Shown one piece after another: positions 1 through 37,865 of a stretch of DNA of 37,865 nt. Where the stretch lies: positions 1-37,865 of the IMG/VR virus record IMGVR_UViG_3300042261_002381. One strand, 5' to 3'. Origin of the DNA: a virus. Position 1 is the first letter of the stretch; each line of letters starts with the position of its first letter. Under the pieces are notes generated by a model, which made no database searches, was not told the origin of the DNA, and saw only the letters and a program-made list of their open reading frames with translations. The position numbers and the translations under genes are program-made.

Positions 1-1416
1 ATGAGATCACAGCGAAACATGCCAACGGCTCCTGCGCTTGCCCCACGCAAACGCTGTGCTGTCTACACCCGCAAGTCGACCGACGAAGGCTTGGACCAGG
101 ACTACAACAGTCTTGAGGCACAACGCGATGCCGGACTGGCTTACGTTGCAAGTCAGCGCCACGAGGGCTGGACTGTCGTACCTGACGGTTATGACGACGG
201 CGGCTATTCGGGTGGAAACATGGAGCGGCCAGGATTGCGTCGGCTGATGGCAGACATTGAGGCCGGTCGGATCGATATTGTGGTCGTCTACAAAATCGAC
301 CGGCTGACTCGAAGCCTGACCGACTTTGCCAAGTTGGTCGATGTGTTTGATCGCAACGGCGTGAGCTTTGTGTCTGTCACCCAGCAATTCAACACCACGA
401 CCTCGATGGGCCGCCTGACGCTCAATATCCTGCTGTCCTTTGCGCAATTCGAGCGCGAGGTCACGGGCGAGCGCATCCGCGACAAGATTGCAGCAAGCAA
501 GGCCAAAGGCATGTGGATGGGCGGCACCCCGCCTCTCGGGTACGACGTCGTTGAGCGCAAGTTGCTTGTCAACGAGCCGGAAGCCGACCTGGTGCGTTAC
601 ATCTTCCGTCGGTACGCAGAGCATGGGTCGGCTGCAGAGTTGGTGCGTGAATTGGCCGTCGAGGGGCGCACCACAAAGGCATGGCAGACGCAAAGCGGAC
701 ATTTCCGAGAAGGGCGACCGATTGATCAGCAGTACCTTTTCAAGATGTTGCGCAACCGGATCTACCTCGGCGAAATCCAGCACAAGGACACCAGCTTCCC
801 AGGTCAGCATGAGGCCATCATCGACCAGGACACTTGGGATCTCGTGCATGCCTTTGTCGATCGGCGAAAGCAAGGGCCACGCGAGGGTGTCACGCAGCAT
901 CCGGCGCTTTTGGCTGGATTGCTGCACGCGCCCGATGGCCAGTTGATGATTCACAGTTTCACGCGCAAGAAAAACGGACGGCTGTACCGCTATTACGTTC
1001 CCTACCTACACAAGCGACGCAATGCGGGTGCCACTCTTGCACCCGGTGCCACAGATGTCGGTCCGTTGCCTGCGGCCGAAATCGAGACGGCGGTGCTTGA
1101 GCAAATTCACCAGGCTCTCCGTGCGCCAGAGATGATGCTGGCGACATGGCGGTCGTGCCAAGGGTATCCAAGGGGCGTCCAATTGCAGGAAGCGCAAGTG
1201 GTCTTGGCCATGCAGCGCATTGGCGTTGTTTGGGACCAGTTGTTCCCCAAAGAACAGCAGCGCATTACGCAGCTGCTGATCGAGCGGGTTCAACTGCACG
1301 AGCGCGGGCTGGACATTCTGTGGCGTGAAGACGGATGGTTGGGACTGGGTGAAGACGTTGGCCGCCATCCGCTGGTGGAAGAGACCAGGGGCGCCGCAGA
1401 GGGGGTGTTTGCATGA
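1..1416 (+). CDS. Large serine recombinase (phage integrase)
   Basis: The product is 471 aa and catalyses site-specific integration of the prophage through a 5'-phosphoserine intermediate. The resolvase domain spans about residues 17-165. Its nucleophile is Ser26 in the YTRKSTDEG motif, and the arginine-rich YKIDRLTRSL helix and the QFERE motif follow. The recombinase DNA-binding domain spans about 185-290 (GTPPLGYD, then the LRNRIYLGEI segment). The C-terminal third keeps the KKNGRLYRYYV motif but lacks the CxxC pairs of a zinc ribbon found in many large serine integrases. The first base of the window is the A of the ATG, so an upstream start cannot be excluded; Met7 is an alternative. The stop overlaps the next ATG (ATGA), so the two genes are translationally coupled. 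Family assignment is secure; the attachment site is not visible. Confidence 0.95.
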   Translation: MRSQRNMPTAPALAPRKRCAVYTRKSTDEGLDQDYNSLEAQRDAGLAYVASQRHEGWTVVPDGYDDGGYSGGNMERPGLRRLMADIEAGRIDIVVVYKIDRLTRSLTDFAKLVDVFDRNGVSFVSVTQQFNTTTSMGRLTLNILLSFAQFEREVTGERIRDKIAASKAKGMWMGGTPPLGYDVVERKLLVNEPEADLVRYIFRRYAEHGSAAELVRELAVEGRTTKAWQTQSGHFREGRPIDQQYLFKMLRNRIYLGEIQHKDTSFPGQHEAIIDQDTWDLVHAFVDRRKQGPREGVTQHPALLAGLLHAPDGQLMIHSFTRKKNGRLYRYYVPYLHKRRNAGATLAPGATDVGPLPAAEIETAVLEQIHQALRAPEMMLATWRSCQGYPRGVQLQEAQVVLAMQRIGVVWDQLFPKEQQRITQLLIERVQLHERGLDILWREDGWLGLGEDVGRHPLVEETRGAAEGVFA

Positions 1417-1898
1417 CATCGCATGCCAAACCAGCCATGCATCCGGACAATCCGAGGCTGCGCAATGTGCGAATCGATATTGGTGAGGATGCGCGCAACT
1501 ACGTGTCTGGGCAGCAACGCGTGACGATGGTTCCCCTAACTATTCGTCGCAAGCAAAACCGAAAGGTCATGACGCCACCGCCGGGGGAGACATCCGTACT
1601 AAATAGCGGTGGCGAAGATGTCTCCATGATTCGGACACTGGGCAAGGCCTTTTACTGGCAGAAGCTGCTTGACCAAGGCAAGTTCGCCACCATCCGGGAC
1701 CTGGCCACGGCGATGAAACTTGAAGCTGGATGGGTGGCCGAGGTGCTGCGCATGACCACGCTGGCGCCAGACATCATCGAGGCCATCCTTGATGGTCAAC
1801 AGCCTCGGCACCTGAATTTGCAAACTCTGCGTGGCCGGCATGACCCGCTGCCACGGGACTGGCAAGAGCAGCGCAAGTTGTTCGGGTTCATGATTTGA
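1413..1898 (+). CDS. Recombinase-coupled small HTH/ParB-like protein
   Basis: This 161-aa protein starts in the ATGA overlap with the recombinase stop. The N-terminal 65 residues are basic and low in predicted structure. The C-terminal part (about 73-161) has a helix-turn-helix-like stretch, LATAMKLEAGWVAEVLRMTTLAPDIIEAIL, described here by its ends at about residues 98 and 127, followed by PRHLNLQTL and LPRDWQEQ. Small proteins of this kind commonly sit directly behind serine recombinases in proteobacterial prophages and resemble the HTH part of KorB/ParB proteins. The coupling suggests a role in recombination, for example as a directionality or accessory factor. That role is inference; no function is established from sequence alone. 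Confidence 0.75.
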   Translation: MTSHAKPAMHPDNPRLRNVRIDIGEDARNYVSGQQRVTMVPLTIRRKQNRKVMTPPPGETSVLNSGGEDVSMIRTLGKAFYWQKLLDQGKFATIRDLATAMKLEAGWVAEVLRMTTLAPDIIEAILDGQQPRHLNLQTLRGRHDPLPRDWQEQRKLFGFMI

Positions 1899-2091
1899 TG
1901 GTGCCTGTAATAAGCTGCAAATAAATCGGTCAATAGTTGCCATTCGGGAGATTTATTCAGAAGCTCAGGCCCATCGCACTTCTAAACTGGCGCTAATATA
2001 TGTACATCAAAAGGGAGGAATTGAAGCTTTCCTCGGACGCTGATTGCCCGGCTCGTAGATCGGCGAATTCATAAATTTGTTTGAGAATCAA
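1899..2091. other. Non-coding gap before the HNH gene
   Basis: This 193-base stretch is much richer in A and T than the flanking phage genes and begins the AT-rich island. A TAATAT hexamer at 1994-1999 could be a -10 element, but no good -35 sits 16-18 bases upstream. A purine-rich AGGGAGGA at 2012-2019 looks like a ribosome-binding site but has no convincing start codon at normal spacing. I see no gene here. Confidence 0.5.
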
Positions 2092-2901
2092 ATGAGTGCG
2101 TATCTCTATACATGGAATCCTAGGCTATGGAAATGGGTTGACCAACCAGAGGCCATTTGCCGCATCTCAGACGGTGAGGACTATGACATTGCTTGGAGTT
2201 GTGGAAACACAAAGAAGATCGTATCAGGCGACATATTCTTTCTTATGAAGTTAGGTGAGCAGCCAAAAGGTATTATTGGATGCGGCTACATTTCTTCGCC
2301 AACATATTCTCTTCCTCACTGGGATGAGGAAAAAGCACGCAGGGGATTGTCAACTCTTCGAACTGATCTGATGTTCAAGGTTTTATGCGAAAAACCCATT
2401 TTCTCAATCGATCAACTGCAAGCAAGATACCCTATATACAACTGGTCACCTCAAGCCGGTGGAGTTTCTATTCCGGATCCTATAGCTGACGAAATTTTTT
2501 CAGAAATTCAACAAAGCTCAATTTTCGGTTTCCCAATTTTGACTAATGATGAAATGCGGCTCTATGTAGAAGGGAAAAGCAAGGCGATCACATCAATGAC
2601 TTATGACAGAAGCCCCCACGCGCGCCAAGCTTGTATTGAGCACTATGGGTATGCATGCTGCATTTGCGGTTTCAGTTTTGAGAAAGTCTACGGTGCAGTT
2701 GGCGAGAACTACATAGAGGTTCATCATTTGAAGCCTATTGCAGATACAGATGAAGAATACCTAATCGACCCTATTAAAGATTTGCGCCCAGTTTGTGCGA
2801 ATTGCCATCGCATGCTTCACAGGCAGCGGCCGCCTATCGCAATAGAGGATCTTCGCGTGAACAAATCTGCGTTAGAAGGTCTGGATGTCGGATCAATTTG
2901 A
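2092..2901 (+). CDS. PUA/EVE-like domain fused to HNH endonuclease
   Basis: The product is 269 aa from the ATG at 2092; a TTG five codons upstream (2077) is an alternative start. Residues 1-140 resemble an EVE/PUA-type reader fold (IAWSCGNT, the GDIFFLMKLG strand and GIIGCGYI). The C-terminal domain is a zinc HNH nuclease: CxxC at 189-192, the His-His pair 211-212 in IEVHHLKPI, CANC at 235-238 with Asn237, and a final H243. EVE/SRA-type readers joined to HNH nucleases are known as modification-dependent (type IV-like) restriction enzymes. A defence or superinfection-exclusion role is therefore the best inference. The gene is visibly AT-richer than its neighbours, lies outside the early operon and is followed by its own terminator, all consistent with recent acquisition as a moron. 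Confidence 0.8.
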   Translation: MSAYLYTWNPRLWKWVDQPEAICRISDGEDYDIAWSCGNTKKIVSGDIFFLMKLGEQPKGIIGCGYISSPTYSLPHWDEEKARRGLSTLRTDLMFKVLCEKPIFSIDQLQARYPIYNWSPQAGGVSIPDPIADEIFSEIQQSSIFGFPILTNDEMRLYVEGKSKAITSMTYDRSPHARQACIEHYGYACCICGFSFEKVYGAVGENYIEVHHLKPIADTDEEYLIDPIKDLRPVCANCHRMLHRQRPPIAIEDLRVNKSALEGLDVGSI

Positions 2902-2924
2902 CCAGACCCAATTTTTGGTGCGGG

Positions 2925-2943
2925 TTCTTGCAAGTTGCAAGAA
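2925..2943. promoter_or_regulatory. 19-base perfect palindrome, operator-like
   Basis: TTCTTGCAA-G-TTGCAAGAA is a perfect inverted repeat with 9-base arms around one central base. It lies 23 bases after the HNH stop and about 220 bases before the early operon. It lacks a T-run, so it does not look like a terminator. Its symmetry is what a dimeric repressor would bind. The binding protein is unknown. Confidence 0.55.
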
Positions 2944-3014
2944 TCCCTCTGGATTAAGCAGGGACATTTATATTACAGATTTCTACATCGGGACATAACC
3001 GATTTCCACCGTAG

Positions 3015-3040
3015 ACGGCGAGCCCAGTGCTCGCCGTTTT
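3015..3040 (+). terminator. Rho-independent terminator after HNH gene
   Basis: The arms ACGGCGAGC (3015-3023) and GCTCGCCGT (3029-3037) are perfectly complementary over 9 bases around a 5-base loop, and TTTT follows (3037-3040). It would stop transcription from the HNH gene before the early operon, so the early operon needs a promoter downstream or read-through. Confidence 0.8.
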
Positions 3041-3054
3041 GCATTCTGAGGCTC

Positions 3055-3126
3055 ATTGGCGAACTGGAAGTTTCCGCTGAGTTCGCCAATCGCTCCCTCG
3101 TAAGTTCGCCACCCGAATTCTCCAAT
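3055..3126. promoter_or_regulatory. Cluster of TTCGCCAAT-type repeats upstream of early operon
   Basis: ATTGGCGAACT at 3055-3065 and AGTTCGCCAAT at 3080-3090 form a perfect 11-base inverted repeat. Two further copies in the second orientation are AGTTCGCCACC (3103-3113) and the weaker AATTCTCCAAT (3116-3126). The cluster ends 36 bases before the HTH gene start at 3163. It looks like an operator array for the early operon, possibly bound by one of the two small HTH proteins. The binder is not identified. Confidence 0.6.
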
Positions 3127-3162
3127 GACACCTGTTCCTCAACAGCCTCAAAGGAGAGTCTC

Positions 3163-3426
3163 ATGGCAGCTATGGCAAGCCCCCAAACCCGGTCGTCCTA
3201 CCCGGCGATCAATACCCTGGCACCCGGTGACCGGCGTGTCCTGAACGAAAACGAACTGGCCCAGCGCTGGGGTGTGAGCCCCAAGACGCTGCAGCGCTGG
3301 CGCAGCGAGGGTCGTGGCCCTCGTTACCTCAAGCTATCCAAGCGGGTCAGCTACCCGCTGGAAGCCATCCTGGACTTCGAGTACAGCGCGCTGCATGAGT
3401 CGACCGCTGAACGCGTGATGGCGTGA
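3163..3426 (+). CDS. Small HTH_17/AlpA-like DNA-binding protein
   Basis: This 87-aa protein is the first gene of the early operon. The ATG at 3163 is chosen because AAGGAG sits 6 bases upstream (3151-3156); longer in-frame extensions would run through the terminator and repeat region. Residues 27-72 carry a winged MerR/excisionase-type helix-turn-helix (NELAQRWGVSPKTLQRWRSEG, then the GPRYLKL wing). Proteins of this fold act as excisionases or transcriptional regulators. Its position directly behind a repeat array fits autoregulation of the early operon. Which of these roles it plays cannot be decided from sequence. Confidence 0.8.
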   Translation: MAAMASPQTRSSYPAINTLAPGDRRVLNENELAQRWGVSPKTLQRWRSEGRGPRYLKLSKRVSYPLEAILDFEYSALHESTAERVMA

Positions 3427-3437
3427 GGGAGATGGTC

Positions 3438-3920
3438 ATGAACGATTTGTCCATCTTCCCAGCCGACATCGCCGAGATGTCAGTCGCCCAACTGGCCAAG
3501 CTGCCAGTTCATCAACTCTACGAAGTCGACACCAATCTCGACCAGGCCATTGCCTGGCTCAAGAGTGCCCGCACAAAAGTGGATTTGGCCCTGGACCAGC
3601 GCTTCGGTACCCAAGGGCGTGAAGCCCTGCGTGACACCGCCCGCGACTTCGGCACCGCCCATTTCAACCTCGATGGTCTGCATGTCAAGTTCGAGTTGCC
3701 CAAGAAGGTGTCCTGGGATCAGAAAAAGCTCAAGGCCATTGCCGAGCGCATCGTGGCATCTGGTGAAGCCGTGGAGAGTTATCTCGACGTCAAGCTCGCG
3801 GTGCCCGAATCCCGCTTCACCAATTGGCCACCGGCCTTGCAGCAGCAATTTGCCGACGCACGCACGGTCGAGGCTGGCAAGGCCACGTTTGAGCTAAGCC
3901 ATGATGAAGGAGGTGTGTGA
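3438..3920 (+). CDS. Conserved phage protein of unknown function in recombination operon
   Basis: The product is 160 aa, mostly helical and charged. The ATG at 3438 has GAGGGAG about 6 bases upstream and is preferred over a GTG at 3423 and an ATG at 3432. No catalytic motif is seen. The middle (about 77-125) reads as an amphipathic region with FELPKKVSWD and an acidic/basic helix. It ends by overlapping the start of the RecA-fold ATPase gene by one base, and its own last codons supply that gene's ribosome-binding site. This suggests coordinated expression with the annealing module. The function is not recognised. Confidence 0.7.
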   Translation: MNDLSIFPADIAEMSVAQLAKLPVHQLYEVDTNLDQAIAWLKSARTKVDLALDQRFGTQGREALRDTARDFGTAHFNLDGLHVKFELPKKVSWDQKKLKAIAERIVASGEAVESYLDVKLAVPESRFTNWPPALQQQFADARTVEAGKATFELSHDEGGV

Positions 3921-4759
3921 TGGCCCTTCCAATCATCAGCGCATCCCAGCGCTTGGCAGAAAAGCAAGGCGTCAAGCTGGTGCTGCTCGGCAAGTCTGGC
4001 ATTGGCAAGACCACCCAGCTCAAGACTCTGCCCGAGGACAGCACGCTGTTCGTGGACCTGGAAGCCGGCGATCTCGCGGTCAAGGACTGGCATGGCGACT
4101 GTGTACGCCCCGCCACCTGGCCTGAGTTCCGCGACCTGGTGGTCTTCCTGGCTGGCCCTAACCCGGCACTTCCGTCCGAAGCACCGTACTCGCAGGCTCA
4201 CTTCGATCATGTCTGCGAGCGCTACGGCGACCCAGCCCAGTTGGCCAAGTACGACACCTACTTCGTCGACAGCATCACGGTGCTGGCACGTCTGGCGCTC
4301 ATCTGGGCCAAGGTCCAGCCGCAGGCCATGTCTGAGCGCACCGGCAAGCCCGACACCCGCGGGGCCTACGGCCTCTTGGGCCAGGAAATGCTCACTGCGC
4401 TGACCCACCTGCAGCACGCCCGGGGCAAGCACGTGGTGTTTGTCGCCATCCTCGACGAGAAGCTCGACGACTTCAACCGCAAGGTGTTCGTGCCGCAGAT
4501 CGAGGGTTCCAAAACCGCAGCCGAACTGCCCGGCATCGTCGATGAAGTCGTCACCCTGGCCGAGATCAAGGCTGAGGACGGTAGCAGCTACCGCGCCTTC
4601 ATCACCCACACGCTCAACCCCTATGGCTACCCGGCCAAGGACCGCTCTGGCCAGCTTGACCTGCAAGAGCCGCCCAACCTGCGCACCCTCATCGACAAGT
4701 GCGCCGCTGCCACCCGCATGCCCTCTGGCAATTACACATCCCAAACACCCAAGGAGTAA
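3920..4759 (+). CDS. Sak4-like RecA-fold ATPase (phage single-strand annealing)
   Basis: This 279-aa P-loop ATPase has its Walker A, GKSGIGKTT, at residues 24-32 and a Walker B-like YFVDSIT at 114-120. The fold and length match phage AAA_24/Sak4-type proteins, which anneal single strands and help recombination-dependent replication. The ATG at 3920 has the strong AAGGAGG at 3907-3913. The SSB-like gene starts 3 bases after its stop, and a Cas4-like exonuclease follows two genes later, the usual partners of Sak4. The ATPase assignment is secure; the Sak4 role rests on context and length. Confidence 0.8.
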   Translation: MALPIISASQRLAEKQGVKLVLLGKSGIGKTTQLKTLPEDSTLFVDLEAGDLAVKDWHGDCVRPATWPEFRDLVVFLAGPNPALPSEAPYSQAHFDHVCERYGDPAQLAKYDTYFVDSITVLARLALIWAKVQPQAMSERTGKPDTRGAYGLLGQEMLTALTHLQHARGKHVVFVAILDEKLDDFNRKVFVPQIEGSKTAAELPGIVDEVVTLAEIKAEDGSSYRAFITHTLNPYGYPAKDRSGQLDLQEPPNLRTLIDKCAAATRMPSGNYTSQTPKE

Positions 4760-4762
4760 TTC

Positions 4763-5416
4763 ATGTCCAACTGGTCCGATTTCAACGACGCCGAACAACA
4801 GCAATCCTTCGATCTCATCCCCAAGGGCACGGTCGCCAAGGTCCGGATGACGGTCAAACCAGGTGGGTACGACGACCCCAGTCAAGGCTGGGTCGGCGGT
4901 TACGCCACCCAGAGCTTTGAGACCGGCAGCATCTTCCTGGCCTGTGAGTTCGTCGTGCTCGAGGGCGAATATGCCCGTCGCAAGCTGTGGTCGAACATTG
5001 GCCTGTACAGCAGCAAGGGGCCCACCTGGGGCAACATGGGCCGCACCTTTGTGCGGGCAGCCCTGAACTCGGCGCGCAACGTCCGCCCTGACGACAACAC
5101 ACCCCAGGCTGCATCAGCACGGCGCATCCAGGGCTTCCATGAGCTGGATGGCCTGGAGTTCGTCGCCCGCATCGACATCGAAAAAGACGGTCGCGGCGAA
5201 GCGAAGAACGTGGTCAAGATGGCCGTGGAGCCGGGTGAGCCTGAATACGCGCCCACGATGGCTGGCGCTGGGTTCATTCCCAACCGTACGGCAGCGGCTC
5301 CGGTCGCAAGCCCAACCGCAGTTCCACCCGTATCCCCAACTGCAGTCACAACCGCAGCCTCGCCGGCAGCGGCCCAACGCCCTGCCGTGTCAGGAAAGCC
5401 CGCCTGGGCGCAGTGA
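4763..5416 (+). CDS. Probable phage single-stranded DNA-binding protein
   Basis: The product is 217 aa with AAGGAG before the ATG. Residues 1-140 are beta-rich and look like an OB-fold/DUF669-type core (FDLIPKGTVAKVRMT, IFLACEFVVLEGEYARRKLW, DGLEFVARIDIE). The tail (about 170-210) is low-complexity Ala/Pro/Thr/Val, a flexible linker ending in PAWAQ. There is no acidic SSB-type tip. Proteins in this slot between a Sak4-like ATPase and a RecB/Cas4-like nuclease act as the SSB partner in several phages. The fold is plausible from pattern only, so the call is inferential. Confidence 0.65.
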   Translation: MSNWSDFNDAEQQQSFDLIPKGTVAKVRMTVKPGGYDDPSQGWVGGYATQSFETGSIFLACEFVVLEGEYARRKLWSNIGLYSSKGPTWGNMGRTFVRAALNSARNVRPDDNTPQAASARRIQGFHELDGLEFVARIDIEKDGRGEAKNVVKMAVEPGEPEYAPTMAGAGFIPNRTAAAPVASPTAVPPVSPTAVTTAASPAAAQRPAVSGKPAWAQ

Positions 5417-5425
5417 GCGAGGAGA

Positions 5426-5944
5426 GTGAAATGCTGGGTCTGCTCACGACAGGCCCGGGGGTACGGCCATACCGACAACCGGCATGGCATCGGCAACCCC
5501 CGGCGCTATCCCATCGACTGGGTGTTCTGTTCCCACCGTTGCCAGGACGCGTTTCACGCGATGTATGGCAATTGGCTCCGGGTCAAGGAAGGTCGCATCA
5601 ACAGGACGGAGGTCGCCATGATTGATCCGTCTGATGTCGAGCTGGCCGCCATGCGCCAGTGTCTCAAGGCCTTTGGCGAAGCGGCTGGCGAGATTGGCTT
5701 TGCCAAGCCGCTGGGTGACTACGCTGAGACTGAAGCCTTGTGTGTGATTGATGCGATCGTCACCTGCTACACGGACGCCATGGCGGCGCACCACGAAGCC
5801 ACCAAGTTTCCGCCGGTGCGTGGCATGCCACCGACGCCAGATCCGCTTGCCAACCCGTTCGCTGATCTCGAGGATGACTTGCCTTGGGAAGAGCCGAAAG
5901 CGAAAACGACACACCCGCAACCGGCGAAGGGGAGAAAGTCATGA
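5426..5944 (+). CDS. Zinc-finger phage protein (DUF6511-like), possible second start
   Basis: The product is 172 aa from a GTG start. The GTG is chosen because the first residues hold the conserved CWVC pair (residues 3-6), which pairs with CSHRC (about 35-39) to form a zinc site. The ribosome-binding site for it (GAGGAG, 5419-5424) is unusually close. An in-frame ATG at 5618 has a much better GGAGGT at 5608-5613 and would give a 108-aa form without the zinc finger. The remainder is helical, and the C-terminus is Pro/Lys-rich. The stop overlaps the exonuclease ATG. A nucleic-acid-binding helper role is a guess from context. Confidence 0.7.
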   Translation: MKCWVCSRQARGYGHTDNRHGIGNPRRYPIDWVFCSHRCQDAFHAMYGNWLRVKEGRINRTEVAMIDPSDVELAAMRQCLKAFGEAAGEIGFAKPLGDYAETEALCVIDAIVTCYTDAMAAHHEATKFPPVRGMPPTPDPLANPFADLEDDLPWEEPKAKTTHPQPAKGRKS

Positions 5945-6678
5945 TCGACTTCAACTCCTCGGCAAGTGTCTCCGGCCAGTTGGAAGCATTGGTCGACGTC
6001 GGCATGCAGCGACAGCGTGCCAAGCAAACGCCCCGGGCATACCTGGGTGCATCCAGGCTGGGGGCCTCGTGTGAGCGAGCCCTCCAGTACGAATTCGCCA
6101 AGGCTCCAGTCGATCCTGGCCGTGACACCTCGGGGCGCATCCTGCGCATCTTCGAGCGTGGTCACGTGATGGAGGACTGCATGGTCACCTGGCTGCGTGA
6201 GGCCGGGTTTGACCTGCGCACCCGCAAGGCCGACGGCGACCAGTTCGGCTTCTCGGCGGCTGGTGGACGACTCAAGGGCCATGTCGACGGCGTCATCGTT
6301 GCTGGCCCCGAAGGTTTTGCCTACCCCGCCCTGTGGGAGTGCAAATGCCTCGGTCAGAAATCCTGGCGCGAGCTGGAGAAGCACAAGCTGGCGATTGCCA
6401 AGCCGATTTACCACGCCCAGGTGGTGCTCTACCAGGCTTACTTGGAGTTGCACGAGCACCCGGCGCTCTTCACGGCGATCAACGCCGACACCATGGAGAT
6501 TTACACCGAACTCGTGCCCTTCGATGCGGTGCTGGCGCAGCGCATGTCCGATCGCGCCGTCAAGGTGATCACCGCCACCGATGCCGGGGAGCTGCTGCCC
6601 CGTGCATTCCATGAATCCACCCATTTCGAGTGCCGGATGTGCCCATGGCAGGACCGGTGCTGGAGGAGTCCCCTATGA
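5941..6678 (+). CDS. Cas4/RecB-like PD-(D/E)XK exonuclease with Fe-S cysteines
   Basis: This 245-aa nuclease starts in an ATGA overlap with the zinc-finger gene. The core motifs are RGHVMED (about 73-79), Asp116 in KGHVDGV, and Glu133/Lys135 in WECKCLG, then a QVVLYQAYL helix. Cys44 near the N-terminus and Cys231, Cys234 and Cys240 near the C-terminus match the four-cysteine arrangement that holds a 4Fe-4S cluster in Cas4/AddB nucleases. It would resect DNA ends to give single strands for the annealing ATPase upstream. No cas1/cas2 or CRISPR is nearby, so this is a phage recombination enzyme rather than a CRISPR adaptation gene. Confidence 0.85.
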   Translation: MIDFNSSASVSGQLEALVDVGMQRQRAKQTPRAYLGASRLGASCERALQYEFAKAPVDPGRDTSGRILRIFERGHVMEDCMVTWLREAGFDLRTRKADGDQFGFSAAGGRLKGHVDGVIVAGPEGFAYPALWECKCLGQKSWRELEKHKLAIAKPIYHAQVVLYQAYLELHEHPALFTAINADTMEIYTELVPFDAVLAQRMSDRAVKVITATDAGELLPRAFHESTHFECRMCPWQDRCWRSPL

Positions 6679-6890
6679 ATACCCCGTCCATGAATGACGT
6701 GCTGGGTGAGCGTCTGGTCGATGCGCGCGAAGCGTCGCACTGCCTCAATCTCCCGCTGTACTTACTCACGCATCCGAGCGAGCGGGAGCGCTTGAAGGTG
6801 CCACATTACCGAGTCGGAAAGTTGGTGCGTTTCAAGCTCCAAGAGTTGATCGACTGGGTCGAACGGCAAGGGGGCGTATCGGATGCTTGA
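6675..6890 (+). CDS. Second small HTH DNA-binding protein
   Basis: The product is 71 aa. The ATG at 6675 overlaps the exonuclease stop as ATGA and has GGAGGAG at 6662-6668. Residues 14-66 resemble an excisionase-type winged HTH: DAREASHCLNLPLYLL, then a YRVGKLVRFKLQELIDWVE wing and helix. It could be the excisionase/directionality factor or an early regulator. It overlaps the primase-helicase start by 8 bases, so the two are coupled. Confidence 0.7.
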   Translation: MNTPSMNDVLGERLVDAREASHCLNLPLYLLTHPSERERLKVPHYRVGKLVRFKLQELIDWVERQGGVSDA

Positions 6891-9168
6891 TTTCAACGAT
6901 ACCCCTGCTGAAGGGGCCCCCAACCCCGACGTGACACGCGAGTCGATCAGGACAGATCTCGTCGCACGACTGGAATCCATCCTGGCCACGCTGTTTCCAA
7001 CTGGTAAAAAACGCAAGGGCAAATTTCTCATCGGCGATGTGCTGGGCAGTCCCGGTGACAGCCTTGAGGTGGTACTTGACGGCGAGAAGACCGGTTTGTG
7101 GACCGATCGTGCCACCGGTGAAGGTGGTGACATCTTCGATCTGATCGCAGCCAACATTGGTGCCAATGCACACACAGACTTTCCACGCGTGATGCAACAC
7201 GCTGCAGATCTGCTGGGTCGCTCGCCTGTAACCCCGTCTCGCAAGGCCAAGAAGAAGGAAGTGCCAGTCGACGACCTGGGCCCGGCCACGGCCAAGTGGG
7301 ACTACCTGGATGCGGCAGGCAAGCTGATCGCGGTCGTCTACCGTTATGACCCGCCAGGTGGCAAGAAAGAGTTCCGTCCTTGGGATGCCAAACGCCGCAA
7401 GATGGCTCCACCGGACCCCAGGCCGCTGTACAACCAGCCGGGTTTGAATGACGCAGCCCAAGTCGTTCTCGTCGAGGGCGAGAAGTGCGCGCAGGCGCTG
7501 ATCCACGCTGGCATCACCGCCACCACGGCCATGCACGGTGCCAATGCCCCAGTGGACAAGACCGACTGGACACCCTTGGAAGGCAAGGCCGTATTGATCT
7601 GGCCCGACCGTGACAAGCCGGGCTGGGAGTATGCGGCGAGTGCTGCGCAGGCGGTATTGGACGCCGGCGCCAGGTCCTGCCACATTCTGTATCCGCCCCA
7701 GGAAGCGGCAGAAGGATGGGATGCAGCGGACGCCATTGCAGAAGGCTTTGATGTGGCGTCCTTCCTCGTGCATGGCCCACGCATGCAGATTCATGCCGTG
7801 GCCGAGGATGCCGAACCGGTGGTCAGCAGCGACGAGTCGGTGTGGGGCACAGAGGATGCGCTGGCGCTGGCCTTCACACGGCGCTACCACCGTGACTGGC
7901 GCTATGTGGCTGCATGGGGTCGGTGGCTGGTGTGGGACGGACAACGCTGGCGCAACGAGGACACGCTGGCCGCCACAGATCTGATCCGAAGTGTCTGCCG
8001 CCAGACAGCAGTGCGTGCCGAGGATCGCAAGGTTGCCGCCAAGTTGGCCAGCTCGGGCACCGTGGGTGGCGTTGAACGCCTGGCCCGTGCGGACCGCCGC
8101 CATGCTGCAACCACAGATGAGTGGGATTCCGACCCTTGGTTGCTCAACACTCCGGGTGGCGTCGTCGATCTCAAAACGGGTCGCATGCGCGCCAATGACC
8201 GAGCTGACCGAATGACCAAGATCACCACGGCCACGCCGCGCGGCGAGTGCCCCCAGTGGCGTTCGTTCCTGAGTGATGTCACTGGCGGCGACCAAAACCT
8301 GCAGGACTACCTGCAGCGAATGGTGGGTTATGCACTGACCGGCTCGACCCGCGAACACGCACTGTTCTTCCTCTACGGAACCGGTGCCAACGGTAAGTCG
8401 GTGTTCGTCAACACGCTGGCTGACATCCTGGGCGACTACGCGACCAATGCGCCCATGGACACATTCATGGAAACGCGCACGGACCGGCACCCGACCGATA
8501 TGGCAGGCCTGCGCGGTGCCCGCTTCGTGGCAGCCATCGAAACTGAACAAGGCAAACGTTGGGCCGAGTCCAAGCTCAAGAACCTGACCGGGGGCGACAA
8601 GATCGCAGCGCGTTTCATGCGTCAGGACTTCTTTGAGTTCTTCCCGCAGTTCAAGCTGTTCGTGGCAGGCAATCACAAGCCGGCGATTCGAAACATCGAC
8701 GAAGCCATGAAGCGGCGGCTGCACCTGATTCCATTCACGATCACCGTGCCCCCTGAGAAACGCGACAAGCACCTGCAGCAAAAGCTATTGGCTGAACGAG
8801 ATGGAATCCTGGCCTGGGCTCTGGAAGGCTGTCTCGCCTGGCAACGGCTGGGCCGGCTCGATCCGCCGCAATTGGTGCTGGACGCCACCGATGAGTACTT
8901 TGAAGCCGAGGACGCCCTGGGGCGCTGGATGGATGAGCGTTGCCTGCGGGTTGGGACAGCCAAGTCGCTGACCGCCGAACTGTTCACCGACTGGAAGCAG
9001 TGGGCAGAAGCGGCTGGGGAGTTTGTTGGTTCGCAAAAGCGCTTCGCCGATTTGCTGCTCACCCGCGGGCTTGAGAAATGGCGAAACGGAATGGGGCTGC
9101 GTGGCTTTCAGGGCATTGGACTGAAGGCCCCACCCACCCCTACCTACACCCCTTACACGGACAACTGA
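6883..9168 (+). CDS. Primase-helicase (TOPRIM plus SF3/D5-type helicase)
   Basis: This 761-aa replication protein should prime and unwind phage DNA at its origin. An N-terminal primase-like region includes a cysteine-free GLWTDRATGEGGDIFDLI segment (71-88). The TOPRIM motifs follow: VEGEK (197-201) and WPDRD (240-244). The C-terminal half is a D5_N/SF3 helicase with Walker A GTGANGKS at 499-506, Walker B-like FVAAIETE at 548-555 and the sensor KLFVAGNHKP at 591-600. The start at 6883 lies inside the preceding HTH gene. A long inverted-repeat element follows directly after the stop and is a candidate origin. Confidence 0.9.
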   Translation: MLDFNDTPAEGAPNPDVTRESIRTDLVARLESILATLFPTGKKRKGKFLIGDVLGSPGDSLEVVLDGEKTGLWTDRATGEGGDIFDLIAANIGANAHTDFPRVMQHAADLLGRSPVTPSRKAKKKEVPVDDLGPATAKWDYLDAAGKLIAVVYRYDPPGGKKEFRPWDAKRRKMAPPDPRPLYNQPGLNDAAQVVLVEGEKCAQALIHAGITATTAMHGANAPVDKTDWTPLEGKAVLIWPDRDKPGWEYAASAAQAVLDAGARSCHILYPPQEAAEGWDAADAIAEGFDVASFLVHGPRMQIHAVAEDAEPVVSSDESVWGTEDALALAFTRRYHRDWRYVAAWGRWLVWDGQRWRNEDTLAATDLIRSVCRQTAVRAEDRKVAAKLASSGTVGGVERLARADRRHAATTDEWDSDPWLLNTPGGVVDLKTGRMRANDRADRMTKITTATPRGECPQWRSFLSDVTGGDQNLQDYLQRMVGYALTGSTREHALFFLYGTGANGKSVFVNTLADILGDYATNAPMDTFMETRTDRHPTDMAGLRGARFVAAIETEQGKRWAESKLKNLTGGDKIAARFMRQDFFEFFPQFKLFVAGNHKPAIRNIDEAMKRRLHLIPFTITVPPEKRDKHLQQKLLAERDGILAWALEGCLAWQRLGRLDPPQLVLDATDEYFEAEDALGRWMDERCLRVGTAKSLTAELFTDWKQWAEAAGEFVGSQKRFADLLLTRGLEKWRNGMGLRGFQGIGLKAPPTPTYTPYTDN

Positions 9169-9186
9169 CTGCCATGAAGACCCAAA

Positions 9187-9282
9187 TCTGACGGATCGGA
9201 CAGATTTCGACGTAACTCTCCACGCGGGCGCGTGACGCGCGCCTTATACGGAGTTTCGACAACGTCCGTCCGATCCGTCAGA
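9187..9282. repeat. Nested inverted-repeat element after the primase-helicase
   Basis: TCTGACGGATCGGAC (9187-9201) is perfectly complementary to GTCCGATCCGTCAGA (9268-9282). Inside it, AACTC (9214-9218) can pair with GAGTT (9251-9255), and GGCGCG (9227-9232) with CGCGCC (9238-9243). TTTCGAC also occurs as a direct repeat in both flanks of the centre (9204-9210 and 9254-9260). No T-run follows, so it is not a standard terminator. It occupies most of the 140-base gap between the primase-helicase and the resolvase. It could be an origin, a structured RNA or a control site. Confidence 0.7.
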
Positions 9283-9308
9283 CCGAACCAAAAACAAGGA
9301 CTGACAAC

Positions 9309-9779
9309 ATGAACACGACCATCCTCGCCCTCGATCTGGGCACTCAAACGGGCTGGGCACTGGCCTGCCGCGACGGCAGCATCACCAGTGGCAGCCAATC
9401 CTTCAAACCCCAACGCTTCGAAGGCGGCGGGATGCGCTTTCTGCGCTTCAAGCGCTGGCTCACCGACATCAAGCAGTGCAATGACGGCATCGAGCAAGTC
9501 GTCTTTGAGGAAGTCCGCCGCCACGTCGGTGTCGATGCCGCGCACGCCTATGGCGGCTTCATGGGTCAGTTGACTGCCTGGTGTGAGCACCACCAGATCC
9601 CATACCAGGGCATTCCGGTCGGCACGATCAAGAAGCACGCCACAGGCAAAGGCAATGCCAGCAAGGATGAGATGGTGGCATCCGTCCGAGCCCGTGGTCA
9701 TGCCCCGGCAGATGACAACGAGGCCGACGCCATTGCCTTGCTCTACCTGGCCCGTGAGATGGCCGCACAGGGGGTGTGA
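9309..9779 (+). CDS. RuvC-like Holliday junction resolvase
   Basis: This 156-aa protein has an RNase H fold. The acidic catalytic residues appear in order: Asp9 in ILALDLGTQTGWAL, the glutamates of VVFEEVRRH (about 64-72), and the Asp/Glu of DDNEADAIALL (about 136-146). This pattern matches short phage RuvC-like resolvases, which cut branched recombination or replication intermediates before packaging. The start has AAGGA upstream. It follows the inverted-repeat element and heads a short run of small genes. Confidence 0.85.
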   Translation: MNTTILALDLGTQTGWALACRDGSITSGSQSFKPQRFEGGGMRFLRFKRWLTDIKQCNDGIEQVVFEEVRRHVGVDAAHAYGGFMGQLTAWCEHHQIPYQGIPVGTIKKHATGKGNASKDEMVASVRARGHAPADDNEADAIALLYLAREMAAQGV

Positions 9780-9780
9780 C

Positions 9781-9990
9781 ATGAAAGTGCCGCAATACCG
9801 CTATCGCTGCCCCCTGGGCAATCTGCAGCCGACCACGCCCGACTTGGATGCCGTCAAACGCGAGGGCTGGCGCAATGACCACATCCTCGTGGTCTCCGAA
9901 CAGGACGACCGACTGGACTGGGTCGAGCGGGAGTTCGTGCGCAGGCTTGGCGAACGTCTTTATGGCGATGGAGGAAAGCGCCATGGCTGA
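9781..9990 (+). CDS. Small phage protein of unknown function
   Basis: The product is 69 aa, and its ATG lies 1 base after the resolvase stop. The sequence is charged and ends in a basic tail (LGERLYGDGGKRHG). No motif is recognised; the segment VVSEQDDRLDWVEREFVRRLGE is described here only as a probable amphipathic helix at about residues 38-59. Tight spacing and an 8-base overlap with the next gene support it as real. I do not recognise a function. Confidence 0.6.
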   Translation: MKVPQYRYRCPLGNLQPTTPDLDAVKREGWRNDHILVVSEQDDRLDWVEREFVRRLGERLYGDGGKRHG

Positions 9991-10384
9991 AATCATGACC
10001 CAATGGACGGCTGATGCCGTGGCCGCTCGCTTTGCTGACGCTGCTGAGACTGCGCACCGATTGCCACGCGTGCGTCCCATGGGCCACTTCAACCCATGGA
10101 TGAGTCTGGCCATGCAGGTGCCTGAGCGCTACGCCGATCCAGAACGGCTGTACCGCCCCATGCCGCCCAGTCCACAAGCGGTGCAGCGGATGCTCGAGAC
10201 CATGCGCTGGGTGCAGTGGCTGGAGGTGGAGCAACGTCACCTGGTCTGGATGCGGGCCAACCGCTACGAGTGGCACCAGATCGGCAGGCGCTTTGCCTGC
10301 GATCGCAATACCGCATCTCGGCGCTGGCACCGGATCATGGAGTTGGTGGCCCATCAACTCAACCGGGCTGGTGTCCTGTCTTGA
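9983..10384 (+). CDS. DUF6362-like HTH protein
   Basis: This 133-aa protein has GGAGGA before its ATG (9970-9975). The C-terminal part, about 70-125, holds the family hallmark MRWVQWLEVEQRHLVWMRA, followed by WHQIGRRFACDRNTASRRW, which reads as a sigma-like helix-turn-helix. Proteins of this family lie at the end of early operons in many proteobacterial prophages, where a late-gene regulator is expected. That role is inference from position and fold. The stop codon overlaps the -35 element of the toxin-antitoxin promoter. Confidence 0.7.
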   Translation: MAEIMTQWTADAVAARFADAAETAHRLPRVRPMGHFNPWMSLAMQVPERYADPERLYRPMPPSPQAVQRMLETMRWVQWLEVEQRHLVWMRANRYEWHQIGRRFACDRNTASRRWHRIMELVAHQLNRAGVLS

Positions 10385-10420
10385 CAGGGTGGGGGTGGCT
10401 GCGGTCAAATAACAGTTATT
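10381..10420 (+). promoter_or_regulatory. Promoter and operator of the toxin-antitoxin pair
   Basis: TTGACA at 10381-10386 is a perfect -35 hexamer. TCAAAT at 10405-10410, with an 18-base spacer, is a fair -10. The 13-base palindrome AATAAC-A-GTTATT (10408-10420) overlaps the -10 region, which fits autorepression by the antitoxin or the complex. A TTAGGAGA ribosome-binding site follows before the ATG at 10439. Confidence 0.65.
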
Positions 10421-10438
10421 AATTGTTAGGAGATAGCC

Positions 10439-10702
10439 ATGCCCACCAGCGTCGCACTCAGTTCCCATTTCGAGACCTTCGTCCGCGACCAAGTCGAGTC
10501 CGGACGGTACAACAACGCCAGTGAAGTGGTGCGCGCAGGACTGCGCCTCCTGGAGGACCAGCAAAAACAGGCAGAGCTGCAACTGGAGGCCATGAAGGCA
10601 GCAATTACGGCAGGCCTGGCCAGCGGCCCTGGCATTGCGGCTGATGAGGTCTTTGATCGGCTGGAGGCAAAGTACCGCAAACGGGCGACGGCAGGTCAGT
10701 AA
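10439..10702 (+). CDS. parD: ParD-type antitoxin
   Basis: This 87-aa antitoxin has an N-terminal ribbon-helix-helix DNA-binding domain (SVALSSHFETFVRDQVESG, then YNNASEVVRAGLRLLED) that matches the ParD/CC2985 family. The C-terminal half is charged and flexible and should wrap the toxin. It should neutralise the ParE toxin and repress its own promoter through the palindrome overlapping the -10. The stop and the toxin start overlap as TAATG, typical of type II pairs. It may stabilise the prophage or protect against other phages. Confidence 0.9.
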   Translation: MPTSVALSSHFETFVRDQVESGRYNNASEVVRAGLRLLEDQQKQAELQLEAMKAAITAGLASGPGIAADEVFDRLEAKYRKRATAGQ

Positions 10703-11001
10703 TGGGGGTGTTGTTTACCCCGTTGGCGCAGACGGACCTCGAGGAGATTGGCGACTACATCGCCCAGGACAACCCAAGTCGAGCGCTCACATTCATCCAG
10801 GACATCCGCGCGCAGTGCCAGAGGATTGGCAAGTCCCCTATGGCCTACCGCGCACGTCCGGAGCTCGGCGATGGCATTCGCTCCAGCCCATTTGGCAACT
10901 ACGTGATTCTTTATCGCCCGCAAGCGAATGACGTCCTCGTCGTCCGAGTGCTGCATGGAGCCATGGACCTGCCACGGCACATGGGCAGTGAAGACGCCTG
11001 A
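10702..11001 (+). CDS. parE: ParE/RelE-superfamily toxin
   Basis: This 99-aa protein has the ParE fold signature: LTPLAQTDLEEI-like N-terminus (FTPLAQTDLEEIGDYIA), AYRARPELGDGIRSSPFGNYVILYR in the centre (about residues 48-72) and a final VVRVLHGAMDLP strand. ParE toxins poison DNA gyrase; the family also contains RelE-type RNases, and sequence alone does not separate the two. It is translationally coupled to the antitoxin. A 384-base non-coding stretch follows. Confidence 0.9.
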   Translation: MGVLFTPLAQTDLEEIGDYIAQDNPSRALTFIQDIRAQCQRIGKSPMAYRARPELGDGIRSSPFGNYVILYRPQANDVLVVRVLHGAMDLPRHMGSEDA

Positions 11002-11260
11002 ATCACGGGCACCGCGCGAGAAAGTGTTTTGGCGTGTTTTGACGCGATTGCGGGTAAGGACTGCGGTTGATGCGGATTTGAGCGAAGGATGGGGCCGAAT
11101 CCGAATGCAGCACGGAGGGCCTTTTGAGCGTACAGTTTGGGCTACGGTCAGGAAAGAAGCGCAGGTGCTGCAAAGCACCTCGCACCTGAGGAAATCAACG
11201 GGTCCTTCCTGGCCAAAGCGGTATGCGGGGGGCAACAGCGCGAGATTTCGATAGCGACTG

Positions 11261-11309
11261 ACCTGAAAATCAGGTTACCACCCGGCCAGGTTACCGGCCC
11301 ACGGTTACC
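11261..11309. promoter_or_regulatory. Palindrome plus three GGTTACC repeats
   Basis: ACCTGA-AAA-TCAGGT at 11261-11275 is a perfect palindrome whose right arm runs into the first GGTTACC (11273-11279). Two more exact copies follow at 11289 and 11303, spaced 16 and 14 bases start to start. They look like regulator-binding sites. The GGTNACC symmetry could equally be a methylation site for the adjacent methyltransferases. Neither reading is proven. Confidence 0.5.
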
Positions 11310-11346
11310 ACCACCCCTGACAGTCACCACTCCCTGAATATTTCTC

Positions 11347-11378
11347 ACCCGCCCGGCGGCAACGCTCGGCGGGTTTTT
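11347..11378 (+). terminator. Intrinsic terminator immediately before the methyltransferase gene
   Basis: ACCCGCC (11347-11353) pairs with GGCGGGT (11368-11374), and five Ts follow (11374-11378). The next start codon is only 8 bases further on, and no good ribosome-binding site lies between. Either this ends the toxin-antitoxin transcript, or it is a leader terminator that must be bypassed to express the downstream genes. Confidence 0.75.
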
Positions 11379-11385
11379 CAATTCC

Positions 11386-12792
11386 ATGACGCCAAACCTG
11401 CAGATCGAATACCGCCCGATCGATGCGCTGCTGCCTTATGCGCGTAACCCGCGCACGCATTCGCCGGCGCAGATTGCCAAGATCGCGGCCAGCATCGTGG
11501 AGTTTGGCTGGACACAGCCCATCTTGGTCGATGGCGACAATGGAATCATCGCTGGCCATGGACGCCTAGCTGCGGCACGCAAGCTGGAACTGGCTGAAGT
11601 CCCGGTCATTGAACTGGGGCACCTCACCCCGGCGCAGAAACGCGCCTACGTGATCGCCGATAACCGCCTGGCCCTGGACGCTGGCTGGGACGATGAACTG
11701 CTGGCACTGGAATTGGCGGAGTTGTCCGAAGCAGGCTACGACCTGGTGCTAACCGGTTTCGAGGATGACGAGCTGGCCAAGATGCTGGCCGACCTCGGTG
11801 ATGATGATGGTGCAGCGCCGGAGCAGGATTCGGATCCCGAAGCAGACGATGAGGTCCCAGAGCCACCGAAGCAACCAATCTCCCGTACAGGTGATGTCTG
11901 GCAACTGGGTCCGCACCGCCTGATCTGCGGTGACGCGTCGGACCCTGTCGCTATCGCCACCCTGATGCAGGGCGAGCAGGCAAGCCTGTGCTTTACCTCG
12001 CCACCCTACGGCAATCAGCGGGACTACACCTCCGGTGGCATCGCCGACTGGGATGGCCTGATGCGCGGCGTGTTCGCCCAGGTGCCCATGGCGGCCGATG
12101 GCCAGATGCTGGTCAACCTCGGATTGATCCACCGCGACAACGAGTTCATCCCGTATTGGGACCAGTGGCTTGCCTGGATGCGAACCCAAGGTTGGCGGCG
12201 CTTTGCCTGGTACGTCTGGGACCAAGGGCCGGGAATGCCGGGGGACTGGCAAGGTCGCCTGGCCCCCAGTTTTGAATTCATCTTCCACTTCAACCGCCAG
12301 ACGCGAAAGCCCAACAAAACGGTTCCTTGCAAGTTCGCCGGCCAGGAAACCCACCTGCGCGCCGACGGATCGTCCACCGCCATGCGAGGCAAGGATGGCC
12401 AGGTCAACGGTTGGACCGCTGCCGGTCAGCCAACGCAGGACCACCGCATCCCGGACTCGGTGATACGGGTTATGCGCCACAAGGGGAAGATTGGCCAGGA
12501 CATCGACCATCCGGCAGTCTTCCCAGTGACGCTGCCGGTGGAGGTGATCGAAGCCTACACGCAGGAAGGCGAGATCGTCTTCGAGCCCTTTGGCGGCAGC
12601 GGCACCACGCTGATGGCTGCCCAGCGCACCGGTCGCATCGGCCGGGCTGTCGAAATTGCGCCTGAGTACGTCGATGTGGCGTTGATCCGTTTCCAACAAA
12701 ACTTCCCTGGTGTGCCAGTCACCCTGGCCACCACAGGCGAGACCTTTGAGGACATCGCCCAACAGCGACAAAGCGAATCCACCGATGTCTGA
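11386..12792 (+). CDS. ParB-domain DNA methyltransferase fusion, SPPY type
   Basis: This 468-aa protein has an N-terminal ParB/Srx-like domain (RPIDALLPYARNPRTHS, then IIAGHGRLAAARKL at 54-67) and a C-terminal beta-class N6/N4 DNA methyltransferase. The catalytic motif is TSPPY at 204-208, and the AdoMet-binding motif FEPFGGSGT lies near 399-407. The order is catalytic before AdoMet site. SPPY is common in N4-cytosine enzymes, although adenine specificity is possible. The gene lacks a clear Shine-Dalgarno sequence and starts 8 bases after a terminator. It overlaps the second fusion by 8 bases. Likely roles are protection from host restriction or epigenetic control; the target site is unknown. 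Confidence 0.85.
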   Translation: MTPNLQIEYRPIDALLPYARNPRTHSPAQIAKIAASIVEFGWTQPILVDGDNGIIAGHGRLAAARKLELAEVPVIELGHLTPAQKRAYVIADNRLALDAGWDDELLALELAELSEAGYDLVLTGFEDDELAKMLADLGDDDGAAPEQDSDPEADDEVPEPPKQPISRTGDVWQLGPHRLICGDASDPVAIATLMQGEQASLCFTSPPYGNQRDYTSGGIADWDGLMRGVFAQVPMAADGQMLVNLGLIHRDNEFIPYWDQWLAWMRTQGWRRFAWYVWDQGPGMPGDWQGRLAPSFEFIFHFNRQTRKPNKTVPCKFAGQETHLRADGSSTAMRGKDGQVNGWTAAGQPTQDHRIPDSVIRVMRHKGKIGQDIDHPAVFPVTLPVEVIEAYTQEGEIVFEPFGGSGTTLMAAQRTGRIGRAVEIAPEYVDVALIRFQQNFPGVPVTLATTGETFEDIAQQRQSESTDV

Positions 12793-14077
12793 ACCTTGGC
12801 TCTCCACTCATATCGAACGCTGGCCAACAGCCAAGCTCGTCCCGTACGTCCGCAATGCCCGCACCCACTCCGAGGAGCAGGTGTCGCAGATCGCGGCCTC
12901 CATCGTTGAGTTCGGTTTCACCAACCCAATCCTGGCTGGATCTGACGGCGTGATAGTCGCAGGGCACGGCCGCCTGGCTGCCGCCCAGAAGCTGGGCCTG
13001 GACACGGTCCCGGTGGTCGTCCTCGATCACCTGACCCCGACTCAGCGTCGCGCGCTGATCATTGCGGACAACCGCATTGCTGAGAACGCCGGCTGGGACG
13101 ATGCCATGCTGCGCATCGAGTTGCAGTCGCTGCAAGAAGATGGCTACAACCTGGACATCACCGGCTTCGATGCCGATGCACTGGCGGAGATCATGGCGGG
13201 CGAAGAGACCACGGTCGATGGCCAGACGGATGACGATGAGGTGCCCGAAGTGTCGGCCACCCCCATCTCCCGCCCGGGTGATGTTTGGGAACTGGGAAAC
13301 CACCGGCTGGTGTGTGGCGACGCCACCGACCCGGCGAGCTACGAGGCGCTGATGGTCGATGGCCAGGCTGATATGGTGTTCACCGATCCGCCGTACAACG
13401 TGGACTACGCCAACAGTGCCAAGGACAAGATGCGTGGCAAGGACCGCCCCATCCTGAACGACAACCTGGGCGATGGCTTCTACGACTTCCTGCTGGCAGC
13501 GCTGACCCCAATGCTGGCGCGATGCGCCGGTGCCACCTACATCGCCATGTCGTCCAGCGAGCTGGACACGCTGCAGCAAGCCTTCCGGGCAGCGGGCGGC
13601 AAGTGGTCGACCTTCATCATCTGGGCCAAGAACACGTTCACCTTGGGTCGCGCCGACTACCAGCGGCAGTACGAACCCATCCTCTACGGCTGGCCCGAGG
13701 GGCAGAACCGCCACTGGTGTGGTGACCGCGATCAAGGCGATGTATGGAACATCAAAAAGCCGCAGAAGAACGATCTGCACCCGACCATGAAACCGGTGGA
13801 ACTGGTCGAGCGGGCCATCCGCAACTCCAGTCGACCAGGTGACATCGTGCTGGATCCCTTCGGGGGCTCCGGCACCACCCTCATCGCCGCAGAAAAGTCC
13901 GGCCGCATCGGCTGGCTGATCGAACTCGATCCCAAGTACGTGGACGTGATCGTGCGCCGATGGCAAGACTGGACTGGTCAGGAGGCCTACCGAGAAGCCG
14001 ATGCGGTCAAGTTCAATGACCTCGCGGCACTGGCAGGCATGTCAAGCGCAGCAGATTCAGCAGAGGCCGACGCATGA
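12785..14077 (+). CDS. ParB-domain DNA methyltransferase fusion, DPPY type
   Basis: This 430-aa protein is a paralogue of the preceding gene. Its ParB-like domain is colinear with the first one (PYVRNARTHS, VIVAGHGRLAAAQKL at 57-71, LIIADNRIAENAGWDD). The methyltransferase half differs: DPPYNVDY at 201-208 and LDPFGGSGT at 356-364, a pattern typical of N6-adenine enzymes such as the CcrM/HinfI group. The start is the ATG at 12785, inside the end of the first fusion; longer extensions have no homologous content. Two different catalytic motifs on a duplicated ParB module suggest two modification specificities. The role of the ParB part is unknown. Confidence 0.87.
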   Translation: MSEPWLSTHIERWPTAKLVPYVRNARTHSEEQVSQIAASIVEFGFTNPILAGSDGVIVAGHGRLAAAQKLGLDTVPVVVLDHLTPTQRRALIIADNRIAENAGWDDAMLRIELQSLQEDGYNLDITGFDADALAEIMAGEETTVDGQTDDDEVPEVSATPISRPGDVWELGNHRLVCGDATDPASYEALMVDGQADMVFTDPPYNVDYANSAKDKMRGKDRPILNDNLGDGFYDFLLAALTPMLARCAGATYIAMSSSELDTLQQAFRAAGGKWSTFIIWAKNTFTLGRADYQRQYEPILYGWPEGQNRHWCGDRDQGDVWNIKKPQKNDLHPTMKPVELVERAIRNSSRPGDIVLDPFGGSGTTLIAAEKSGRIGWLIELDPKYVDVIVRRWQDWTGQEAYREADAVKFNDLAALAGMSSAADSAEADA

Positions 14078-14322
14078 AACAGTCGCGCCTGATGTCTCTG
14101 GTGGAGTCGCTGGCCAATGTGCTGGTGGGGTATAGCGTAGCGGTGGCCACGCAAATGGCAGTGTTTCCGTTGTTCGGTCTGGCCTTGACCGTTACCGAGA
14201 ACCTGTTGATCGGCCTGATCTTCACGGTCGTGTCGATCGTGCGCAGCTACGCGCTGCGCCGGGGCTTTGAAGCCCTGCGGGTGCGTCAGTCGGCAATGGC
14301 CTCTTCGACGATCTCGCAGTGA
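14074..14322 (+). CDS. Small two-helix membrane protein (DUF7220-like)
   Basis: The product is 82 aa and starts in an ATGA overlap with the second methyltransferase. Two hydrophobic segments are visible, about residues 12-33 and 40-60, with a charged loop, and VSIVRSYALRRGFEALR after the second helix. Short proteins of this pattern are common in proteobacterial prophages next to methyltransferases; the function is unknown. Its last 37 bases overlap the 3' end of an opposite-strand gene. Confidence 0.7.
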   Translation: MKQSRLMSLVESLANVLVGYSVAVATQMAVFPLFGLALTVTENLLIGLIFTVVSIVRSYALRRGFEALRVRQSAMASSTISQ

Positions 14323-14651
14323 ATCACAAACCCGGTGAGGTAAGGCAGACCCTTAGGGATGCCGTACTGCTTGCTGGTCAGTCGGCCGATGGTCCAGCCC
14401 ATCCAGCGTTGGGTGGCGGCGTGGATCGCGTCGTGCAGGTTGGCACCGACGTGCAGTTCGTTCAGGACGTCGTCGGCAAAGTGGCGGCCGTGGCGGCTAT
14501 CAAGGAAGGTGCGGACCGATTCAAGCGGCAGGCAGGTGGCGTCCGAGATCGCGGTCATCGCGATCGGCCAAGCCGTTGATGCTTGGTTGTTCATCGTGCC
14601 CCAAAAGCCCCAGGCTTCATTCTGTGTGGCGGGTATGTTTGTGGTGGTCAT
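14286..14651 (-). CDS. Conserved hypothetical protein, reverse-strand cassette
   Basis: This 121-aa protein is read on the minus strand from the ATG ending at 14651. Distinctive segments are NEAWGFWGTM near the N-terminus, FLDSRHGRHFADDV in the middle, and GIPKGLPYLTGFVIH near the C-terminus. It is compact and soluble, with no catalytic motif that I recognise. Similar proteins occur in accessory regions of proteobacterial genomes. It runs convergently into the small membrane-protein gene, and its leader resembles the one at the start of the other three reverse-strand genes. Function unknown. Confidence 0.7.
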   Translation of the reverse strand: MTTTNIPATQNEAWGFWGTMNNQASTAWPIAMTAISDATCLPLESVRTFLDSRHGRHFADDVLNELHVGANLHDAIHAATQRWMGWTIGRLTSKQYGIPKGLPYLTGFVIHCEIVEEAIAD

Positions 14652-14666
14652 CGTTGGCTCCGTGGC

Positions 14667-14715
14667 TGTGTTGGCGATGACCCCATTGACGCGCTGATCT
14701 CAATCAAAGCCAAGG
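14667..14715 (-). repeat. Leader repeat copy A
   Basis: This 49-base block aligns without gaps to 15859-15907. TGTGTTG is identical at its start (14667-14673), ATTGACGCGCTG is identical in the middle (14685-14696), and 14 of the last 19 bases agree. It lies 15 bases upstream of the start of the reverse-strand gene ending at 14286. It is probably a promoter/operator or 5' leader shared by the two reverse-strand units, or a boundary of the three-gene block. Confidence 0.6.
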
Positions 14716-14754
14716 CATTGATTGCAATTGGTGCGCAGCGTGGCTTATCCACCA

Positions 14755-15114
14755 CTAACCCAAGCGCGCGATGTACCGGCAGTAGTCGCCCCCACTTGGA
14801 TCTACATAAAGGAACGGGCGTCCTGGCGCGTGGACTTCCACGCACAGTCGGCCTTGCATGAAATAGCCGCCTTTGCCCTTGAGCCAGTCGCGTGACTTGT
14901 AGAGGTTCATGGCAAAGCCGTCGAATTCCTCCGGTGTCATGGTCCTGGTTTCAGTGACGTAAACCACGTAGTCGCCACTGGCTGCGATGTCCTTGATGTC
15001 CGTGGGCTTGCGTCCAAAGGGCAGTCGGACGCTCAACTCTTCAACCTGCACCTGTTGGCCATCGAGCATGATGGTCAGAGGTTTGCGCTCGATTGTGATG
15101 GTCATTGTTTTCAT
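14755..15114 (-). CDS. Hypothetical protein, reverse-strand cassette
   Basis: The product is 119 aa, minus strand. The start at 15114 is chosen because AGGAG lies 7 bases upstream on that strand; a longer reading would extend into the DUF3489 gene. The N-terminal half is beta-rich (MTITIERKPLTIMLDGQQVQ). The C-terminal half contains GYFMQGRLCVEVHAPGRPFL, GGDYCRYIARLG, and an internal TPEEFDGFAMNLYKSRDWL helix. I recognise no catalytic motif. It is the last gene of a three-gene reverse operon. Confidence 0.65.
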   Translation of the reverse strand: MKTMTITIERKPLTIMLDGQQVQVEELSVRLPFGRKPTDIKDIAASGDYVVYVTETRTMTPEEFDGFAMNLYKSRDWLKGKGGYFMQGRLCVEVHAPGRPFLYVDPSGGDYCRYIARLG

Positions 15115-15128
15115 ATCCTGGCTCCTGT

Positions 15129-15608
15129 TCAGGCGGCGTGGTAAATCCGCTCGGCTCCTGCCTCCTTGGTCGAGGTTATTTGCAGGCCCAGCTTCTTTTT
15201 GAATGCGCCAGCAAATGTGCCGCGCACGGTGTGTGGCATCCATCCGGTGGCCTCACAAATCTGCGCGATGGTGGCGCCCTCGGGGCGCTTGAGCATGGCG
15301 ATCACTTGCGCTTGTTTGCTGTTGTCGCGGGTACGTGGTTTTGCAGCCGTTGCTGCCTCTATGACCTCATTGATCGTCTGCGCGCTTAAGGGAGCTCTGT
15401 GTGGCACACCCAGTGCGTCGTAGCCCTCGGCGGCTAGGAGCCAGTCCTTGCCGTCGTAAGTGATCAGGGAGCGCTTGAACAAGCCGTCGATCACTTTCTG
15501 GCGTGCTCCGCCTTTGATGTTTTCAGGGAACCAGGTGATCTTGCCTTCGGTGTGCTCATGTGCATGAACCAGGATGGCGTGCTGGGCGGGGGTGAGTTGG
15601 GTGGTCAT
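15129..15608 (-). CDS. DUF3489-domain protein (HTH-like)
   Basis: The product is 159 aa, minus strand, starting at the ATG ending at 15608 with AGGAT upstream. The C-terminal DUF3489 region is clear: KQAQVIAMLKRPEGATIAQI, then TGWMPHTVRGTFAGAFKKKL and a final IYHAA. This is a small winged-helix-like fold suited to DNA binding. The N-terminal half (LTPAQHAILVHAHEHTEGKI) is also helical. DUF3489 proteins are widespread in proteobacterial accessory DNA, and their biochemical role is not established. It is the middle gene of the three-gene reverse operon. Confidence 0.85.
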   Translation of the reverse strand: MTTQLTPAQHAILVHAHEHTEGKITWFPENIKGGARQKVIDGLFKRSLITYDGKDWLLAAEGYDALGVPHRAPLSAQTINEVIEAATAAKPRTRDNSKQAQVIAMLKRPEGATIAQICEATGWMPHTVRGTFAGAFKKKLGLQITSTKEAGAERIYHAA

Positions 15609-15621
15609 GGTGCGATCCTGA

Positions 15622-15834
15622 TCAAGCTTTGGTTTTCTGGGGTTCTTGTTTTCCGCTGGCGGCGATACGCCCGGCCTCAAAAGCTGCTTCCAGTGCGCTT
15701 TTGACGCCCCAGACGCTGACCTCATGAAAGTCGTGTCGGTCGCTCATTTGTGTTTCCAGGGTCTGGATGAAAAGGTGATCGAGTGCGATCTTTTCAAGCA
15801 GGGCTTGGGCGTGCTGGGTGTTTTGTTTTTTCAT
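15622..15834 (-). CDS. DUF6900-like small protein
   Basis: The product is 70 aa, minus strand. The central signature is DHLFIQTLETQMSDRHDFHE, followed by VSVWGVKSALEAAFEAGRIAA, matching the small DUF6900 family that often travels with DUF3489 genes. AAAGG precedes the start on that strand. It is the first gene of the reverse operon, 13 bases before the DUF3489 gene, and has leader repeat copy B upstream. Function unknown. Confidence 0.75.
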   Translation of the reverse strand: MKKQNTQHAQALLEKIALDHLFIQTLETQMSDRHDFHEVSVWGVKSALEAAFEAGRIAASGKQEPQKTKA

Positions 15835-15858
15835 CGTCTTGGCCTTTCGATTGCCTGA

Positions 15859-15907
15859 TGTGTTGAGGACGATGTGATTGACGCGCTGTTCGCAACCGAA
15901 GCCAAGC
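15859..15907 (-). repeat. Leader repeat copy B
   Basis: This is the second copy of the 49-base block described at 14667-14715; the identical ATTGACGCGCTG core is at 15877-15888. It lies 24 bases upstream of the DUF6900-like gene start on the minus strand. Both copies end in a similar GCCAA..CGATG start region, so the similarity covers the leader through to the start codon. Confidence 0.6.
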
Positions 15908-15993
15908 TCTTTCTAATCCCGGGTGATTCACTCGTCTTTGCATGACAAAAAGCATCCAGGAGGCCACCCACTTGCACTGAGTAAATCGACACC

Positions 15994-16569
15994 ATGGGAC
16001 TGTCCATTCGCGCCTACGCGCGCCACCGAGGTGTGTCGCATGTGGCCGTCAAGAAGGCCATCGACACGGGGCGCATCACGCCCTTGCCGGATGGCACGAT
16101 TGATCCGGTGGCGGCCGATGCCCAGTGGGCGGCCAACACCACGCCGACACGGCGGTCAGTAACTGGCGAAGCCAGGGAAGTACCGCAAGCTCCCGCAGCA
16201 GTCCGCGAGATTCCGCAGGCATCCTCAAAAGTGGTGCGTGAAGCAGGCGAGCCTTCGACGCCTGCCTTGTCGACGGGCGGTACGTCACTGCTGCAGGCAC
16301 GCACCGTCAATGAGGTGGTCAAGGCGCAGACCAACAAGGTTCGCCTGGCCCGTCTCAAAGGCGAGCTGGTCGACCGTTCGCAGGCCGTGGCGCACGTGTT
16401 CAAGCTGGCCCGTGCCGAGCGGGATGCCTGGCTGAACTGGCCGGCGCGAATCTCGGCGCAGATGGCGGCAGGCCTGGGTGTGGAGCCCCATGTGCTGCAC
16501 GTCGCGCTGGACGCCGCCGTGCGCCAACAGTTGCAGGACCTGGGCGACTTGCAGCCGAAAGTCGATTGA
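15994..16569 (+). CDS. Terminase small subunit (Nu1-like)
   Basis: The product is 191 aa. The N-terminal winged HTH (IRAYARHRGVSHVAVKKAID, residues 4-23, then GRITPLPDG) is the DNA-recognition domain of Nu1-type terminases. A Pro/Ala/Glu linker (about 45-95) follows, and then a helical region with VRLARLKGELVDRSQAVAHV, used to contact the large subunit. An in-frame stop 12 bases upstream fixes the ATG at 15994. No good ribosome-binding site precedes it, though AGGAGG lies about 30 bases away. It begins the packaging module and overlaps nothing on its left. Confidence 0.85.
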   Translation: MGLSIRAYARHRGVSHVAVKKAIDTGRITPLPDGTIDPVAADAQWAANTTPTRRSVTGEAREVPQAPAAVREIPQASSKVVREAGEPSTPALSTGGTSLLQARTVNEVVKAQTNKVRLARLKGELVDRSQAVAHVFKLARAERDAWLNWPARISAQMAAGLGVEPHVLHVALDAAVRQQLQDLGDLQPKVD

Positions 16570-16571
16570 CC

Positions 16572-18545
16572 ATGGACGAGATCTACTACGAAGGCTGGGA
16601 CGCGATCGAGCGTGCCTGGCGTGAAGGTCTGACGCCCGATCCGCTGTTGACCGTGTCTGAATGGGCCGACAAGCACCGGGTGCTCTCCAGCAAGGCGGCG
16701 TCGGAACCTGGCCGCTGGCGCACCAGTCGTACGCCCTACCTGCGCGAGATCATGGATTGCTTGTCGCCCATGTCGCCGATCGAGCGGGTGGTGTTCATGA
16801 AAGGTGCCCAGGTCGGTGGGACTGAATTGGGTCTGAACTGGGTAGGCTACGTGATCCATCACGCGCCAGGGCCGATGATGGCGGTGTGGCCGACAGTCGA
16901 AATGGCCAAGCGGGCGTCCAAGCAACGCATCGACGCGCTGATCGAAGAAAGCCCGGCCATCCAGGAACGGATCGCACCGGCGCGCAGCCGCGACTCGGGC
17001 AACACCATCCTGGCTAAGGAGTTTCATGGTGGTGTGCTGGTGATGACCGGTGCCAACAGCGCGGTGGGCTTGCGTTCGATGCCGGTGCGCTACCTGTTCC
17101 TGGATGAGGTCGATGGTTACCCGCTGGACGTCGAGGGTGAAGGCGATGCGATCTCTCTGGCTGAAGCACGCACCCGCACCTTTGCCCGGCGCAAGATCCT
17201 GATCGTCTCGACTCCGACGATTGCCGGGGCCAGCGCGGTGGATCGTGAGTTCGAAGCCTCGGACCAGCGTCGGTTCTTCGTGCCGTGCCCGCATTGCGCA
17301 CACCGCCAGTGGCTGCGCTTTGAGCAATTGCGCTGGGAACACGGTCAGCCCGAGACGGCGGTCTATGTGTGTGAAGGATGCTGTGAGCCCATCGCCGAGC
17401 ACCATAAAACCTGGATGCTGGAAAGCGGCCAATGGCAAGCCTGCGCCCCAGAAAACGCCGGTCGCACCGCCGGGTTCCACCTGTCGAGCCTCTACAGCCC
17501 GGTGGGCTGGCGCAGCTGGATCGAGATTGCCCGGGCCTGGGAGTCGGCGGCGATGTCGGACACCCGTTCGGCATCTGCCATCAAGACTTTCAAGAACACC
17601 GAACTCGGTGAGACCTGGGTCGAGGAAGGCGAAGCGCCGGATTGGCAACGGCTGCTGGAACGACGCGAGGATTACCGCGTCGGCACCGTGCCCGCGGGTG
17701 GCTTGCTGCTCACCGCTGGTGCCGACGTGCAGAAGGACCGCATCGAAGTCTCGGTCTGGGCCTTTGGGCGGGGCAAGGCATCGTGGCTGGTCGAGCACCG
17801 CGTGCTGATGGGCGATACGGCACGCACCGAGGTTTGGTCGGCCTTGGCCAAGCTGATGGGTGAAACCTGGACCCACAGCAGTGGTTGCCAGTTGAGTCTG
17901 GCGCGCATTGCTCTGGATACCGGCTACGCCACGCAGGAAGCCTACGCCTTTGTGCGCAGCGTGCGCGATCCCCGGCTCATGCCGATCAAGGGAATCGCTG
18001 GCGGCGCGGCGCTGATCGGCACGCCAACGGCAGTGGATGCCACGGTCAGTGGCAAGAAGCTGCGCCGGGGCATCAAGGTGTTCCCGGTGGCAGGCGGCAT
18101 TGCCAAGCTGGAGTTCTACAACAACCTGCGCAAGAGCGCGGAGGTGGCCGAGGACGGCACCACGCCGATCTACCCGGCCGGCTACGTGCATCTGCCTAAG
18201 GTCGACGCCGAGTTCCTGCAGCAGCTCTGTGCCGAGCAACTGATCACACGGCGTGACCGCAACGGCTTTGCCCATCGCGAGTGGCAAAAGATGCGTGAAC
18301 GCAACGAGGCGCTGGACTGCTACGTCTACGCCCGCGCTGCTGCAGCAGCGGCTGGTCTGGATCGTTTCGAAGACCGTCACTGGCTCGAATTGGAAAAACA
18401 ACTGGGCGTCGGTCCTCCCTCTGATGCCCCTCTGACTGATACCCCCGAGGCCACCCGAGAACAGAAGTTCGACGGTGGCCTCAGTACTTCTGGCAGCACA
18501 GCACCAGCTTCGCGCCGAGTGGTGCGCAGCCGATGGATGACCTGA
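16572..18545 (+). CDS. Terminase large subunit (lambda gpA family)
   Basis: The product is 657 aa from the ATG at 16572; a TTG two codons upstream overlaps the small-subunit stop. This is the packaging motor and cos nuclease. Walker A-like GAQVGGTE is at 78-85 and Walker B YLFLDEVD at 174-181, with SAVGLRSMP between. A zinc-binding pair, CPHC 239-242 and CEGC 267-270, is typical of GpA terminases. The nuclease motif TAGADVQKDRIEV lies in the C-terminal half, followed by ALDTGY and ALDCYVYA. The membership implies cos-type packaging, but no cos site is recognised. Confidence 0.95.
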   Translation: MDEIYYEGWDAIERAWREGLTPDPLLTVSEWADKHRVLSSKAASEPGRWRTSRTPYLREIMDCLSPMSPIERVVFMKGAQVGGTELGLNWVGYVIHHAPGPMMAVWPTVEMAKRASKQRIDALIEESPAIQERIAPARSRDSGNTILAKEFHGGVLVMTGANSAVGLRSMPVRYLFLDEVDGYPLDVEGEGDAISLAEARTRTFARRKILIVSTPTIAGASAVDREFEASDQRRFFVPCPHCAHRQWLRFEQLRWEHGQPETAVYVCEGCCEPIAEHHKTWMLESGQWQACAPENAGRTAGFHLSSLYSPVGWRSWIEIARAWESAAMSDTRSASAIKTFKNTELGETWVEEGEAPDWQRLLERREDYRVGTVPAGGLLLTAGADVQKDRIEVSVWAFGRGKASWLVEHRVLMGDTARTEVWSALAKLMGETWTHSSGCQLSLARIALDTGYATQEAYAFVRSVRDPRLMPIKGIAGGAALIGTPTAVDATVSGKKLRRGIKVFPVAGGIAKLEFYNNLRKSAEVAEDGTTPIYPAGYVHLPKVDAEFLQQLCAEQLITRRDRNGFAHREWQKMRERNEALDCYVYARAAAAAAGLDRFEDRHWLELEKQLGVGPPSDAPLTDTPEATREQKFDGGLSTSGSTAPASRRVVRSRWMT

Positions 18546-18754
18546 TGACCACTTACACCCATGAACACCTGCAGGCCTTGCGTGAAGCCTTGGCCAGCGG
18601 CGAGCACCGCGTGACCTACGAGGGCAAGAGCATCGAATACCGCAGCGTGGCCGATCTCAAAGCCGCCATCGCCGAGGTCGAGGCAAGCATGGCCCGTGAG
18701 TCCGGTGCACCGAAGTCGCGCCAGATCCGCGTGACCACCAGCAAGGCGCTCTAA
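18545..18754 (+). CDS. Head-tail joining protein (gpW family)
   Basis: This 69-aa protein has the gpW pattern: YTHEHLQALREALASGEHRV, then YEGKSIEYRSVADLKAAIAEV. gpW sits in the portal channel and completes the head before tail attachment. The ATG at 18545 overlaps the terminase stop (TGATG); an ATG four codons upstream is possible but less well coupled. Its stop overlaps the portal start (TAATG). Gene order A-W-B is as in lambda. Confidence 0.9.
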   Translation: MTTYTHEHLQALREALASGEHRVTYEGKSIEYRSVADLKAAIAEVEASMARESGAPKSRQIRVTTSKAL

Positions 18755-20286
18755 TGGCCTGGCTCAAAAACCTTCGTCGCCGAATGTTCGGAGGCACACC
18801 GGTCTATGACGGCACAGGCGGCGGCCGTCGCGCACTGGCCTGGATGCCGGGCAACCCAGGTGCCGTGGCTGCGCTGTCCCTGGCCCAGGACGAGTTGCGT
18901 GCCAAAAGCCGGGATCTGGTGCGGCGCAATGCCTGGGCAGCGGCTGGCATCGAAGCCTTTGTGGCCAACGCCATCGGCACCGGCATCAAGCCGCAGAGCA
19001 TGGTGCAGGACCAAACCACGCGTGAGGCCATCCACAGCCTGTGGTGGGACTGGTGCGAGCAGGCGGATGCCGCAGGCCTGACCGACTTCTACGGTCTGCA
19101 GGCCTTGGCTACCCGGGCCATGCTCGAGGGTGGCGAAGCCCTGATACGTCTGCGCTACCGCCGCACTGAAGATGGTCTGCCGGTTGCGTTGCAGATCCAG
19201 GTGCTGGAAGCTGAGCATCTGCCAACCACCATGAACCGGGATCTGCCCGGGGGAAATGTCATCCGGTCCGGCATCGAGTTCGACCGCTTGGGTCGCCGGG
19301 TGGCTTACCACCTGTACCGCTCGCATCCGAACGATTGGCTCTTGGCCCCGATGTCCAGCAAGGGTGGCATGGACACCGTGCGTGTGGACGCCAGTGAAGT
19401 CATCCACCTGTTTCGCCCGCTGCGCCCCGGCCAAATCCGAGGCGAACCGTGGCTGACCCGGGCGCTCGTGAAGCTCAACGAACTCGACCAGTACGACGAC
19501 GCCGAACTGGTGCGCAAGAAGACGGCGGCCATGTTCGCGGGCTTCATCACCCGCATGGCCCCAGAAGACAACCTAATGGGTGAGTCGGCGGCGGACGCCA
19601 ACGGGGTGGCACTGGCCGGAATGGAGCCGGGCACGCTGCAGATCCTGGAGCCGGGGGAGGACATCAAGTTCTCGGCGCCGGCCGATGTCGGATCGTCGTA
19701 TGCCGAATTCATGCGCCAGCAGTTCCGGGCAGTAGCTGCGGCCATGGGCATCACCTACGAGATGCTCACCGGCGACCTGACGCAGGTGAACTACTCGTCC
19801 ATCAGGGCAGGCCTGCTGGAGTTCCGACGTCGCTGCGAAGCCTTGCAGCATGGGGTGATCGTGCACCAGCTGTGTCGACCCATCTGGCGTGCCTGGATGG
19901 ACCAGGCGGTGTTGGAAGGGGCCATTGATCTACCGGGCTACCGCAAAGAACGCCGCACCTACCAGGCAGCCAAGTGGATCCCGCAAGGCTGGAGTTGGGT
20001 CGATCCGCAAAAGGAATTCAACGCCATGAAGCTCGCCATCCGGGCGGGCCTCATGAGTCGCTCAGAAGCGATTTCTGGCAATGGCTACGACGCCGAGGAC
20101 GTCGATCGGGAAATCGCAGCCGACAACGCCCGGGCCGATGCGCTGGGCCTGGTCTTTGACTCCGATGCTCGGCATGACCAGGCGCCCGTACTGGATCCCA
20201 CGAATACGCAAGACGTGCAGCCGCCCGACGAGCAGCCCGCCGATCCCACGGCTGCACCCACAGACAACCAGGACCTTCAACCATGA
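18754..20286 (+). CDS. Portal protein (lambda gpB family)
   Basis: This 510-aa protein forms the dodecameric ring through which DNA enters. The family pattern is strong: RNAWAAAGIEAFVANAIGTG near the N-terminus, FYGLQALATRAMLEGGEALI, then GQIRGEPWLTRALVKLNELD and the AAMGITYEMLTGDLTQVNYS segment near 330. The C-terminal 40 residues are a Pro/Asp/Gln-rich flexible tail (TAAPTDNQDLQP). The start overlaps the gpW stop, and the stop overlaps the protease start as ATGA. Confidence 0.95.
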   Translation: MAWLKNLRRRMFGGTPVYDGTGGGRRALAWMPGNPGAVAALSLAQDELRAKSRDLVRRNAWAAAGIEAFVANAIGTGIKPQSMVQDQTTREAIHSLWWDWCEQADAAGLTDFYGLQALATRAMLEGGEALIRLRYRRTEDGLPVALQIQVLEAEHLPTTMNRDLPGGNVIRSGIEFDRLGRRVAYHLYRSHPNDWLLAPMSSKGGMDTVRVDASEVIHLFRPLRPGQIRGEPWLTRALVKLNELDQYDDAELVRKKTAAMFAGFITRMAPEDNLMGESAADANGVALAGMEPGTLQILEPGEDIKFSAPADVGSSYAEFMRQQFRAVAAAMGITYEMLTGDLTQVNYSSIRAGLLEFRRRCEALQHGVIVHQLCRPIWRAWMDQAVLEGAIDLPGYRKERRTYQAAKWIPQGWSWVDPQKEFNAMKLAIRAGLMSRSEAISGNGYDAEDVDREIAADNARADALGLVFDSDARHDQAPVLDPTNTQDVQPPDEQPADPTAAPTDNQDLQP

Positions 20287-21527
20287 CTTACCTTGCCTCC
20301 CGCCTGTTCGGGACGCCCTTACTCATCCACCGACCCAAGCTGGACGTGATCTTGTCAGTCGTCGGCCAGCGCATCGGCATGGCCGATGTACCTGCGATGC
20401 CCATGACGGACATGGCAGTTTTCCAACGTCCCCCGCTGGCCGCTGCACCTGAGGGCATTGCGGTAATCCCGATCCACGGATCACTGGTGAAGCGTTCGCT
20501 TGGCATGGAGGCCGCATCCGGCCTGACTTCTTATGGCGAGATCGCCGCCATGCTCGATGCCGCGCTGGCCGATCCCCAGGTCAGCGGGATTTTGCTCGAC
20601 ATCGACTCGCCCGGTGGCGAGGCCTCGGGAAGTTTCGAACTGGCTCGCCATGTGCGCGAAGTGGCCGCCCAGAAACCCGTCTGGGCAGTGGCCAATGACG
20701 CGGCGTACTCAGCTGCCTATGCCATCGCGGCCAGTGCCCAGCGCCTGTTCGTGACAGAAACCGGTGGCGTCGGCTCCATCGGGGTGATCGCCCTGCATGT
20801 TGACCAGTCGGTCAAGGACGCCAAGGAGGGCTACCACTTCACTGCGATCACGGCTGGTGCGCACAAGAACGACTACTCACCGCATGAGCCGTTGTCGGAT
20901 GCCGCCAAGACCGAACTGCAGGGCGAGGTCGATCGGCTGTATTCCATCTTTACTGACCACGTGGCTGCCATGCGCGGCCTGGATCTCGCTGCCGTGCGTG
21001 CCACCGAGGCTGGGCTGTACTTCGGCACGAATGCCGTGGCCCAGGGCCTTGCCGATGGTGTCCAGACGCTGGACGCCACCCTCAGCCAATTTCATCAGTT
21101 TCTTAACGCCCGTAACCATTCGCCGTCTCAGGTGCGGGGCGTCATCCGTGCTGAGACGGCACTTCCTCATAAGGAGCTTTCCATGCCTGACACCCAGGAC
21201 ACCCCCCAAAAACCCGTGGCAGACACCATCGATCTGGCCGAAGCAGAAAAACTGGTTGCCCAAGCCAAGCGCGAAGTCACGCAAACCGCCCAGGCAATTG
21301 CCGAGCTGTGTCTGCTGGCCGGTTGCCCCGATCGTGCCGCCGAGTTCATTGCTGCTGGCAAATCCCAAGCCGATGTGCGCCGCGTCCTGATCGATGCCCG
21401 TGCCGCGCAGTCCGATGCAGCCGACATTCGATCCACGATCACCGTCGATGCCGGCACCCAGTCGCTCGATCGCCCTGAGACCTCGCCCATCGTGGCGGCC
21501 GTCAAGAAACTCACCGCTCAAGCCTGA
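20283..21527 (+). CDS. Head maturation protease (gpC/S49 family) with scaffold tail
   Basis: The product is 414 aa. The S49/SppA-like protease domain spans residues 55-270, with the SPGG turn at 109-112, catalytic Ser143 in AAYSAAYA and Lys195 in AGAHKNDYSP. The C-terminal part (301-414) is helical and acidic/basic, as in a scaffolding domain. It processes head proteins during capsid assembly. In lambda the corresponding gpC carries the scaffold Nu3 as its in-frame C-terminus, and the same arrangement is seen here. Confidence 0.93.
   Translation: MTYLASRLFGTPLLIHRPKLDVILSVVGQRIGMADVPAMPMTDMAVFQRPPLAAAPEGIAVIPIHGSLVKRSLGMEAASGLTSYGEIAAMLDAALADPQVSGILLDIDSPGGEASGSFELARHVREVAAQKPVWAVANDAAYSAAYAIAASAQRLFVTETGGVGSIGVIALHVDQSVKDAKEGYHFTAITAGAHKNDYSPHEPLSDAAKTELQGEVDRLYSIFTDHVAAMRGLDLAAVRATEAGLYFGTNAVAQGLADGVQTLDATLSQFHQFLNARNHSPSQVRGVIRAETALPHKELSMPDTQDTPQKPVADTIDLAEAEKLVAQAKREVTQTAQAIAELCLLAGCPDRAAEFIAAGKSQADVRRVLIDARAAQSDAADIRSTITVDAGTQSLDRPETSPIVAAVKKLTAQA
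21183..21527 (+). CDS. Nested scaffolding protein (Nu3-like internal start)
   Basis: An internal ATG at 21183 in the protease frame (Met301) is preceded by AAGGAG at 21171-21176 with 6-base spacing. That is much better than chance and better than the protease's own site. It would make a 114-aa protein consisting of helices rich in Ala, Gln and charge (EAEKLVAQAKREVTQTAQAI). This matches lambda Nu3, the capsid scaffold translated from within gene C. The call is by analogy and the ribosome-binding site. Confidence 0.75.
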   Translation: MPDTQDTPQKPVADTIDLAEAEKLVAQAKREVTQTAQAIAELCLLAGCPDRAAEFIAAGKSQADVRRVLIDARAAQSDAADIRSTITVDAGTQSLDRPETSPIVAAVKKLTAQA

Positions 21528-21541
21528 GAAAGGAATAAGCC

Positions 21542-21919
21542 ATGCCCGCCATCACCGAACAAAACAACCTCGCCGATCTCTTGAAGTACGAAGCACCCAA
21601 CCGCTATTCCCGCGACGTCGCCACCATCGCCGCCGGCCAGAACCTGCCCTTGGGCACGGTGCTCGGTCGCAACAACAGCGATGGCAAGCTCTACGCCATC
21701 GACCCAGCGGCCACCGACGGCACCGAGTCCGCCATTGGCGTGTTGGCCAACGCGATCGATGCCACCAACGCTGAACGGTCTGATGCCATCCTGATCGCCC
21801 GTCATGCCATCGTCGCCAAGACGGCCCTGGTCTGGCCGATTGCGCTCACCGGTTCACAGCGCACAGCCTACGAGCAGCAACTGGCTGAGCGTGGCGTGCT
21901 GGTGCGTGAGAGTGCGTAA
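21542..21919 (+). CDS. Head decoration protein (gpD family)
   Basis: This 125-aa protein carries the HDPD/gpD pattern: LLKYEAPNRYSRDVATIAAG, then LPLGTVLGRN, GVLANAIDA and a late AERGVLVRESA. gpD trimers bind the expanded capsid and stabilise it against DNA pressure. AAAGGAA precedes the start. The gene lies between the scaffold and the major capsid gene, as in lambda. A hairpin follows before the capsid gene. Confidence 0.88.
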   Translation: MPAITEQNNLADLLKYEAPNRYSRDVATIAAGQNLPLGTVLGRNNSDGKLYAIDPAATDGTESAIGVLANAIDATNAERSDAILIARHAIVAKTALVWPIALTGSQRTAYEQQLAERGVLVRESA

Positions 21920-21965
21920 ACAACGCGTCTGATCCTCCCGTCACCCATTCCCCCTCATTCCCCCG

Positions 21966-21996
21966 AACCCGCCTGGCCGTCTGGCTTGCGCGGGTT
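21966..21996 (+). terminator. Hairpin between decoration and capsid genes
   Basis: AACCCGC (21966-21972) pairs with GCGGGTT (21990-21996), and only a broken T-run follows (TCGTCATTTTT). A leaky terminator or an mRNA-processing structure would set different levels of decoration and capsid protein. Confidence 0.5.
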
Positions 21997-22017
21997 TCGT
22001 CATTTTTGGAGCCTCAT

Positions 22018-23019
22018 ATGCAGAACCTCTTTGCCAACCCGGCCTTCAGCATGGCCAACCTCACGGCCGCCATCAACCTGGTGCCCAACCGCTACGGCCG
22101 GCTGGAAGACCTGAATCTGTTTCCTGCCAAGCCCACTCGCTTTCGGCAAATCATCATTGAAGAGCGCAACGGTGTGCTGAACCTGCTGCCCACCATGCCA
22201 CCCGGCTCGCCGGGCACAGTGGGCACGCGTGGCAAGCGCAAGGTCCGCTCCTTTGTCATTCCTCACATCCCGCACGACGACGTGGTGCTGCCCGAAGAAG
22301 TCCAGGGCATTCGCGCCTTTGGATCGGAGACCGAGCTGGAAACCCTGGCCGGTGTGCTGGCCCGGCATCTGGAGACCATGCGGAACAAGCACGCCATTAC
22401 GCTTGAGCACTTGCGCATGGGCGCCTTGAAGGGCGAGATCCTGGATGCCGATGGTTCGACCATCTACAACCTCTACGACGAATTCGGCATTGATGCGACC
22501 ACCATGTCGCTGGGTTTGGCGGATGCCAAGACCAATGTTCGCAACAAGTGCGTCAAGGTCCTTGGCGAAATGGAAAAAGCCCTGCAGGGCGAATTCATGA
22601 CCGGCGTGCGCTGCCTGTGCTCTCCGTCCTTCTTCGAGGCCCTGACCAGCCACGCCAATGTGGTGGAGTCCTACACCCGGTTCCAGGAAGGTGCCTGGCT
22701 GCGCGAAGACGTGCGCACCGGCTTCACCTACGGCGGCATCACCTTCGAGGAATACCGGGGCCAGGCCAGCTCGGCCGACGGCACGGTGCGCAAGTTCATC
22801 GCGGACGGTGAAGCGCATTGCTTTCCCGTGGGCACAGTCGACACCTTCGGCACCTACTTCGCGCCAGCGGACTTCAACGAGACGGTCAACACCCTGGGTC
22901 AGCCGGTCTACGCCAAGCAGGCGCCCCGCCAGTTCGACCGAGGCACCGACCTGCACACGCAGAGCAACCCGCTGCCCATGTGCCACCGTCCGGGCGTGCT
23001 GATCAAGCTAACGGCTTGA
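22018..23019 (+). CDS. Major capsid protein (gpE family)
   Basis: This 333-aa protein has the lambda gpE/HK97-fold pattern: LTAAINLVPNRYGRLEDLNLF, RGKRKVRSFVIPHIPHDD, GALKGEILDADGSTIYNLY (around 135-155) and a C-terminal HTQSNPLPMCHRPGVLIKL. It builds the icosahedral shell. The ATG at 22018 follows TTGGAGC; a TTG four codons upstream is less likely. It is followed after 3 bases by the FII-like gene. Confidence 0.95.
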   Translation: MQNLFANPAFSMANLTAAINLVPNRYGRLEDLNLFPAKPTRFRQIIIEERNGVLNLLPTMPPGSPGTVGTRGKRKVRSFVIPHIPHDDVVLPEEVQGIRAFGSETELETLAGVLARHLETMRNKHAITLEHLRMGALKGEILDADGSTIYNLYDEFGIDATTMSLGLADAKTNVRNKCVKVLGEMEKALQGEFMTGVRCLCSPSFFEALTSHANVVESYTRFQEGAWLREDVRTGFTYGGITFEEYRGQASSADGTVRKFIADGEAHCFPVGTVDTFGTYFAPADFNETVNTLGQPVYAKQAPRQFDRGTDLHTQSNPLPMCHRPGVLIKLTA

Positions 23020-23022
23020 TTC

Positions 23023-23331
23023 ATGCAAGCAGCCTTTGAGCGAGCAGTGGTGCGTCTGTTTGCCCGGCTGGGGGTGCCTGGCACCTACCGGCTTGCCGAT
23101 GGCCAAGAAATCGTCACCCGGTTCATCTCCAAGCAGGCCGATGTCGTCGAGTCTTTCGGTGACACGCGCTTGGCGCTGGCAACCCACCACTTTGATGTGA
23201 TGGCCCGAGAGGTGATGTCTCCTCGCGAGGGGGAACGCTTCACCGTCGCTGGTCAGACCTATCAGGTGGTGGGCGAGCCATTGGCCGATCGTGATCGCCT
23301 GATCTGGACCCTGACCGGAGCGCCGATATGA
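23023..23331 (+). CDS. Head-tail joining protein (gpFII-like)
   Basis: This 102-aa protein has the slot and length of the lambda FII/Gifsy-2 head-tail connector. It is beta-rich, with YRLADGQEIVTRFISKQAD and TVAGQTYQVVGEPLADRDRL. FII-like proteins form the interface to which the preassembled tail docks. Lambda gene FI has no counterpart here. The stop overlaps the next start as ATGA. Confidence 0.75.
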   Translation: MQAAFERAVVRLFARLGVPGTYRLADGQEIVTRFISKQADVVESFGDTRLALATHHFDVMAREVMSPREGERFTVAGQTYQVVGEPLADRDRLIWTLTGAPI

Positions 23332-23987
23332 GGCTGATGGCGGCCTTGTCTGGTGATCTGGACCAAATGCTGGCGGAAGAAGTGCGCATTGCCGAGCAGG
23401 CCGTGACGCAATCCATCCGCGAGGCGACCGACGGTCTCAAGACCGAGTTGCGCAACCAGATCACCGGTGCGGGCCTGGGCCAGCGCCTGGCGAACACCTG
23501 GCGCGGCGAGGTCTATCCCAAAGGCCAGATGAGCATCAAGGCGGCGGGCCTTGTTTACAGCCGGGCTCCAGAGGTGGTCGGCGCCCATGACCAGGGCGCG
23601 ACCATCCGCTCCAAAGACGGGTTCTGGCTGGCGATTGCCTTGCCCGCTGCTGGCAAAGGCCCTCGTGGCAAACGCATGACTCCTGGTCTTTGGGAAAAGC
23701 TCCGTGGCCAGCGCCTGCGTTTCGTCTACCGCCGGGGCAAGCCCTCGCTCCTCGTTGCCGAAAACCAGCGTGCTCGCCAGGGCCAGCGTGGCGGCTTCTC
23801 CGCTGCCTCGCAGAAGGCTCAAGCCAGCGGCCGAGGCCTGGTCACGGTGCCGATGTTCCTGCTGGTGCCGCAAGTCACCCTGAAGAAGAAATTCGACATC
23901 GACAGCGCCTCGCGCCGTTGGGTCAGCACCCTGGCCAACCGGATCGCCAACCGCTTCGATGAGGCTGAACGCAAAGGTGAAAGCTGA
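23328..23987 (+). CDS. DUF6441-like minor tail protein (gpZ position)
   Basis: The product is 219 aa. It begins with an acidic helix, and a basic middle region includes GPRGKRMTPGLWEKLRGQRL and FVYRRGKPSLLV. The C-terminal part reads VPMFLLVPQVTLKKKFDID, then a long amphipathic helix. It occupies the position of lambda gpZ, which connects the tail to the head, and matches a family annotated DUF6441 in proteobacterial phages. The start overlaps the FII-like stop, and the stop overlaps the next start (TGATG). Confidence 0.75.
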   Translation: MRLMAALSGDLDQMLAEEVRIAEQAVTQSIREATDGLKTELRNQITGAGLGQRLANTWRGEVYPKGQMSIKAAGLVYSRAPEVVGAHDQGATIRSKDGFWLAIALPAAGKGPRGKRMTPGLWEKLRGQRLRFVYRRGKPSLLVAENQRARQGQRGGFSAASQKAQASGRGLVTVPMFLLVPQVTLKKKFDIDSASRRWVSTLANRIANRFDEAERKGES

Positions 23988-24430
23988 TGAGCCAACGACC
24001 CAGTCAACGTGAGAACGCCATCGGCGCACTGTTCGCTGTGCTCGGGCAGCTGTCTCTGGGTGTGATGACCATACGCAACGCATCCTTACCCGAGAGGTTG
24101 TCAGAGCATGCCATGGCCGTCTTGCGTGACGGCGAGATGGGCGAACCCGAGGTGTCGCTCTCGCCACTGACCTACCACTGGCAGCACCAGGTGGCGATCG
24201 AAATCTTCGTCGCCGACCCGGATGCCAGCGAGCGCGATAAGCGCATGGACGGCCTATTGGTCGAACTGGCAGCCCTGATCGAAGCGGACCGCACGCTTGG
24301 CGGCGTCATCGAGTACGCCGAAATCGGTCCACCCAAGTTCGATGAACTGGCACCCGATGGGGTCAGTGGCATCAAAGCTTGCTTGCTACCCGTGGTCCTG
24401 CACTACAGCAGCTCAGGTCCGCTGAACTGA
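23987..24430 (+). CDS. Tail terminator-like protein (gpU position)
   Basis: The product is 147 aa. It opens with a helix (ENAIGALFAVLGQLSLGVMT), followed by alternating beta strands (VSLSPLTYHWQHQVAIEIFV and CLLPVVLHYSS), the layout of gpU-type tail terminators that stop tube growth. Homologues are sometimes mis-annotated as acyl-CoA transferases. Its place between the gpZ- and tube-like genes supports the assignment. Confidence 0.75.
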   Translation: MSQRPSQRENAIGALFAVLGQLSLGVMTIRNASLPERLSEHAMAVLRDGEMGEPEVSLSPLTYHWQHQVAIEIFVADPDASERDKRMDGLLVELAALIEADRTLGGVIEYAEIGPPKFDELAPDGVSGIKACLLPVVLHYSSSGPLN

Positions 24431-24455
24431 AACCTATTTTCCAAGGAGAAACCTC

Positions 24456-25394
24456 ATGGCCCGTGCCTACGGCGCGAACGCCAGCCTCTTGGCCGCGTTC
24501 GAAACCACCTATGGCAGCAACCCGGTGGGCGACTACTGGAAGCTGCCCTTTGTTTCCACCACCCTCGGCTCCGAGCAGGGGTTGATTGCGAACGACCTGA
24601 TTGGCCTGGGTCGTGAGCCCAATGCGCCGATTCGAGATGTGATCAAGGTCGAAGGCGACATGGTCGTGCCCGTGGACGTGCGCAACATCGGCATGTGGCT
24701 CAAAGCCCTGCTGGGCAGCGCCACCACCACGGGCACCGGCACGCTCACCCACACCTTCATCTCTGGCAAGTCCAGTTTGCCAAGCCTCAGTCTTGAGACG
24801 GGTCTTCCCGATATCCCGGCCTGGTTTGTGGCGTCTGGCGTCATGGTCAACAGCCTGCAGGTGGGGTTTGCCCGTTCGGGTGCGGCCAATGCCACGGTCG
24901 GCCTGATCGCGCAGGGTGAGGTCAAGCAGGCCGCCACCATCGATGCCTCCCCGACGACGCGCGACATCCTGCGGTTCAACCAGTTTCAGGGATCCATCAA
25001 GAAGGGGGGCACTGCGCTGGGTAACGTGGTCTCGGCGCAACTCACGTATTCCAACAACCTCGAGCGCATCGAGACCATCCGCTCCGACGGAAAGATCGAC
25101 GGCGCTGACCCCACGGTGGCCAGCCTGACTGGCAATTTGGAGGTCCGCTTTGCCGATACCCAGCTCATCGATGCGGCCACCAACAACACGCCACTGGAGT
25201 TGACGTTCGCCTACACGATCGACGCCACCAAGCGCCTAACCTTCATCGCACATGAGGTCTACCTGCCCAAGCCCAAAGTTTCCATCACTGGGCCAGGTGG
25301 CATTCAAGCCACTTTCGAGTGGCAAGCCGCCAAGAACGTGGCGGCCAACAAGATGCTCACCGTCGAACTGCTCAACGACGTGACCACGTATTGA
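24456..25394 (+). CDS. Major tail tube protein (gpV-like)
   Basis: The product is 312 aa with CAAGGAGA before the ATG. The sequence is almost all beta, with many Thr, Gly and Asn residues. Recurrent features are EGDMVVPVDVRNIGMWLKAL, THTFISGKSSLPSLSLETG and a C-terminal VSITGPGGIQATFEWQAA, typical of siphophage tail tube proteins. Hexamers would stack on the tape measure. It is directly followed by the chaperone genes, as in lambda. Confidence 0.88.
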   Translation: MARAYGANASLLAAFETTYGSNPVGDYWKLPFVSTTLGSEQGLIANDLIGLGREPNAPIRDVIKVEGDMVVPVDVRNIGMWLKALLGSATTTGTGTLTHTFISGKSSLPSLSLETGLPDIPAWFVASGVMVNSLQVGFARSGAANATVGLIAQGEVKQAATIDASPTTRDILRFNQFQGSIKKGGTALGNVVSAQLTYSNNLERIETIRSDGKIDGADPTVASLTGNLEVRFADTQLIDAATNNTPLELTFAYTIDATKRLTFIAHEVYLPKPKVSITGPGGIQATFEWQAAKNVAANKMLTVELLNDVTTY

Positions 25395-25410
25395 TACCCA
25401 GGACTTTCCA

Positions 25411-25761
25411 ATGATCAAACTCAACATTCCACGTGAACCGCACTGGATCGCACTGGCCGCTGGCGTGCGCCTGCAGGTCAGGCCCGCCACCACTGCCTTG
25501 GTGATGGCTGCGCGCCATGCCGCCGCCAAAGTGGCCGGCACTGACATCGCCGCTGCTGGCGAGCGGACCGCCACCCTCATCACCGAACTGGCCAAGCTGG
25601 CCGTCATCGCCTGGGAAGGCGTGGCCGACGACAAAGGTCAACCAGCATCCGTCACACCAGAAGGCGTGGCCGCTTTGATGGAGCACTGGCTGTTGGCCGA
25701 GGCCTTCGAGCGCGAATACCTCGCTGGCCTCTACGCACTGGAATCGGAAAAAAACGCCTGA
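25411..25761 (+). CDS. Tail assembly chaperone (gpG-like, zero-frame product)
   Basis: This 116-aa protein is the normal termination product of the G/GT pair. The sequence is helical (TALVMAARHAAAKVAGTDIA, TATLITELAKLAVIAWEGVA, then GVAALMEHWLLAEAFEREYL). It binds and shields the tape measure protein during tail assembly. The last codons, GAA AAA AAC GCC TGA, carry the slippery heptamer, so a fraction of ribosomes would continue in the -1 frame. Confidence 0.88.
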   Translation: MIKLNIPREPHWIALAAGVRLQVRPATTALVMAARHAAAKVAGTDIAAAGERTATLITELAKLAVIAWEGVADDKGQPASVTPEGVAALMEHWLLAEAFEREYLAGLYALESEKNA

Positions 25762-26072
25762 AGGCCCGCACCGCATGGCACTTTGGTGGCGGGCCGAACT
25801 ACTGCAGTGCCTGCCTTCAAAGCTGTGCTGAGCCATGTCCCGAGTGCCCGTACACCATGAATGCACCCCTGAGCCTGGAAGGCTGGCAAGCGGCCAGTGC
25901 CATGGAAGTTTGTGCCAGTCAGTTGCGCATGACCCAGGGTCGTGTCGTGGGTCTGGATCTGAACGCATGGATGCTGACCTGCGAGTGCGCTGGGTTGGAC
26001 AAAGCCACTGCGATCGATCTGTTTCCGGCAGCAGAGGCGGGCCTGATGAGCACCTTTGAACAAAACGAATAA
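25411..26072 (+). CDS. Tail assembly chaperone fusion (gpGT-like, by -1 frameshift)
   Basis: A slip on A AAA AAC (25749-25755) moves ribosomes to the frame that stays open to the stop at 26070-26072. This gives about 220 aa: 115 from the zero frame and 105 from the -1 frame. The added part begins RLKARTAWHFGGGPNY, contains the motif CSACLQSCAEPCPEC (Cys codons at 25803, 25812, 25824, 25836 and 25845), then runs into the segment starting MNAPLSLEGW at 25857. That segment could also be read as a 71-aa gene but has no good ribosome-binding site. In lambda the T domain recruits tail tube subunits. Confidence 0.85.
25749..25795 (+). promoter_or_regulatory. Programmed -1 frameshift signal
   Basis: The slippery heptamer A AAA AAC is in the correct phase (25749-25755). 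It is followed after 7 bases by a stem: GGCCCGC (25763-25769) pairs with GCGGGCC (25789-25795), and ACC/GGT can extend it across one bulged base. Spacing and stem are as expected for a stimulatory hairpin. The zero-frame stop lies between the two elements. Confidence 0.85.
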
Positions 26073-26113
26073 CGCGACGACAGATCTCTTTGCCTTGATC
26101 CGAGTGTTTCCCC

Positions 26114-28729
26114 ATGGCTGAACGCAATCTCTCCATTCGCCTGTCCGTGATCGACGGTGGCAAGGTCAAAGCCGAGCTGTCCGAGATCGGCGAGAAGGGG
26201 GAGCGCTCGCTCAAGAAAATAGAAGCGGCTGCCACCCCAGCCTCCGGTGGCCTCAAGCTCCTGTCCAGCGCAGCCAACGATGCCAAGTTCCAACTGCAGG
26301 CCGCGACAGACCGACTTGGCATGCTGGGCTCGGTGCTGGGCAAGCTCGGTCCTGCCGGTCTGATCGCCGGTGCCAGCATCGCAGCACTCGGTGTGGGCAT
26401 CACGGCGCTCGTCATGCCGGTGGCCCGGGTGGGCGATGAGTTCTTCAAGCTCTCGCAAAAGACTGGGGTATCGGTCGAGGCGCTGACCGCGCTGGACTAT
26501 GCGGCCAAGCTGTCGGATGTCAGCACCGAAGGCTTGACCAAGGCACTGCAAAAACTGTCGGTTGCCATGTTCGACTCCCAGGTCAATGGCGAAGAGGGCA
26601 GCGCAGCGTTGAAGGCGCTGGGTGTGTCGGCCACCGATGTGCACGGACAGATCCGTCCGACCGAGCAGGTCTTGCTGGATCTGGCGGACAAGTTTTCTGT
26701 CATGCCTGATGGAGCCGATAAGGCTGCTTTGGCGGTCAAGCTCTTCGGCAAAGAAGGCCTGGCCATCGTCCCGTTCCTGAATCAGGGGCGTGAGGGCATT
26801 ACAGCGCTGATGGAAGAAGCGCAGCGCCTGGGCCTGGTCATGTCGGAAGACGTGGCGCGTGCATCCGAGGTCTTCAACGACAACCTGACGCGCCTGTCTG
26901 CCATCTTCGAGGGCGTGCAGCGCCAGATCGGCGCAGCCGTCATCCCGATCCTGGCTGACTTCACCGAGCAGGTGATCTTGGCGCAGGGTGAAACCGGCAG
27001 TTTCAGCAATGAACTGCAGCGCATCACGTCTAACCGGGATGCCACGCTCGCGTTTCTGGAGTCGGTGGCCTCGGGTCTGGCCTTCATTGCCGAGTCGGCG
27101 GTGCTGGCCAAGCGTGTGATTGCCCAGCCCTTTGACAGTCTGTCGGTGGTGGGCAAGGACATCGAGACCTGGTTCAAGACCGATTTGCTGCGCACGCTGA
27201 AGTCCATGGGTTACGACCCCAAGGTCATTGATGCGGAAATCGCCAAGCTGCAAGGGGCGCGTGACGACTACGTGCACGCCGCCAACGACCGGCTCTTCAA
27301 CATCAACCAGAACCCGGGCTACGCGGACCGGGTGGCGAAGTTTTTCGATGAGCAGCGCCGCACCGTGCGTGTGATGGGCCAAAAGTTCGTGCTCGACACC
27401 GAGGCTCAGGCCAAGGAAGTGCAGGCCATTTACGATAAGTTCTTGCCGACGCTGCCGCGCAAGCCCCGGATGGAGTTGGACCTGTCCGGCTTTCAAAAGC
27501 CCAAGCCCGCTGAAAAACTCAACGAAGGCGAAGCCTTCCTCAATCAGCTGCGCTCGCGCCTGACCCGCACGCAAGAGGGTGAAGCTGCCGAACTGCGCGC
27601 CCGGGCCCTGCAGATCGAAGCCAAGGGCTACCAAGGGGTGGCGGCTGAGGCCCAGCAGTACATCCAGGTGCTCGAAGCCATCGAGCGCCAGAAGGAAGCT
27701 AATAAAACCTTCGACGCCTTTGAAAAAGAAGAAGCCGCCTCGCGCAAGATCACCGAAGGCTTGATTGGCGGCAACCGCCAGCGCATCGAAGCCCTGCAGT
27801 TGCAGCGCCAGATGCTGGACATGACCGATGCCGAAAAAGCCGCCCTGCAGGCCCGCTCTGATCTGGAAAAGGCTGCTGCCAATGCGCGCAAGGAAGCCAA
27901 CCAGATCGAAGATCCGGGCCTGCAGGCTCAGACCATTGAAGCCATCAACGATGCGTTGGCCAGGCAACTACCCATCGTTGAAGATCTGGTGCGGGCCAAC
28001 ACGGACTATCAGCGCAGTTTTGAGTACGGTGCCAAGTCGGCGCTCAGAACCTATATCGACGACGCGACCAACGCCGCCAAGCGTGCCCAGCAGGTCACGG
28101 CCAATGCGTTTCGAGGCATGGAGACGGCGCTCACCCAGTTCGTGATGACGGGCAAGCTGGACTTCAAAAGCTTGGCCGATTCCATCATCTCGGACCTCGT
28201 GCGCATCCAGATCCAGCGATCTATCACGCTGCCGCTGGCGAACGCGATGAATGGTGCCATGGCCGGGATGGACTTGGGATCAATGTGGGCCAGCCTGTTC
28301 CCTTCGGCCCAAGGCAATGTGTTTGAAGGCCCAGCCCTATCGGCCTACCGCAACACGGTGGTCGACCGTCCGACGGTGTTCCCGTTTGCCCAGGGCGCTG
28401 GCTTTGCCAGCGTGCCACGTATCGGTCTCATGGGCGAAAAACCTGGCAGCCCGGGCGAAGCCATCATGCCGCTCACGCGCATGCGCGATGGCGATCTGGG
28501 CGTCAAGGTCAACGGCGGAGGCAGCACCGTCATCGTCAATGTTATCGAGGCCGCCGGCAAAGGTGGCCAGCAACAGCAGCGCACTGACAGCAACGGCAAC
28601 CAAGTGATCGACGTCTGGGTAGAACAAATCACGGCCAAGGTCTGGGGCGATGTGGCGCGTGGTGCCGGTCCCGGCCCTGGCGTGCTGGCCAACACCTACG
28701 GCCTGAACCGCGTGGCAGGAGCCTATTGA
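26114..28729 (+). CDS. Tail tape measure protein (gpH-like)
   Basis: The product is 871 aa, the longest helical protein in the tail block; it sets tail length and is ejected with the DNA. A hydrophobic segment at about 78-102 (GPAGLIAGASIAALGVGITA) is typical. The first 70 residues and 440-640 are rich in Ala, Glu, Lys and Gln and would form coiled coils. The C-terminal region (about 640-760) holds the lambda-tail-like ALTQFVMTGKLDFKSLADSI. It follows the chaperone genes, which bind it. Confidence 0.93.
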   Translation: MAERNLSIRLSVIDGGKVKAELSEIGEKGERSLKKIEAAATPASGGLKLLSSAANDAKFQLQAATDRLGMLGSVLGKLGPAGLIAGASIAALGVGITALVMPVARVGDEFFKLSQKTGVSVEALTALDYAAKLSDVSTEGLTKALQKLSVAMFDSQVNGEEGSAALKALGVSATDVHGQIRPTEQVLLDLADKFSVMPDGADKAALAVKLFGKEGLAIVPFLNQGREGITALMEEAQRLGLVMSEDVARASEVFNDNLTRLSAIFEGVQRQIGAAVIPILADFTEQVILAQGETGSFSNELQRITSNRDATLAFLESVASGLAFIAESAVLAKRVIAQPFDSLSVVGKDIETWFKTDLLRTLKSMGYDPKVIDAEIAKLQGARDDYVHAANDRLFNINQNPGYADRVAKFFDEQRRTVRVMGQKFVLDTEAQAKEVQAIYDKFLPTLPRKPRMELDLSGFQKPKPAEKLNEGEAFLNQLRSRLTRTQEGEAAELRARALQIEAKGYQGVAAEAQQYIQVLEAIERQKEANKTFDAFEKEEAASRKITEGLIGGNRQRIEALQLQRQMLDMTDAEKAALQARSDLEKAAANARKEANQIEDPGLQAQTIEAINDALARQLPIVEDLVRANTDYQRSFEYGAKSALRTYIDDATNAAKRAQQVTANAFRGMETALTQFVMTGKLDFKSLADSIISDLVRIQIQRSITLPLANAMNGAMAGMDLGSMWASLFPSAQGNVFEGPALSAYRNTVVDRPTVFPFAQGAGFASVPRIGLMGEKPGSPGEAIMPLTRMRDGDLGVKVNGGGSTVIVNVIEAAGKGGQQQQRTDSNGNQVIDVWVEQITAKVWGDVARGAGPGPGVLANTYGLNRVAGAY

Positions 28730-28730
28730 T

Positions 28731-29084
28731 ATGGCAACTTGGCCCACAACATTGCCCCGGCCGCAGGTCGCGGGCTACGTCATCGCGCCTTTGGATGTCA
28801 CCGTGCGCACTGACATGGAGGCTGGTTTGCCCCGCGTGCGTCGCCGCAGTGCGGCACGCAATGATCAGGTGAGCGTTGGCTGGCGTTTTACGGATCCCCA
28901 AATGGCCACGTTTCGGGCCTGGTTCGATGGCGACTGCGCCAATGGAGCCAGTTGGTTCACGGTGGACCTGAACACCGGAGACGCGGGCTTGCGTTCTGTT
29001 CAGGCCCGATTTGTGGGTCCCTGGCAGTCGCAAATGCAGTCCGGTCCGCGTTGGCAGGTCAGTGCGAAGTTGGAGATTCGTTGA
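28731..29084 (+). CDS. Minor tail protein (gpM position)
   Basis: This 117-aa protein starts one base after the tape measure stop. It is beta-rich, with WPTTLPRPQVAGYVIAPLD, VSVGWRFTDPQMATFRAWFD and FVGPWQSQMQSGPRWQVSAK. Its slot after the tape measure gene matches lambda gpM, a tail-tip hub component. The stop overlaps the start of a three-fold GATGGAGG repeat. Confidence 0.75.
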   Translation: MATWPTTLPRPQVAGYVIAPLDVTVRTDMEAGLPRVRRRSAARNDQVSVGWRFTDPQMATFRAWFDGDCANGASWFTVDLNTGDAGLRSVQARFVGPWQSQMQSGPRWQVSAKLEIR

Positions 29085-29118
29085 TGGAGGTTCGCAGATG
29101 GAGGTTCGCAGATGGAGG
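29083..29118 (+). repeat. Tandem repeat carrying three Shine-Dalgarno motifs
   Basis: The 14-base unit GATGGAGGTTCGCA occurs twice in a row (29083-29096 and 29097-29110), followed by a partial third copy GATGGAGG (29111-29118). Each copy carries GGAGG. The last one is about 10 bases before the ATG at 29128. It fills the short gap between two tail genes. Confidence 0.9.
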
Positions 29119-29127
29119 ACTTGATTC

Positions 29128-29667
29128 ATGCCAGATGACACCTTGAGCCTGGCGATCAAAGAGGCCTACGCCAGCGCGCCATCGAACCTGGTCATTCACC
29201 ACACCCTGGAGATCTGGCATCCGAATTTCTCGACGCCGATTCGGGTGGTGCGCGATCACGTGGATCTGACCGCCAAGCTGGAATCCAGCGCCCCGCGCAA
29301 CGGCGGTCAGTACGTCACCTTTGTGGGCTATGCCTTCGATGTCGTGCCGCCCGAGGTGACCCACACGGCCGTGCCGCAGTGCGTGATCGAAATTGACAAC
29401 GTGAGCCGGGACATCCTGGCCAATGTGGAGGCCTCGATGAACGGACAGCCGGGCAGCAGTGAATTGATCACCGTGACTTATCGGGCTTTCCTTTCTTCGG
29501 ATCTGACTGCCCCGCAGAACAACCCGCCGCTGACCCTTACGGTGATGTCGATCTCGGCCACAGTGTTTCGGGTGCGGGCCACTTGTGGATTCCCCAATCT
29601 CGCTAACCGACGATTCCCTGGCCTGGACTACACGGCTGAAGTCTTTCCTGGATTGATTGCGCAATGA
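29128..29667 (+). CDS. DUF1833-type minor tail protein (gpL position)
   Basis: This 179-aa protein matches the DUF1833 pattern: LVIHHTLEIWHPNFSTPIRV, FVGYAFDVVPPEVTHTAVPQ and then IDNVSRDILANVEASM. It occupies the place of lambda gpL, the tail-tip protein that in lambda binds an iron-sulfur cluster, but only a few cysteines are present here (VPQCVIEI and ATCGFPN). The C-terminal part has NRRFPGLDYTAEVFPGL. The stop overlaps the next start as ATGA. Confidence 0.8.
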   Translation: MPDDTLSLAIKEAYASAPSNLVIHHTLEIWHPNFSTPIRVVRDHVDLTAKLESSAPRNGGQYVTFVGYAFDVVPPEVTHTAVPQCVIEIDNVSRDILANVEASMNGQPGSSELITVTYRAFLSSDLTAPQNNPPLTLTVMSISATVFRVRATCGFPNLANRRFPGLDYTAEVFPGLIAQ

Positions 29668-30059
29668 ACCCACACACCCCTCACTGGGCCATCCAGTACA
29701 TCGGCATGCCCTGGGTGGCGGGCAGCAGCGACTGCTGGTCGTTTGCGCGCCAGGTCTGGCGCGAGCAGTTTGGCTGGGATGTGGCTGCTGTCGATGTCAA
29801 TGACGCCAGTCGGCTGTCGTCACTGCGCGCCTTTGACGATCACCCTGAGTACGCGCACTGGCAGATCGTCAGAGACCCGTGCGAGGGCGATGCCTGCCTG
29901 ATGGGCAAATCTGAGCGCCCCAGTCACATTGGCGTGTATTTGGAGGCCGATGGCGGGGGCGTGCTGCACTCTCTGGAAACGGTGGGTGTTGTCTTCACGC
30001 CGGTGTCGGCATTGTCCAGCGTGGGCTTGAGGGTGCTGTCATGGCATCGACGGCGCTGA
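29664..30059 (+). CDS. NlpC/P60-type tail assembly peptidase (gpK-like)
   Basis: This 131-aa protein has the NlpC/P60 pattern: the catalytic Cys in AGSSDCWSFARQVW (about residue 24) and the His in RPSHIGVYLEADG (about 92). It is shorter than lambda gpK, which has an additional Mov34 domain absent here. Such proteins process the tail tip or locally cut peptidoglycan during DNA entry. The end overlaps the J-like gene start by 19 bases. Confidence 0.85.
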   Translation: MNPHTPHWAIQYIGMPWVAGSSDCWSFARQVWREQFGWDVAAVDVNDASRLSSLRAFDDHPEYAHWQIVRDPCEGDACLMGKSERPSHIGVYLEADGGGVLHSLETVGVVFTPVSALSSVGLRVLSWHRRR

Positions 30060-32923
30060 GTTCACCAAGACATCCGTTCGCCCACAGCATCACCGTCCGC
30101 AATCCTTTCCATCCGCACCAGGACCGCCAAATCACGGCCATCCCGGGGCCGGTGGCTTTGCGTGCGTTGGTGCCCGAAACGGATCAGCCCATCCTGGTGC
30201 TGCGCAATGGCGAAGCCCAGTTGCGGGCCACCTGGGATCAACCGGTGTGCTGTGGCGACCTGATCGCCATCATTGTGCTGCCCCAAGGTGGTGGCGGTGG
30301 TGGGTCAAACCCCCTGCGCATGGTGCTGATGCTGGCGGTGATGGTCTACGCGCCAGTGCTGGCATCTGAACTCATTGGTATCAATGGCGCGGCTGTGCTT
30401 GGCTCGATGGGCGTGTCGGCCGTGCAGGCAGGCGCCACCATGCTGGGTATGGCGCTTGTCAATGCGGTCATCCCGCCGCCCAAGCCCACCACAGCGCAGC
30501 AAGCGGCGAGTTTGGCTGTCCCTTCGCCCACCTACAACCTGCAAGCGCAGGGCAACATGGCCCGGCTCGATCAGGCCATTCCGGTGCAGTACGGCAGGGT
30601 CTGTGCGTACCCCGACTTCGCTGCGCAGCCCTATGTCGAATACGCCGGTAACGAGCAGTACCTGTATCAGCTGCTGTGTCTGGGTATGGGGGAATACGCC
30701 ATCGAGGCGATCCGCATCGAGGACACCCCGGTCGCCAACTTTGCCGAGATCGACTACGAGGTGATTGCGCCGGGCGGTGCGATCACCAAGTTCCCAACCA
30801 ATGTGGTCAGTTCGGTGGAGGTCTCTGGGCAGGAACTGGCGGGAAGCCTTGCAGCGACCTACAGCCAGTCCGGTACGACGATTACCGTCACTTTGGCCGC
30901 GCACGGTTATGCAGTGGGCCGGATGCTGTACCTGGATGTCACATCTGGTGCGGCGGTGAGCGGTGCCTATTCGATTGCCACAGTGCCAAGCGCCGATACA
31001 TTCACGGTGACGGCGACCGCTAGCCTCACCACCAGTGGCAACGTTACCCTGCAGCACTACATTGGCGGCTTCATTGCTAATGCCGCAGGCACCCAGGCCA
31101 ACACACTGGGACTGGACTTCGTGCTCTCTCGTGGCCTGTATGAGGCCCAAACTAACGGCACCTTAAGCGAATTGACACTGTCGGTCGCCATTGAGGCGCG
31201 GACAGTCAACGACCTGGGCGTAGCAGCGGGCAACTGGTCCGTCTTAGGCCAGCGCTTTTACACGGCCAAAACCACCACGCCGCAGCGCTACTCGGAGCGA
31301 TACAGCGTGGCTGGTGGTCGCTACGAAGTGCGCGTGCGGCGTTTGGATGCCAAGCAGACCGACACACGCTTTGGGCATGAAATCCTCTGGGGAGGCCTCA
31401 GGGCCTACCTGCCCGAGACCCGGACCTTTGGCAACGTGACGCTGATCGCGATGCGCATGCGGGCGTCCAACAATTTGTCGGCCCAGGCTTCGCGCAAGAT
31501 CAACGTCGTCTGCACCCGAAAACTGCCAATCTGGAATGGCAGCAGTTGGTCAGCGCCGGTGGCCACGCGCAGCATTGCCTGGGCGCTGGCTGACGCCTGC
31601 CGCAATACCACCTATGGCGCAATGCTTGCGGACGCCCGATTGGATCTGGCCGGGCTCAAGGTGCTGGACGCCATGTGGGCCAGCCGAGGGGATGAGTTCA
31701 ACGCCCGATTTGATTCGGCGCTGAATTTCTGGGAGGCGATCACCAAGATCGCACAGGCGGGGCGCGCCAAGCCCTACATGCTCGGCGGCATCATCCGCTT
31801 CGCGCGCGACGGTGCGCAGAGCCTACCGGTGGCCATGTTCTCGATGCGAAACATCGTGCGCGGCAGTTTCAGTGTCGAGTACCTGCTGCCCTCGGACGAC
31901 ATGGCTGATGCGGTAGAGGTGAGCTACTGGGACGCAGAGGTCTGGGCATCGCGCCGCGTCACGGCCAAGCTGGCGGACAGCGCAGCCAGCAAACCGGCCA
32001 GGATCGAACTCTTTGGGGTGACCAGCCGCCAGCAGGCCTACCGCGAAGGGCTGTATCAGGCGGCCAGCAACCGCTACCGTCGCCGGTTGGTGAAGTTCAC
32101 CACCGAGATGGAAGGCTTCATCCCGGCGTTTGGTGATCTGATCGCCATTCAGCACGATATGCCCGCCTGGGGCCAGTTTGCCGAATGCACTGGGTGGAAT
32201 GCGGCAAGCCGAACGCTCACGGTGTCTGAGCCGCTGACCTGGAGCATTGCCAATCACTACATTGGTTTTAGGACCAAAGCCGGTGGCGTGGACGGACCCT
32301 ATGCAGTCAGCCGTGGGGCGTCAGACAACGAGATGGTGCTGACGAACCATCCCGTGACCGTGCCTTACGCCGGACAGGATTACGAGCGCACGCACATCGC
32401 CTTCGGCTGGGGTGAGACATGGCGGCAGCTGGCCAAGGTCATTGCCGTGCGCCCGCGCGGTCTGCACCAGGTCGAGATCGAAGCCATCAACGAAGACCCA
32501 TCGGTGCATACCGCCGACCAGGGGGTCACAGCACCAGCGGTGGTGACCAGCCAGTTGACCACGCTATACACCACGCCGCTGATCGCGGACCTGACCCTGA
32601 GGTCATCCACGACCGACAACAGCAAGGCCTTGCTGACCTGGACGCCCGCCCCAGGAGCAGAGACCTACCAGATCGAGATGGCAGCGGGCAGCAACCCCTA
32701 TGCCGCGAACCTGGTCTGGACCCGCGTGGGGGAGACCTCGGCCAACAACTTTGCGGTCACCGCGCTCTATGGCGCGCAGACCCTGATCCGGGTGCGCGGC
32801 GTGGGCCTCACAGCCGGGCCTTGGGTGGCGCTCTTTTACGGCAGCAGTGCCGACTACATGTGGGTCAGCGATGGCCAATTAATGTGGCAGGCCGATGCCG
32901 GCTCGCTGATGTGGCGCTATTGA
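30041..32923 (+). CDS. Tail tip host-specificity protein (gpJ-like, with gpI-like N-terminus)
   Basis: This 960-aa protein should recognise the host surface. Residues 1-80 are a small fold, a GGGGGGS linker (83-89) follows, and a hydrophobic/glycine-zipper region at about 93-145 recalls lambda gpI. The TipJ-type core starts near 165 (NMARLDQAIPVQYGRVCAYP). A separate beta module rich in Thr, Ser and Val (about 272-338) is inserted between VEVSGQEL and IGGFIANAAGTQ. Near the end (about 855-930) is a fibronectin-like domain (TPAPGAETYQIEMAAGSNPY). It starts inside the gpK-like gene. Confidence 0.9.
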   Translation: MASTALSSPRHPFAHSITVRNPFHPHQDRQITAIPGPVALRALVPETDQPILVLRNGEAQLRATWDQPVCCGDLIAIIVLPQGGGGGGSNPLRMVLMLAVMVYAPVLASELIGINGAAVLGSMGVSAVQAGATMLGMALVNAVIPPPKPTTAQQAASLAVPSPTYNLQAQGNMARLDQAIPVQYGRVCAYPDFAAQPYVEYAGNEQYLYQLLCLGMGEYAIEAIRIEDTPVANFAEIDYEVIAPGGAITKFPTNVVSSVEVSGQELAGSLAATYSQSGTTITVTLAAHGYAVGRMLYLDVTSGAAVSGAYSIATVPSADTFTVTATASLTTSGNVTLQHYIGGFIANAAGTQANTLGLDFVLSRGLYEAQTNGTLSELTLSVAIEARTVNDLGVAAGNWSVLGQRFYTAKTTTPQRYSERYSVAGGRYEVRVRRLDAKQTDTRFGHEILWGGLRAYLPETRTFGNVTLIAMRMRASNNLSAQASRKINVVCTRKLPIWNGSSWSAPVATRSIAWALADACRNTTYGAMLADARLDLAGLKVLDAMWASRGDEFNARFDSALNFWEAITKIAQAGRAKPYMLGGIIRFARDGAQSLPVAMFSMRNIVRGSFSVEYLLPSDDMADAVEVSYWDAEVWASRRVTAKLADSAASKPARIELFGVTSRQQAYREGLYQAASNRYRRRLVKFTTEMEGFIPAFGDLIAIQHDMPAWGQFAECTGWNAASRTLTVSEPLTWSIANHYIGFRTKAGGVDGPYAVSRGASDNEMVLTNHPVTVPYAGQDYERTHIAFGWGETWRQLAKVIAVRPRGLHQVEIEAINEDPSVHTADQGVTAPAVVTSQLTTLYTTPLIADLTLRSSTTDNSKALLTWTPAPGAETYQIEMAAGSNPYAANLVWTRVGETSANNFAVTALYGAQTLIRVRGVGLTAGPWVALFYGSSADYMWVSDGQLMWQADAGSLMWRY

Positions 32924-32952
32924 GAGCCCAAGCAACGAACAGGAGAACAACG

Positions 32953-33291
32953 ATGAGCGCCCCCAAGTACGACATCGAACTGGCGCAAGGTGAAACCTTT
33001 TACACCGCACTCACGCTCGACGAGGGTGGTGCCGTGATGGACCTGCAAGGCTATGCCTTTGAGGGTCAGATCCGTGCCACACCTGAAAGTCCGACCGTGC
33101 TGACGAACTTTGGATTTGATGAAAGTCGGCTCTCCAGCGGCACGGTGGCCATCACTTTGCCAGCGTCAGTTACCGAAAGTTTGCCGGTGCGTGCTTGCGT
33201 CTACGACCTTTTCATGACCAGCCCAGCGGGCATTCGCACCCAGCTGCTCAAAGGCAGTGTGTTGGTGTCCATGCGAATCACGCGCGGCTGA
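32953..33291 (+). CDS. Small tail-associated beta-sandwich protein
   Basis: The product is 112 aa with AGGAG (32941-32945) before the ATG; longer in-frame readings into the J-like gene are not supported. The sequence starts YDIELAQGETFYTALTLDEG and continues AVMDLQGYAFEGQIRA. This resembles the N-terminal beta-sandwich of BppU-type upper baseplate or fibre-binding proteins. A structural role at the tail tip is likely from position; the family call is tentative. Confidence 0.65.
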   Translation: MSAPKYDIELAQGETFYTALTLDEGGAVMDLQGYAFEGQIRATPESPTVLTNFGFDESRLSSGTVAITLPASVTESLPVRACVYDLFMTSPAGIRTQLLKGSVLVSMRITRG

Positions 33292-33309
33292 TGGGAGTCG
33301 AGAGAGACC

Positions 33310-33513
33310 ATGGCCATCCGCATTTCCATCACCACACCGAGGCAACCCGGTGTCACGGTGCAAACCGACACCCAGACCGTGCGGGTCCAGCCGCAAGGCG
33401 TGCGCACGGTACTCACCAACATTGGCGTCCCGGGTCCTACCGGCCCCAAGGGTGACAAAGGCGATCAAGGCGTGCTCGATCCCAACGCCGTGATCGACGC
33501 CGGCTACTTCTGA
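33310..33513 (+). CDS. Small collagen-like tail protein
   Basis: This 67-aa protein has a short collagen-like run near the C-terminus (GVPGPTGPKGDKGDQG, about residues 39-54), a trimerising element common in tail fibres. The N-terminus is beta-rich. It ends in VIDAGYF, similar to the AIDGGTF end of the next protein. It probably forms a small trimeric connector. Confidence 0.7.
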   Translation: MAIRISITTPRQPGVTVQTDTQTVRVQPQGVRTVLTNIGVPGPTGPKGDKGDQGVLDPNAVIDAGYF

Positions 33514-33547
33514 TATTGCGCAGTTATCAACTTCAAGGAGGGATTTC

Positions 33548-34747
33548 ATGCCCCAAACCCTACAGATCAAACGCTCGGCAACAACCGCCACGCCACCTAC
33601 ATTGGCTGTGGGTGAACTAGCTTGGTCCGAGGTTTCAGACAATCTCTTCATTGGCGAGAGCGGTAACGTGGTCACGCCGATCGCAGGTGCAGGCACGTTT
33701 GCCCGCAAAGCCGATAGCCTTGCCATCACCGGTGACGTATCCGGCACGGGTACGCTGAGTGCTGGTGTCGCAGTCGCTCTGCCAGCCACGGGTGTGACAG
33801 CAGGCAGCTATGGCAACGCCACCCAGGTCGGTCAGTTCACGGTCGATGCCAAGGGGCGCATTACGGCTGCAGCCAATGTGTCGATCACGCCTGCCTGGAC
33901 AGCCATCACTGGCAAGCCCACCACACTGAGTGGTTACGGCATCACCGATGCCCTGGCCCTGACCACGGCAGTACCCAGTGCCCTGGCTGCCAGCGCATCG
34001 GTCGGCACGGCCACAACAGCCGCACGCGCCGACCACGTCCATGCGCTGCCCACGGCCGCCGCTGTTGGGGCGGTGGCCACCAGTGCGGTGGGCGTGGCCA
34101 ATGGTGTGGCAGGGCTGGGTGCAGATGGCAAGGTGCCCACGGCTCAATTGCCGGATGTGGCCATCGGTGGTCTGAACTACCAGGGCACCTGGAACGCCAG
34201 CACCAACACACCCACCATCCCGACGGCGTCCAGTAGCAACAAGGGCTTCTATTACAAGGTGGCCACAGCCGGTGCCACCAACGTCAGTGGCATCACAGAC
34301 TGGCAAATCGGTGACTGGATTGTGAGCAACGGCAGCGCCTGGGACAAGATCGACAACACCGATTCGGTCTCGAGCGTCAACGGCGCAACGGGCGCTGTGA
34401 CCATCACCACCATCACCGGTAATGCGGGCACCGCCACCAAGCTGCTCACGGCCCGCACCATTGCCATGACTGGGGATGTGAGCTGGACGTCTGCTGCTTT
34501 TGATGGCTCGGCCAACGTCACGGGCACAGCCACTTTGGCCAGCACCGGTGTCGCCGCTTCCAGTTACGGCTCTGGGGCACTGATCCCCACCTTCACGGTG
34601 GATGCCAAAGGTCGCCTGACGGCAGCCGGCACCACCACCAACACCCCCGCCTGGGGCAGCGTGACGGGCAAGCCCACGACGCTGGCTGGCTACGGCATCA
34701 CGGACGCCTTGTCCACAAGCGCTGCCATCGATGGCGGAACGTTCTGA
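33548..34747 (+). CDS. Tail fibre protein with internal duplication
   Basis: The product is 399 aa with AAGGAGGG before the ATG. The N-terminal part has the fibre motif LQIKRSATTATPPTLAVGEL. Two copies of an 80-residue module are visible (about 60-136 and 305-388), each carrying FTVDAKGRITAA-type and TGKPTTLxGYGITDAL-type segments. The region between has a separate domain (GLNYQGTWNASTNTPTIPTA and DWQIGDWIVSNGSAWDK). The end is AIDGGTF. It would bind or display receptor-binding elements. Confidence 0.8.
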   Translation: MPQTLQIKRSATTATPPTLAVGELAWSEVSDNLFIGESGNVVTPIAGAGTFARKADSLAITGDVSGTGTLSAGVAVALPATGVTAGSYGNATQVGQFTVDAKGRITAAANVSITPAWTAITGKPTTLSGYGITDALALTTAVPSALAASASVGTATTAARADHVHALPTAAAVGAVATSAVGVANGVAGLGADGKVPTAQLPDVAIGGLNYQGTWNASTNTPTIPTASSSNKGFYYKVATAGATNVSGITDWQIGDWIVSNGSAWDKIDNTDSVSSVNGATGAVTITTITGNAGTATKLLTARTIAMTGDVSWTSAAFDGSANVTGTATLASTGVAASSYGSGALIPTFTVDAKGRLTAAGTTTNTPAWGSVTGKPTTLAGYGITDALSTSAAIDGGTF

Positions 34748-34789
34748 GTTTTCTTCAACCCCTCTGTTTAGAGAAAAGGAGGCCTGTTT

Positions 34790-34993
34790 ATGGCTCAAGT
34801 CATCAAGGTCAAACAATCGTCTGTCGCGGGTAAGGTCCCGACTACGACGCAGCTTCAGTTGGGCGAACTGGCCCTGAACACCACGGACGGCAAGCTTTAC
34901 TTCAAGAAGAACGTGAGCGGTACCGAATCGATCGTGACAGTTTCTGCGTCAACTGCATCTCAAGGCGAAAACACCTTGATGTGGTCGCAGTGA
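34790..34993 (+). CDS. Short fibre-type adaptor protein
   Basis: The product is 67 aa with AAAGGAGG before the ATG. It has VIKVKQSSVAGKVPTTTQLQ, then LGELALNTTDGKLYFKK, the same N-terminal fibre motif as the preceding protein. Without a long C-terminal domain, it may be an adaptor or a truncated duplicate of a fibre N-terminus. Confidence 0.65.
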   Translation: MAQVIKVKQSSVAGKVPTTTQLQLGELALNTTDGKLYFKKNVSGTESIVTVSASTASQGENTLMWSQ

Positions 34994-35006
34994 ACGGGAG
35001 AGGTAT

Positions 35007-35957
35007 ATGCCTGCATTGCCACCCATTTCCAATTTCACAGGCTCGACGGTCACCGAGGGGCAGTTCAAGACCGCGCTCAACGATTTGCGATCGTATTTGG
35101 CAGGACTGCTCGGGACAGACGGCAGCCCTGCGACTGCCTTAACCACGCTGGGCTCGCTCGGCTCCGGTTACGTCAGCAAAACAGTGACCTACACCGTCGT
35201 TGCCAGCGATCGTGGCCGGATGATCGACTGCAGCGGGACTTTCACGCTGAACTTGACCGCCGCTGCCACGCTGGGTGCTGGTTTCACCATCGCTGTGCGC
35301 AATTCGGGCACCGGGGTGGTGACATTGGATCCCAGTGGAGCCGAGTTGATTGACGGGGTTTCCACCGTGACACTCGCGCCGGGCGAGGCCTATGACCTGT
35401 ATTGCACCGGAACAGAGTGGAGAACATCCGGGAGGGTGCTCACCACATCCTTCGCCACAGACGAATACGTCAAACAGAGTTTCAGCCTGTTTCAGACGTT
35501 CAGTTCGCTGGCACCAGGAGCCAGCCGCTCCATTGGCTCACCGAGCTACATGATTTGGTCGAGTTATTCGAGCACGCAGTGGTCTCGCGGCACCTACTAC
35601 ACGAACATGTTCTACATGGCTGCGCAGGGCAAAAGCACCGTGCAGGTCAACGTAGGCAACTGTCGGAACACGATCTGGAACTACAGCGCCACCAAGTCGA
35701 TGCAGATCAATTTGACGGCGGTGATCAACTTTGCCGCCGATGACACCTACGGGTTTCAGATCCGCCAAAACGGCTCCATTGTGGGCACCTATGGCACGTA
35801 CTCGGCCCGAGGCGTGCAGACCTACAACTTCGGCACGTTCACGGTGCCGCCCAACAGCACGGTCACGTTTGACCTATATGGCTCGATCCTGAGTGGCTCC
35901 AGTGGTGACTCGATTTATGTGAACTCGTTTACTGCCACCTACATCCAGTTCGTTTGA
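35007..35957 (+). CDS. Tail fibre/appendage protein
   Basis: The product is 316 aa, Ser/Thr/Gly-rich and almost all beta. A helical stretch at 15-40 (TVTEGQFKTALNDLRSYLAG) could anchor or trimerise it. The middle (about 60-130) carries VVASDRGRMIDCSGTFTLNL, a fold often seen in phage fibre proteins. The C-terminal 150 residues have many Tyr and Asn (YMIWSSYSSTQWSRGTYYTN), which suits receptor or sugar binding. I do not recognise the C-terminal family. Confidence 0.7.
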   Translation: MPALPPISNFTGSTVTEGQFKTALNDLRSYLAGLLGTDGSPATALTTLGSLGSGYVSKTVTYTVVASDRGRMIDCSGTFTLNLTAAATLGAGFTIAVRNSGTGVVTLDPSGAELIDGVSTVTLAPGEAYDLYCTGTEWRTSGRVLTTSFATDEYVKQSFSLFQTFSSLAPGASRSIGSPSYMIWSSYSSTQWSRGTYYTNMFYMAAQGKSTVQVNVGNCRNTIWNYSATKSMQINLTAVINFAADDTYGFQIRQNGSIVGTYGTYSARGVQTYNFGTFTVPPNSTVTFDLYGSILSGSSGDSIYVNSFTATYIQFV

Positions 35958-35966
35958 GGAGGAACG

Positions 35967-36200
35967 ATGCAGCGCCTTTATTTCAATTTTCAAAAAGGGG
36001 ACGTCAGGCTTGTGCCGCTGGAGGTTTGTCCTTCGATCGAGGATGAAACCAGTTTCCCGAATGCCGATATTCCAGATGACGTGACTATGGACATGATCAG
36101 CTTCAAGGCCGTTGAAGGCCGCCTTGATCCGGTCATTACCTACCCATCCATACCCATCACAACAGAGCCACAACCGGGAGGTAGCAATGGCCAGCCCTAA
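35967..36200 (+). CDS. Small phage protein of unknown function
   Basis: The product is 77 aa with GAGGAGG before the ATG. It begins MQRLYFNFQKGDVRLVPLEV and is acidic in the middle. The end is Pro-rich and overlaps the cupin gene start by 14 bases. No motif is recognised; it may be an accessory of the fibre module. Confidence 0.6.
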   Translation: MQRLYFNFQKGDVRLVPLEVCPSIEDETSFPNADIPDDVTMDMISFKAVEGRLDPVITYPSIPITTEPQPGGSNGQP

Positions 36201-36567
36201 ATCTCAACTGAGCTTGATCAGCAACCTCTGGATCAAGCTGATGACCTTCGAGAGGGTAGGTGATGTCAACGAGGGTCACAAGCACACCTTCGATCACCCC
36301 ACCTTGCTGGTCAAGGGGCGAATGCGAGTCGATGTAGATGGTGCTGTGTCGGAGTTCACCGCGCCTCACATCATCTTCATTGCCCGCAACAAGGTTCACA
36401 CCCTCACCGCGCTGGAGGAGGACACGGTTGCCGCGTGTATTCACGCCTTGCGTGATGGCGAGCAGGTGGAGGACATCGTCGATCCCGCCATGATTCCAGC
36501 TGGCATCAATCCCAACCACCTGCCCAACTTCATCAAGCCGCTGGCTAAGGCCGATCACTTCGCCTGA
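36187..36567 (+). CDS. Cupin-fold protein
   Basis: This 126-aa protein has AACCGGGAGG before the ATG at 36187. The cupin signs are the GHKHTFDHPTLLVKGRMRVD stretch (His31, His33, His37) followed by a beta strand pair and IIFIARNKVHTLTALEED, which supplies another His. A metal site is plausible. Small cupins lie near the lysis cassette or tail fibres in several phages, with no established role. Stabilising or modifying a surface structure is possible but speculative. Confidence 0.7.
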   Translation: MASPKSQLSLISNLWIKLMTFERVGDVNEGHKHTFDHPTLLVKGRMRVDVDGAVSEFTAPHIIFIARNKVHTLTALEEDTVAACIHALRDGEQVEDIVDPAMIPAGINPNHLPNFIKPLAKADHFA

Positions 36568-36586
36568 AGCACAGACCCTTATTTAC

Positions 36587-36613
36587 GCCCGCCTGGAGAC
36601 ATCCAGTGCGGGC
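36587..36613 (+). terminator. Hairpin between tail and lysis genes
   Basis: GCCCGCCTGG (36587-36596) pairs with CCAG-T-GCGGGC (36603-36613) with one bulged T, followed by ATTTTGCATTTT. It resembles a terminator with an interrupted T-run. It may separate tail and lysis expression unless transcription is antiterminated. Confidence 0.65.
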
Positions 36614-36637
36614 ATTTTGCATTTTGGAGATCCAACC

Positions 36638-36934
36638 ATGGAGAACGCACAAGAACTTGGTTCGCCGCAGTCCATCACTCTGCGCCCCGATGATCTGGAC
36701 GACCTGCTCACCCGTGCCGCCGAACGCGGTGCCGAGCGCTGCCTGGCCCACCTCGGCCTGGAAAACGGTCACGCCGCACGTGACATTCGTGAGCTGCGCG
36801 ATCTGCTGGAAGCGTGGCGTGATGCCCGCAGAACGGCATGGCATACCGTGATCAAGGTTGCCACTACCGGGTTGCTGGCCATCATCCTGGTCGGCGCAGC
36901 CATCAAGCTCAAATTGATGGGGGGTGCCCAATGA
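36638..36934 (+). CDS. Small single-span membrane protein (DUF6127-like)
   Basis: The product is 98 aa with TTGGAGA before the ATG. The N-terminal 70 residues are charged and helical (DDLDDLLTRAAERGAERCLA, then IRELRDLLEAWRDARRTAWH). One hydrophobic segment lies near the C-terminus (VATTGLLAIILVGAAIKLKL). It overlaps the holin gene as ATGA. A role in lysis, for example as an antiholin or holin partner, is inferred from position. Confidence 0.7.
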   Translation: MENAQELGSPQSITLRPDDLDDLLTRAAERGAERCLAHLGLENGHAARDIRELRDLLEAWRDARRTAWHTVIKVATTGLLAIILVGAAIKLKLMGGAQ

Positions 36935-37407
36935 TCGAGACGCTGCTCGGAGGACTTATGGGCGGTGCATTCCGGTTGGCGCCCGAGATCCTGAAATGGC
37001 TGGACCGCCAGAGCGAACGGGGCCACGAACTGGCGATGCAGGACAAGGCGCTGGAGTTCGAGAAGTTGCGCGGTGCACAGCGTATGAGCGAGATCGCTGC
37101 CGCTTCTGACGCAGCATGGAATGTGGGCGCTGTCGAGGCTTTACGTGATGCAGTGGTGGCACAGGGCCAAAAATCGGGTGTCGGTTGGTCTGATGCCCTG
37201 TCGGTCAGCGTTCGGCCAGTGATCACCTACTGGTTCATGGCGCTGTACTGCGCTGCCAAGACGGCAGCGTTTGCGGCAGCCGTGACCGCTGGCGCTGGCT
37301 GGGGGACGGCCATCCTGCATGCCTGGACGGAGGCCGATCAGGCGCTGTGGGCCGGGGTTCTGAACTTTTGGTTCCTCGGGCGAGTGTTTGACCGGGTGCG
37401 GCCGTGA
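36931..37407 (+). CDS. Holin (three-segment type)
   Basis: The product is 158 aa. An N-terminal amphipathic part (LLGGLMGGAFRLAPEILKWL) and a charged helix (about 28-65) are followed by hydrophobic segments at about 103-125 (ITYWFMALYCAAKTAAFAAA), near 125-140, and at about 140-155 (LWAGVLNFWFLGRVFDRVRP). This matches the holin_3TMs-like family next to GH24 lysozymes. It would permeabilise the inner membrane to release the lysozyme. The start is in an ATGA overlap. Confidence 0.8.
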   Translation: MIETLLGGLMGGAFRLAPEILKWLDRQSERGHELAMQDKALEFEKLRGAQRMSEIAAASDAAWNVGAVEALRDAVVAQGQKSGVGWSDALSVSVRPVITYWFMALYCAAKTAAFAAAVTAGAGWGTAILHAWTEADQALWAGVLNFWFLGRVFDRVRP

Positions 37408-37865
37408 TCGAGGTGCCGAAGGCGGCTATCGATCTGGCCAAGCGATTCGAGGGGTTCGAGCGCAAGGTGAGGCGCGGGACGGAGATCACGGCCATTCCCT
37501 ACGTTTGCCCTGCAGGTTTCTGGACGATTGGTTACGGCCACCTCTGCGATTCGAAGCACCCGCCGATCACGGAGACTAAAGCCGATGAATATTTGGCGCA
37601 CGACCTGCAAACTGCGCTCGCAGCCACACTGCGTTACTGTCCGGTTCTGGCCACCGAACCCGAAAGACGGCTGGCTGCCATCGTGGACTTCACGTTTAAC
37701 CTTGGCGCTGGGCGGTTGCTGACCTCGACGCTACGGCGACGCATCAACCAGCGGGACTGGGTTGCTGCAGCAACGGAGCTGCGACGCTGGGTCTATGGCG
37801 GCGGGAAGGTGCTTCCTGGTCTCGTAGCTCGACGCAACATGGAGTTCGGTCTGTTACTGGGGTAA
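37404..37865 (+). CDS. Endolysin, GH24 phage lysozyme with Glu-Cys-Thr active site
   Basis: The product is 153 aa from a GTG overlapping the holin stop. It cuts the glycan of peptidoglycan. The catalytic Glu16 (KRFEGFE) and Thr41 (FWTIGYGH) are in place, and Cys35 (YVCPAG) occupies the position of the T4 Asp20, as in the P1 Lyz group. There is an insertion between Glu16 and Cys35 compared with common relatives. No N-terminal signal-anchor segment is seen, so export should depend on the holin. Its stop codon ends the window; no Rz spanin pair is present here. Confidence 0.9.
   Translation: MIEVPKAAIDLAKRFEGFERKVRRGTEITAIPYVCPAGFWTIGYGHLCDSKHPPITETKADEYLAHDLQTALAATLRYCPVLATEPERRLAAIVDFTFNLGAGRLLTSTLRRRINQRDWVAAATELRRWVYGGGKVLPGLVARRNMEFGLLLG

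Follow-up and report, generated by a model that had tools for sequence, protein, structure and literature searches.

A Predicted G/GT-Type Programmed −1 Frameshift at the Tail Chaperone Locus of a Lambda-like Temperate Phage

We propose that a pair of overlapping reading frames in an IMG/VR virus record constitutes a G/GT programmed −1 ribosomal frameshift locus of a lambda-like temperate phage, a reading to which we assign a probability of about 96%; the host probably belongs to the Betaproteobacteria. The window, by which we mean the whole stretch of DNA that was analyzed, is 37,865 bases long and carries a lambda-type structural module. The proposal is based on the signal and its phase, an open −1 frame, conservation among relatives, a downstream hairpin under selection, gene order, and the homology of both parts of the product. 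To a specialist the frameshift signal is ordinary and unsurprising, with comparative evidence that is unusually complete.

Results and Discussion

Organization of the Locus

The upstream part of the structural module comprises a GpA-type terminase, a lambda-family portal, an S49 protease, and capsid E, after which follow the tail tube, G, T, the tape measure, minor tail proteins, and a J-like tip protein. As would be expected of a G/GT pair, G and T are overlapping open reading frames (ORFs) lying between the tube and tape measure genes. The features of the locus, with the kind of evidence behind each, are as follows.

24456–25394, + strand: tail tube protein, upstream neighbor (PF18906, E 5e-56)
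25411–25761, + strand: G, predicted tail assembly chaperone, 116 aa (zero frame, translation)
25749–25755, + strand: slippery heptamer A_AAA_AAC in X_XXY_YYZ phase (read from the sequence)
25759–25761, + strand: zero-frame stop TGA, 3 nt past the heptamer
25755–26072, + strand: T, predicted −1 frame extension, 105 codons plus stop TAA at 26070–26072 (translation; homologues with an equal frame relation; DUF7697/DUF1799 similarity)
25763–25795, + strand: probable stimulatory hairpin, 11 pairs with one bulged G (fold, synonymous recoding, covariation)
25857–26072, + strand: 71-aa ORF that a gene caller may report (mechanical ORF)
26114–28729, + strand: tape measure protein, downstream neighbor (PHROG 1716, E 2e-63; PF09718, E 1e-26)

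The G protein ends with E113, K114, N115, and A116 before the stop, encoded by GAA AAA AAC GCC TGA, and the run of A that overlaps the heptamer comprises seven bases (25748–25754). The original prediction had read this end, with A AAA AAC in phase, and a −1 frame that stays open for 105 codons to a stop at 26072; the first reading is exact and our translation agrees with the second, the predicted GT fusion of 115 + 105 residues having the 220 aa that had been given for it. An in-phase A_AAA_AAC near the 3′ end of G, with T open in the −1 frame, is the arrangement that a G/GT frameshift would use. G matches PHROG 313, a tail assembly chaperone family (E 1.3e-7), and is 31–37% identical to chaperones of Rhodobacter and cyanobacterial phages; together with the location between tube and tape measure, this match upholds the identification of the locus as G/GT tail chaperones. 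G is without any match in Pfam or NCBIfam, T is without a match in NCBIfam, and a PDB sequence search with G as the query returned no match.

Elsewhere in the window, a large serine recombinase with resolvase and recombinase domains occupies positions 1–1416, where the record begins, as would fit a temperate phage or prophage. Two adjacent, overlapping ORFs (11386–12792 and 12710–14077) each combine a ParB-like N-terminal domain with an N6/N4 DNA methylase domain.

No Separate Start for T

The least improbable alternative treats T as a separate gene with its own start, such as the ATG at 25857 that opens the 71-aa ORF, translated by reinitiation after the G stop. That ORF exists, and a two-gene reading has precedent in database records: those of Sc-Yong805-1 and Nsp-JY21 each list two separate genes, the second truncated, and VarioGold has a separately annotated DUF1799 gene (PMC9658991). 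However, the first −1-frame start codon in the window (ATG, GTG, or TTG) is codon 35, at 25857, with no SD-like sequence before it, and only 7 of 155 distinct relatives have an SD-like sequence ahead of the point where the −1 frame first offers a start. T is conserved (WHFGGG...YC..C) from the heptamer onward, 34 codons ahead of any start codon, and a separate gene would leave the invariant heptamer and the hairpin unexplained. A downstream ORF without start signals of its own is what a G/GT locus would contain, and we regard a separate T gene as very improbable; the 71-aa ORF is most likely a fragment of T and not a gene.

The annotations of Sc-Yong805-1, Nsp-JY21, and VarioGold bear out, by analogy, the earlier warning that a gene caller may report a false 71-aa gene. 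A homologous joined product is already annotated in Rhodobacter phages: the chaperone CDS of RcKemmy and RcOceanus is joined from two pieces and measures 722 nt, or 3n − 1 bases, which is the length that a −1 join requires. The original prediction had named relatives in which the heptamer is lost and a good downstream start and ribosome-binding site are gained as the case that would speak against it. Among the retrieved relatives we found none of this kind, and the 7 of 155 sequences with an SD-like element accord with a downstream frame that lacks an early start.

Conservation of the Slippery Heptamer

AAAAAAC occurs three times on the two strands of the window against 1.7 occurrences expected by chance; of the other two copies, one belongs to the minus strand and one, at 7006, does not fit the reading phase of its gene. 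The occurrence of the heptamer alone is unremarkable, and it is the phase, place, and conservation that are remarkable. A scan of viral contigs that used only G as the query, and was thus not biased toward a frameshift, found 80 loci, and the heptamer is kept in every one. When the loci retrieved by T are added, along with the copy in the window itself, GAAAAAAACG and the zero-frame TGA stand at the same place in 92 of 92 viral loci examined (67 distinct sequences). The codons GAA, AAA, and AAC are invariant in 91 distinct close G genes, in which the minor codon makes up on average 16% of the uses at other conserved two-fold codons.

Bacterial genomes scanned with the T alignment as the query yielded 80 loci, mostly from Burkholderiales and Alphaproteobacteria, and the conserved WHFGGG of T lies exactly 27 nt from the start of an in-phase heptamer in all except two, L205 and L225. 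In both of these Defluviicoccus copies, the assembly has an N exactly within the A run of the heptamer. Another of the 80, L198 on an Azohydromonas MAG contig, has a zero-frame TAA directly before the heptamer where its relatives have GAA; this copy, which would represent a sequencing error or a decayed locus, would not yield G and GT in their usual form.

The same distance, from the heptamer to the TGG of WHFGGG, is found in 155 distinct relatives, a set that was built by requiring a heptamer at that place, so that the unselected counts are those of the 92 viral and 80 bacterial loci. Within this set the heptamer is AAAAAAC in 126 T sequences, GGGAAAC in 27, and AAAAAAA in 2 (34, 7, and 2, respectively, among 43 diverse representatives); GGGAAAC is the form in Rhodobacter phages and AAAAAAA that in cyanobacterial phages. 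The position of the zero-frame TGA is identical in betaproteobacterial relatives and further 3′ in many alphaproteobacterial relatives. The conservation of the heptamer that had been anticipated holds wherever the sequence is intact in the retrieved relatives, the only replacements being other slippery heptamers, GGGAAAC or AAAAAAA. Apart from the two loci with an N in the site, the slip site is conserved as a G/GT signal would be. Because GGGAAAC changes the G peptide (Lys to Gly) yet keeps the slip, it is the slip itself that is conserved.

The Downstream Hairpin

A spacer of 7 nt (25756–25762) separates the heptamer from the predicted stem. The seven-pair core, GGCCCGC (25763–25769) with GCGGGCC (25789–25795), is the stem of 7 pairs starting 7 bases past the heptamer that had been described from the sequence, and the minimum-energy fold lengthens it to 11 pairs with one bulged base, in which GGCCCGCACCG (25763–25773) pairs with UGGUgGCGGGCC (25784–25795). 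Compared with dinucleotide shuffles, the 60-nt fold downstream in the window is not unusual (z −0.01); since a dinucleotide shuffle of the window's hairpin alone is uninformative, we replaced it with synonymous recoding and internal controls. Because conserved residues of T are encoded across the hairpin, natural sequences were compared with synonymous recodings of the −1-frame peptide. By this measure the hairpin of the window has a z of −2.1 (p 0.03; −2.05 in an independent run), the natural hairpins of the 43 diverse representatives have a mean z of −2.75, and nine other segments of the same ORF, which serve as internal controls, range from −0.62 to +0.07. Some members have weak hairpins (z −0.36 in L093 and 0.03 in L182).

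The second Gly codon of WHFGGG is GGC or GGT opposite CGY and GGG opposite CTN or TTG, with counts of 17:1 against 3:19 in the 43 diverse representatives that come from related sequences and not from independent events. The Gly codon switch, which is silent in T, shifts the stem from a bulged register to an unbulged one or back. At one stem pair, A-U takes the place of G-C in 9 sequences. The hairpin is more stable than coding requires, which points to selection, and the expected conservation of the stem in relatives is seen in its retention beyond coding need and in compensating silent changes. A search of Rfam gave only a sub-threshold chance match.

These data also bear on transcriptional slippage, in which RNA polymerase would add an A in the A7 run and thereby generate the −1 product. 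A run of seven A is present, and such slippage is known to occur on runs of A (PMC5009743), but GGGAAAC stands at the same place instead of an A run in 27 of the 155 distinct sequences. Because GGGAAAC removes the homopolymer slip and keeps a ribosomal slip site, it argues against this mechanism, as does a selected hairpin at ribosomal spacing, and we consider transcriptional slippage even less probable than a separate T gene. The notion that the heptamer is a chance occurrence, with G ending at TGA and the −1 frame unused, would accommodate the 1.7 copies expected per window and a downstream fold that is ordinary against dinucleotide shuffles, but it is refuted by the comparative data, including the conservation of heptamer and hairpin and the presence of homologous T in the same relation in prophages of Alpha- and Betaproteobacteria and in cyanobacterial phages, and its probability is negligible. 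All three explanations were rejected on the evidence of conservation, SD-like sequences, and GGGAAAC.

Proposed Mechanism and Comparison with Known Systems

For the programmed ribosomal frameshift, we infer the slippage itself, its efficiency, and the roles of the proteins as follows. Most ribosomes would translate G and terminate at TGA 25759, and a minority, at the downstream hairpin, would slip one base back on A_AAA_AAC and continue in the −1 frame to yield GT of 220 aa. By analogy with lambda, many copies of G and few of GT would coat the tape measure protein through the G part, the T part would recruit tail tube subunits, and G and GT would then leave. In lambda, gpG outnumbers the rare gpGT by about 30:1; both attach to the tape measure by way of G, tube subunits are brought in by T, and the completed tail contains neither protein (PMC5009743). 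Because the gene order and the chaperone family are the same, a lambda-type role is the best explanation for the proteins of the window. We note that A_AAA_AAC is a less efficient slip site than A_AAA_AAG in E. coli (PMC5009743), which counts against our reading; yet only a low efficiency is needed.

The G/GT −1 frameshift of phage lambda and most long-tailed phages is reportedly the subject of Levin 1993 and of Xu, Hendrix, and Duda 2004. The window shares with lambda the order tube–G–T–tape measure, an in-phase heptamer near the end of G, a T in the −1 frame, and the combination of a short chaperone with a long fusion. It differs in its slip site, A_AAA_AAC instead of lambda's G_GGA_AAG, in its strong, selected hairpin, and in a T with a four-Cys motif; no clear sequence resemblance of the window's proteins to lambda G or T was demonstrated. 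G/GT frameshifting of lambda and most long-tailed phages has been reviewed (PMC5009743).

RcKemmy, RcOceanus, and their relatives (MW677517, MW677520) share a homologous G (35%) and T (31%), the same tail module, the 27-nt spacing from heptamer to TGG, and a chaperone annotated as a joined CDS. They differ from the window in the heptamer (GGGAAAC), in a zero frame that continues about 90 nt past it, and in the sequence of the hairpin. The locus and its relatives, which vary in heptamer (three forms), hairpin register (two), and stop position (several) around a constant 27-nt geometry, form a large natural series in which the evolution of a frameshift signal could be followed while the protein is fixed. 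Here and in many related prophages, the frameshift reading would also correct the annotation, in which a 220-aa assembly protein is otherwise missed and a false 71-aa gene reported.

The T Domain and Pfam Families of Unknown Function

Across the 43 diverse members, T contains a conserved Cys set, YC-x2-C...C-x2-CP, that looks like a metal site. DUF7697 (PF24752) matches 42 of the 43 T domains, with relatives reaching E 1.3e-24, and DUF1799 (PF08809) matches 12 of the 43 at E up to 0.01 (best 1e-6); the T of the window itself falls under both curated cutoffs, with 23.3 vs 27 bits for DUF7697 and 18.7 vs 26 bits for DUF1799. Both families are listed by Pfam as being of unknown function, and our literature search found no paper naming DUF7697 and only one naming DUF1799. 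In 5 of 5 DUF1799 loci examined in other genomes, an in-phase AAAAAAC or GGGAAAC lies close to where the frame, or the conserved part of it, begins. The DUF1799 locus L260 has C-x2-C...C-x2-C before its DUF1799 T domain together with an in-phase AAAAAAC, so that the Cys motif and DUF1799 are linked beyond the close family of the window as well.

The T domain was also modeled (pLDDT 83.8), and the best viral fold matches of the model include several predicted proteins of other phages that are named tape measure chaperones, with probabilities of 0.90–1.00 and weak E values of 0.09–0.25; a PDB fold search with the model returned nothing. DUF7697 and DUF1799 each appear to cover a piece of the T domain. 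We lean toward the view that the T of a large group of proteobacterial phages is a conserved, possibly zinc-binding four-Cys domain, and that DUF7697 and DUF1799 are partial annotations of a T made only by frameshifting. If so, a function is suggested for two Pfam families, and many of their database entries would be truncated pieces of GT fusions.

In L195 (Tepidicella baoligensis) and L079, T has 142 codons in place of about 101. The extra length in both comes from a 41-codon stretch (TMNAPESLEGWQ...NAWML) that is duplicated in tandem and in frame.
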